Below are positions 1-64,000 of a stretch of 64,000 nucleotides of DNA, in pieces. The notes under the pieces are model-generated. The model worked only from the letters and a program-made list of their open reading frames with translations. It did no database searches and had not been told where the DNA came from. The position numbers were made by a program, and so were the translations under genes. Origin of the DNA: Moringa oleifera (taxonomy: Eukaryota > Streptophyta > Magnoliopsida > Brassicales > Moringaceae); the NCBI GenBank assembly GCA_021397835.1, contig JAJFZO010000896.1:2520501-2584500 (forward strand). Reading direction: 5' to 3'. Position 1 is the stretch's first letter; each line of letters opens with the position of its first letter.

Positions 1-573
1 CGAAGCAGAGGTTAACCAAACAAAACAAGTGAATTGCCTGAGGGTTAAACCATGCATAGCTTTCAGGTCTCATTCCTTAACTATATTTTTTAAAAAAAAA
101 TAAAAAATTCTAGCCACCAGTTGTTATGAGGTTGATCAACAAAGAGAGAAAGAGTACTGGAACATAGATGGTCACTTGTCCATCCTGAAAGTTTAAATTT
201 CAACCAAATGCAAAAGCTAGTAGTATAATTTTCTCTATGTTTGTGACTTTGAAGCTGAGTTAAACAATTCCTTAAAAAGATCAATTCCTTTACTTGATCT
301 TGGGATAAAGCTAGACATCTTTCCCCCTGTACTCTTAGTTATTAAAGGTTTGTCCACTTGGTGATGCTTAATCTTTTAATGATAACAGAGAGGTCCACTA
401 CTCTTGACAGATAATGATCCTGATTGAATTACCAAATGAAGGTTCCAAAGGCTGATTCCCAGGCGGAGATTTTTAAGTTGCATGCATTTCTTCTTAGTGT
501 ATTCCCTAACAGGCAAGGTCCATAGTTAAATCCTTTCCAAAATAATTACTGGAAACTATAGAAAAACACATAC
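1..573 (-). other. Downstream intron of FKBP13
   Basis: This stretch follows the exon 2 donor at 573. I see no FKBP exon here on either strand. It is AT-rich intron sequence as far as can be read. Confidence 0.55.
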
Positions 574-1412
574 CTCACCCACACCAATCCGGAATGCAAG
601 AGGCTTCCCTCGATTATAGCTGCTATCAAAAACTTTCCCGGTCTCCAATTTCCCAACGTAATGAGCCTGCCCAGTTCATTCATTCGTACAATCAAGAATC
701 ACCCATGAAAAGACACTGATTCATGAACTGTAATCTAAGATACAAAAAGTCTGCCCCAGTGATTCATGAACTGTAATCTAAGATACAAAAAGTCTGCCCC
801 AAAAAAATTTTCGATATTATTTTCAATTTCCATCATTCCTTTTAATTTATTCTGAAATAACTTAAGGACTATCCTGCAAGGATCATATCCTCCATGAGTC
901 AAACAGAGAGCTCAAGGGTTATGGAAATAGTTTTGATCGACATCCCACATTAAAATAAATAAAGAGGTAAAAAAGAAGAGAGAGAAGGATAACAGCAAAT
1001 AGCAACATTCAGATTCCGTAAAAAAGGAACGTCCAGGTTTGTTGGATACCTTAATCAGCTGTCCTTTGACAGCCTCAGGACCAAAGCCGACCACTTTGTC
1101 ACAGAAAGCAAGGCCAGAAGGAGCTACTGTCAGCTCACATGAGATCGCTTCAGCTGCCGCAGAGTTTTCTGGTTTCAAGAGAACATCAAGAAGACCAAGA
1201 TAGAAACCGAAGCCAATTGCTTCTCTTCTCCTGAATGAAGTTTGGTTCTCATTCAGCTGCCATTTTTGAGCATTTGAGCCTTTCTGATGTTGGCTCGGGA
1301 ACTTGACAGCTGATGCTTCTGCTCTAGCAAGATTTCTCGAAAGTAGTCTATAACTGGTTTTGGTTAGCCCTCTCGGACGTGAAGTCCCAGCAGAAAATGC
1401 CAGTGCGCTCAT
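574..1412 (-). CDS. FKBP13: FKBP13-type peptidyl-prolyl cis-trans isomerase, thylakoid lumen (5' part, exons 1-2)
   Basis: Exon 1 is 1412-1050 (121 codons) and exon 2 is 666-574 (31 codons). Both are phase 0, with donors AAG|GTATCC and GAG|GTATGT and acceptor GGGCAG|GCTCAT. The remaining FKBP core exons are not visible in 1-573, so the gene runs off the left edge. I chose the ATG at 1412 because it opens a bipartite transit peptide: a Ser/Arg-rich chloroplast part, then RRREAIGFGFYLGLL, a twin-arginine lumen signal ending in SAAAEA. The mature part starts with CELTVAPSGLAFC, whose two cysteines 12 apart match the redox-active N-terminal disulfide known in Arabidopsis FKBP13. AHYVGKLETGKVFDSSYNRG is the classic FKBP fold. 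The family catalyses proline isomerisation, and the Arabidopsis member binds the Rieske protein. The open frame continues upstream to 1562, but that extension does not look like transit peptide. Confidence 0.87.
718..800. repeat. 43-bp tandem duplication in FKBP13 intron 1
   Basis: A 40-bp block starting GATTCATGAACTGTAATCTA at 718 recurs without visible change at 761, separated by AGT. The identity suggests a recent duplication or a local assembly artefact. Confidence 0.9.
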
Positions 1413-2052
1413 GTCCACCACCCAGAAACTTGAAAGAGATAAAGCAGTGTCTGGTCTAAGAAGGTGCAACTCTGCAAGACTCGAGTCAAAATATCCAGTC
1501 CTAGCGACGGGTGCAGTTCTACAACAGAAACTGGGCCTTCTCCATTTGAAAAGTAAGCCCACTTTTACACATTGAGGAAAGCCCAGTACATAATGGTGTA
1601 TTCTGCATCAAAAATTAGCCGTGGTGCTTCGCTACTCCGAGTCCTGGCCGCGTTGAAAAGTATCTACTTGAAATGATTGATGTCGGCCTAAACATTAAAA
1701 TTAATTTGACATCACTTCAAAATTTGACAGAGCATAGGCCGTGCAAAACTCTTCTTTTATCTTTGAAATTTTTCGTATCATCCTGCGTAAAACAATTAAC
1801 ATCTTTGAAAAGATAGCATTCAGAGCCTTTGGAAGTTCCCCGGTACAACCCAAAATTCTACATCCTCTCTGCTCATTGCATTGGGTTTATTTTCTGTGAA
1901 ATAAGAACCCTAAGAACTGACAAGAACACAGGGGGGCATAGATCCTACCAAAACTTTGAGGCCACAACGACATAATCACTGTGAATGCTGAAGCTGTAAA
2001 GGTAAAGCTCTTTTCAGTGGCATATCATAGCAAACCCCAGTAGTAATAGATT
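1413..2052. other. Intergenic/5' region of FKBP13 and 3' region of the PPR gene
   Basis: The FKBP13 leader and promoter should lie just above 1412, and the PPR 3' UTR just below 2053. I see no additional gene. A frame open up to 1562 is an upstream extension of FKBP13 exon 1. Confidence 0.5.
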
Positions 2053-3396
2053 CTATAATCCGCTCCTAATAAAACTAGAGCCCCTGGCCTTCCTCACATG
2101 TTGATTAGCCATCAACTTTCTGACCCTTTCTGCATCATCCCACTTTCCATTCAAGACATACAAATCTGATATGAGTGTGTAAACCCCTCCATCATTTTCT
2201 GGTTTTATCACCTTCAAGACCTGCTCAACAACTCTCTCAGCCACCTCAAATTTCCTATGCTCCTTGCAAGCTGACAAAAATGAACCCCAGATGATGATGT
2301 TTGGTTCAAACCTCATAGTTCTAAGAATCTCATACGCTTCTTCTATCTTGCCAGCCTTGCCAAACAAGTCCACCATGCACCCACAGTGTTGAATTCTCAG
2401 CTCCAAACCATACTCTTCAATCATCCTAAAATACTTGCGCCCCTCCTCAATTAATCCTGTATGAGCACACGCGTTAAGAATCCCGGTGAACGTCATCTCG
2501 TTCGGACTTATCCCCATCTCTTGCATCATCTCAAACAAAGACAAGGCTTCTTTGCTGTAACCTTGTTGAGCCAAGCCACAGATCAATGCAGTCCACGTCA
2601 TTACGTTCTTTTCTGGCATCAACTCAAATATATTTAGAGCGTACTTTAATAAGCCGCATTTGGCATATGTGTCAACCAAAACTGTGCCAAATTCTACATT
2701 CATCTCCCAAGCATTCTTCACCGTAAAACCATGAACTGATCTCCCAAGAAGCAAACCAATGGAACCGAGGTGAGCACACCCCGATAAGACCGATCCTATG
2801 GTTACTTGGTCAGGTTTCAATGGTTCTTTGGCCATCATTTCTCGGAAAACCGCCAATCCTTGGTTCCAGTTCCCGTTATTCACATAGGCTGCAATCATGG
2901 CAGACCAAGAAGCAACGTCCCTCGAAGGGATCGCCTCAAAAATAACACGCGCTTGGTTAACATGCCCAAACCGGGAATACCCAGTTATCATGGTATTCCA
3001 GGTGACCGCGTTGCGTTCAGGCATTTCGTCGAACAATGCACATGCGTCCCCGAACGAAGCAAGGCCATAAGCGTTAAGAAGAGAAGTGGCGACGTATACG
3101 TGAGTGGATAGTCCTAGTTTCAAGATATGGGAATGAAGGTGGCGAATGATGCCAATATTATGCAGAGAGGCGCATAACTTGAGTGTAAAGAGGATGGAGA
3201 AGCTATCGAAGGGAACGGATTGGCGGTGCATTTGGGAGTAGAGTTGCAGGGCTTTGCTGGGAGAGGAAGTATTTTTGATTGCAAGAGCCCATGAATTGAA
3301 GGTTTTAGAGAAGAATGAAAATGAGTTGCTCACGGGCCTGAGGAAAGGAGAGAGAGGGATGAGCATGGAATTGATGCGATTGCTCGAGTTGCTCAA
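2053..3396 (-). CDS. PLS-class pentatricopeptide repeat protein with E domain
   Basis: Intact single-exon gene of 447 codons, as is typical for plant PPR genes. The N-terminus is Ser/Phe-rich, consistent with an organelle-targeting peptide. Repeat units follow, such as VTWNTMITGYSRFGHVNQAR, VASWSAMIAAYVNNGNWNQG and VMTWTALICGLAQQGYSKEA, alternating with long and short variants (PLS class). The C-terminus from about residue 365 (IIIWGSFLSACKEHRKFEVA to GSSFIRSGL) is an E-type extension. There is no DYW deaminase domain. Members of this subclass bind organelle RNA and usually help specify C-to-U editing sites, with the deaminase often supplied in trans. At 447 residues it is short for the class, so it has few repeats. 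Another ATG ten codons downstream is possible. The target transcript cannot be inferred. Confidence 0.9.
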   Translation of the reverse strand: MSNSSNRINSMLIPLSPFLRPVSNSFSFFSKTFNSWALAIKNTSSPSKALQLYSQMHRQSVPFDSFSILFTLKLCASLHNIGIIRHLHSHILKLGLSTHVYVATSLLNAYGLASFGDACALFDEMPERNAVTWNTMITGYSRFGHVNQARVIFEAIPSRDVASWSAMIAAYVNNGNWNQGLAVFREMMAKEPLKPDQVTIGSVLSGCAHLGSIGLLLGRSVHGFTVKNAWEMNVEFGTVLVDTYAKCGLLKYALNIFELMPEKNVMTWTALICGLAQQGYSKEALSLFEMMQEMGISPNEMTFTGILNACAHTGLIEEGRKYFRMIEEYGLELRIQHCGCMVDLFGKAGKIEEAYEILRTMRFEPNIIIWGSFLSACKEHRKFEVAERVVEQVLKVIKPENDGGVYTLISDLYVLNGKWDDAERVRKLMANQHVRKARGSSFIRSGL

Positions 3397-3840
3397 GTCC
3401 AGTCAAAGGATAAAGGCACTTGAATTAGGCATGCAGTATATTTAAGCAAATACCAGAAGAACTGATAACATGTGGCGTTTATTATTGGGCAGAATTATTT
3501 GCAACTTTTCATTAATTATTATTTATAAAACAGTTAAAAATTATTAATTTAATTTTTAAAATAGAATTAGCACTTAAATATCTCGAGATAGACTCTTGAA
3601 TCTCTTCTGAATCTCAGCCCAATTTGTTCGATTTCAAACCTCTCATATGCCGCAAACATTCAACACCTCAAATACAAACCGATGGCTATTAATCAGGTAA
3701 TGATTCTTAACCAAAAGGCAAGATTTTTCCTTTTTGTTTCTTTGAAAACATTTCTGAAGTGCATTTCTTTTTCTTTCCTGTTCTCTTCTGCAAATTCTAT
3801 TCTCTCTTTCATTGATTGTTTTTCTAGCCCCATCCTCTCT

Positions 3841-4095
3841 TCCTTTCGCTTGGGTCATGTTGCAAAGCTGCATCATCTCCCCTGCCCTGTTCCCTCTATT
3901 GTGTATACATAAATGAAGAACCAAACTTGGGCTGGGCCTGCAGGGCGCAGTACTGCTTCCACAACCTGTGCCACCTGTGCTATGCAATGCATTTGGTTTT
4001 GGGCCTATGGCAAACAATCCCATGTTCAACTCAAGGTATTGAAAAGCAAACAATCACATTTATAAACACCAAAGATAGTATTTTTTTTTAATAAT
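3841..4095. repeat. Copy A of an upstream module shared with the TNL genes
   Basis: Blocks such as GCTGGGCCTGCAGGGCGCAG and TTTTGGGCCTATGGCAAACA, followed by CAATCACATTTATAAACACC, recur in the same order and orientation at 27425-27685 and 37635-37815, upstream of the TNL first exons. Here the module lies about 450 bp upstream of the PPR start. It may be a relic of a third TNL 5' flank or a small dispersed repeat. No TNL exon accompanies it. Confidence 0.7.
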
Positions 4096-4379
4096 TTAAG
4101 TTGTATTGATTTTTTTATAATAAATAATAATTCAGTAAATTTATTTATTTTTTTTATATTAATATTATAAATATATATTAATTTTATATTTAAAACTCAA
4201 TACAAATTTAAAATATATCAATCCACTGAAAATTTTATCAAGACACATAAAATTCGTAATAAATAAAAATGATTTGAAATCTCGAGCATTTTAACTGTAA
4301 TACGCTAAAAAGATTTTATCTAAACAATCGTCTGAAACATGAATCTCAATCAAAAACTTGAAAACTCTAACATTAATTA
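4096..4379. other. AT-rich spacer
   Basis: Low-complexity AT-rich sequence. I see no gene or clear repeat border. Confidence 0.4.
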
Positions 4380-5115
4380 ATAAAGGACTCTTCAATTTTA
4401 ATTAGATATTACTAAATCTTTGAAATCATAAAAATAAGATTTATACATAATATATATATATATATATATAATTTGATTATCACAAACCCTCGTTATAGCA
4501 TAGATGACTAAAAAATCCTGTATCCACAATTTTACTTTTGTGGTTTAATTGAAATTTCTATATAAATATATAACTACAATAATTTACACATGCTTTACAC
4601 ATTTGTGCTCAAAATTAACAAACATAATTTAGAAGCAAGACTTCTCATATAGTCAAGTTGGTACTTTAATTCAATGAAATCCAATGACTCCAATAACTTT
4701 TCTTATTCTCTTTGCAATAAAGATAAAGCATTAAAGTGTCATATGTGGTGTAATGTGTAAACAAGACAAAAGATAGAAGTAAATTATTTAATCAAAAAAT
4801 AGTTATTTATAAGACACTAGATGCACCATATCTTAAAAATAGTAAGAGGAAAAATATATATTGAACACTAATTCAAACTCAATATTTTAAACAAATTGAG
4901 GTATTCAATTGTACAAGCCCTTGCCGTTCAATGATATTTTTAATAGTGCAAGAAAATAAGAAAATTCAAAAGGAGTTTTACCAATAATTATCATCTGATA
5001 ATCATTGGCATACCATACCATATATATCCCAATATGAAAGTTACTAAAACTGCTACAACATTCCTAATTTGAATGTATCTATAAGGGGAAAGAAATTACC
5101 TTAATAAAAACAACT
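4380..5115. repeat. Dispersed repeat family A, copy 1
   Basis: Aligns by eye along its length with 5325-6065 and 8455-9375. Shared landmarks include TAGATGCACCATATCTTAAA and AGAAGCAAGACTTCTCATA. No open frame is conserved between copies. Contains an (AT)n run near 4450-4470. Confidence 0.75.
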
Positions 5116-5324
5116 AACAAGTAGCTAAAAGTTCGTGTATGAAACAACTTATATAGAACCTAAAATGAAAGAACATTTTTTTATTTCTATATTGAGTATT
5201 TTATTACTTGAATTTGAAATCTTCGTTAGATTATCGATCATTATTTGTCATGCAAAATGGAATTATTTTTATTTTAAATCAACTTCATTCACGTAGATAA
5301 TTTGATAAAACACTCTTTAGAATC

Positions 5325-6065
5325 ATAACATTAAGGTTTATATATATAAAAAAGTATAATTTGATTCTCACAAAACCTCAATTATAATATAAATGACCCA
5401 AAAATCCTCTATCCATAATGTTATTTTCGTCGTGTAATTGAATTTTATATATACACATATAACCATAATAAATTTATACATGTTTTACATGCTTATACTC
5501 TAAATTAACAAACGTAAAATGGAAACAAGACTTCTCATACTATCAAGTTTGTACTCCAACTCAATGAAATTTAAGCACTTCCATAACTTTTCTTTTCTTT
5601 TTTTTTTGCATCAAAGTATTATATGTGATGCAATATATAACAAGACAAAAGGTAGAAGCAAAATATTTAATCAAAAAAGAGTTATTTGCAGGACATCAGA
5701 TGCACCATATCTTAAAAGTGATAAGGAGGACAATATTTATTGAACACTAACTCAAACTCAATATTTTAATCAAGTTGAGACATTCATTTGTATAAATCTT
5801 GCCATTCAATGACATTTTCAATAGTGTAAGAAAATTAGGAAATTAAACAGGAGTTTTGCCAATGGTTTGTCATGTAATAATTTTTGGCATGTCAAATTAT
5901 ATGTATATGCCAATGTAAAAGCTACTATTACTATTACAACACTTTTAATTTTTTAATGTATTTGTAAGTGGAGAGAAATTAACTTAGCAAAAATAACTAA
6001 TAAGTAGCTAAAAGCTCTTCATATAAGACAACTTATAAAGAACTTAATAGAAACTACCTAACTTT
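5325..6065. repeat. Dispersed repeat family A, copy 2
   Basis: Same landmarks in the same order as 4380-5115, with many substitutions and small indels, so the duplication is old. The small open frame at 5519-5743 is not preserved in the other copies. Confidence 0.75.
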
Positions 6066-6349
6066 CAAGAAATTTAAAGCTTAAAATTCTTGAAAAATAC
6101 CTCTCTTTGATAGGCCTATATAGTTTATATCAACCAAGAAACTCTTAAATCTAGTATTTTCATGGATTATGAGTTCGAGATATTATTCAAAGTGAAGGAT
6201 AGTTTGTCAAGGCAATTTCATTAAAACATAAGCACTAACATATCTTATAGACAAACATAGACATGACACATATAATATAATGAAAAAACATAAAAATTTG
6301 ATTGTATGGTTCTACCTTTGCCACAATCTGTGTTAACAAGTTCATCTTG

Positions 6350-7980
6350 CCACAAATATCCCAATAGTATGAATTGAAAGTAGCATATAAAAATTTTAAA
6401 AAAGATAAAAAATGGGTTAAGTTTTATAAATATAATTAAGTAATACTTACTTGATTGAATGACTTTGTATAAACTTCATAGAATAGTTAAGAACCTACAA
6501 ATATAAACAATAAATGAATAAGGAAAAGCACATAACATGAATGAAAAATAAGAAATTTGGTAAGTACAAAATAAAACTAGTAGTTTTTCAAATTAAAGTA
6601 ACACTCTCTTTATTGATCAGTATCATTCGACCATGTCATCTTTATGGACTAATAAAAATTTACACCCTAAGGACATCAAGCATGTGAATCAAACTACAAA
6701 AAGATTAAAGATATATAAATCTAAAATTATGCAAAATCATCATGCTTCATATATAAATGATGTGCGAAAATGATGCATTTTGAGCAACTGTATGTGTTAT
6801 CAAATCTACTAAAGAAACACGGTTGGTCTATAAGAACCATTTTATAAACTATTTAAAAAAGATGATGCAAGTGATGCAAGAAAGCCATGCTATTTTTTTT
6901 ATAATATTGAATAATTAGAACTGTATACAATAGTTATTTATACATGCAATATGTATAAGTCTATGTATATGAGATTATCGTCAATCCCTTAATAGGATCT
7001 TTAAGCATCTGCATTTGGATTATAGCCCTTGTCAACATGCCTAAATATTTTTTAAAAAACTAAGTTAGATCACATAATTATTAACAATTGGTTCTCTTTC
7101 AACATATATCCCCTTATTATTTTTTGACATTAAATAAATCATGCAAATTAAAACTACTGGATTTAGCTAGTAAGATTACTTTTTACCATACTTTGTTAGC
7201 TTTTAAAAATGTGTATGCTTTCTAAACAAAAATTGTAGTTGTAAGCAATAACTTACCACAACAAAAAATAAGCAATACAAAGCAAAAAGTATTGTGTAAC
7301 CAACCAAACTAGCACAATTTATGAGCATTATGTTATAAAAATAAGTGAAGTGAATATTTAAGAAGATTGATTCTTATAGTTAAAGTTAGACTTTATACTT
7401 TAAAATATAACCTAGGTTTCTTGATTTAATTAAGATATTAAAAGCAAATAGCTAATAACATTTCTATTTTAAATTTTTTAAGAAGAACTTTTAAGCCTTC
7501 GTCATCATCATCTTTCTTATCGTCTTTGTTTGCAATGTCTAGTCTTCACTTACCATTTTAATGTATGGATCTAGTTGTTTAATTAAATCAATTAATGAAT
7601 GTTTATGGCATAACTTTTCCCATTGTTTCAACAAGGATAAAAATCTCTTGCTGCCTCATTTCTTATTTGACCATATTCAGAAGACATAATGAAATACTAG
7701 TTATACTTGTAATGATGATAAAAACCTTTAACAATTTGAAATTTATCATAAAATTTGACAAAATGGAATCACAACTAAGTACCAGTGATACTTGCTTTGA
7801 TGATAAAACTTTTAATGATTTGAATTTATCATCAAATTTGGTATTATGAAATCATCTTATAGCATAATTTATTACAAAGCCATAATTTTCGCATATAAAA
7901 AGATAGATCATGACTCTTTGTTGATGACCATTGAATTTCAAAAAATCATATTCTTATTAATAAATTAAATTAGCAAGGCA
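6350..7980. repeat. Family B repeat, dispersed copy with extra 5' part
   Basis: 6350-6540 matches 11370-11510. 6760-7500 matches 29140-29880 and 51200-51680. 7590-7930 matches the start of each unit of the 11.5-20.3 kb array (TGATACTTG then AATGATTTGAATTTATCA). This copy gives the fuller extent of the repeat outside the array. Confidence 0.7.
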
Positions 7981-8454
7981 ATATTTAAATCAATTTGACA
8001 TACTACATAAAAAAGAAATGAAAAAGTAAAATATTTAACTAACCATATCTATTGAAAAAAAAACTAAATATATCTAAGAATATGATATATATTATTGGTT
8101 AAGACAATTGACAAAAACAAGATAATATCTTTGATATATATTAAATTTTACCTTTCCAACTTTTCATGGGATAAAGAAAAAAATTGCAATAATTCAATCA
8201 ATAATAAATATATTAATTAATTAAACAATTTAGTAAATAATTAATAAAAAATTTTGATGTCCAATATCAATAGATAATAATAAAAATGATAATACAATGC
8301 ACTTTAAAACAATGAGAAAGTTTATCAAGATAAATATTATTCACGATAAATAAAGAAAAATTTGAAATCTTGATCATCTTAATACTAATATACTAAAAAA
8401 GATTTTATCAAGAGTATCGTTTATAAGATGAATCTCGATTAAAAACTTGAAACC

Positions 8455-9375
8455 TTAACCTTAATTGTTGAAGGATTCTTTAAGTTTAATTAGATATTAC
8501 TACATAAACTTTAATCATAAAAATTGATATTGGTTGACAACATAAATAATAACAAAATAACATGTAATAGATTTAGTTTTTATCCAATCTTTTTCACTTG
8601 ATTTTCTATGGACATGATTACAAAAAAATAAGTCCAAAAATTATAGACTTTCTTTTTGTAAGATGCGAGAATGTTTTTATTTCTATATTGAGTAGATTTT
8701 ATTTCTTGAATTAGAAATTTTGATTTGATTATTGACCATCATTTTTCGAGAAGAATGTTATCATTTTGGTTCTAAATTCACTTCAATAACCTATATAATT
8801 TGATAAATAATCTCTCAAATCCTGAAATTAAGGTTTATATAAAAAAAAAGTGGTGTAATTTGATTTTGGAAACCCTCAATTATAACAAAAATGAACCAAA
8901 AATCATATATCCACAATATTATTTATGTCGTGTAATTGAACTTTATACACACACATATAACCACAATGAATTTACCCATACTTTACATACTTGTAGTATA
9001 AATTAACAAACATAATGTAGAAGCAATACTTCTTATACTGTCAAATTTATACTCTAATTCGATTAAATAATACTCCCACAACTCTTATTATTTCCTTTGT
9101 AATAAAGATAAGGAATTAAAGTGTTATATATGGTGGTGTGATGCATAAACAAAGAAAAGATGAAAACCAAATATTTAATCAAAGAAGAGCTATTTATTAG
9201 ATATTAAATGCACCATATCTTAAAAGTGGTAAAGGGAGATAATAAATATTGAACACTAACTCAAATTTAATATTTTTAAGCAAGTTAAGACATTTTTTTA
9301 TATAAATCCTTTCCATCCTATGGTATTTTTAATAGTGTAAAAAAATTAAGAAATTTGAAAAAAATGTGACTTATT
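8455..9375. repeat. Dispersed repeat family A, copy 3
   Basis: Third diverged copy of the 4380-5115 family, with the landmark AATGCACCATATCTTAAAAG. The separation from copy 2 differs from that between copies 1 and 2, so this is not a simple tandem array. Confidence 0.72.
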
Positions 9376-10252
9376 TTTGTATATAGCGCTTATCGCATCA
9401 TATCATATTATATCACTGTAAAGGATCATCACTTTTTTCTCATATAAATATCATAAACATGTGACTTTCAAAACATATTTCATACGAGAGAAGTCAGTAT
9501 TCATACATTGTACAAATAAGTTAGTTTAAAAGACCTAAGAAGTTTTCTTTTATGTCATATGTCTTAATCCTCTCACTATATATACATAAATACAAAATCT
9601 CCATCAGTACTAAGTGTGCAAAATTGTTAAAAAAGAGGGAAGATAGAAGAGGATAGGTCGTTAACTTGTGATCCATATGTTTTTTAAGGTTTGTTGAGAA
9701 TTTTGCTTTTCAACTTCATTAATCTAAAAATTTGTTTACGATTTTGTGAATCACGGCTCAGTAAGTATAAAAAATTAATAACAAACAATTATAGTAAATA
9801 TATTAACTAAACCACAAGTCATTTCTAAGCATATTATACTTATCTATCAAAGATCAAGTGTAAACAAACATATGTAAGTGATGCAATTTTAGTTTACTTT
9901 TATATTGTGGTCAACATGATAAATAAACGCTCAAAAAATTTCATATGAACATATTGATCATAAGATCATAATTATATCCATGTATTTTTTGTGTTATGAG
10001 CTCGTGATAAAGGAAAGGGATTCCATATCATCACTTATGGCTCAATAGAGTGTCCCATATGATTTATTGAATTGCACAGCTTTCCAAGTATGTTACAACT
10101 TAATTATCTCTTTTTTATTCGTTTATACAAGTTATTATCTAGCAAACCTAATATACTTTTAAATATTCAAATAATAATTCGAGATACTAATTCATTTTAT
10201 AACTGAAATGTACAACTTCTTTTTACACATCTAACCATATAATTTGCTTATA
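9376..10252. other. AT-rich stretch without recognised features
   Basis: I see no gene, RNA gene or transposon terminus here on either strand. Confidence 0.4.
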
Positions 10253-10341
10253 CTCACTTTTTGTAGATTTGAAAGTTCTAGTCTTTATGTAAACTTTCTC
10301 ACTTTTTGTAAATTTGAAAGTTCTAGTCTTTATGTAAACTT
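10253..10341. repeat. 45-bp tandem duplication
   Basis: The block CTCACTTTTTGTAGATTTG through CTTTATGTAAACTT, starting at 10253, recurs at 10298 with one substitution visible. Confidence 0.9.
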
Positions 10342-10939
10342 ACTCCTTCTTGCCTTTACTCACATTGTAATTATCTTATAAGTATGTAAAATATACTATT
10401 ATAACATTTGCAAGATAATCATGCATGATAGATGGGTCAAAGTTGGATTCTTGTTTTCTTAACTTCATTTCATTCCACTTTACTTAATTCTCATTCTTAT
10501 GCTTAAGTTTAGTTCTTTTTTTCATGCATAATTGATTTTTCAATTTATATTATATATACTAAAATGAATCATTTAGGTATACACTAAATTTGATTTTTAA
10601 ACCTAAATAAATTAACACTTTACTAAATTTCATTTTTTATAGAATATCTTGTATTTTTATCTTTAGTAATCAAGATATAACTCTTCCATTTCTTCTTATT
10701 TAGCCAAGTTCTTTTGTAGTCATTCACTTTAGCTCTTTAGTTACATTTTTCATGTTTCATGTTTAACCAAATTTAAACTCTAAACCATGAAAATTGTGGC
10801 TCAAGTTATTATCTTAAAATTAGAGCGCTTTTATGTTCTCAAACCTTAATCTTTATACATAACTCAAAAATCATATTTTCACTCATTATATAGATCAATT
10901 AATCATATAAGAGGGAAAAAATAAAAAATAATCAAAAAC

Positions 10940-11345
10940 CTTAACTTATTTTACTTACTTCCAAATTAATCTGAATCACTCCAACTAAATTCTTTTACTT
11001 GCATGTCTAGTTTTTTCTTCTTTAGTTCTCTTTTTTATTTATCTTTCTTTTCACTAAATTTCATGTAAAAAAAAAACTGTAGCTAGAAAGATTTAATTCA
11101 ATTTATAGATATATGACTTATCAAAAAGAAGAAGGGTGAATTGGTTATCATCTCTTGGTACATATAAGGTTTTGGTAAAATTGCTAGGCAATTATAAAAC
11201 TCTAGCTTATTTAACTTACTTCCAAGTTCATCCAAATCACTATAACTCAATTCGTCAACTTATTTGTCTAGTTTTTTTTTTAATTTTTATTTTTCATAAA
11301 TTTCATGTAAAAAGAAGTGTAGCTAGAGAGGTTTTATTCAATTTG
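10940..11345. repeat. Diverged ~250-bp tandem duplication
   Basis: The order 'CTTACTTCCAA .. TGTCTAGTTTTTT .. AATTTCATGTAAAAA .. GTAGCTAGA' occurs at about 10955-11090 and again at about 11215-11340. Confidence 0.7.
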
Positions 11346-11519
11346 AAAAGATAACGTCCTGATGACCTAAAGTGAAAGTAACACATAAGGATTTTAAAAA
11401 AGAATACAAAAGGTTAGTTTTTGTGAATATAATTAAGTAATACTTAGTTAAAAGACCTCGTATAAAATTTATAAAATAGCTAGAGACCTACATAAAACAA
11501 TGAATGAATCAATAAGCCA

Positions 11520-12550
11520 TAATCTTCTTATATAAGAAGATATATTACAACTCTTTGTCGATAACTCATTACATTCCAAATAATCGGATTCTTAATAGTA
11601 ACTACAAGCAATAAACCAATATTTAAGATCAACTAAAAGTTAGGGTGGTAGTGAGCAAAAAATAGTATATTAAAGATGATTTTTTTAGGTCTAGTATATC
11701 TTTAGATTTTTGTTTGAGCTATTGTATGATTTTTTTATTTTTTTTATCTTTTTGCTCCTCATTTTTATTATTGTCACCTATTATATACTTGAAAACAAAA
11801 ATAAAAATAAATTAATTAATGTCAAGACATTTCGTCTTTATATGTATAGTAGAAAGATTAAGTTTAGAAAAAACATAAGAAAAAAATCTAATATTGTATC
11901 ATAAAAATTAGTAGCTCTTTCTAACTGATAAGATTGATTTTTATCATGTATTGCAACGATTTTATGCATTCATGACAAAAGAATTAGATGCATATCTTGT
12001 AAAGAAAGAAATAAAAAAAAAATCACCCAATTTACATAATCATGTACATTAAACTTTGTGTGAATGAAGCCTTCAGAGAGGACTTCATGCTTTGGCAATG
12101 GACATTAAAGCAATTTATATTAGAAAATTAGAAAGAAAACATGATAAAGATGGTAAGATATTATAACATATATAATATAGTTAACTTTAAAGGCTGAGCA
12201 TCATGTAAGAAAACTTGCATTAAATTGAGCTACACAATAAGATCTTGCAACCATTATTTTTAATCTTTCTTGGTAGTTTAGAGAAATAACATACTTTGGC
12301 TTTAGACACTTAATTTTGTACATGTAAACGATCAATTGATGGTTCTTTACATTATCTAATGCTGTTTTCTTATTAAAACCATTGAAAATTAATGAGGGTA
12401 CCTCCATATATAAAATCAACAACACTTTAAGAAAACAAACAAAAGAATACACGTCAATTAAAGAGGAGACATCATCCATAGAAGTGAAAAAAAAATAATT
12501 ATTAGCTAAATATTTTATACTAATGAATTATGTAATAAATCATAATTAAG
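11520..12550 (-). repeat. Array unit 0
   Basis: Left-most unit. It retains the longest exon-like frame (12479-12201), starting MDDVSSLIDVYSFVCFLKVL. Compared with its sisters it has an internal deletion that joins KPKYV directly to SLNYQERLKIM. Confidence 0.65.
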
Positions 12551-13736
12551 TACTAGTGATACTTGTAATTATGATAAAATCTTTAATAATTTGAATTTTA
12601 TTACCAGTCTTGACATGATGGAATCATCTTAAAGCAAGGCCTATTACAAATCCATAATCTCTGTAAAATAAGAAGATGAATTATCACTCTTTATTGATGA
12701 CCCATTACATTCCAACCAATTATATTCTTATTAGTAACTAAAATTAATAAGCCAACATTTAAGATCAATAAAAGTTAAAATGGTAGCAAGCAAAAAAATA
12801 ATGTATTGAAGATCACTTTTTTTTTTTGCCTTTATATCTTTGGAGCTTTGTTGGAGCTATTATGTGATGTTTTCTTTGCTCCTTACTCTCATCATTTGTC
12901 ACCTGATATATATACAAACAAGAAAATAAAAATAAAAAAATTAAATCAATGTCAAGACATTTTGTCTTTATTTGTGTAGTAGAAAGATTGAGTTTAAAGA
13001 GAAATATATGGAAAAAAAAATTAGTATTACATTGTGGAGATTAAAAGCTCTTTCTAACTGATAAGAATAGATTTTTATTATCTATTACAATGATTTTATG
13101 CATTCATGATAAAAAAAAAAGATATATATCTTATAGAGCAAATAAAATTACTTAATTTATACAACCACGGACGTCAAACTCAATATGAATGAAGCCTTCG
13201 AAGAGAACTTCATCAAAAGGTAATAGATATTAATATAATTTATATTAAAAAATTAAAAAAAACATGATAAAAAATGGTAAGTTTTATAAATTATAAATCT
13301 TAGTTACCTTAAAAGGTTGACCACCATGTAAGAAAACTTGTGCTAAATTATGCTACACTATAAGACCTTGCAACCATTTTTCCTAATCTTTCTTACTAGT
13401 TCAGAGAAATAAGGGGATCTATGGTATAATACCCTCAAAACCCACCAATGAACTTCAAAATTTTCATAATATTTTTTAGCAGGACATACTTTGGCTTTAG
13501 ATACTCAATTTTGTCCATGTAAACTGCCAACTAATCATTCTTTACATTACCCAATGTTAATTTTCTATCACAAAAAAAATTAAAGCTAATAAAAATTAGT
13601 AAGGACAACTCCATTTATAAAATCTATAACACCTTAAGAAAATAAATGAAAAGACATACGTCAATTAAAAAAGAAATATCATCCATAAAAGTGAAAAAAA
13701 TAATTATTGACTACATATTTTGTACTTATGAATTAT
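12551..13736 (-). repeat. Array unit 1
   Basis: Near-complete unit. The exon-like segment ending at the ACCTTAAAAGGTTGACCACC border is present but interrupted. Confidence 0.65.
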
Positions 13737-14846
13737 GAGTGATACTTGTAATAATGATAAAATTTTAATAATTTGAAGTTTATCATCAAACTTGGCATAG
13801 TGAATCACCTTACAGTATGACCTATTATAAACGTGTAATGTCTTTATACAGAAATACAGATTATCACTCTTTGTTGATGATCTATTTCATTCTAAACAAT
13901 CAGATTTTTGTTAGTAACTAAAATCAATAAGCCAACATTTAAGATTAACAAAAAGTTAAGGTGGTCACAAGCGAAAAAATATTGTACGAATGATTACCTT
14001 TTTTTTTTTTCAGGTTTTATATATCTTTGAAGCTCTATTTGAGCTATCGTATGATGCCACTTGATATACAAAAACTAGAAAATAAGAATAAAAAATAAAA
14101 TTAATATCAAGATATTTTGTCTTTATGTGCAGTTAAAGATTAAGTCTAAAAAGAAACATAAGGGGAAAATCTAATATTGCATCATGAAGATTAATAGTTC
14201 AAGAGAAACGAATTGGATGCATATCTTGTAAAGCAAACAAAATCACTCAATTTGCACAACCATTTACCTCAAAGTCAATGTGAATGAAGCCTTTAGAAAG
14301 AATATCATTAGTTGTCAATAGACATTAGAGTAATTTATATTAAAAAATTAAAAAAATTATTAAATATGGTAAGATATTATAACATACATAATATTGTTAC
14401 CTTCAAAGGCTGAGCACCACGTAAGAAAATCTGTACTCAATTGTTCTATATCATAAGCCCTTACAACTATTACTCTGAATATTTCTTGGTAGTTTAGAGA
14501 AATAAGACAATTAATGGCATAATGCCCTCAAACCCATTAGCAAATTTCAAAATGTAAACAATAGTTTTCATTAAGACATACTTTAATTTTAGATACTTAA
14601 TTTTGTCTATGAAACCACTAATTGATGATTCTTTACATCATTTAATATTTTTTTTCTTATTATAAAAATAATTAAACCCAATAAAATTGGCAAGGACACC
14701 TCTACATAAAAAATCAATAATACCTTAAGAAAACAAACAAAAAGATATACGTCAATTAATGAATAAACATCACCCACAAAAGTAAAAAAGAATAATTATT
14801 GGCTAAGTATTTTGTACATATGAATTATGTAATAAATCATAACTAA
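13737..14846 (-). repeat. Array unit 2
   Basis: Near-complete unit with small internal losses, including part of the KNKPYQLERA-like segment. Confidence 0.65.
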
Positions 14847-15611
14847 GTACTAGTGATACTTGTAATGATCATAAAATCTTTAATGATTTGAACTTTATCA
14901 CTATAATTGGCATAATGGAGTCACCTTATCACAGGACTTATTACAAACCCATAATCTCCTTACATAAGACAATAGATTATCAATCTTTGTTGACGACCCA
15001 TTACTTTCCAAACAATTAGATTCTTATTAGTAACTAAAATCAATAAGCCAATATTTAAGACTAATAAAAAGTTAGTGGTAGGAAGCGAAAAAAAATAGTG
15101 TATTAAAGATAACCTTTTTTTTAGGTCTCATATATCCTCGGAGCTTTGTTTGAGATATTGTGTGATGTTTTCTCTGCTCTTTACTCTTATTAGTTGTCAC
15201 TTGATATATACACAAATAAGAAAATAAAATATATAAAATTAAATCAATGTCAAGACATTTCATCTTATATGTAATCTATGGCATAATGCCCTTAACGCCT
15301 ACTAGCAAACTTCAAAATATCCATAATATTTTTTTGTAGGACATATTGTGCCTTTAGATACAAAATTTTGTCCATGTAAATCATCAATTGATGATTCTTT
15401 ATATTATTCAATGTTGCATTCTTGTTATAAAATAATTAAATTAATGGAAATTCATAAGGGCAACTCTACTTATAAAATCAATAACACCCTAAGAAAACAA
15501 ATAAAAGGACATACGTCAATTAAAGAAGAAACATCATCCATAAAAGTGAAAAAAATAATTATTGGTTATATATTTTGTACTTATGAATTATATAATAAAT
15601 CATAGTTAAAT
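14847..15611 (-). repeat. Array unit 3 (internally deleted)
   Basis: About 0.4 kb is missing. The sequence jumps near 15272 from the GTCAAGACATTTCATC landmark directly to CTATGGCATAATGCCC. The VTTNKSKEQRKHHTISQTKL segment (minus, about 15205-15120) remains open. Confidence 0.65.
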
Positions 15612-16746
15612 ACTAGTGATACCTGTAACGATGATAAATTTTTTAGTAATTTGAAGTTTATCACCAAACTTGGCATAATGGAATCATCTTATAGCATGAC
15701 TTATTATAAACCTGTAATCTCTTTATACAAGAAGACAGATTACTATTCATTGTTGATGATCCATTTCATTCTAAATAATCAATTCTTATTAGTAACTAAA
15801 ATCAATAAGCCAACATCTAATATTAACAAAAAGTTAAGATGGTACCAAGCGAAAAAAATATTGTGCTAATAATTACCTTTTTTTTTATAGATTTTATATA
15901 TCTTTGGAGCTCGGTTTGAGCTATTGTGTGATGCTTTACTCATCGCTCTCTTCATTTGTCACCTGATATATAAAAAACAAAAAATAAAAAAAATCTTAAA
16001 TATATATATATATATATATATTTGTATACAGTATAAAGATTGAGTCTAAAAAGAAATATAAGGAAAAAATCTGATATTGCATCATGAAGATTAATAGTTC
16101 AAAACAAACAAATTAGACGCATATCTTGTAAAGCAAACTAAATTATTCAATTTACACAATAATGTATTACAAAGTCAATGTGAATGAAGCCTTCAGAAAG
16201 AACATCATCAATTATTAATGGATATTAAAGTAATTTATATTAAAAAATAAAAAAAATATGATTAAATATAGCAAGATATTATAACATACATAATATAGTT
16301 ACCTCCAAGGCTGATCACTACGCCAAAAAACCCGCACTAGATTTTGCTACATTATAAGACTTTGCAACCATTATTCCTAATCTTTCTTGGTAGTTCAGAG
16401 GAACAAGACGACCTATCGTATAATGCCCTCAAAACCCATCAACAAACTTTAAAATGTAAACAATTTTTTTCATTAGAACATACTTTTGCTTTAGATACTC
16501 AATTTGTCCATGTAAATCATCAATTGATAATTCTTTACATCATCTAATATTATTTTTTTGTTATAAAAATAATTAAACCTAATAAAAATTGACAGGGACA
16601 CCTCTACGTAAAACATCAACAATACCTTAAAAGAACAAACAAAAAAATATACGTTAATTAAAGAATAAATATCACTCATAGAAGTGAAAAAAAATGATTG
16701 GCTAAGTATTTTATACATATGAATTATGTAATAAATCATAATTAGG
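15612..16746 (-). repeat. Array unit 4
   Basis: Near-complete unit, with an (AT)n expansion at about 16000-16021. The MSDIYSLINVYFFVCSFKVL frame is at 16700-16491. Confidence 0.65.
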
Positions 16747-17936
16747 TATTAATGATAATTATAATGATCATAAAATCTTTAATGACTTGAATTTTATCAC
16801 CAAACTTGACATAATAGAATCACCTTACCGCATGGCTTATTGCAAACCCATAATATTCTTATGTGAGAAAATAGATTACTAATATTTGTTGATGACCTAT
16901 TACTTTCCAAACAATTAAATATTTATTAGTAACTAAAATCAATAAGCCAACATTTAAGATCAATAACAAGTTAGTGATAATAAGGAAAAAAATAGTGTAT
17001 TAAAAATAACTTTTTTTTTTCTAGATCTCATATACCTTTGGAGCTTTGTTTGAGATATTGTAAGATGTTTTTTTTTTTTTTTGGCTCTTTGCTTTCATCA
17101 ATTGTCACCTAATATATACACAAACAAAAAATAAAAATATATAAAATTCAATCAATGTCAAGACATTTCATCTTTATGTGAGTAGTCGAAAGAATGAGTT
17201 TGAAAAGAAATATAAAAAAATATATTACATCATGAAGATTAACAACTCCTTATAACTAATAAGATTGATTTTTATTAAGTGTTGTAATGATTTCATGCAT
17301 TCATAGTAAAACAAAACCACTCAATTTACACAACCATGTACCTCAAACTCAATGTGAATGAAGCCTTAAGAAAGAACTCCAATAGTTATTAATGGACATT
17401 AAAGCAATTTATATTAGAAAATTAGAAAGAAAACATAATTAAATATGGTAAGATTTTTATAATTTATAAAACTTAGTTACCTCAAAAGGTTGAGCACCAT
17501 GCAAGAAAACCTGTACTAAATTACGCCATACCATAAAACCTTCAACCATTATTCTTAATCTTTTTTTGGTAGTTCTTAGAAATAAGGTGATCTATGGCAT
17601 AATGCCCTCAAAACCCACTAGTAAGCTTCAAAATATCCACAATATTTTTCTTCTGTAAGACGTATTGTGGCTTTAAATACTCAATTTTATCCATGTAAAC
17701 CACCAATTGATGATTTTTTACATCATTCAATGTTGCTTTTTTGTTATAAAACAACTAAAGCCAATAAAAATTGGTGCGAGTACCTCCATATATAAAATCA
17801 ACAACACCTTGAGGAAACAAACAAAATAATATACGTCAATTAAAGAAGAAACAACATTCATAGAAGAGAAAACAAATAATTGTTGGCTAAGTATTTTCTA
17901 CTTATGAAATTATGTAACAAATCACAATTAGGTAAT
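16747..17936 (-). repeat. Array unit 5
   Basis: Near-complete unit of about 1.19 kb, with the same landmark order as its neighbours. Confidence 0.65.
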
Positions 17937-18718
17937 AGTAATACTTGTAATAATGACAAAATCTTTAATGATTTGAATTTTATCACCAAACTTGGCATAA
18001 TAGAATCACTTTACAGCATGGCCTATTACAAATTCATAATCTCTCTATATAAGAAGATAGATTACCACTCTACTCTTTATTAATAACCCATTACACTCCG
18101 AATAATCAGATTTTGTTAGTAACTAAAATTAATAAGCTCATATTTAAGATCAACAAAAAGTTAAGGTGGTGGCAAGCAAAAAAAAAAAGTGTATTAAAGT
18201 TTACCTTTTTTTTTTTGTCTAATATATCTTTGAATCTTTGTTTGAGTTATCGTGTGATGTTTTTTTTGCTCATCACTCTTATCATTTGTCACCTAATACA
18301 TATAGAAAGAAGAAAATAAAAATGAGAAAATTTAATCAATGTCAAAACTTTCATCTTTATGTGTATAGTAAAAAGACTGAGTATAAAAAGAAACATAACA
18401 AAAAAATATGATATTGCAATATAAAAATTAATAGCTCTTTCTAATTGATAAGGTTTATTTTTATCATGTATTGCAGCGATTTCATGCATTCACCATAAAA
18501 GAATTAGATACATATTTTGTAGAGCAAACAAAACCACTCAAATAACATAACTATATACCTCAAACTCAATGTAAATGAAGGCCTAAGAGAGAATTTCATC
18601 GGTTATTAGTTAACAATAAAGCAATTTATATTAGAAAAGTAGAAAAAAAAACATGATTGAATATGATAAGATATTATAACATATATAATGTAGTTACATG
18701 TAAAGTTTAAGCACTATG

Positions 18719-19258
18719 TGTTGGGAATTTGACAACCAGATCCTTAGTTGATGGATCAAATATCAAATCCTTATAACCTGAAAGCAACAATAATAAAGGC
18801 AGGAAGAAAAATAAACAACCACAGGAGCATAAGATTTATAGTGGTTCACCCTCAATTAAGAGTTACATCCACTTTGCAGCCACTGCAGGAAACCCTTTTC
18901 ACTATGAAAATAGATTACAAGAGAGATAACTGTTTCCCTAGCCCTCACTCTACTAGAATAAAACCCTAGGACTCTTACTCACACTTTCTCAGGATGATGT
19001 TTACATGAGTAGAAGTCTCCCCTTTATATAGTAGAGCCCAATGCCAAAAAAGTGAGATGTGTGAAAATCTCAAGATATCCTTTTTGATAAGTACATACTC
19101 TTTTGGATGAGTATATTCCTTTTCAGATAAGCATATATATCCTTTTCAGATGAGTATATGCTCTTTCAGATAAATATATACCCTTTCAGATGAATATATT
19201 CCTTTTCAGATAAATATATTCCCTTTTTAGATAAGATTGTCTCCACACATACTCAACA
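18719..19258. mobile_element. Solo LTR, Copia-like, 540 bp
   Basis: The insert starts TGTTGGGAATT and ends ACATACTCAACA, giving TG...CA ends with TGTTG/CAACA inverted repeats. It splits the sister-unit sequence GCACTATG|TAAGAAAACCC. The flanking 5-mers are CTATG (18714-18718) and TTATG (19259-19263), a target-site duplication with one difference. Inside are a TATA-like CCTTTATATAG at about 19020 and the TATAGTGGTTCACCC...TTACATCCACT arrangement often seen in small plant LTRs. No internal retrotransposon region is present, so it is read as a solo LTR. Assignment to Copia is an inference from the termini. Confidence 0.82.
19080..19240. repeat. ~20-bp minisatellite inside the solo LTR
   Basis: About seven imperfect copies of CCTTTTCAGATAAGTATAT-like units (variants GATGAGTATAT, GATAAATATAT). 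Confidence 0.8.
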
Positions 19259-19689
19259 TTATGTAAGAAAACCCGCATTAAATTGTGTTACACCGTGAGA
19301 CATGCAATCATTATTCCTAATCTTTCTTGGAATTTAGAGAAACAAGATGATCTATGGTATAACGCCCTCAAAATACATTAGTAAACTTGAAAATGTCCAT
19401 AATATTTTTCATTAAGATATACTTTGGCTTTAGATACTTAATTTTCTCTACATAAACCACCAATTGATGATTCGTTACCTCGTACAATGCTTTCTTAATG
19501 TTATGAAAACAATTAAAACCACTAAAAATTGGTGTAGGTGCCGCCATATATAAAATCAAAAACACCTTAAGAAAATAAACAAAATGATATACATCAATTA
19601 AAGAAGAAATATCATCCATAGAAGTGAGAACTAATAATTATTAACTGTGTATTTTGTATCAATGAATTATGTAATAAATCACAATTAGG

Positions 19690-20300
19690 TACTAATGATA
19701 CTTGTAATGATGACAAAATCTTTAATGATTTGAATTTTATCACCAAACTTAATATAATGGAATCACCTTAAAGCAAAGCCTGTTACAAACCTATAATCTC
19801 TCTTATATAAGAAGATGAATTTTCACTTTTTATTAATGATCCATTACATTTCAAGCAATCAAATTCTTATTGGTAACTAAAATCAATAAGCCAACATTTA
19901 AGATCAATGAAAAGCTAAGGTGGTAGCAAGCAAAAAAATAGTGTATTAAAGATCTTTTTCTTTTTTTAGGTTTGATATATCTTTGGAGCTCCGTTTGAGC
20001 TATTATGTAATGTTTTCTTTGCTCCTCGCTCTCATCATTTGTCACCTGATATATAAAGAAACAAAAATTAATCAATTAAATTAATGTCAAGACATTTCAT
20101 CTTTATCTGTATAGTAACAAGGTTTAAGTCGAAAAATAAATATAAAAAAAATTCGATATTGCATCATGAAGATTAACAGCTCTTCTAACTGACAAGGTTG
20201 ATTTTTATCATGCATAGTAACGATTTTATGCGTTCATGACAAAAAAAAAAAAAAAAAATAGATGCATAGCTTGTAGAGCAAACAAAACCACCTAATTTAT
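19690..20300 (-). repeat. Array unit 7 (truncated right end)
   Basis: The unit stops near 20300, where the foldback element begins. It keeps the VTNDESEEQRKHYIIAQTEL segment behind a CAG acceptor-like border. Confidence 0.65.
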
Positions 20301-20720
20301 AACTTTTATATTCAAAAATGACAAACATTAATCTTTTAATTTGATCCAAATTGAACATTATCAAAAATTTTAAAAATTAGAGATATTTAAATTAAAGATC
20401 TTATACAATAAATTTTTACTTAAAATTTTTTATAAATGTAAAAAAAATAATTCAAGCTATCATCTCAAAAAGTTTCATAGTTTTTTTGAGCAATTATGCT
20501 ATTTTTAAAAATTTTTAATATTATAAATTATGAAACTTTTTGTAATACTAGTTTGAATATTTTTTTACATTTGTAAAACATTTCAAATCAAAATTTATTG
20601 TATAGAATTTTTAATTTGAATATCTTAATTTTTAGATTTTTTAATAATATTTAATTTAAATTAAATTGACAAATGAATATTTGATTTGTAATTTTTTAAA
20701 CCTAAGAGTTTGATCGATAA
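20300..20720. mobile_element. Foldback/MITE-like element, ~150-bp imperfect arms
   Basis: 20335-20490 pairs with the reverse complement of 20525-20680. Examples are CAAAAAGTTTCATAGTTTTT on the left against ATTATGAAACTTTTTG on the right, and ATACAATAAATTTT against AAAATTTATTGTATAGA. The centre is near 20505. There is no coding potential. Exact ends and a target duplication could not be fixed. Confidence 0.75.
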
Positions 20721-20727
20721 CTTACAG

Positions 20728-20883
20728 TAAATATTAAGGTTTTATAAGATATTTATTTTAATATAATAAGTAATATAAAAATTAATAATTAATATTATTA
20801 AAAATTATGTTGATAGATAATATAAATTTATTATTAATTTTCATAAAAAAATGTATTACTTGTTAAAATAAAAAATCTCATAT
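20728..20883. repeat. Second foldback, ~60-bp arms
   Basis: TTTATAAGATATTTATTTTA on the left (from about 20733) pairs with TAAAATAAAAAATCTCATAT on the right. It lies directly upstream of the LLPH-like gene and may be a separate MITE. Confidence 0.65.
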
Positions 20884-21030
20884 CTTAATTATTTTTTAAA
20901 ATTCCTTAATAAAGTCAAAACTATTGTAAGGCTGGGCAGGATGATCCTAATATGCCCTGAAGATAAAGGAGTTCCAATAACCAAACGGGCACCGACTCTT
21001 GGCTCAACCTATAAGTACTAAGCGTCGTTA

Positions 21031-21040
21031 GTAACCCTAA
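21031..21040 (+). promoter_or_regulatory. Telo-box-like element in the LLPH 5' region
   Basis: GTAACCCTAA is one base from the telo-box AAACCCTAA, which is common just upstream of plant ribosome-biogenesis and translation genes. It lies about 85 bp before the start codon. Confidence 0.45.
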
Positions 21041-21124
21041 CGTCTGCAAAGCCAACACCCGGGGAGGCAAGAGCCACTGCTTTCATGCGTTTTAAGAAAC
21101 AAAGGGAAGAAAAGACTACACAAA

Positions 21125-22419
21125 ATGGCAAAGTCGATGAGATCGAAGAGAGAGAAAAGGCTCAGAGCTATAAGGAGAGAGATAGTAGAGCCGTTCTACG
21201 ATAAGAAAGATGAGGCCAAGCTCGCTGCTCAAGAGGCTGCTCTTGCTGCCCCTAAAGTGCCCGTTCCTCACATGCCAAGCTCATCCGCTTCTCCTTCTAT
21301 GGACATAAATACAACTAACGTCATCGCAACTGGAACAACCAATGTCAACAATATGGGTATTCACAACTCTCCGTTGCTAGTTTGCTTAATTTCTCTATGA
21401 CTCTTTACGATGTTTTGTCTATTATTCATGCCCGCCTGCTGGGACAGCCGATTTGATGGGAATTGATTTTGGGTACAATTATTCATATACTGTCAATTTC
21501 TTTTATTATAGTGGTTGAACATGTTTCTTTCTCTCTCTCTTTTCTTTTCTAGTACTATCTGACTAATCATTGGGCCCATTGCGACTTGCTTTATTTGATA
21601 ATTCGTTTGATATTTTGAGCTGTTTGCTGGAAGTTCGTGTTTTTTAGCTGAATTTTGTGCTGTTGTGAATGTTGGTCTCTAATTATGCACGCTAAGAGTT
21701 GTTACCTAACTTAAAAAATCTAGTTAAGATTTATGATCAAATACTTGAAAAGAATAACTGCGCTGTATTTTGAAATATCAATATTTGGTGTTCTTGGTCT
21801 TATTAGACCAGGTCATATATTTAGGATTTTTTTTTTTTTTGGGGGGGGGGGGAGGGGGGGGCGGTTTATAAAGGAAAGGCAGAGAGCCCCAGTGCTAGAG
21901 ATTTGATCTGGTTGGATATATGACATGGACCATTAGATTTGTGGAAGTCAGATGGGAATCTGGTTTCTTGTACATTTACTTCAATGCTTATCAAAATGAC
22001 TAGAACCTAAATTAGTGTTGCTAGCAGCCACTGTTATTTAGCATATGGTTGATACCCTCCAGGCCCCAATCAACGAATTAAAGCTAACTGCTTGTTGTTA
22101 CCAAATATAACCCTTTTTTTTTTTTGTTAAATAGTCTAATTTAGGCATTTTTATGGGTATAACATCGAAGAAACTGGATTGAAAGTCTTATAACTTTCTT
22201 CAGTAAATGAGAACTTGTTTAGGTTAAAGTCATTTTATTCCTTGATTCTTTAGTGTCCTTTATGAAACAGGACAAATCTAATGCTAATTACTCATTCTGG
22301 GCAGAGCTATATGGCCTGCTGACTTATTTCTCATTTATTTACTAATTGGAAATTACATCTTGATGCTGCATTGTTAAGAATTATAAATAAAATGCTTAGT
22401 CACACATATCTTCTCCTAA

Positions 22420-22504
<85 letters not shown>

Positions 22505-23092
22505 TTAATGTCCATATCTCGTCTGTCTTACTCTTTCTTCACAATTTCATGTGAAACCATGGTAGAGTTGAGACCTTTAGTTTTTCTTTTATGTGATGTC
22601 CATCAACATCATATACATACTGAGAAGTAATTTTTCATCTATTTTTTACGAATGGTGGACTATAATTAGTGGAATGTGGTCATCTTGTTTGAAAATATGA
22701 GGCAGAATATTAAGTTTCTTTAGATTCTCGATTTGAGTATTTTAAGTTTGTATATCCTAATAATTTTGAAATTGGCCGTTCATTTTAGTTCAATCAGTCT
22801 CTTTGACTTTTTCTTTTTTTTCTTTATCATATTTTTAATTGTTCTAATCTTTATGATTTATTTTAGTTTCATTTTTTCCTCTGACAATTGTGTATTTGTT
22901 GGATATAAGTGCGATCCATTGTAACGGTGAAGTGGATTTGATCCATTTGCAGATGTGGAGATGGCTGATGGCAACCAGAGCAAGGAGTCCTTGAAGCCTG
23001 TTGGTGGAATAGGGAAGAAGTTGAAGAAGTTTAAGCTGGGGAAGCACCGGCGCCATGGAAAGGGCAAGATCAGGAGAAGGCGCTACATTTGA
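21125..23092 (+). CDS. LLPH: LLPH-like (LAPS18-like) small basic nuclear/nucleolar protein
   Basis: Two exons, 21125-21356 and 22953-23092. The join G|AT is phase 1, with donor ATGG|GTATTC and acceptor TTTGCAG|ATGTGG, and gives 123 codons. The N-terminus MAKSMRSKREKRLRAIRREI is the conserved start of the LLP homolog family. An Ala-rich and Ser/Thr-rich linker follows, and the C-terminus is strongly basic (GIGKKLKKFKLGKHRRHGKG, then KIRRRRYI). In animals the family is nuclear/nucleolar and linked to ribosome biogenesis. A role in plants is inferred only from similarity and the basic tail. The 1.6-kb intron carries a homopolymer G tract and a long CT/TA microsatellite. Reading through the donor would add about 15 unrelated residues and stop at 21400, which is unlikely to be the main product. 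Confidence 0.88.
21827..21863 (+). repeat. Poly-T/poly-G tract, G-quadruplex candidate in the LLPH intron
   Basis: Fourteen T are followed by twelve G, an A, eight G, a C and two G, all on the sense strand of the intron. Confidence 0.85.
22420..22502. repeat. Compound microsatellite (CT)n(TA)n
   Basis: About 20 CT repeats followed by about 20 TA repeats. The duplicate at 32107 keeps the CT part but not the long TA part. Confidence 0.95.
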
Positions 23093-23097
23093 TTTAA

Positions 23098-23310
23098 AAA
23101 ACAGATTTATGACTGTAGAAGCTTGACATGCCATGTCACATTCATATTTTATGTTTAGAAATTATGATGCCTTAGGAAAATAGTTAAACTTTGGAGAATC
23201 ATATCAAAAACAGATTTATGACCTTGGAAGCTTGACATGCAGTATCACATTTATATTTTATTTTCAGATATTATGATGTCCTAGGAAAATAGTTTACCTA
23301 TGGAGAATCA
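23098..23310 (+). repeat. ~111-bp tandem duplication downstream of LLPH
   Basis: AAACAGATTTATGACTGTAGAAGCTTGACATG at about 23098 recurs near 23208 with TGACCTTGGAAGC. The same doubled structure is present in the duplicate at about 32803-33020, so it predates the segmental duplication. Confidence 0.85.
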
Positions 23311-23599
23311 TTAATATGGAGCATATACACCACATGAATATACGTTTTTCCACATGCTACTTTCCAGCAGCCCTTTCGAGTCACAGTAATCAAAGTCATG
23401 AAGCATTATGTCAATTCTAATCAAAGTCATGAAACATATTATCAATTCTGATGTCTGAAGAACCACATCATTTTGCATTATCTATTAACAGGCAAGCAAG
23501 ACAACCTTGATGCTGCATAATACATGGCAAAACTTGTACAACATTATAAATCTGATGTAGTTTTTGGTGAATTATCTCATCTTCTATTCATCTTTGTTG

Positions 23600-26500
23600 T
23601 CAAATCTCTCTTTCTGTTTGCTCCCAAAGGATACATTCTTTCAGTCTTTGCTGAGGGTTTCCTTCAAATATGTACTCATTCTCTAACAGTTCCACAGGGC
23701 TTGTAATTATTTCAAGGTGCAGTATGGCCAAACTATGATGGCAGCAAAAATATGCATTTGGCTCAGCCTGACTGAGAGTGAGAGTTTGGTACCAAGGATA
23801 GCTGCTCAGTACCCTTGCTCCGCTGATCTTGTCCTGGGGTTCATATACAAGGCAGATACCATACGTTTTGGTCTCAAACCCAGGGGGCATAATCACTGAA
23901 ACATCTATGTAATCCCCAGCTTCCAACTCATCATTTCCAAACTGCCAGTGGCTAAGCCATAACATATCCTTCTCTTTGGCTCCTGGAATTGCATAGAAGA
24001 TTGGGGTATAGGTCCACCTCATACCCTTAGCTGTATTATGGATTTGAGCATGATATGGATAAAATGAAGTATATTCTGGATGAGGACGTAATGTATATGA
24101 AATGCATAGACTCAAGCCCTGGATCTTGTGTCCATTAATTGGAGGAATATGAAAAGAAATTGATGAACCTGTACTCTGTTGGTTAAAACATGGTGGCATA
24201 TTACTTCCTGAGAGAAAAATGCTTGGTAACACCACGTTCAGCAAGTACCTGTGCAATTGGGATTCTGTGATTGAATTTCTGTACAATGATCTATTGTGAG
24301 GAATTGGAGTGTAGTAGATTTGGTGATGCTTTCTGGTCGTCTATGGAAGGGGTTACCACTCAGATATAGTACCTGCACCATCATCTGATAAATTGCAATC
24401 TGGAAGACATAACACAGAGCCGGGTAAAAAGACTGGTAAAATGCCAGTGGAATGTGGACTTTTACGTAACAACCAAGACCAAAAAGTTGAATGCCGTAAT
24501 GAAGGTGATAGCAGATTCAGTATCTTTGTATCTCTGGTTGTAGCCAGTAATTGATTTATGGAAATTCCATCTGCATGAAGCAGCTTCAATGACTCCATTT
24601 CCCTTAGGTCCTCAGGCAGCTTATCAAGTTTTACACAACCAGACAAATTCAGTTCTTCAAGAGACTTCAGCATACCAAAATTCCTGGCAAGTTTGATGAT
24701 AGTTCTGCAGTTTTTCAGATTTAAGAAAGCAAGTTGCTTCAGGTCTCCAATGGATTCATCGACCTTAACCAAATTGATGCGGTCTTTGGGGATCAATCTC
24801 TCAAGATTAGGGAGTCCCAAGAAATCAGGACTTCTTATGAGGCTGTGGCAAATGACTTAGGTTGAGAAATTTCAACTGTGGAAGAAACTATTGCAAAAAA
24901 GAAGAAAGAAGAGGAATTAGTTTCTTTTTAATAGTCAAATATTCCATGGGAAATAAAGAAAGAGAGAAACACAGAAACACACCTTGGGTCCTCTCCAGAC
25001 ACGTTTCAGGCTGCCATAATGCAGATCAAGTGCAACTAGTTTCTTCAAAAAAATTTTGTTTGGCATGGAATCCAAACAAAATCCATGCCAACACAACCAT
25101 ATAAGATTCCTAGGAAAATCTTCATAGATCCCCTTGAGCTTCACAAAATTAAGCTGGAGGAGGTTTAGGTTAGGCATCTTTGTGAGTGTCTTGGTCTCCA
25201 AATCTACATTATTTCACATTGGAAATCAATATTCTGAGACACTACTTATCGGCTGCCAGGAGAAGAAGCTAAGCCAACGTCTTTTCAAAGAATTTCCTAT
25301 GGTAGATTTGTCAAGAGACTCTTCATGATACTGGCGTTTGGCATTGTTTGCACTTGCGGCAGCCTTTTCATGCTTGTTTTCCATTAACTTAAGCAGATCA
25401 CAACTGAGTCCCTTAATTGCTTCTGCACCCTGCAAACCGAAGACATGAACGAGAAAGTAAAATGATATCAACTAAGTGAAACAGTACCTGCAGAAAAGCT
25501 TACACATGATCATCAAGAAATATGAATGACCCTTTAAAGGCGTCTTTGTGATGCCACAGTTTGCTTCGTTTTCCTGGTTCATCTGTTGATTCTTGGCGAA
25601 CAATCTCCCTTCCAATGTCTCTGACTAGTTGATGCATTTCTAGCTTCTTTTTGTGATGCCACCTATCTATTAGATTTTGAATTCCATTAGCTGTGTAGTA
25701 ATTACAGCCATCTAGTATCCCCACTGCGTAGTACCTGTCCTTGCCCATGAAGAAACAAGCTAAGTCAAGGAATAAGTTTTTATCATGATCATCCTGTAGA
25801 GAGTCGTAGCTTATTCTAAGAATTTTCTGGACTTTGCATTGCTTCCAATTTCTTTAATGCACTGTCTCAAACAGTTGTACTTTTTCCAGACAGAGAAGAA
25901 CCCAAAACTCGAAGAGCAAGTGGGAGTCCTCCACACTGGTCTACCACTTTTCTTGAGCAATCCCTGTGACTTTCAAGAGGATGGCCTTGTCCAAAGGCAT
26001 TCCAACAGACGAGCTAAAGGGATTCATGGTCATCCAATTCTTTAACATTAAATTTCTTACAAACTTCATCAGCCTTAAGCAGCCGCTCATGTCTAGTAGT
26101 TATGAGGAGCTTACTTCCTGGAAGAAGCCACTCTTGCATTCCAATTATTGCACCTAAATGATCTAGTTCGTCGACATCATCAAGAACTATGAGAACCTCT
26201 TTGCAGCTTAATGCATCTTTGATCTCAATGATTCCTTGATCCGCATTGTTTACCTCATGCTTTTTCCTCAAGTCCGGCAAGGGTCGTTTTCCCAATTCCA
26301 CCAATCCCATAAATTGTTGCTCTAACTACATCATGGAAGCTCTCTTGCAACCACAAATTAATTTCTTTTGTTCGAGATTCAATTCCAACTAAATGGGGAG
26401 CAACATTTAGAATTCTTCGACTACTCAATTTAATCTCAACTTCTTTAACTATGTCTTGAATAAACTGTGACTCGTGCCTACAAATTGAAATCGAAATAGC

Positions 26501-27104
26501 AAATCAAACAAGAAAAGTAAGCAAAACTTATCTAAAATCTAGCTAGATTTTGATGAGCCAATATTGCTTGTTTACCAATCATTCTATCTAACATTTACTA
26601 TCACCTGTTTTGCAAAGGCAACCCTCCCAGATCTGCAGCTTCTTTGAGAGCTGCTCTCCAGCGCTCCAGCCATTGCATCTCCGACTTGAACCGCTTTGCA
26701 TGTCTGGCAAAGGCTTTGGCATAACTCCTGCTCTGCTTCCTAACCTGGGTTGGTTCCACATCATAGAAAACTGGCAAAACCATGAGCCCAACTGCTTTTC
26801 TCCGTTCCATAATCATCACAAGTTCATCGAGGCACCATCTGGAGGAAGCATAGTCTTTTGAGAACACAATTATTGCCACCTTTGACTCTTTTATGGCCTT
26901 TTCAAGTTCAGCCCCAATATTCTCTCCTCTCTCGATCTCATCATCGTCTCTGAAAGTGTGAATTCCTGCATCCACCAATGCCGCGTAAAGGTGATCAGTA
27001 AAATTCTTGCGCGTGTCCTCACCTCGGAAACTCGAGAAAACATGATAGTTGCATCTAGAAACGGAAGAGGCTGCTTCATGGGTTCTAGCAGCAACAGCAG
27101 CCAT
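23600..27104 (-). pseudogene. TNL disease-resistance gene, degenerate copy
   Basis: Collinear with the intact TNL at 33277-37316. The TIR exon (27104-26605) is intact. Later exons carry many lesions: a ~115-bp deletion just after the P-loop near 26276, removing the RNBS-A region and shifting frame; losses around 25660 and 25530; a frameshift near 25210; an extra A near 24846; a 32-bp loss near 24375; a ~345-bp loss at about 24270 that removes the end of the LRR exon and intron 4; and an extra A near 24232 in the C-JID exon. Recognisable stretches remain for NB-ARC (VLIVLDDVDELDH), LRR (NLERLIPKD...LKSLEELNLSGCVKL) and the post-LRR domain (FLSGSNMPPCFNQQSTGSSI). A full-length receptor is not possible. 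Confidence 0.9.
26255..27104 (-). CDS. Residual TIR plus P-loop reading frame of the TNL pseudogene
   Basis: Exon 1 is 27104-26605, and the second exon starts at 26477 after ATTTGTAG. The splice sites are the same as in the intact copy. The joined frame is 241 codons with stop (240 residues) and ends at a TGA created six codons after GIGGIGKTTLA by the post-P-loop deletion. The TIR keeps FRGEDTRKNF, the BB-loop FRDDDEIERGENI and the WCLDELVMIMERR helix with the glutamate that is catalytic in TIR NADases. FLSFRGED has become FSSFRGED. Such a TIR-only/TN-like protein could still be made, though there is no evidence here of expression. It is equally likely to be inert debris. Confidence 0.5.
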
Positions 27105-27424
27105 TGATGTTCCGTAACTCTCAAGAGATGGTCACACAGAATGGCACATAGTGGACAGCCACAGGAAATGTCAACGAGAAGAGAAGAGGAACATCTAAAA
27201 AGAAACGAAGGATCCAACTGCATACACATATACATTACGATGACTCCTTGATCTAATTTCTTGTCTTTTTGGCTTCTCCAACTTGTCTGTTAGAGCTAGC
27301 AGCAACAAATACACCTATATTGCCGAATTGTTCAAAGATTCTTGGTCGCGTAGAGCTTGAAAAGTGCCTATACACTGAGTAATCAATTATTCTTTGTCAC
27401 AGTTGCTTCACAGCCTTTCCATTG

Positions 27425-27685
27425 TTGTGCGCTTTCATGTTTCGAGCTCATAATCTTGGGCTCCCTGCCCTACTCCCTCTCTTTTGAATACATAAATGAA
27501 GATCTGAATTTGAGCTGGGCCTGCAGGGTGCATTACTTCTGCCACGGTCTATGCCACCTGTGGTATTTAATGCCCTTAGTTTGGGCCTATGGCAAGCAAT
27601 CCATGTTCAACCCAAGGTTTCCAAAGCAAACAGTCACATTTATAGACACTGGAGTAATAGTTTTTTAATAATTTAAGTTGTACTT
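27425..27685. repeat. Copy B of the TNL-upstream module
   Basis: Holds GAGCTGGGCCTGCAGGGTGC and TTGGGCCTATGGCAAGCAAT about 400-500 bp upstream of the TNL pseudogene start. Matches 37635-37815 and, less closely, 3841-4095. Likely part of the TNL 5' flank. Confidence 0.75.
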
Positions 27686-27690
27686 TTATT

Positions 27691-28417
27691 TAACAAAAAT
27701 TTAAGGGAATTATTTATAAAAGAAAAAAATAATATTTTATTTTTTTAATTTCATCTGAAATAAGCATATAATATTTTTACAGGAAATACTGTGAGAACTC
27801 TATTTTGAATTTTTTTGTTAAAATATATTTATATTAATTTTTAGAAAAAATTGGTATTTTACAACATTATGTTTTAAATTATGATTTTTATGAAACTTAA
27901 TTTAAAATATTTTAGTTGTATAATTATTAAAATAAAATAAAGATATGTAATTAAAATTATTTTATTTTTTATAATGTTAATTAAATATTACTTTAAAAAT
28001 ATTATCTTATATATTTGACTTAAAATTAAAAATTTATCTTTCAATTTTATTTTATAATAAATTATGATTATAAGACATAAAAGTGCATATATAAGAAGTT
28101 ATATATTAATAATGATTACATTTGACATTAATTTGGTATCAATTAAATAGTCTCAAAAACCATTGTCACATGGCTTTTTTAAATTATTGATTAATTAATT
28201 TGATATTACTCTTGTTTTTGTTTAAAAGAAGGTTTGATTTATGTAGTTGAATTGCACAAGTTCTTACAAAAATCTGAAAAAATTGTTACAGCTAAATTAG
28301 TACAACAGAGATTAATAATGATTTTGTTTGAACAAAATAAAAATAAAACTTTTAATTATAATAATTTATAGAGGAAATTTCATATTTTATTATTTTATAA
28401 GAATTTTAATAAAATCA

Positions 28418-28448
<31 letters not shown>

Positions 28449-29120
28449 TATAGCTTTTGATATATATGACCTGTTAGTGTAAGGTTGATCGACAAAGACC
28501 ATCAGGATATCTAATATTATGACCTTGCTGGGCTCGTGAGATGGGCTCACTTGTTGTCAAGCCCCACAGCCTGCGTTCTAATTGAAGAAAGGTTCCTTCT
28601 TCTGCCAGAAGTCAAAACGTAATGCTTTTTTGTTAATAATATTTATTTTTTATTATTAACAAAAAAGTGTAGGTACATTCGTCTCCTCTCAATTTCTTAT
28701 GGGCTTTTATGGGCCAAAAGCCCATGAACCCGACCCTGGTTTCACATCACATTCTTCAATTTAATAATAAAGTCACCATTTTAATCTTATAGCTTATCTC
28801 CTTTGGATTAGACAAATTATTTATTTTGTTGGCTAGCTGTAATTGTGTTGAAAATCTATAGGAATTTCTTTTGAAAGTGAGAGATTGGAATTTCATGACT
28901 TGTAAGCGTATATATGCATCACTATCTTTGCTCGTCACTCCATATCAAAAGGTATATATATAGTCCCACGAAGAAACACACCGATTTAATTTATTTTTTT
29001 TGGACGCATTTCTCCTTTTAGCGGGTGGAGCTTTCCTGCTCATATTTCTCTGATCTGATTTGCAAAGCCATTATCACTATAGCATAGCACAAAGCAATTT
29101 ATAAAAGTTGGTTTGTCAAT
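27691..29120. other. AT-rich spacer with (TA)n run
   Basis: No gene seen. (TA)n lies at about 28418-28442. The segment 28470-28740 is less AT-rich and holds a hairpin, listed separately, but no frame I recognise. Confidence 0.4.
28626..28666. repeat. Perfect 15-bp inverted repeat
   Basis: Arms TTTTTTGTTAATAAT (28626-28640) and ATTATTAACAAAAAA (28652-28666) flank an 11-bp AT loop. Confidence 0.85.
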
Positions 29121-30990
29121 AATTAATCAAAGATTAAGGTTGGTGATCATAGATCATGTGCGAAAATGATATATTTCTAGTAGTTGTATGTGTCATCAAA
29201 TTTACTAGACAAAAATGATTAGTTTATAAAAACCATATCATAGATTATTTTATAAATAAAAAAAAACCACACAATAATGTAACAAAGCTATGCCAGTTTT
29301 TATTTCATAATATTGAATAATTGGAATTGTATGCAATAGTTATTTATAATGCAATATGTCCATGCCTGAGATTATTCTCAATCCTTTAATAGGCTTCCAA
29401 GTATCTTTACTTGCACCTTTACCCTTACGAACACACCTAAATGATTTTAAAACACTAAATCGAATGATATAATCATTAACTGTTTATTCTTTTTTAACAT
29501 ATTTCCTTTTACTATTCCTTGATATTATATAAATCATGCAAATTAAAACTGCTATATTAGGCTAAAAAGATTACTTCTTATCACACTTTGCTAGTTTTGA
29601 AATACGCATATTTTTTAAATAAAAATTATAGTTATAATAATTTATTACAACAAAGATTAAGCAATGCAAAGTAAAAGTATTGTGCAACCAACCAAACTAG
29701 CATAATTGTGAATACATGTGATAAAAGTAAGTGAAGTGAATGTTGAAGAAGATTGTTTCTTAAAATCAAACTCAAAATATATATTTTAAAAAAATAATTT
29801 AAATTTATTGACTTAATTAAGATACTTAAAAGCAAACAGCTAATAACCTTTCCACTTCAAATTCTTTATAAAAAACATAAGATATTTCATCACCACCAAA
29901 TCTTTCTTATCGTCTTTTTATCCAATATCTCTTCACTTACAATCTCAATGTCTGGTTTTAGTTCTTTATTTTGAATAAATTAATGAAAATTTATGGCACA
30001 ATTTTTTTAATTGTTGATACAGATAAAAATCTATTGCTACCTCATTTCTTATCTAACTATCATTCAAAAGACATAATGAAGTATTATTTATACTTGTAAC
30101 AATGATGAAAACCTTTAATGATTTGAATTTTATTGCCAAATTTGACATAATAAAATCACAGTTAGGTACTAGTAATACTTGTACTGATGATAAAATTTTT
30201 AACAATTTAAACTTGATCACTAAATCTGGTATAATAAAATCACCTTACAACATGACTTATTATAAATCCATAATCTCCCTATATAAGAAAATAGATTACA
30301 ACTCTTTGTTGATAACCCATTACATTTCAAAACACTTAAATTCTTTTTAGTACTAAAATCTATAAGTTAATATCTAAGATCAACAAAAAGTTAAGGCCAT
30401 AGCAAGCGAAAAAATAGTTATTAAAGATCATCCTTTTTTTGTGGTTTGATATATATCTTTGGAGCTTTGTTTGAGTTATTGTGTGATGTTTTCTTTGTTT
30501 ATCGTTCTCATTTTTTGTTTACGTACAAAAATAAAATAAAAATTAAATTAATGTTAAGATATTATATTTTTGTGTGTGTAGTAGAAAAATTAAGTCTAAA
30601 ATGAAATATAAAAAAATTGATATTATATTATGAAGATTAACAGCTCTTTCTAACAAATAAAGTTGTCTTTTATCATGTGTTACGATGCTTTTATATATTC
30701 ATGACAAAAGAATTAGATGCATATTTTGCAAAATAAACAAAACCACTCACTTAAGGCAATAATGTACTTCAAACTCAGTGTAAATGAAACTTTTAGATCG
30801 AAAAAATAATTAGCAAAGATATATTTCAACTCATGGAACACACTTCTAGAAGACAAAAACTCATAAGGAGAGATCATATGTTTCTCTATGCTCTTTTGTT
30901 ACGAATACCTTTATTTTATTTATTCATTTATTTGCAATTAATGAAGAGAATAGGCCAGAATTAAATTCATACCAGTTGAAAGAAAAAATC
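29120..30990 (-). repeat. Family B repeat, dispersed copy between the two TNL segments
   Basis: 29140-29880 matches 6760-7500 (GTGCGAAAATGATATATTTC and following). 30085-30790 matches the unit core of the 11.5-20.3 kb array, including an open remnant at 30102-30350. 30800-30990 matches 50990-51160. It is a single diverged copy rather than an array. Confidence 0.7.
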
Positions 30991-31184
30991 AAAATAAAAA
31001 TATGCATGCTTTTCTTTTGCAACGCTTCATGTTCAGATTGCCATGACAGAGGGAACTATACCAGTAATATATGTTTGCTATTACAACAAATTGTGAATAA
31101 TGCTGTGATTTATATGCTGTTTCATCTCTACTTTCAGGAGTAAAATTATGTTCGAATTGGGTTGCTTGATTTCTCTTTTGCAGG

Positions 31185-31331
31185 ATTAGCCCTCTTTGTT
31201 TTATTGGTTAGTTTCGCTCATGTTAATTGAGGATGCCGAGTTACTAGTGATGATAAAAGAATTTGCACTTCGGGTAGTGGAATTCAGTAAGCTATACTTG
31301 CGTTACAGCTCCTTGAGAGCATATCAAAAGG
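31185..31331 (+). other. Possible isolated exon, unrecognised
   Basis: An open stretch runs from ATG near 31220 (MLIEDAELLVMIKEFALRVV, then EFSKLY) and is bounded by TTTTGCAG (to 31184) and AAAAG|GTATTTTG. I do not recognise the protein and see no partner exons. It may be a captured gene fragment or chance. Confidence 0.2.
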
Positions 31332-31824
31332 TATTTTGATATCTCAATCGAAGCATATATATTCCTTTGTTCCTTGGTTGACTTTCTTAATTTTGACAAC
31401 TACGTTAGCCTAAATATTCATTAACTTACAACAGTATACTTACTTGGCTTGTTGAACAAAACATCCATTCAGCCTACTATTGGGAGGAATACTTTGCTTC
31501 CTTTAAAATAATAGATTTTATGATCATGCTGCAAAATTAAAGATTATGGTCACGATATTATTAACCCCAGGCACATTTTTAACTACAAATCCTAATAAGC
31601 CAATAAGCAATTTTCTGTATCCTCTCTTATATGTTACCTTTCATTAACATTTACTAGAAAGTAAATAAGGGAAAAAGAGAAGGAATTTTTTCGTATTATT
31701 GCCTTTACTTCACGTTCTTATTGTAGTTTGTCTTTCTGGTTCTGGTAATGAACTTGAGTAGGATAAAGAAGATGAACTGAATGAAATAACCGAAGGTTAA
31801 TTCTTTAGTGTCCTTTACTTTAGA
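31332..31824. other. Spacer before segmental duplication copy 2
   Basis: No gene or repeat recognised. It has no counterpart left of 22150. Confidence 0.4.
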
Positions 31825-32106
31825 GTATTTTTATGGGTATAACATAGAAGATACTGGATTGAAAGTCTTACAACTTTCTTCAATGAATGAGAATTTGTTT
31901 AGGTTGACTTCATTTTATTCCTTGATTCTTCAGTGTCCTTTATGAAACAGGAGAAATCTAATGCTAATTACTCATTTTGGGCAGAGCTATATGGCCTGCT
32001 GACTTATTTCTCATGTATCCCTTAATTACTAATTGGAAAATACATCTCAATACCGCATTTTTAAGAATTATAAATAAGATGCTTAGTCACACATATTTTC
32101 TCCTAA

Positions 32107-32113
32107 GCCTCTT

Positions 32114-32167
<54 letters not shown>
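32107..32167. repeat. (CT)n microsatellite
   Basis: About 27 CT repeats, the counterpart of the one at 22420. Confidence 0.95.
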
Positions 32168-32168
<1 letters not shown>

Positions 32169-32655
32169 TTGTTATGTATATAGATTATATAATATATATG
32201 CATGTATGTCCATATCTCTATCTGTCTCACTCTTTCTTCACAATTTCATGTGAAACAATGGTAGAGTTTTCGACCTTCTAGTTTTTCTTTTCTGTGATGT
32301 CCATCAAAATCATATACCCACTGAGAAATCATTTGTCATCTATTTTTTACGGGTGGTTGGACTATAATTAGTGGAATGTGGTCATCTTGTTTGAAAATAT
32401 GAAGCAGAATATTAAGTTTCTTTAGATTCTTGATTTTAGTATTATAAGTTTGTATATCCTAATAATTTTGAAATTGACCATTCGATTTATTTCAATCAGT
32501 CTCTTCTGACTTTTTCTTTTTTTGCTTTATCATGTTTTTAATTGTTCTAATTTTTATGATTTATTTTAGTTTCATTTTTTCCTCTGACAATTGTGTATTT
32601 GTTGGTTATAAGTGCGATCCATTGTAATGTTGAAGTGGATTTGGTCCATTTGCAG

Positions 32656-32797
32656 ATGTGGAGATTGCTGATGGCAGCCAGAGCAAGGAGTCCTTGCAGC
32701 CTGTTGGTTGAATAGGGAAGAATCAAAGAAGTTTAAGCTTGGGGGGAAACTTCAGAGCCATGGAAAGGGCAAGATGGGGAGAAGGCGCTACGTTTGA
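32656..32797 (+). pseudogene. LLPH exon 2 pseudogene fragment
   Basis: Begins with the same acceptor (TTTGCAG|ATGTGGAG) as exon 2 of the gene at 21125. Its frame ends early at TGA 32709-32711, where GGTGGA has become GGTTGA. Further indels disrupt the Lys-rich part. The end GAAGGCGCTACGTTTGA is still readable. No exon 1 is present. Confidence 0.9.
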
Positions 32798-33276
32798 TTT
32801 CAGAGACAGATTTGTGACTGTAGAAGCTTGACATGCGATATCAAATTCATATTTTTGGATTAGAAATTATAATGTTTTAGGGAAATAGTTAAACTTTGGA
32901 GAATCATTTCAGAAACAGATTTATGACTGGAAGCTTGGCATGCAATATCACATTATGTTTTACGTTCAGATATTATGATGTCTTAGGAAAATATTTTACC
33001 TCTGGAGAATCATAAATATGGAGCTTATATGAGGCATGAATATATGTTTTTACATATGCTACTTTCCACTGGGCCTTCCAAGTCTCAGTAATCAAAATCA
33101 TGAAGCATAATGTCAATTCTGATGTCTGAAGAACCAGGTCATTTTGCATTATCTATTAACAGGCAAGCAAGACAACCTTGGTGCTGCATAATACATGGCA
33201 AAACTTGTACAACATTATAAACCTGATGCGGTTTTGGGACTAACCAATTATCTCATGTTCTCTTCGTCTTTTTTTG

Positions 33277-36200
33277 TCAAATCTCTCTTTCAGTTTGCTC
33301 ACAAATGATACATTCTTTCAGTCTTTGCTGAGGGTTTCCTTCAAATATGTACTCATTCTCTAACAGTTCCACAGGGCTTGTAATTATTTTGAGGTGCAGT
33401 GTGGCCAAACTATGATGGCAGCGAAAATATGCATTCGGCTCAGCCTGACTGAGAGTCAGAGTTTGGTACCAAGGATAGCTCCTCAGTGCCCTCGCTTCGC
33501 TGCTCTTGTCCTGAGGTTCATATACAAGGCAGATACCACATGTTTTGGACTCAAACCCAGGTGGCATAATCACCGAAATATCAACGTAATCCCCAGCTTC
33601 CAACTCATCATTTCCAAACTGCCAGTGGCTAAGCCATAACATATCCTTCTCTTTGGTTCCTGGAATTGCATAGAAGATTGGGGTATAGGTCCACCTCATA
33701 CCCTTAGTCGTATTATGGATTTGAGCATGATGTGGATAAAATGAAGTATATTCTGGATGAGGACGTAATGTATATGAAATGCATAGACTCAAGCCCTGGA
33801 TCTTGAGTCCATTAGTTGGAGGAATATGAAAAGAAATTGATGAACCTGCACTCTGTTGGCTAAAACATGTTGGCATATCACTTCCCGGGAGGAAAATGCT
33901 GGTAACACCGCATTCAATAAGTACCTGTGCAATTGGGATCATAGCAATTCAGTTATAAAAATGTCCTGGATAAAGAGGGCTTTGAAAGAGATGGTACCTG
34001 GAGGAAAGTCTTCTTTTTAGCTAATGTAATGACACTGAACAAATCAACTTCAATGCTTTGCAAAGACTCCAAATTTGACAATCCAAAATTTTGAAAAGCT
34101 CTCATGTCAATGTTTTCTATTGGTACTAGCTTGAATAAGCCCTGAACCTCAACCAACTTGCCACAACCGTAAACATCCAAGTCGAGCAATCTTGATGAGC
34201 TTGGTAGATTTGTAATCCTTTCCAGAGACGTACAATCATTTACCTCCAGTGACGTCAAACTCATTGGAAGCTCTGGAATTGATTGAATTTCTGTACAACG
34301 ATCTATTGTGAGGAATTGGAGCATAGTAGATTTGGTGATGCTTTCTGGTAATCTACGGAAGGGGTTCCCACTCAGATATAGTACCTGCAGACAAGGAAGG
34401 CTGCTAAGGTTATTGAGAATACCATCATCTGATAAATTGCAATCTTGAAGACATAACCCTGTCAGGGAGCCGGGTAAAAAGGCTGATAAGAAGCCAGTGG
34501 AATATGGTCTTCTTCTACGTAACAACCAAGACCAAAAAGTTGAATGCCATAATGAGGGTGATAGTAGATTCAGTATCTTTGTATCTCTGGTTGCAGCCAG
34601 TAATTGATTTATGGAAATTCCATCTGCATGTAGCAGCTTCAATGACTCCATTTCCCTCAGGTCCTCAGGCAGCTCATCAAGTTTTACGCAACCAGACAAA
34701 TTCAGTTCTTCAAGAGACTTCAGCATACCAAATTTCCTGGGAAGCTTGATGATATTTCTGCAGTTTTTCAGATTTAAGAAAGCAAGTTGCTTTAGGTCTC
34801 CAATGGATTCATCAACCTTAACCAAATTTATGCAGTCTTTGAGGATCAATCTCTCAAGGTTAGGGAGTCCCAAGAAATCAGGACTCCTTGTGAGGCTGTG
34901 GCAATGACTGAGGTTGAGGAATTTCAACTGTGGAAGAAACTATTGCAAAAAAGAAGAAAGAAGGGGAATTAGTTTGTTTCTAATAGTCAAATACTCCATG
35001 AGAAATAAAGAAAGAGAGAGACACAGAAAGACACCTTGAGTCCTTTCCAGACACATTTCAGGCTGCCATAACGCAGATCAAGTGCAACTAGTTTCTCCAA
35101 AGAAATTTTGTTTGGTATGGAATCCAAACAGAATCCATGCCAACACAACCATATAAGATTCCTAGGAAAATCTTCATAGTTCCCCTTGAGCTTGACATAG
35201 TTAAGCTGGAGCAGGTTTAGGTTAGGCATCTTTGTGAATGTCCTGGTCTCCAAATCTTGATTATTTGTCATTGGAAATGAATTTTCTGAGACACTACTTA
35301 TTGGTTGCCAAGAGAAGAAGCTAAGCCGACGCCTTTTCAAACAATTTCCTATGGTAGATTTGTCAAGAGACTGTTCATGATACTGGCGTTTGGCATTGTT
35401 TGCACTTGCTGCAGTCTTTTCATGCTTGTCTTCCATTAACTTAAGCAGATCACAACTGAGTCCCTTAATTGCTTCTGTGCCCTGCAAACCGAAGACATGA
35501 ATGAGAAAATAAGGTGATATCAACTAAGTGAAACATGTACCTGCAGAAAAGCTTACACATGATCATCAAGAAATACGTGTGACCCTTACAATTTTCTCTT
35601 TCAGTACTCTAAAGGCATCTTTGTGATGCCATAGTCTGCTTCGTTTTCCTGGTTCATCTGTTGATTCTTGGCGAACAATCTCCCTTCCCATGTCTCTGAC
35701 CAGTTGATGCATTGCTAGCTTCTTTTTTTTAACAGTTAGCAGGCACCTATCTATGAGATTTTGAATTCCATTAGCTGTGTAGTAATCACAGCCATCTAGT
35801 ATTCCCACTGCGTAGTCCCTGTCCTTGCCCACGAAGAAACAAGCTAAGTCAAGGAATAAGTTTTTATCATGATCATCCTGTAGGGAGTCGTAGCTTATTC
35901 TGAGAATTTTCTGAACTTTACTATCAGGAATTGCTTCCAATTTCTTCAATGCACTGTCCCAGACAGTTATGCTTTTGCCAGACAGAGAAGAACCCAAAAC
36001 GCGAAGAGCAAGTGGGAGTCCTCCACACTGGTCTACCACTTTTCTTGAGCAATCCCTGTGACTTTCAAGAGGATGGCCTTGTCCAAAAGCATTCCAACAG
36101 AAGAGCTGAAGGGATTCATGGTCATCCAATTCTTTAACATTAAATTTCTTACAAACTTCATCAGCCTTAAGCAGCCGCTCATGTCTTGTAGTTATGAGTA

Positions 36201-37316
36201 CCTTACTTCCTGGAAGAAGCCACTCTCGCATTCCAATTATTGCATCTAAATGATCTAGTTCGTCGACATCATCAAGAACTATTAGAACCTTTTTGCAGCT
36301 TAATGCGTCTTTGATCTCAATGATTCCTTGATCTGCATTGTACACCTCATGCTTTTTCCTCCTTAAATCCGAAAGGAGTTGACTCTGTAGGCGAACCAAA
36401 CCATTGCGTTCTTCCATGGTGTCTCTAACATTTGCAAGAAAGCTCCTGCCTTGAAATCGATCAAAGTTCATGTTGTAAACAGTTTTGGCAAGGGTCGTTT
36501 TCCCAATTCCACCAATCCCATAAATTGTTGCTATGACTACATCATGGAAGCTCTCTTGCAACCACAAATTAATTTCTTTTGTTCGAGATTCAATTCCAAC
36601 TAAATGGGGAGCAACATTTAGAATTCTTCGACTACTCAACTTTATCTCAACTTCTTTAACTATGTCTTGAATAAACTGTGACTCGTGCCTACAAATTGAA
36701 ATCGAAATAGCAAATCAAACAAGAAAAGTAAGCAAAAATTATCTAAAATCTAGCTATGTTTTGATTAGCCAATGTTGCTTGTTTACCCAATCATTCTGTC
36801 TAACACTTACTATCACCTGTTTTGCAAAGGCAACCCTCCCAGATCTGCGGCTTCTTTGAGAGCTGCTCTCCAGCGCTCCAGCCTTTGCATCTCCGACTTG
36901 AACCGCTTTGCATGTCTGGCAAAGGCTTTGGCATAACTCCTGCTCTGCTTCCTAACCTGGGTTGGTTCCACATCATAGAAAACTGGCAAAACCATAAGCC
37001 CAACTGCTTTTCTCCGTTCCATAATCATCACAAGTTCATCGAGGCACCATCTCGAGGAAGCGTAGTCTTTTGAGAACACAATTACTGCCACCTTTGACTC
37101 TTTTATGGCCTTTTCAAGTTCAGCCTCAATATTCTCTCCTCTCTCGATCTCATCATCGTCTCTGAAAGTGTGAATTCCTGCATCCACCAATGCCGCGTAA
37201 AGGTGATCAGTGAAATTCTTGCGCGTGTCCTCACCTCTGAAACTCAAGAAAACATGATAGGTGCATCTAGAAACGGAAGAGGCTGCTTCATGGGTTCTAG
37301 CAGCAACAGCAGCCAT
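33277..37316 (-). CDS. Intact TIR-NB-ARC-LRR (TNL) disease-resistance protein
   Basis: Five exons: 37316-36817, 36688-35590, 35481-35035, 34927-33998 and 33924-33277. All junctions are GT-AG and stay in frame, giving 1207 residues. The TIR spans about 18-160, with FRGEDTR, BB-loop FRDDDEIERGENI and the WCLDEL helix whose glutamate (E94) is the NADase catalytic residue in active plant TIRs. NB-ARC spans about 180-530, with P-loop GIGGIGKTT (224-232), kinase-2 VLIVLDDVDE, RNBS-B SKVLITTRHERLL, GLPL at 390-393 and MHQLVRDMGREIV, so MHD reads MHQ (493-495). LRRs run from about 590 to 930 (NLERLILKD, LAFLNLKNC, LKSLEELNLSGC, LQVLYLSGN). The last exon is the post-LRR (C-JID) domain with FLPGSDMPTCFSQQSAGSSI. 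TNLs detect pathogen effectors and signal through TIR products and EDS1. The cognate pathogen is unknown. Introns are short (128, 108, 107 and 73 bp). Confidence 0.93.
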
Positions 37317-37634
37317 TGATGTTCTGAAACTCTCAAGAGATGGTCACACAGAATGGCACATAGTGGACAGCCACAGGAAATGTCAGCGAGAAGAGAAGAG
37401 GAACATCTAAAAAGAAAAGAAGGATCCAACTACATACACATATACTGTACAATGACTGCTTGATCTAATTTTTTGTCTTTTGGCTTCTCCAACTTGTCTG
37501 TTAGAGTTTGAAGCCATAAATACACCTGTATTGCCGAATTGTTCAAAGATTCTTCGTCGCGTAGAGCTTGAAAACTGCCTATACACCGAGTAATGATTAT
37601 TCTTTGTCACAGTTGCTCCACAGCCTTTCCCTTG

Positions 37635-37815
37635 TCGAGCACTTTCATGTTTCGAGCTCATAATCTTGGGCCCCACTGTCATATTCCCTCTCTTGTGTAT
37701 ACATAAATAAAGAACTGAAATTGGGCTGGGCCTGCAGGGTGCATTACTTCTTCCACAATCTATGCCACCTGTGGTATGTGATGCATTTAGTTTCAGTGGT
37801 ATAGCAAACAATCAC
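37635..37815. repeat. Copy C of the TNL-upstream module
   Basis: GGGCTGGGCCTGCAGGGTGC and ATGCCACCTGTGGTATGTGA lie about 400 bp upstream of the intact TNL start. The module is cut short on the right compared with copies A and B. Confidence 0.75.
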
Positions 37816-38192
37816 TGTATGGCTTGTATCATTAATTCATCTTACAAATATTCAATTAAAGCATCTATATGTTGTGAATAATTGAAGTTATAAAAGTAAA
37901 ATACTATTTATATAAAATATCAAAATACTTATTATCCTCTCGACATATTCTTTGATTGGTTTATTAGTGTACTCGCTTTTTTAATTAATGCGTTGCATTT
38001 CATAATGTAGCATGATCAATATCTTCATCAGTGTCTAATTTTTTTTTTTTTTACATGATTAGTTTTAAAGTGAACTTATTTAAATAATACAATTTGTATA
38101 CATTAAAATAATGAAAATAAAACTTAACTTACAAATTCAATCTCTCAGCTTGGAAAACCTTTATGAGATAAGTAATGATTATAAAAATTTTA
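37816..38192. other. AT-rich spacer left of the MULE
   Basis: No gene seen. The last bases (ATAAAAATTTTA) may hold a decayed target duplication matching AAAATATTTTA right of the element. Confidence 0.4.
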
Positions 38193-38315
38193 GAGGAAAA
38201 TTCTATTTTAATCACCCGTATAAGGATATTTACGTAAATAACTAACATTACTAATGTATTTGTTTTTAACACTTTTTAGACACTTTGAGACAAAATTACC
38301 TTTCACAGCAGATGT
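38193..38315 (+). repeat. Left terminal repeat of the MULE (degenerate)
   Basis: Weak similarity to the inverted right end: GAGGAAAATTC at the tip, and TTTTTAACACTTTTTAGACA at about 38272 matching TTTTTAGCACTTAAATG from the right end. The match is imperfect, so the exact tip is uncertain. Confidence 0.45.
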
Positions 38316-38894
38316 ACAATTACTTACTTGTCCAACTACAGAATATGAAAAGTCAAACATCTCAAACGTCTCTATTTCCCTCTCTCCTAATTCTGGCGCT
38401 AAGCTTTACCACTTAGCTCGTTCAGCTTCAGCTCTCTTCATTCGGTGTCTGTTGATTTCTTTGCTTTTGTTGTAAACCAACCTTTCCTCAATACTATCCG
38501 CAAGCTACTGAATCACTAAAAAAACAATAGAGGTATGATTTCAAGCATCTATTCTACTCAAATTTCTGTGTGTTTTTTGCTTATTGAATACCCACGGATG
38601 AAATCCTTCCCTCATATTTGATTCAACGATTTCTTAATTTTTTTGAGTTTACTCTATGGGTTTGAAAGCTTCTCCAATAGTTTTTGAATCATTTTCTTTT
38701 GATTTTGTATTGGTTTTGGAATCTGCGATGTTTGGGTATATCGCGGTGTATTATTTTTCATTTTTCTTTTAATACATTGAAACCCAAAAATTTCTCTGGG
38801 TATATGTATATAGGTATCGCATGCTTAAGTCTTCATTTACTGGTTTATTGGCTCCAATTTCTTGGCTTAGGTGCATCTATATGCAACGGTTCAT

Positions 38895-39175
38895 CGCATT
38901 CGTGACCTCATAATAATAATCGTATCTATTTAACGAAATCGTAACCTATTTTGTTAATGGAACTGTTTTTTTATGCAATCGTACTGTGATTTTGCATAAA
39001 TCGTACCTTGTTTGTTGAAATCGTATCGTATTTGTTTTCAATCGTAACTTGTTTGCTTCAATCGTACCTTTTTTGTTTTCAATCGTGACTTATTTTCTGG
39101 AATCGTACCTTATATGTTTGAAATCGTAACTTATTTGATTAAATCGTACCTTGTTTAAAACAATCGTACCATAAT
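38895..39175 (+). repeat. TCGTRMC motif array in the leader of the Ulp gene
   Basis: Thirteen close matches to AATCGTACCTTGTTTG or AATCGTAACTTATTTG in about 280 bp, all on plus, ending just before the splice acceptor that precedes the start codon. Core variants are TCGTACC, TCGTAAC, TCGTGAC and TCGTATC. Confidence 0.9.
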
Positions 39176-39229
39176 TACTAAATGAAAAATCGATTTTTTG
39201 ACCCTTTTTTTTTTTTTTGTCAAATGCAG

Positions 39230-42200
39230 ATGGCAAGTAGCCTTGTTTCTCAGAAGCCATATGTGACCCCCAAAGAGTCGTGGAAGACTGAAAAGATACT
39301 GAAGCACTGTGACAATGATGTCATCCCCACTCTAAGGACAATTTTGGATGACTCTGAGAAGGAGAAATTCAAAGGGACCTGCTTAGGGCATTTCCTACAT
39401 TTGCACGCCGATTTTAACTTCTCAGGGATTATTGTCCATAATCTGCTACTTCGGGAGATTCAGCAGAACCGCGAGGACGAAATGTGGTTCAGACTTGGGC
39501 AGAATGAAGTTCGTTTCAGCAAAGTGGAATTCTGCCTAATCACTCGATTGAAGTTTGGCGAGCTACCAGATACAGAGAATATTGAAGCTACTCCATCTGG
39601 TATCCTAGCCAAATACTTCGGGGGGAGGGATAAGGTTACTGGTAGTAGCATCAAGACGAGGTTACTACAAGGAGAGTTTGAGGACGAAGACGATAAACTA
39701 AAGCTGGGGTTGTTGTATCTGCTGAATGGGTTCATCAAAGGCCACGACGAGCGGCAGCAGATCCCTACATGGCAGTTTCATTTAGTAGACAATTTAGAGG
39801 CGTTCAATGGCTTTCCATGGGGCACCTGGGTCTACTGCAACTCCATATTGCATTTCAAGAAGGCAGTTGCAAATCGAATTAGGGATGTTGATGGGGTGAG
39901 CTATAATGCTTACGGCTTCGTGTGGGCATTACACGTAAGGATTTTGTTTGAAATTTTTTATTTTACTTTTTTAAAGTTTCATTGAATTTTATATTAATCA
40001 ATTATAACTTCATTTTCATTTTTTTCACAGGTTTTTGCATTTGAAGTGATTCCTGCTACCAACATGCATGGCATGAGGTTGTCAGGATCCGACTTGCCAT
40101 TGCCAAGAATTTGCCGATGGAGGTTCCATCGCAGGCTCCATAATGGAGATTGCAAGAAAATCTTCACAAACAGTGTAAGTAATTTCGTACCTTCTTTCTC
40201 TACTTCGTGCCTTACTTATAAATTTCGTACCTTCTTTCTATACTTCGTGCCTTCATTCTAAATTTCGTACCTTCTTTCTATACTTCGTGCCTTCATTCTA
40301 AATTTTGTACCTTCTTTATCTACTTCGTGCCTTCTTTCTAAATTTCGTACCTTCTTTCTCTACTTTGTGCCTTCATTCAGCCATTTCGTGCCTTACTTTT
40401 TCAATTTCGTGCCCTCTTTCTCTAATTTTTATGTTTTACCTTAACGTTTCATTTTCGTATATTCATTCTTAATTTCGTAACTTTATTTGTATTTTCAGAT
40501 GGGGGCTAAGCTTAATTTGAAGCCAACTACTGCCGAGCGTCAAGCCCCATACTATGTTGGGGTTGAAGACAGTGTTGTGCCCGGCCAACCATCGATTCGG
40601 GATGACGAAATTGTAGAGTCTCCCATTCGGATCAGGGCTACAAATTCGTCTTCTTCTTTGCGCAAAACTTTGAAGGTAAGGGAGAGGATCCCTACTGAAG
40701 AAGAACGAATTGTCGACGAGTCAGAGCCGGACCTGAGGGAAAGGGATGTTGAGCGGGAGGCACCTGGCGCTGAAAGGATTGAACGGGATCCAGATGTTTA
40801 CCGTCGTCTCGTAGCTATGGAGTCGAAATTGGAACTTCTCGAGGCGAAGGTAAATCGTATGGACTCAGACAACGAAAGACGCCATCAGGAGCAAATGGTG
40901 ATCCTGAAATCCATCCAATTATCTCTACAAGGATATGGATTTGGTGACCGAGACCCATCTCCACCTATGTCAAATCCAATTCCCAATGAGGTAGTTCTCT
41001 AATCTATTTCAACTGTATTTTTTGTTTCGTGTATTACTAATGATATATTTCTTTCTTTAGAACATTATTAAATGTATGTATTTAATATGACTTTCTAATT
41101 CAGTACATTGTTTGTTTTTTTTAGGGTGGTATGGCAGACTCAGCCCAAGAGGGCTTGGCTCCTGCAGGGCAATGCGACGAAACAGAAGCCACTACAGGGC
41201 CAATGGAAGAAGTTGTCACTGCATTCCCATGCAGTGACAACTTCGGGGCTCCTGCTGTGGTAGATAAAGAATTGCCATCTACAGAGTCACCCAAAAGGAC
41301 GGCAGCGAGGGACTTGGCCCTTGTCCCAGTTGAGGCCATCGACAATGTGATGCTGGTTGTCAGGACTCGTAAACGGTCAAGACAACTGTGCAGTCCATAT
41401 GTTGAGCTTCATACTGGGCATAAGAAAGCCAAGTCCACTCACATGGTCAGCGCGAAGTTGCAAATATCATATAAGATCATCGCTGCATTCAACGACTTCA
41501 TGAAGGGCCAGTCATAGTAAGTATTGCATAGCATATGTGTTGCATACTAATTTTTTTAATTTAATTTTTTTGAATTATTTTCTCATAGTTTCTTTTTATT
41601 TCCTTCAGCTGCAACGTAGGCATTGGCCATTCTGTGAGCGTGGACTGGTTCAAAGCCCTAGTTGACAATGATGAGTGGATCGATGACTCTGTAAGTTTTC
41701 AATTTTTTGCACTACATTATTATTCCTTGCTTAAATGTCGTGCTTTTGTTTCATAACATGATTCACAGTATCGTAACATGTTTCATAGTATCGTAACATG
41801 TTTCATATTATCGTAACTAAAATTATAATTCGTAACTTTATTTCATAACATGTTTCACATTATCGTAACATATTTCATAGTATCGTAACATGTTTCATAT
41901 TATCGTAACTAAAATTATAATTCGTAACTTTATTTCATAACATGTTTCACATTATCGTAACATGTTTCATAGTATCGTAACATGTTTCATATTATCGTAA
42001 CTAAATTTAGAATTCGTACCTTGATTTCGTATATTCATAGTACTGATAATATCACTTTTCTAATGTCTCCACCAGCACATTGATGCATATTTGCACATAT
42101 TGCGGAGAAGGCAGAAGGAGCTACCTGAGCAATATGCACAAGATATCTGCATCTATGATCCTTGGCTATATGTAAGTCCCTTGATCATTAAGACTATTTA

Positions 42201-43004
42201 TCTGATTTTCTATTCAATTTATTTGTTGACTTTGTTTTATTGTTCAAATTTACAAACAGCATTTTATTACATTTACAACGATTATCAGAAGGATCCAGAT
42301 GCTGATTGTCCTCCGGCACACTCGAACTTTGAAGCGCATAAATGGGAAAAAGATTTCCTAGACCGTGTGCGAGGCAAATTTTCAAGGGATTGTCCTGCTT
42401 GGGACACTGTAAATAAGGTTAGTTATCTTCATTAGTAATGATTTATATACTTATACTTTTTTTTTCCATATTATGAGTACTCAATGATATTTAAACATTA
42501 TTTAATGTAGCTGATGGTTCCTTGCCACGTTGGGGGATCTCACTGGCTCCTAGTTGTCATTGATCTGAGGAAATTCTCGTTGCGTGTCTATGACTCATTT
42601 CATCAAGAGATACCAACTGAAGCGAGGATTCGGCAGCAAAATCCATTCAGATGGATGCTAACTAGCTATATGGCGAGTGGCGGATATTTCATTCGGAAAT
42701 CAGATGCCAAAATGCCGGATCTTCCACTTTCATGCACTTTGGAGCCAAAGAACAAGGTCCCTCAGCAACGAAGAAGGTAAGTCTTTTTTCCAGTATGTGT
42801 TATTATAAATTTTCTGGTGAATGTCTTTCCTTATTCTTATTTTTTTTTTTTTGCAGTGGCAATTGTGGTCCTCACATGCTGTATATTATAGAACATTTAC
42901 TACTTAGGAAACATTTAAAATACACTGACAAGGATATGTCAGTTATTAGAAATCACATGGCAATGTATATATTTGCCAACTCCACTGTAGATGATAGTCA
43001 TTGA
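39230..43004 (+). CDS. DUF1985-Ulp1 (C48) protease gene of the MULE, intact
   Basis: Nine exons join without a stop: 39230-39934, 40031-40174, 40499-40990, 41125-41516, 41609-41690, 42076-42171, 42289-42417, 42511-42776 and 42857-43004, giving 817 residues. The ATG directly follows a CAAATGCAG acceptor, so a leader intron is likely. The N-terminal ~240 residues are the DUF1985 region (FRLGQNEVRFSKVEFCLITR). A charged middle has a coiled coil at about 380-425 (YRRLVAMESKLELLEAKVNR). The C-terminus is a Ulp1/SENP-type cysteine peptidase: His691 in GGSHWLLVVID, Asp708 in LRVYDS, Cys772 in SGNCGPHM. Family enzymes process SUMO or related proteins. In MULEs the role is unknown, and DUF1985-bearing proteins include candidate anti-silencing factors. 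An acceptor at 42259 would extend exon 7 but breaks frame. All three catalytic residues are present. Confidence 0.86.
40175..40498 (+). repeat. 40-bp composite motif array in Ulp intron 2
   Basis: Five units at 40181, 40221, 40261, 40301 and 40341, exactly 40 bp apart. Each has ATTTCGTACCTTCTTTCTA followed 20 bp on by ACTTCGTGCCTTCATTCTA. Further loose copies run to the 3' splice site. Confidence 0.92.
41729..42050 (+). repeat. 92-bp higher-order motif array in Ulp intron 5
   Basis: Units begin TTTCATAACATG at 41749, 41841 and 41933 (92-bp period). Each contains several TATCGTAACATGTTTCATA copies plus AATTCGTAACTTTA. The last unit degrades to TTCGTACCTTG. Confidence 0.92.
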
Positions 43005-43194
43005 TATCATTTTTTTATTCTTATTCAATGTATTTATTTTGTATATACATTTGAGAATTGTATATAACATTTTTACAATTGTATATGACATTATTTTGTA
43101 TATATAATCCAAAATTTTACAATTGAAACAGTTTTTTTTTTGTCAATAGATGTATGATGTACTAATAATGTTATGAATTTTGGTAACGTCTCCA
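43005..43194. other. 3' region of the Ulp gene
   Basis: AT-rich sequence with TTTGTATATA-type repeats and likely polyadenylation signals. No motif array. Confidence 0.4.
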
Positions 43195-43868
43195 TATGAT
43201 TCTAACTCATCAATCAAGCTACGAACGTTACTCATAATTTACTAATCAATGTACGAATTCATAATGAAGTTACGAATACATAGTCAAGTTACGAATTTTA
43301 CTAACGAATACATAATCAAGTTACGAATTCATAATCAAGTTACGAATTTTACTAACGAATACATAATCAAGTTACGAACGTTACTCATAATTAACTAATC
43401 AAGGTAAGAATTCATAATGAAGTTACGAATTTTAATATCGATTTCATATACAAGTATCTCAGATACATAAATCAAGTTACGAACATTACTCATAAATTAC
43501 TAATCAAGGTACGAATTCCTAATAAAGTTACGAACTCACAATAAAGTTACGAACTCATAATAAAGTTACGAATTTTACTAACGAATACATAATCAAGTTA
43601 CGAACGTTATTCATAATTTACTAATCAAGTTACGAATTCCTAATAAAGTTACGAACTCACAATAAAGTTACGAACTCATAATAAAGTTACGAATTTTACT
43701 AACGAATACATAATCAAGTTACGAACATTACTCATAAATTACTAATCAAGGTACGAATTCCTGATAAAGTTACAAACTCATAATAAAGTTACGAATTCAT
43801 AATGAAGTTACGAATTCATAATCAAGTTACGAACATTACTCACAATTTACTAATCAAGTTACGAATTC
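43195..43868 (-). repeat. GTTACGAA motif array between the convergent MULE genes
   Basis: About 25 copies of AAGTTACGAATTCATAATC-like units. Reverse-complemented they read TTCGTAACTT, sense to the transposase. Spacing is often 19-20 bp. A 121-bp higher-order unit starts at ACGAATTCCT near 43511, 43632 and 43753. Confidence 0.92.
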
Positions 43869-43995
43869 AATGGTAATAAGGTACACTCATCTGCATGTAA
43901 CAATTGAAACTATATAAAAACCTAACCTAAAATCCGAATATGTGATGACGTAGAAGTTAAAAATCATCAATATCATAAAAAATTACTATAATTTA

Positions 43996-46900
43996 TCATA
44001 AGTCAATGGTGCAATCATCTTGTGAATTTGATTTGTGAGGCATTTGACAAGTTTGTGCGTTATGACTAACTCCACCACAGTTACGGCATTTACGACGAAA
44101 TTGATCAGGGACATTTGACGACTGACAGTGGCTTACTCCATCAAAATATTGTGGATTCGAGCATGTTAATCGATTGTGCCCATATTGAAAGCATCTAGAG
44201 CATTTTTTTTTACGTGCCATCTCCCCACCAGAGGGTATTCTCTGCTTCTTTGGACGTCCTACTGAATTACCATTATTCGGTGGTAATATCACAACTCTTT
44301 TGATTTCCTCGGGTACATTCCAATCAGACTTGTCGCCAACTGGATATACCGACTCAGCATATGCAGCTACTAGTTGATCCTGTTTGTAGTAGTTAGAGCA
44401 AAGAGTTATGAAATCAATATTACGTTCCCTACAAAAAGTACACAACATATGAAGTTAATGAAAAAAATAACATGAATAATGAAATTAACAAAACCATCAG
44501 TATCACCTGGAAGCTGCCAGTGCATGTGCACATGGCAAAAGATCAGCTTGAAACTCTCTACAAGTACAAGTACGGTCGATAAGGTTCACAATTGCCTCTT
44601 TACCCTTGTGCCTAACTAAAAATACGTTCCAATCAACATTGGAAGTCGTCATTTGTAATGAAACTTTTTGTCTCTCATTCATCAATGAGTGAACCCACTC
44701 TGTGAGTTGTGACCTCCAAGCCTTAGCTTTTTTCAATCGATCATAGAACCAACGTTGCATCATATCTCGAATGAATTCCAATAAAGCCATAACGGGTAAC
44801 TCACGAGCAAATCGAAGACATGAATTCAAACTTTCGGCAATGTTAGTGGTCATGAGTTAATAACGTCTCCGGGGGTAATACACACGTGACCATTTTTTTG
44901 GATCTTCCTTTATGATATATTCAAAAGCTTTAGGGTGATTAGCCTGTAACTCAATCATTAATTTATTAAATTCAAATTCTCGATATGCCCTAGCCGCACT
45001 ATAAAATATCTTAGATACATCTTCTCTCTTAAACTTATTCTTTATGTTTTGAGCCATATGCCAGGAACATAAACAATGACAAGAATTAGGAAAGACCTTT
45101 GCGGTGGCCTTTGCAATACTGGCATGACGATCTGATATAATAACCAAGTCTTCAACCGAACCAATTGCTTCTTTTAGCTGCCCTAAGAACCATTCCCATG
45201 CTTCATAGTTCTCTGAGTCACCATAACCGAATGCTATTGGATATATCTGTTCATTCCCATCTTTACATGCCGCTACAAACATTACACCGTGGAACCTCCC
45301 TTTTAGGTGAGCAGCATCAATAGCAATGACCGGTCTAATTACCGAATGAAATCCCCTCAATGATTGTCCAAGAGCCACAAATAAATACTTAAATCGATTA
45401 GTTCCATCCTCGATGCATATGTGAGCCCTAGTTCCCGGATTAACAGTTTGCAACATGTGGCAGTATGAAGGCAATTGTTGATGTGACTCAATTAGATCAC
45501 CATAAGTAAGAGACAATGCATACTCTTTAGCCTTCCAAGCTTTACTATATAAAATCTGTATGCCATATAGTTCTTTCATGTCTCTCATGATGTCTTTCAG
45601 CTTAATGATTCTAGCATTGGTAGACAATCTCTGAGCTACAATTTCTCCAATAACAGCAGAACTTGCTTGTCGATGTCGTCGATGCAACTCTTCAACCGTG
45701 CAAGTATGCGTCAAATCACACCTTCTAATTTGGAAGAATTGCCCTTGCGTAACTCTCACAGCACAAACCTTCCATGCACAATTTTTTTCTCTACAAGCAA
45801 TCTCAAATACTGATTTGTTAAACCTAGTGACTCTAAATTCAAAGTTCTCAGTTAATGCATGCATACCCAAAAATCGCTTCAACTCTTTCTTGTTTGGGAA
45901 AAACTGACCTCTAGCAAGGGTATGAATCGGAGTCACTGATTCCATAGTAGGAGTCGGAGCAAGACTATATAATTCAGCACCCAACACATTATATCGTCTG
46001 ACAACACCATTATTTGAATTATTATGTACTTCTGGGCATGCAACTGGGATATAAGGTGGGACAGTACGTAAATTCTCATTCACTGCTTCATTATCGAGTT
46101 CTACCTCTACAGTGAGTTCACATTGATCTTCACTGGTAGGCTGAGTAGGTTGAGTTCCCATGATTGGGTATTCACACCCAATATCATAGTCCGCCTGTTC
46201 ATCCAAATTTATCTCATCGGTGTGCTGAGTGTCAACAGGAGTATCACTATGGATGAATGGTTCGGGGCCATAAACGTCCAATTGCACAGTAGGATTACTT
46301 CCCGTACAAGAGTTAAAAGGATTAACTCCTCCTGAAATTTCACCTTCACATAAACCATGCCTATTTTCAACAAAATTTCTCTGCACCAAATCAACAATTA
46401 TACGTGGAACTATACTGTCATCGTACAACATAAACTCAACATCTTCATCATTCCTTAACTCAATTTTGACAGCAGTTTTTTCAGATCTTACTATGGTATG
46501 CAGTACAATATCAATATTAGAGAAATCAGCCTCCACGCAACATTTAACCAAATCCAACAACTGTACATATTTCAAATCCCTCAGAATAACATACCCCTTA
46601 GTTTTGATGGCTCTGCCAATATACTCAAAACTTTCTCTAGACTCGGACCACTCACCATTCCAAGTTATAATGATCCGGATTCTGTAATAAAAAAAACATT
46701 TTAAATAACAAAGATGAATATATGATTTCGCATGTTACGATTTCATCAATTAAGTTACGATTTCATCAAATAAGTCACGACTAAATCAAATAAGTCACGA
46801 AAACTTGTTACGATTTTATGAATGTTACGAATCTCATAATGATGTTATCAAATAAGTCACGATTGAAAAACTTGTTACGATAAACAAAGTAAGATACAAT

Positions 46901-47059
46901 TTTCAAACATGTATGAAACTAAGATCATGACACGATTCTCAACCAATGTTATGAAATACAAAGGAGGAGATCACGATATAAATAGTTACAACTGAAATCT
47001 TCACGGTTTTAAGCTACATTACAGTTTTAAACGGTATACCTGTCACCTTCTTTACCCAT
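43996..47059 (-). pseudogene. MURA (MuDR-type) transposase with one in-frame stop
   Basis: Exons 47059-47040 (MGKEGDR, phase 2), 46681-44507 and 44428-43996 join to 876 codons, broken only by TAA at 44857-44859 (codon 615). The order is a PB1-like N-terminus (RIIITWNGEW, then ILRDLKYVQLLDLV); an acidic linker; a MuDR DNA-binding region (FFPNKKELKRFLGMHALTEN with FEIACREKNCAWK); an RNase H-like DDE core with Asp462 in VIAIDAAHLKG and Asp524 in IISDRHASI; the stop; then Glu623 in MTTNIAESLN; a SWIM finger (CTCREFQADLLPCAHALAA); and two CCHC knuckles (CSRCFQYGHNRLTC, CRNCGGVSHNAQTC). The frame is open on both sides of the stop, so loss is recent, or the base should be checked. The family cuts and moves MULE DNA in the nucleus. 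Confidence 0.88.
46720..46990 (-). repeat. Motif array in intron 1 of the MURA gene
   Basis: About ten copies of GTTACGATTT or GTCACGA (reverse complement AAATCGTAAC, TCGTGAC) spread through 46682-47039, sense to the transposase, between the 20-base first exon and exon 2. Confidence 0.85.
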
Positions 47060-47329
47060 TCGAGCACGGTCTGATTATGAAGAAGAATATATTGTCAAAA
47101 ACACGAGCTTCTTTCTCTGCGCATGATAACTAGCCTTCGATTTTTTCTTGGGATCTTGATTTGATAGATCTTGGATACAAAGATTGGAAGAAATAAAACT
47201 CAAAGGAAGGGCGAAGAAAGACAGAGCTCGAAGAGAGAGAGTGGCCGAAAGAGGGAAAGATTTTTCCGCCAAAAAAGAAATGTGTTCAGACAAATCTCAT
47301 AAATTTTCGAGTTCATTTAATTTTTAAGG

Positions 47330-47458
47330 GTATCATTGTCTTTTGCAAGGGTATTTTTGACTTTCCAAGACATTTAAGTGCTAAAAAAACCAAACTTAAT
47401 AAAACATGTTTTTTTCCCAAATGACCGGTATCTAACTGCCAATTTTGGCAATTTCGTC
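47330..47458 (-). repeat. Right terminal repeat of the MULE (degenerate)
   Basis: Reverse complement begins GACGAAATTGCCAAAATTGG and contains TTTTTAGCACTTAAATGTC and AAAAATACCCTTG, paralleling the left end. Confidence 0.45.
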
Positions 47459-48110
47459 AAAATATTTTACTTTCTTCTTTCCATTTGTGCTTTTCTCTTC
47501 CATAACAAATATCATTATTGGGTCAACAACATAAATGTGCATAAGATTATAGTATACTTAGAGTACCTAAAATATTTTAAAGAGTTAACAAACTCACTCC
47601 AAATGTGGGATTGAATGAGGCTCTTGCATTTAACAAGGGGATCTTGAAGGCATTCTTGGTCTTTTAAAAACAAGATGATATGTTTATTGGTGACAGTTAT
47701 TTTGAAGTTCTTTTATTTTAGTGTAAGAGACTGTAATATGTACTTCATCATCCTCTCACCAATGTCAAATGCACTTTTAAAGTAATAAAATAGAAAAAAA
47801 AAACATATTAATATTGCATGTTATGTATTAAAATTTGATCCTATAGTTGTTTTTCAATTCCTCATGCATTTTGATGCGAATTTATGATGTTTTTTCCAAC
47901 TTGCTACCATTATTGTTAACCTCATATGTGTCTTCTCACCCATAAGTTAGATTTTTGATAGCTTTGGGCGCATAGGTGGTACTTTGTTTTTCACCCTTCC
48001 TTACTTCTTTTGTTAAGCTCGAGTCTTGTTATAGATAATATCACACATGATATAAAAATATGAGATTAAAAAAAAAAGGCATGAAGATAACAACTGTTAA
48101 ACAATAATAC
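47459..48110. other. AT-rich spacer right of the MULE
   Basis: No gene or transposon terminus recognised. Confidence 0.4.
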
Positions 48111-48325
48111 ATATATATTACATGAAGATCATGATTTATTTTATTTTATAAAAATTTTGATAGCATATGCCTATTGTTCTTTAAGTATACAACTTACGTA
48201 GATATAAATTGATATTTTTTAATATTAAAACGCATACATATATTAATAAGTATGTACTTAAAGAACAACAAAGATACTATATGAACTTATTATAAAATAA
48301 AAAAAATTATGATCTACATACTATG
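48111..48325. mobile_element. Foldback/MITE-like element
   Basis: The left arm ATGAAGATCATGATTTATTT ... TTGTTCTTTAAGTATA pairs with the right arm TATGTACTTAAAGAACAA ... AAATTATGATCTACAT. Arms are ~80-90 bp and imperfect, around a ~35-bp centre near 48217. Confidence 0.78.
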
Positions 48326-48639
48326 TATTGCATATAAAACTCATATTCATAAACTGTTCAATCTAAACATATTTAAAATTCGTTAGCAATTTATTTCAAT
48401 GTATAGGTCAAATACGTGAATTATAATAAAAAAATCACTGGTGATTTTCAAATGGTATCTAAAGGATTAATGCACTAAGATTAAATTAACCTTATTATCA
48501 ATTTGTATCTTCACATAAAATTAAAAATATTAAAAGAAACATGACTAATTAAAAAAAAATGAAATATACATATTAGGAAAACTAAAAGAAGCCATACAAG
48601 TATATTGAAGTCTATCTATATGATTAATTTTATTATTTG

Positions 48640-49740
48640 AGTGTTAAATATTTTTTAACATTCTAATATGTTACATAATATTTAGAAATCTAAGATAAAC
48701 AATACAAAAATTATTAAAATTTTAATTTTATTAATGGAATATTACAAAAATAACATAAATAAATAATTTGTAATTCATTTATTAATTCAATAATTAAAAT
48801 TTATTAAAAAATTATATTATGTTTGTTAAAACTTCAAAATATAAGATATAACAATTATAAATAAATAATATAAAATAATAAAAATTTAATTTTATTAATT
48901 GAGTATTATAAAACAAACAACATATATCTAATTTCATTAATTGAGTACTAAAACATTATAAAATTCTATTTTTTTTGTTCTGACTTAAAAATTTAAGATA
49001 CAAAAATTATAAACGCATAACATAAAAATAATAAAATTCTAATTTTATTAATTAAATATTATAAAATAAACAATATATATCTGATCAGGTACTAAAATAG
49101 TATTAAATATTAATTTTAATCATTAAGACTTAAAAATTTAAGATAATAATTATAAATAAATAACACAAAAATAAAATTTCAATTCTATTAATTAAATATT
49201 ATAAAAAAAACAACATATATCTAATTTTATTAATTGAGTACTAAAATATTATAAAATTCTAATTTTATGTACTGAGACTTAAAAATTTAATATACAACAA
49301 TTATAAATAAATTATATAAAAAATAAGAAAATTATAATTTTATTAATTAAAGATCATAAAACAAACAACATATATTTAATTTAATTAATTGGATATTAAA
49401 ATATTATAAAGTTCTAATTTTAATTAGTAAGACTTAAGAATTTAAGATATAACAATTACATATAAATAATGTAAAAATAATAAAATTTAATTTTATTAAT
49501 TGAGTATTATAAAACAAACAACATATATCTAATTTTATTAATTAGATATAAAATATTATAAAATTATAATTTTAATCACTAAAATTTAAAAATTGAAGAT
49601 ATAATAATTATAAATAGATACTATAAAAATAATAAAATTCTAGTTTTATTAATTGAGTAATATAAAACAAGTAACATATGTCTACTTTATTAATTGGATA
49701 TTAAATAAATAATATAAAAAATTTAAACCAAAATTCAGAT
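48640..49740. repeat. ~155-bp AT-rich satellite
   Basis: The phrase ACAACATATATCTAATTTTA recurs at about 48912, 49071, 49213, 49368, 49520 and 49675, with 143-160 bp spacing. Each is followed by TTAATTGAGTACTAAAATAT and ACTTAAAAATTTAAGATA-like blocks. More degenerate copies lie to the left. Confidence 0.85.
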
Positions 49741-49840
49741 TGACCATTGAAATGCACAGGAACCAAATCAAAGGCCCATTTTCATTTCTTTTTGTCAATT
49801 TCAAAACTCTACAAGGAAATTTCTCACGTGGGTAATTAAT

Positions 49841-49884
<44 letters not shown>
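49841..49884. repeat. (TA)n microsatellite
   Basis: About 21 uninterrupted TA repeats. Confidence 0.95.
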
Positions 49885-49888
<4 letters not shown>

Positions 49889-50439
49889 TTATAGTATAAA
49901 CAGAATAAGACTAAAAAGATTGAGATTAAGAGGTCTAGACAACCAAGGAAGTAAGAGCATATCCATATGCTTATCTCTTTTATATATTTCAGCCAAATAG
50001 GAGTAAAAACATATTAATAAGTTGTTTGCAATTACTTTAATCATTTTATAGTTCTAGAATCATATGCAAATGTGAGTTCATCTCCTAATCATTTTTTAAA
50101 TCAACATTTACCAATTACTTTGTAAAACAAACATCTTTCTTAATTTAAGAATATAGACATAATAAAGAAAAATAAAATTGAAAGCTTCAGATCTACTTGA
50201 CTAGATTTACTTGCATAGTATATTTGGGTGGCGGGTTGAACAAACTAACACCAGATTAATGGAGGGTGAGAAAAAGAAACAATGTACAACAAATGAAAAC
50301 ACCGCAAATCTCACAAGGGGAAAGAGAAAGAGAGAGAAAGGGAGGGAGAGATGGCATAATTGTGGGCTCAAAGGTGGGATCAAACCATGGTTTCGAAACA
50401 CACATAATAAACGAATGCTTATAAAGTAACAATTTCTCA
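49885..50439. other. Spacer, no gene recognised
   Basis: Includes a purine-rich stretch at 50255-50355 (AAAGAGAAAGAGAGAAAGGG). The open frames on both strands here are low-complexity. Confidence 0.4.
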
Positions 50440-50787
50440 TCAATTCTTCAGGGGATCGACAAGAAAATCAACATTCAAGAAATGTTTAAAATGATTGACA
50501 GTCATTATCCGACCATCAAGAAAGCATTGACATTTCCTGACGATTATAAGAAAATCATCAAGAAAAGTTTTTAACAGTTTCTCGTCAGGTTCTTAGGAAT
50601 CAATGAGAAATTCTTCTATGTATTACAATTTTCTTGTCGGTCTTGTGTTGACCTAATGAGAAAATGGATGATTTGATGATAATTTTTGTAGAAATAATAG
50701 TCTTTATTTTTTTATCATATTTTTAATGAAGAATTTTATAAAACCATAATCTATTTAGCAACATTAAAGATCTATTTTCTTGTAGTG
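50440..50787. mobile_element. Right end of a CACTA (En/Spm-type) transposon
   Basis: Ends in TCTATTTTCTTGTAGTG, the reverse complement of the canonical CACTACAAGAAAA terminus. The preceding ~330 bp carry subterminal copies of GACAAGAAAAT in both directions: TCGACAAGAAAATC, CATCAAGAAAAG, TTTCTCGTCAGG, TTTTCTTGTCGGTC. The terminus abuts TTTGGCCTTAAAAACTCAAT, which is internal family B sequence, so the element inserted into that repeat. No left terminus was found in the window. Confidence 0.82.
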
Positions 50788-53700
50788 TTTGGCCTTAAAA
50801 ACTCAATTATATCCATACAAACAACCAATTCACGATTCTTTACATCATGCAATGTTGCTTTCTTATTCCTAGAACAGTTAAGGCCACTAAAACTTGATAA
50901 GGGCATGTCCATACATAAAATCAACAATAGCCTAAGAAGACAAATAAAAAGATATAAGCCAATTAAAGAAGAAACATCATTCATAGAATTAAAAAAAATA
51001 ATTAGCAAGGATATATTGTGGCTCATGTAATACACTTTTAGAAGATAAAGACTTTTAAATATATGCTACATGTTTGATTTATACTCTTTTGTTACCAACG
51101 CCTTTTTTTAATGTAATTATTAAATAGAATTTTTAATAATTAAATTCATGTTAGTTAAAAACAAAATTAAAAAAATAAAGATTTGATGGATAAACAATAA
51201 AGAAAAGGAGATATTAAACTACCTTAATCCCTCAATAAGCTCCCAAGTTTTTCACTTGGACTATAGCCCTTGCTAACACACCTAAATAGTTTTAAAACAC
51301 TAAGTTGGATCACATAATCATTGACTATTGATTTTCTTTTAACATATATCCTCTCACTGTTCATTGATATTAAATAAATCATGCAACTTAAAATTATTAC
51401 CTTACTTTGCCAGCTTTTCAAAATGTACATGCTTTCTAAAACAAATTGTAGCTATAAGTAATAATTTACTATAATAAAGAATAAGCAATTCAAAGCAAGA
51501 AACACTATGTAACAAATGAAGCTAGCATAAATGTGGACATATGTTATAAAAGTAAATGAGGACTAATTTTAGAATGCAAGTCAGCATATGTACCTTAAAA
51601 TATAACAAAAGTTTCTTAATTAAGATACCCAAAGCAAATAGCTAATAACCCTTCCACTTCAAATTCTTTAGAAGGAACTTTAAAGTCTTCATCATTATGC
51701 AATGTTGTTAATCATTATTGTTATCTTTGTCTTCACTTACCATTTCAATGTCTAGATTCTAGTTGTTTATTTGAATGAATTAATCAAAATTTCTAGCATA
51801 ACTTCATCCATTCTTTCAATAAAGATAAAAAAAAAGAACTTTTACTGTCTCATTTGTTACCTGACCATCACTTAGAAGACATAATGAAGTACTAATGATA
51901 CTTAAAATGATGATAAAAATCTTTAGTGATCGAAACTTTATGACATAATTTGATATAATGGAACCATCATTAAACACTAGTGATATGTGTAATGAATGAT
52001 CAAAACTTTAATGATTTGAACTTTATCATCAAATTTGCATAATAGGATGACCTTACAACATACCAATTACAAGCTCATGATCTTCACTTATACGAAGATA
52101 GGTTATAGCTCTTTGTTGATGACCTATTACATTTTGAACAATCAGATTCTTATTAGTAACTGAAATCAATAAGCAAACTTTCAAGATCGTTAAAAAGTTA
52201 AGGTGGTAGCAAGACAAAAAATAGTGTATTAAAGCTTACCTATTTTTAGGTCTAATATACTTCAAAGCTTTATCTGAACTATTGTATGATATTTTCTTTA
52301 CTCCTTGTTTTCATCATTTGTCACCTGATAATTACTAAGACATTTCACCTTTATGTTTGTGTAATAAAAGGATTGAGCTAAAAAGAAACAAACTAAGGGA
52401 AGATTTGATATTGCATCATAAATATTAACAGCTTTTTCTAATTGGTAAGGTTTATTTTTGTCATATGCTACAACAATTTCATACATTCATAACAAAAGAG
52501 TTAGATCCAAATAAACACACTCAATTTGCACAATCATGTGCTTCAAACTCAATTGGAATGAAGCCCATAAAGAGAACTTCACCAATTGGTAATGGATATT
52601 GAGCAATTTTTATTAAAAAATTAAAAAAATGATTAAATATTGTCGTATGTGATATTATAACACACATAATATATCTACCTCTAAGGTTGAGCAGCCTGTG
52701 AGAAAACTTGCATTTTAAATTTTACTGCACCATAAAACCTTATAACCATCGTTTCCAATCTTGTTTGGTAATTCAAGGAAACAAGAAAGCCTATGGTATA
52801 CCCTTTTAATAACCCGCTAGGGAACTTCAAAATGTTCACAATATTTTTCATTAGATATAATTTGGCCTTGGATACTCAATTTTGTCTATGTAGATCATAA
52901 ATTGACAGTTCTTATATTATGCAATGTTGTTTTCTTATTCTGAAAACAATTAAAGCTATTAAAAATTAATAAGAGCATGTCCACATAGAAATCAACAATA
53001 GCTCAAGAAATAAATAAAAAGATGTAAGCAAATTAAAGAAGAAGCGTCATTCATAAAAGTAAAAATAAATAATTAGCAATGATATTTTTTCAATTGATGT
53101 AACACACTTTTAGAAGATAAAGCCTTACTAAGAGGTGCCATATGTTTGATTTATACCATTTTGTACCAACAATTCCATTTTTTATTTTTTATTTTTGTGT
53201 TGTTACTAAGGAGAATTGAAACAATTAAATTCATGTCAATTAAAAGGAAAAACAAAAATAAAAACTTGAAGGACAAAAAAAAGAAAAAAAAAAGAAAAAA
53301 AGAGAAGAGATATTAAACTATTTCAATTTGCATAATCATGTGCCTCAAACTCAATTCGAATAAAACCCTTAGAGAACTTCATCAGTGTGTAATGAATATT
53401 CAAGTAATTTTTATTAAAAAATTAAAAAGAAAACATGATTAAATAGTGTTGCATGTTATATGATAATGTAAATAATATAGTTACCTTTGAAGACTGAACA
53501 CCCCATAAGAAAATCTACATTCTAAATTGTAATACACCATAAGACTTTGTAGCTATCATTTCTAATCTTGCTTGTTAGCTCAGGGAAACAAGGTGACCTA
53601 TGGCATAATGCCCTAATAACCCACTAGCAAACTTCGAAATACCATAATATTTTTTATTATGACATACTTTAACCTTAGGTACTCAATTATGTCCATGTAA

Positions 53701-53910
53701 ACCACTAGTTGATGATGCTTTACATCATGTAATGTTGCTTTCGTAATTTACAAATAGTTAAAGCAACACATATAAAATCAGCAATAGCCTAAGAAAACAA
53801 ACAAAAGGATGTAAGCTAATTAAAGAAGAAACATCATCCATGGAAGTAAAAAATAAATAATTAGCAAGGAGATATACTAGCTTATGCAGTTACTAAGAAA
53901 GATTGTCAAC
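50788..53910 (-). repeat. Family B repeat, tandem remnant
   Basis: Parts of at least three units: 50788-51060 with an open minus frame MNDVSSLIGLYLFICLLRLL at 50984 downward; 51200-52340 matching 6760-7930 and then the array core; and 52480-53100 and 53320-53910, each with the KFASGLL/LNYQ-like segment. This locus keeps TTATTAGGGCATTATGCC where array units read TTTTGAGGGCATTATGCC, so it preserves an open reading where the array has TGA. Confidence 0.72.
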
Positions 53911-53989
53911 ATTTAGATTCATGTAACAATTCTTTCACTTTAGCCAATTATTTCCCCATTTGTTCATCTCTATCTTCGTGCTCCTTTTA

Positions 53990-54830
53990 CATTTGTCTCA
54001 CCATAAAAAAAGAGTCATTGAATTTGCGAATACATTTCATTGCAATTTCTTGGGCTAGTTAGAGCCCCGTAATCATCACCTTATACTCTACCTTGTTTTT
54101 GGAGGCTTCAAAAATATTCTTTTTGGAAAGCTAAATTTCAGCCCCTTAAAATTCTTGAATAATTGCTTTTGTGCCTTTTTCATCCTTTCTTGAGACTTCG
54201 TCAACCTGTAAGGCCCAATTGAAGTGCTTGGTGGTTGGTTCCCTAATACTTTAGTTGTCTTTCTTACTTTTGGTGTTGACACCGTAACATTCAATGATGA
54301 AGTTTGTAAGGATCGAGGCCTTAAACTTTTATTCATGGACAAAATTCAAGGTCAAATCCTTCTAATGTAACACCTCACTTCAGCATTTTCCTTAAAGTAT
54401 CTAGTTTTTGCAGCATCTAGTATAAGGGTTGGTTGGTGAAGATCACTATGGCCTCAACTTTGGGCTGCTGTGACTAAGGTGAAAGTTGATTTTTTTATCT
54501 TTGAATATCTCACCGCCACTTCATGTAAAATGTTGTTGACATAATAGATTAATTGGAGGGGAATCCCCTACCTGTCTTGTAAGTACAATTGTTTGCTTTT
54601 TTAAAGGTCGTCAGATAAACATAAAGCTTTTCCTTGTTAACCAGCTTGACCAAAAAGGGTAAGGACACTAAGTTTTTTTTTTTTTGAGCCCATCGAAAGC
54701 TTCCTCACATTAAGCAAGCCACCTAAACTCTAGAGATGAGTCTACCTAAGGCTATTTGGAATGGAACCCACGTTTCAAGCCCAGATGTCGCTTAGTTGTT
54801 GGAATCTAAAAAGGGAGACAACTTCTTTAA
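53990..54830 (-). pseudogene. Ty3/Gypsy reverse transcriptase-RNase H relic
   Basis: Minus-strand frames with stops and shifts read EEAFDGLKKK, then VYYVNNILHEVAVRYSKIKK-like and TLVTAAQS ... LHQPTLILDA. This matches the gypsy connection/RNase H pattern (..AFEELKRYL.., ..YYVSKALLDAETRYPEIEK.., ..LTNQPLRQIL..). The frame at 54342-54088 (MSMNKSLRPRSLQTSSLNVT) follows as the RNase H entry (..FRPRPAIKAQ.. position). It is too broken to function. Confidence 0.62.
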
Positions 54831-55384
54831 TTATTCTAGAATGATCTTGAGTTATTGCATGGAAGGCTAAAGGTTGTATTAGAAACATAATAGGGGTAGA
54901 TATTTTAGGAGGATAAAGATGCAAATACCTTGCAACAACTACGATAGATACAACCCTTGCAATTGAAATGAGACATCGAAGAGTTAAGAATCAATAAGAA
55001 GTTCTTTCATAAAAAGAGTTTTCTTTTTCTTACTGATTCTTAAGACATTTTGGTATTAAGGCATCGATTTTTCAGTTCCTATGTGAGTATTTAAGATTAG
55101 GAAGATCGAAATTTCTTTGAGTTTCATACTCTCAAATAATGGATAATGTGCTTTGTCAGTGTTGATACTCCCATTTTTAATCATTTTCTAGGAAAACAAC
55201 ACTGTAGACAAGCTAAGAGGATCCTGAAATGTTGAAGTACAAAATTTTGCACCCAATGAAATAGTCACACGCTCTCACGTGCCAATTGTCGAAAGATCAC
55301 GTGCTAGAATCTCTCTCCTGACACTCTATGCACTAGCTAAAGGTTGAAGATGATACATGTCAATGCGACATAAATGCACACCCA
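54831..55384. other. Retroelement-derived spacer
   Basis: No open gene or terminus identified. The base composition is like the surrounding Gypsy debris. Confidence 0.35.
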
Positions 55385-55775
55385 GCCATTTAGGTTGAAC
55401 CGTGTGTCAATTGTAGCCATGTTAGCATGCCATGCTTCTTATTCATATCAACGTCACATCGCTGATAACTTAGTCTCTCCCATTATGCCATGTGTCAATT
55501 AGTGCCATGTTAGCACAGCCAAGCCTTATCCACATCAATGCCATGTAACAACTCAGCCTCTCTAATCATGACATGTGTTAGTAATAGCCACGTTAATGCG
55601 CCAAGCTTCTTATCCTTGTTAGTGCCACATCATTAATAATTCAACCTCTTTGGTTGTGCTACATGTCAATCATTACCACGTTAGATTACTTAGGCTCCCT
55701 TAACCATGTTAATGCCATATAATCATAACATAGCTTATCTTGTTGTGACACATATTAGGTTAGCCACATCAACAA
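55385..55775. repeat. ~85-90-bp tandem repeat, four to five copies
   Basis: The phrase CATGTGTCAATTAGTGCCATGTTAGC recurs in diverged form at about 55402, 55490, 55572 and 55662, each followed by CAAGCTTCTTATCC..TCAATGCCACATC and CTCAGCCTCTC-like blocks. Confidence 0.85.
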
Positions 55776-55964
55776 TAGCAAAATTACATTTCTCTCGCAT
55801 ATTTTTACAAAATTATCATTTTTTTAAACTTTTAGAATCTTTATACTATGGCCCTTAATCTTTTTTGTAAATATCGAATTACCCTTAGAACTTTTAAAGT
55901 ACATTTTACCCCTAAAAAGTGCTTGTTATCTTGTATTTTTCCCTTCTAATACCCATAAAGTGCC

Positions 55965-56890
55965 TTTAAGAAGAGAAACAAAAGGAATGTTTATGAGATT
56001 GAGATAGAGGAACTGAGGTGGCAGATTTGGCAATTGTAAGATGTTGTTAATGCTCAACAAGCTTTATTAGGAAGAAAGGAAATCCAAGGTTTAATTTAGA
56101 CAATAGGGACAACTTAATAGGTAATAGACACTCCCAAAGACAACCATTTCAAATCAATGACATCAAAGTCAACATTTCAAATTTTGAAGGTAAGCTTCAA
56201 TACGATAAGTTTCTAGATTGGCTCAAACTATTAAAAGGGTGTTCAAGCTAACGGATATTTTGGATAAACAAAAGGTAAAGATTATAGCTGTCAAATTAAA
56301 GAAGTATGCCTCAATTTGTTGGGAAAATCTAGAGAAAAAGCGTGAGTATGATGAAAAAGCAAGATCTAAGCATGGGAAAAGATGCGATGAGAGCTCACAT
56401 GTAAGTTCTTACTAGATCATTATTATGAAGATAATTTCATTCAATTGCAAAATCTTCACCAAAATCTATGAAAAGGAATACTAAAGAATTTGAGAAGTAG
56501 ATGATAAGCATGACATTTAAGAAAAAGATTGACCCTTCAGATTGCCCAATCAGTCTAACTTCAATAATATTGGACTTTGGATGATGTCATTCGACTCTCC
56601 ATCTATATTAAGAAGTAACTTCCAAAAAAATCCTTATTCCTTCCTTTTTCCTCGAAAACCCCTAGTAATATTTGTAAAACTCCAAACCAACAACCCGATC
56701 CCTCAAGCAAAACTCCATCTATACCTATTAAAGAAACAGATCCTAAAACAGTCACTTAATCCAAACCAACCAAAAGTTTTAAATGCCACGAATTTGGTCA
56801 TATTGCATCTTATTGCCCAAATTATAAGGTAATTATTGACCCTAATTTTGCTCATAGAAATTTGGCTTCCTCAAAGATTCATTTACAATT
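55965..56890 (+). pseudogene. Ty3/Gypsy gag relic with zinc knuckle
   Basis: Plus-strand frames read VNISNFEGKLQYDKFLDWLK, KRVFKLTDILDKQKVKIIAV and KLKKYASICWENLEKKREYD. These match the gag pattern ..FDGKLDPDEFLDWLQ..VERVFEYKDV..KVKLVALKLRKYASLWWENL... A knuckle remnant, KSFKCHEFGHIASYCPN, sits at about 56770-56820 with the first Cys replaced by Ser. Several stops and frameshifts separate these parts. Confidence 0.75.
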
Positions 56891-57850
56891 AGAGGTCTAA
56901 GATTGGAGTTTTAAGGAATTTCTCATCAAAATTTCCAGTCATGACCGTCCTTAATTCTATGTAAAATCAAAGGTTTTTTTCATTAGGATTTATACTACAT
57001 ATGGTTACATCGAGATTTGACTTGTTAGGATTTGGTAATTTAGTTGATACATCATCGTTTACTTCACCAACTCTAAAGTGAAATCTCACATTAGGTATTT
57101 ATTCATCAATTTCACCTAAATTCGTTAGGAGTCTTTCATATTGGGACTTTTGGTCCAGCTAATTCATCAAGATTCTTTTTATTGGGTTCTTTTTATTATC
57201 GAGATTAGAGCTCTAATAGTTTATCAAGATCCTTCTATCATTGAGACTAACCTTAAATCGGGTGTTATATTCCTTCATTGAGTTTTTCTCATCTAAAATT
57301 GATTTAAGTTTGAAATATTAGTTACTCATCATTGGGTTTGTGATTGGGGAGTTAACATTTCCCAATTTTATATTACATTGACAGCCATTCATATTTGCAG
57401 GATTGCTCTAGTTATTCTAAAGTATTGGTGAAGAGATTTGAGAAGAGGAATTTCATTATTTCAAAATTTATGCATTCAAAAGGGGAAGAAAAGAAAAAGA
57501 AAAAAATTATAAGTCAAACTTCACAGTCCAACTTAAATTTCAACCACACTGGGTTTGAATGTAGCCTTGGTATTAATGGCTTCCAACACTAGTGCTGATG
57601 AACCTTTTTCAGCTGGTCTATCTATTATCTTTTCTAGATTGCCTAAAGAGACATATAGATCTTTAGAATGAACTGAAAAAACTCCTATAGGAGGAGAAAC
57701 CTGCACCCATGAGAGGTCAAGGTTAGGATATCTGCCTTAAATCTCTTTAATTATGTGCTTTCTAATCGGTTAGTACAAGTAGAATGCTTACTCCCCCGAT
57801 CTTAGCTCTATAAGCCTCTGACATTCTGAATTCATTAATAGCTTGAGTTC
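56891..57850. other. Retroelement interior, not assignable
   Basis: An open frame at 57395-57592 (MQDCSSYSKVLVKRFEKRNF) follows a TTTGCAG border, but I do not recognise it. The protease region of the plus-strand Gypsy copy might be expected here but is not identifiable. Confidence 0.3.
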
Positions 57851-57854
57851 GGGT

Positions 57855-59700
57855 CTCTTTTTGAGCTACCCTTAGCTCATCTCAATGTTGGAAGATAAGC
57901 TCATTTTTTTGGCATGGCTTATCTCACCTCTACATTGACTTAAACCTGGGCCAATTTTGCCTCTACATTGACTTAAACCTAGGCCAATTCAATCTTGGTG
58001 TTGTTTGCATAAGCGTCAGCCTTGACCAATAGATTCTTAACTTTAATTGCATAAACATGCATCTTATTAATTTATTGTATCAATGGCAAATTCATTAAAA
58101 CATTAGCCTCTTTCATGAAATGATGAAGATTTATGTTGATATGGTTATGTTTATAAGTACTGCTATTCTTCGAGCAAGCTACAAAAGTAAGAAAAAAGCA
58201 CTAATAAAAAATCTACTAATGCAATGGAAGCAAGATTAAGCAGGTGATACTTACCTTCCCAAAGCATATCATTGTGTTTTCAAGGAAAGCGTCTTTATTC
58301 TCTTCTTTCAGCTTCTTCATGTCTTGAGGAAGGATGGACCTGTACAGCCACTCTTGAACCAAACTTGGCTGGTTCAATGACGTTTCAATTAAAAAATTCC
58401 ATTTGGGCATGAACTTATATTAAAAGGGGACAGGTTATAGCCTACCTAGGGCCATCGAGAGTGCATTTATAGAATCACAATTCCTAGCGTGGCTCACCCT
58501 TTTCATTCCCCTTCCTTTTGCTTAATGGAGGGGAAACAACCATTATCTTTCCCTTCTTGGCACTAAAAGCACCATCACTTAGGCCAACTATGGCCTTTTT
58601 TCTCTTCAGAATAGAGCCCATGAGGATTGACCTCGTTATTGAGGTCTGGTAACAACACCATCAGTATAATAGCCTTCGAGGTGTGCCTCCCTAAGGCAAC
58701 ATCCATTGCCTCCTATAGTTGGTTTTCAGTTACTAAGGCAAATTTGGTTGAGGGACCATCTCTTTTTCAAAATTTGCAAAACATAACACCCAAGAATTAG
58801 CTAAAGTAAAGATGAAATATTGAATAATAAGTTAAAGGAGTAAGAAGACCCGAAGTGGCATTTATTCGAGAAACTACACTGAGAGAAAAAAGATTAATAA
58901 AAAGGTGAAGTGTAGTCTCTTCATTGGGATTTGTATTTGTTTTGGTTCAAATATTTGGTTTGGCATTTGGTGGTTGTTCAAGATCCAGAATTGGATTAGG
59001 AAGGTGGGAGAAAAGTTCCTTCTTTTTAGAACCCAAGCCTAATATGTCTTCGACAAATCAAGAAGTGTTATTAAACCTAAAGACCTCGTACTAGAATCTT
59101 ATGGCTCTAGCTACTGCTATTTTACTATGATCTCTAAAACTATCTACACCCATTTAATTAGAAAAGGACTGAAGAATCACCGTTAGGTCGAGTGATTCTT
59201 TTTCTTGTAGATTTTTTAGAGGTTCATTCTAAACATTAAGTAGAGGATACGTCTTGGGCCAAAAGGCTTAGAAATATTTTTTGGTCCAACACTTATTATT
59301 TGAAGGTGGGCCTTTTGAAATGAGTTTAGGGCTAATACCAACAAAATAATAAAATTTAAAATCAAAGCTTCTATAATCCTTTTTGGTGCTTAACTCAAAA
59401 AACTTAGCAAACAAGGCTGCTAAAAGATTTATACAGTTCATAGAGAAAAGTTTTAATATGAAGGTGACCATATAATGCTAAGCATTGGGTGTGACCTGGA
59501 ATGAGAGATTTTGAAGTAACAACAGATGTTTTGGAAAAAATAGGTAGATTGAGAGATCTTGGAGTCCTTTGAGGCTATCTTTGAAGACTATAATCTAACC
59601 TTCACACGGGGTCCATGACTGATCAGAGTGAGAAGAAATTTCAAGCTTGATGAACCTTAGAATGGAGAAATTATTCATAACACAAATTTCAGATCCTCAG
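57855..59700 (-). pseudogene. Gypsy-associated plant gag-like gene (putative gypsy-type transposon family), copy 1
   Basis: The minus-strand remnant at 59471-59268 ends ISKGPPSNNKCWTKKYF, like the SNKGWKKRFFFV signature of the 'putative gypsy type transposon' family. Farther along, 58410-58258 reads SLVQEWLYRSILPQDMKKLK to MICFGK and ends at a good donor (AAG|GTAAGT). After it, FMKEANVLMNLPLIQ and KVKNLLVKADAYANNTKIEL resemble the helical C-terminal part. A stop-free gene cannot be assembled. 62830-63990 is a second copy. Confidence 0.6.
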
Positions 59701-60340
59701 GAGTGTAAGAAAAAGCTTTAGGTTTCTAGCTAATTTCCCAATACTAAAAAGAAAATAAGAAAAGTTCAAAATTCACCTAAAAGATGAGCTTCGAAGATAA
59801 AAATGTGGAGCTCTGGATTGGTTGAGAAAGAATTTGAAGGCTTCACAAACATGAAGAGAAAGAGAAGATTTTTGAAACCTCTTTCAAATGCGATAATCAT
59901 TTGTTGAAAAAACCAAAGGGCAATATACTTGTAAAATGTGTGACCTTTTTACAACCTTAGGTCGTGGGCAATCATGAGCTGTCATTTAAATATTAAATGT
60001 GTTAGAAAAGACTTTTTCAAATAACTTAATGGAAAGCTGACTAGGTACTAGAGGCATGGATTTTTCTGACCTACATTCATCTTGACCTATACCTTCCCCG
60101 ACCTGGGCAAATCTCCAAATAGTCATCAAGTCGTTTGTGATAGCAAAATCCCTTTCTCGAGAGATCTTGATCTACACTAAGTCACCAAATGAACAATAAG
60201 ACACATGGTATTTTTATCATGAAAAATTCTATAGATTTTCAGTGCCCAAAAGATTTCAAAATTTAAAAAAGTGCGCAAGATACAAGATCCATGTATTTGC
60301 ACATCTTAGATCAATGACATGGGTTTATCATTTCTAACAA
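59701..60340. other. Retroelement-derived spacer
   Basis: No gene. Probably part of the untranslated/LTR region of the minus- or plus-strand Gypsy fragment. Confidence 0.35.
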
Positions 60341-60344
60341 GGCT

Positions 60345-60375
60345 ACACTTATAAATACCCCTTCGATCAAAGAGA
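60345..60375 (+). promoter_or_regulatory. TATA-like element of a probable decayed LTR
   Basis: CACTTATAAATACCCCTTCG followed by GATCAAAGAGAGAAGG resembles the TATA/transcription-start region of a plant LTR. Long T-rich and A-rich tracts follow up to 60750. LTR borders were not found. Confidence 0.4.
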
Positions 60376-60946
60376 GAAGGACCTTGGTTTTCTTTTGGCG
60401 AGTGAACTTTTTAGATGAAATTTTTATATGCAAGTTTTGGAGCTAGCTTTGGAAGACTTTTTGGAGGGGAGTTTTCTAAGAGAATATTTTTCTTTCTTTG
60501 AAAGTAAAACACTTTCATTTTTTTTTTTTTTTTTACAGAGAGCTTGATAATGTAGTCAAGAGTGTGAAAGTTTCTTTCCTAGAAGAATTGTAAAAGGATT
60601 GCTGCATTGTGCTAATAGGTAAACCCAGTTATCCTATAGTCTTCTTCTTGTAACAAACTTGACCATATTTGAAATGTTGATTTTTTTATGCCTTCTTAGT
60701 TTTTTCTTTGTGCTTTTTTTTTAAAAAATTATTCTCCTACTTTCTTTATTTTGTGGTTGTAAAGGTTCTTGTTTCTTTATCATTTTAGCATCATGTCCAT
60801 CTTTCTACATAAAATAAATTTTAGAATTGATGCATTCATAGGAGTCTTTCCTTACACATCGTTTTAAATAAAATTGTTTTATCTTGAGGAGACAGGAGTT
60901 AATTTAGTGCCTCTCCTTGATCCTCACCTAAAATACATTATTTAGA
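60376..60946. other. Possible LTR/leader sequence
   Basis: No gene. T-rich with a 20-T run near 60520. Placed between the TATA-like element and the pol remnant. Confidence 0.35.
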
Positions 60947-61695
60947 GTGCTTTTTAATAGTTTTAAGAAAACTAAAAAAGACAGAGTGAAGATCAAGTTG
61001 GTCTTGTTACCACCTGTTGAGATTAATCAGGGCCATAACAAAGGCAAGATGCTGGTATCCTTGGTATCCAAAAGATATTTCAAGATGAAGCCTGTAGAAA
61101 CCCAAGACTTGTGTCTTGTATTATGGCTTGAACAAAACAAGGAAATCACTTGTCCAACAGAAGTCAAACACCAGCTCATCGAATTTCCAAACATAATACC
61201 TCATGAGACCACTATTGGTCTCAACATGCCATAGACGTTGATCGTAGAGCTATCATTTCTAACAAACCAACATATTGGATGAATCCATATGAGTATGATG
61301 AAATCCACTGCCAAGTCAAGGAATTACTAAGGAAAGGATTTATTAAGAAAGTGTCAATCCTTGTGCTATACCAAGACTCTTAGTACTAAGAAAAGATGGT
61401 TGCTGAAGAATGTGCATTAATAGCCAAGCTATGAATGAAATCACCATGAAATATCGATTCTCGATATCTAGACTCGATGACATGTTTGACTTGCTGCATG
61501 ATGCCGCCATTTTTTCTAAAATTGATATTCATAGTGGATATTATCAATTGACGGCTAAGAGATGGATGGAAAATTGCCTTTAAAACTTGAGTTGGTATAT
61601 ATAAATGGATTGTCATGCCCTTCGAATTGTCAAATAAGCATAGCACATTCAAATGCCTAATGAACTAGGTACTTTACCCATTCAATGGAAAGTTT
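60947..61695 (+). pseudogene. Ty3/Gypsy protease-RT junction and RT palm relic
   Basis: The frame 60947-61234 contains NKGKMLVSLVSKRYFKMKPV and TEVKHQLIEFPNIIPHETTI, the spacer before gypsy RT. Then, with shifts, it reads VKELLRKGFIKK, VLRKDGC*RMCINSQAMNEI, KYRFSISRLDDMFDLLHDAA and IFSKIDIHSGYYQL, including the first RT aspartate (FSKID), and MPFELSNKHSTFK-like sequence. It stops before the YxDD motif. Confidence 0.82.
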
Positions 61696-61715
61696 GTGGA
61701 TTCATATCTATCATT

Positions 61716-61727
61716 TGGTATTAGAGC
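61716..61727 (+). other. LTR-retrotransposon primer-binding site (initiator tRNA-Met type)
   Basis: TGGTATTAGAGC is one base from TGGTATCAGAGC, the usual plant PBS. It is preceded by ATCA and TT, as just after an LTR end, and a gag frame follows about 250 bp on. Confidence 0.7.
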
Positions 61728-62530
61728 TACAGAGACTCATGGGAAAATGAATGTTGAATTCCATAATGAAGTAAATGAAACATTAACATGGCATGACTTA
61801 ATTTTTGATCAAGTACATGGAACTTTACAAATAGTCCTTACAAAACTACAAGCCCTACGTCCCACCAAAAGATTTCATGCTTATTCACTAAACATTAATC
61901 CTTTTACTCTAGAGAATTTCTTTCATCGTCTACACACCATACCATTTACTATTACTAACAACCATTCATTATCACTTTCACTTAAGCTACACATCCCAAA
62001 GATCAATGGCGAAGATCCAATGGGTTAGATCAATAAGGGGGAGCAATACTTCAAATACGAAGGTGTGGAAGCAAGTTAACAAGTGTAACTAGTCTCTTTT
62101 GACTTGAAAGGTATTATGCTATAATGCCAATTTTGGCACTTAATTGCAAGAACTTGCTAAGACAATCTTGTTTTGCTTTAGTCCTATTGAATTTGAAGGA
62201 CCCTAAGAATCCTTATCCCACTTGAAATAAGCTAGGACAATTGCAGTTTATTAAAAAGCCTTTGAAAGGCTTTTTCATCAGGTAGACAACTTACCAAAAA
62301 AAGTTTTAATTGGGTGTTTTATTGCAAGCTTGAAATATGCAATCAAATTAAATGTCAAGATCAAACAACCTCAAACTTAGCAAAAACCATAAGAGTTTGT
62401 CTGATCAATGGAAGAGCAAAAGCAGCTCCAATGATAACCCTCACTAATAGAATGCAATCAGGAGCCCTACCATGCACCAAAAGTAAACCTAACCCAAAAT
62501 AGGAATTTTGGAACCAGCACCCATGCTAAC
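61728..62530 (+). pseudogene. Second Ty3/Gypsy leader and gag relic
   Basis: After a leader frame come HIPKINGEDPMG, a TAG where the family has Trp, then INKGEQYFKYEGVEASKQ. This is the ..FPRFNGEDPTGWIYKAEQYF.. gag start. Near 62300-62450, KTIRVCLINGRAKAAPMI follows FNWVFYCKLEICNQIKCQDQ, matching ..FLIGCFIAGLKDEIRLDV..LADTIGVARLIEE... Multiple frameshifts are present. It belongs to a different insertion from the gag at 56 kb. Confidence 0.75.
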
Positions 62531-62829
62531 AAGAATGAAGTCCAAACCACTATCCTTTCTTATATGCCAAATCATTGAGAGGTATGGATATGCCAAAGAA
62601 AGGTCTATGCTATTATTGTGATGAGAAACCTGAGCGACCGATATCAGTGTTCTAAACATTCATAATTGAAAATGGACTACATATGAAGGAAACAAATGAA
62701 AAGGAACCACCTCAGAAAAGAGATACTTAAGAACTACTGTTGACACCTAATTTTGCTCCTAAGAAGATTGACTTTATCCAAATTCATCTCTCCAATCTAG
62801 AAGCCTTAGACTAAGGTTTATTATTTTTC
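62531..62829. other. Retroelement interior
   Basis: CTATTATTGTGATGAGAAAC at about 62610 (CYYCDEKPER) may be the gag zinc knuckle. No intact gene. Confidence 0.35.
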
Positions 62830-64000
62830 TTTAAACTTGACTCATCTGGGCTTACTGCGGATGACTGATCGGGATTACCTTGGTCTCTACATTGGCTTGG
62901 ACTTGGGCTAACTTCACCTTTATCTTATCCAATTAGCCTCAACTTTGGTCTATAAACTCTTTAGCCCCTTAACCTCAACTGAATAGGCATGGAATTTGTT
63001 GATGACATCAGTGGTTAACTCATTTACAGCCTTAGCCTCTTTCATGAAATGATAGAGGCTGATGTTGATGTTGTTTTACTAGCTAATAAGCATAGTCATT
63101 TCTTAAGTAAACTATTAAAAAAATGGAAAATAAAAGTCAAGAATTTATAGTTACATTTCAAAAAGAGACAAAAGTAAAAAAGAATTATACTTACCTCCCC
63201 AAAGCATATCATAGTGTTGCTAAAAAACATGTTGTTGTTTCCCCCATCTATTTGCTTCTTGTCTTAGAGGTGGATTGATTTGTAGAGCCATTTTTGGACT
63301 AAAGTGAGATGGTTTAAGGATCTTTTGGTAGGTATGTCATAGTTTGGCATGAAGTTTTCCTCCAATAGGAGGGGTTATGGCTCACCCAAGGGCAATGGGA
63401 GTGCATTCATTACACCTCTAACCCTTGGATGGCTCCTTTTATCACCAATCTTCCACTTGGTTATTAGGGGAGCAGAAACCCCATTTTTCTTATTTTATGA
63501 TAGGGGCATCATCATCGAGGCCAACCTTTTCTTTTCGGGGAAACTCGTGAGAACTAATCTCGCTGTTGATGTTTGGCAGCAACACCAAGAGTGGAACTTC
63601 CTCTAAGGGATATATCTCTTCAAGGCCATATCCACGACCTCCCACAGTTGATTCTCTGTGACTTGAGGCAGATTAGGTTAAGGTGCCATTTCTTTAAGGT
63701 CAATAAGACATAACATCAAAAGGTTAAGTAACAAGCACAATGATAAAATGATTAAAGCTTGAACAAAAAAAAAGTTATAAGACCTAGCATGATATCGATC
63801 TTAGAGACCACACCGATAGATTGAGGACTTAGGGGTTGAAGCATAAGTCCCACATCAAGGTTCACATCAGTTTCAAGGTCGGTAGTAGGCTTAAGATTAT
63901 GTGTCTGCCCATCATCGAAAGGTGCACCCATTTCAGGTGCAAGACTTGGTTCAAGGTCTATTGGTTTGAAATCGAGATTTGGATTTTTTGAGAGATAAAT
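62830..64000 (-). pseudogene. Gypsy-associated gag-like gene, copy 2 (runs off right edge)
   Basis: Collinear with 57855-58800: AGCCTCTTTCATGAAATGAT at 63031 matches 58108, and CTTACCTCCCCAAAGCATAT at 63191 matches CTTACCTTCCCAAAGCATAT at 58251. It has the same donor-like exon end. The two copies differ by many indels, so neither is recent. Confidence 0.6.

Follow-up and report, generated by a model that had tools for sequence, protein, structure and literature searches.

TCGTRMC arrays beside a DUF1985-Ulp1 gene: a probable sequence-specific anti-silencing system in a non-TIR MULE

Why is the noncoding DNA of a MULE tiled with one short word, TCGTRMC, beside a gene for a DUF1985-Ulp1 protein? 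The question is raised by a 64-kb stretch of DNA (hereafter the window), for which a first-pass annotation had proposed a candidate anti-silencing or self-recognition system. The arrays, together with the kinship between the DUF1985 protein and VANC21, support this reading. At a probability of roughly 80%, we consider the element to be a VANDAL/KAONASHI-type non-TIR MULE with a sequence-specific anti-silencing system, in which the DUF1985-Ulp1 protein would bind TCGTRMC and Ulp1 would be the effector.

The element and its two genes

The borders of the element (Table 1) were set by the edge of homology with closely related (clade-A) copies and by the borders of one sister copy (C1:231457-240720), where the equivalent positions abut an exact 10-bp target-site duplication, GTGTTTTCAC. 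The flanks of the window copy, AAAAATTTTA and AAAATATTTT, bear a weak likeness to such a duplication (7/10 bases). Pfam matches to MULE, DBD_Tnp_Mut and SWIM place the element in the MULE class. When the terminal 200 bp were compared with each other for an inverted repeat, the best local score was 20, against a mean of 18.6 and a maximum of 30 for shuffled ends; with nothing above the shuffled level, there is no TIR and the element is regarded as a non-TIR MULE.

Table 1. Positions of the element, its genes and its motif arrays within the window
Feature	Position	Strand	Remarks
Whole MULE	38193..47458	.	9,266 bp; termini GAGGAAAATTC ... GCAATTTCGTC
Array 1, Ulp leader	38900..39170	+	10 TCGTRMC, second half mostly 20-21 bp apart
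DUF1985-Ulp1 (KIU/VANC-like) gene	39230..43003	+	nine exons, 826-829 aa
Exons 1-3	39230-39934, 40031-40174, 40499-40990 or 40993	+	splice search
Exons 4-6	41125-41510 or 41516, 41609-41690, 42076-42175	+	splice search
Exons 7-9	42260-42417, 42511-42776, 42857 to about 43003	+	splice search
DUF1985 domain	39446..39832	+	related to the VANC21 portion whose complex with target DNA is solved (PDB 9lnj)
Array 2, Ulp intron 2	40185..40481	+	11 TCGTRMC, mostly alternating TCGTACC/TCGTGCC, 20 bp
Array 3, Ulp intron 5	41771..42020	+	12 TCGTRMC, mostly TCGTAAC, 20/19/33 bp
Ulp1 catalytic core	42511..43003	+	His (GSHW), Asp (YDS), Gln (PQQ) and Cys (NCG) present
Array 4, intergenic gap, 3' of both genes	43269..43864	- (MURA strand)	22 TCGTRMC, mostly 19 and 32 bp apart
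MURA	43999..46682 (about 44508-46682 and 43999-44427)	-	Pfam DBD_Tnp_Mut, MULE, SWIM
Array 5, MURA 5' noncoding part (first intron or leader)	46734..46880	-	8 TCGTRMC

For the DUF1985-Ulp1 gene, a splice search returned four open models that differ at two junctions only. The predicted protein matches DUF1985 (PF09331, E 1.5e-23, residues 73-201) and Ulp1 (Peptidase_C48, PF02902, E 4.4e-23, residues 600-819). The His, Asp, Gln and Cys of its GSHW, YDS, PQQ and NCG motifs, which we take to be the catalytic positions, recur as a pattern in four related 10-kb elements (L051-L054). By its sequence, the gene thus appears to be of the KIU type, i.e., a Ulp1 C48 protease domain within a MULE, catalytic residues present. 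The DUF1985 part is related to VANC21 by sequence and fold, remotely so at 19-20% identity, and we regard the protein as a VANC21 homologue. No match to DUF287 was found in the 828-aa protein, for which Pfam at E up to 0.01 gives DUF1985 and Peptidase_C48 only; its layout is therefore not that of VANC21, described as DUF1985 plus DUF287 in a figure legend (PMC5735166, Fig. 5 legend). For two DUF1985 proteins from Acer and Dipteronia (P0010 and P0022), the listed Pfam domains include CHY zinc-finger or RNase H-like ones, combinations that represent either fusions or annotation errors.

In the window copy, the transposase gene MURA is split by an in-frame stop (44857-44859), while DUF1985-Ulp1 has an open frame; 744-aa open MURA frames exist at several sister places. 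A minus-strand region resembling a TIR-NBS-LRR gene (33277-37343) comes to within about 850 bp of the element, with ORFs at 36813-37343, 35566-36714 and 33953-34939 (domains judged by eye). That the regions 33277-37343 and 23600-27131 are a tandem duplicate is suggested by another TIR ORF of similar kind (26601-27131) and by a downstream ORF that occurs twice (23600-24340 versus 33277-33948; likeness again by eye).

Oriented and phased arrays of one word

Exact TCGTRMC occurs 35 times in forward and 33 times in reverse orientation in the window, and 33 and 30 of these sites, respectively, fall within 38895-46990. The first-pass estimate of roughly 75 copies thus comes down to 63 exact ones, with degenerate units present besides (38 in-phase one-mismatch units over 13 compartments of three elements). 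That five noncoding compartments carry the motif is confirmed, each holding between 8 and 22 exact copies (Table 1); the one that had been called MURA intron 1 does contain its 8 sites and can be either a first intron or a leader. As had been claimed, the motif is scarce in exons and such clusters are missing from the rest of the window: all 63 sites lie in 4,071 noncoding bp of the element versus none in 5,090 bp taken as exon, and the 54,839 bp outside the element contain five. Dinucleotide-preserving shuffles of the noncoding compartments (n=200) gave a mean of 1.1 sites and a maximum of 4. No site was found in the other six Ulp introns or in the 80-bp gap between the two MURA exons.

The arrays are strictly oriented. 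In the Ulp half, 33/33 sites point one way and in the MURA half 30/30 point the other, so that each is sense to its own gene; dense same-orientation motif arrays in noncoding DNA, a hallmark of VANC systems, are therefore present. None of the 25 longest inverted repeats in the element, which reach 53 nt at 77%, involves the ends; each joins an Ulp-half array to a MURA-half array (e.g. 39124-39176 with 46748-46800), and a transcript spanning the arrays of both halves could fold on itself.

The spacing of the sites is likewise constrained. Among successive gaps of up to 80 bp in the window (n=58), 35 measure 19-21 bp and 11 measure 32-33 bp. Genome-wide, direct pairs compared with a reversed-pattern control peak at 18-22 bp (2,587 versus 173) and 29-33 bp (1,057 versus 179), with a dip at 23-27 bp (47 versus 265) and near parity at 34-38 bp (294 versus 284), where many pairs among the matches listed are skips of 19+19 bp. 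Converging pairs occur at 36 places versus 274 in the control, and the 42 DUF1985 loci sampled below contain 453 direct pairs, no converging and no diverging ones. Peaks at two and three helical turns are consistent with proteins loading next to one another along a single DNA face, even though a fixed 20-bp tandem unit would also yield the first peak, the second less so. Sasaki and colleagues are said to have named helical periodicity as a determinant in Arabidopsis, in a 2022 abstract. In the clade-B element L051, 13-bp gaps are mixed with 18-20-bp gaps at 2774-3063 and 1584-1717; in its forward arrays, 7/20 short gaps measure 13 bp, which singly is no whole number of helical turns.

A core shared by related elements with unlike fillers

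Of 417 candidate places in the genome, 150 were scored for DUF1985, and every one of these exceeded the Pfam cut-off. The sister sample comprises 42 of the 150, namely the 30 best and a further 12 picked to widen diversity, some of which rank near the end of the list. The motif is present in all 42, with 4-24 sense sites in pieces of 3.1-3.5 kb; opposite-strand sites are absent from 40 and number one in each of the remaining two. A sister with the DUF1985 protein but without the motif, which would have spoken against the first reading, was hence not seen in this sample. The four 10-kb elements show the same split as the window element, their forward and reverse zones being free of overlap (forward/reverse sites: L051 23/25, L052 13/12, L053 34/28, L054 15/9); the L054 piece begins inside the DUF1985 gene, and the forward site at 746 in L051 is located upstream of the homologous region.

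Equal motif density elsewhere, the other observation that would have told against that reading, was not encountered either. Twelve arbitrary regions of the same genome (42,000 bp) contain three sites, and six of the eight MULE control loci (out of 150 scored) have 0-2 scattered sites each (4 in 25.8 kb). The other two, L073 and L074, carry TCGTRMC arrays and have no DUF1985 match among the 150 scored places. They may be deletion derivatives living off the system, or their DUF1985 may simply be among the unscored candidates; as 150 of 417 candidates were scored, these figures do not establish that the two loci lack it. Triple matches number 1,152 + 1,072 genome-wide versus 46 + 52 for the reversed pattern, and among the triple arrays listed, all seven clusters on contig C1 up to 2.8 Mb have a DUF1985/MULE match inside or within 3 kb (judged by eye).

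The DUF1985 tree falls into three groups: A with the window copy and 23 sisters (91-97% identity to the window), B with 12 (76-84%) and C with 7 (59-62%); B does not form one clade, as L036 joins A with support 83. Covariation of motif and DUF1985, a check suggested at the outset, is indeed found. Pieces of group A contain a mixture with TCGTAAC, those of B mostly TCGTACC, and more than half of the sites in C are TCGTGCC or TCGTGAC. On the tree, this dialect label changes twice, the minimum possible (shuffled mean 16.1, as low in 0/200). Whole elements agree, with TCGTAAC leading in A (37/62, L053), TCGTACC in B (34/48, L051), and TCGTGCC plus TCGTGAC making up 23/25 sites in the clade-C element L052. 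Such agreement fits coevolution but is no proof of it, because any cis-linked repeat would follow the tree too.

While the core persists, its surroundings do not. Across 13 array compartments from three clades the core is common and the fillers are unlike, which upholds the earlier observations that filler differs between compartments and that the core was kept or re-amplified as it changed. In an unbiased count over these compartments, the top 5-mers were TCGTA and TCGTG, each enriched in 7/13, and TCGT occurred 182 times versus once for ACGA. Between the window and L052 (clade C), 88% of exon 1 and 93% of the large MURA exon align, whereas coverage is just 0% for exon 3 and 16% for exon 4, which encode the variable middle of the protein. 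The five arrays do not align at all, and still L052 carries 25 sites, oriented by gene as in the window. Against clade B, the leader, intron-5 and intergenic arrays are covered over 12, 3 and 0%, while the intron-2 and MURA arrays (2/5) do align. Array turnover between related elements, another mark of VANC systems, is thus seen while most exons align. Compartments also shift between clades, L051 (B) having no intron-5 array and L052 (C) no leader array. For DUF1985, dS amounts to 0.95 in the A-B comparison and exceeds what can be measured in A-C; as the core stands where fillers no longer align and dS is high, the word has outlasted neutral sequence.

Both domains appear to be under purifying selection, judging from dN/dS values of 0.11 (DUF1985, A-B) and 0.11-0.15 (Ulp1 exon; rough, as dS is near or above 1) between clades, and of 0.26 and 0.19, respectively, within clade A. 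CpG is enriched in the array compartments (223 observed versus 125 expected, 1.8x) and depleted in the exons (Ulp 83 versus 132, MURA 49 versus 80) as well as in 38 kb of the window (400 versus 935). Synonymous divergence of the DUF1985-Ulp1 half (39230-43003) is about three times that of the MURA half (44860-46682), with dS of 0.95-1.15 versus 0.36 between A and B, and of 1.84 (Ulp1 exon) versus 0.63 (part of MURA) between A and C, reflecting either different histories or different mutation or conversion rates.

Possible readers of the motif and known systems

We infer binding of TCGTRMC, demethylation and a role of Ulp1 along the following lines. The DUF1985-Ulp1 protein, a KIU-type VANC, would bind TCGTRMC, extended ANWTCGTRMCWWNWTT, gathered in large noncoding compartments. 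Because the sites are same-oriented and mostly two or three turns apart, many molecules could load side by side on one DNA face. From there, local DNA demethylation would extend across the element, permitting expression of both genes. Ulp1 could act as a tethered effector that cleaves SUMO or a SUMO-like modifier from silencing factors at the arrays; that it acts on such factors is a guess, and one paper, in the text available, doubts that KIUs act on SUMO (PMC6117577).

Other readers or none at all have to be weighed. That MURA rather than the DUF1985-Ulp1 protein reads the motif, as TnpA does in Spm, with internal sites aiding transposition or self-activation, seems unlikely to us. MURA sequence is present in the window and in L051-L054, the arrays of L073 and L074 come without a DUF1985 match in the scored list, and one study, in its accessible part, links TnpA and MURA each to reduced methylation of the element that encodes it (PMC10398659). 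However, the sites occupy introns and the mid-element rather than the termini, with a single orientation for each gene; arrays are lacking in six MULE loci of other kinds, the partner protein is a relative of VANC21, and with 150 of 417 candidates scored, the two exceptional loci may have a DUF1985 gene after all. We consider it very improbable that the motif works at the RNA level, in splicing, intron retention or nuclear RNA binding. This idea arises because the motif is always sense to the transcribed strand, in 63/63 window sites and with the same split in L051-L054. Yet the leader upstream and the gap between the genes are filled with it too, six of the eight Ulp introns are without it, its spacing follows a DNA-helix period, and DNA-binding VANC21 uses same-orientation arrays as well (PMC5735166, in the portion available).

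Hardly credible, finally, is the view that the arrays are neutral tandem repeats, born of replication slippage, that share a seed word by chance. In favour of this view, the units are arranged in tandem and turn over, arrays come and go in individual compartments from clade to clade, and an A-B alignment still covers two of the five. Against this stand the same core in the same orientation amid unlike fillers in 13 compartments of three clades, the contrast in CpG between arrays and window, the dip between the spacing peaks, and the failure to find equal density in arbitrary DNA or in six other MULEs, a small sample of repeats.

Within the preferred reading of a DUF1985-Ulp1 protein that binds TCGTRMC, the CpG deserves attention: since the recognition word contains it, the silencing mark sits inside the very site that the anti-silencer must read. 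The protein could either read methylated TmCGTRMC and home to silenced copies, or be blocked by methylation, such that one unmethylated array wakes the rest as a heritable switch. Lateral loading would concentrate the Ulp1 protease, which would strip SUMO or a like modifier from the silencing machinery. The joint claim of a methylation-sensitive reader, one-face concentration of Ulp1 and a word shared across three groups is tentative, and we rather doubt that it holds in full. If true, perhaps more than 100 elements in one genome, from three groups, would share one core in three dialects, opening the way to cross-activation among families. The locus offers a natural high-copy VANC-type system, probably outside the family of Arabidopsis; its motif can be stated explicitly, its three protein groups come with dialects to match, and the structure of a related protein bound to DNA has been solved. 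Questions that thereby become testable are which DUF1985 residues determine the choice of motif, whether the reader is gated by CpG methylation, and what purpose Ulp1 serves. Pairs of short motif and protein are also candidate tools for site-specific demethylation.

The kind of system is already known from VANC and from KIU-carrying Vandals. VANC proteins cause sequence-specific loss of methylation, VANC21 binding YAGTATTAY and VANC6 being linked to AGTTGTCC/AGTTGTAC, with motifs in dense arrays of noncoding DNA that for VANC21 share one orientation (PMC5735166, as far as its text was available). According to the accessible part of a 2026 review, some VANC genes carry Ulp1 (KIU), its function there being unknown, and KIU-carrying Vandals recognise motifs in other KIU-carrying Vandals (PMC13317346). 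In grapevine, ULP genes are reported in unrelated MULE families and CACTA elements, in the portion of the source at hand (PMC2528002). The literature searched, with the main KIU study outside it, did not yield TCGTRMC with its CpG or one core over three groups, which is weak evidence of novelty.

Like VANDAL21/VANC21 of Arabidopsis, the element is a MULE without clear TIRs whose DUF1985 protein is related by sequence and fold, and both, from what could be consulted on VANDAL21, have dense same-orientation arrays of a short motif in introns, intergenic and terminal noncoding DNA that turn over by tandem repetition. Unlike VANC21, its motif is TCGTRMC rather than YAGTATTAY, with a CpG inside, and Ulp1 is present with no DUF287 match; unlike VANDAL21, one core is common to three groups whose DUF1985 exons are 59-62% identical at the extremes. 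With KAONASHI (KIU) MULEs it shares an Ulp1 gene in reverse orientation to mudrA, going by the available parts of both sources (PMC13317346, PMC2528002), whereas its host, unlike that of Arabidopsis KIU systems, is probably not of the Brassicaceae (best match of a host PPR gene: Carica papaya, 75%). VANDAL6/VANC6 has the same design and, in the text seen, a motif that varies at one base in a fixed core, as do the dialects here, although the VANC6 core differs and is without CpG; TCGTRMC, YAGTATTAY and the VANC6 word AGTTGTMC share a loose pattern only. In Spm, the 12-bp motif of TnpA contains a CpG, and its sites are subterminal. TnpA, a different protein, is tied to demethylation of its own element (PMC10398659, partial text), as we propose for DUF1985-Ulp1. 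The element is probably another self-recognising anti-silencing system, with a CpG-containing word of its own.
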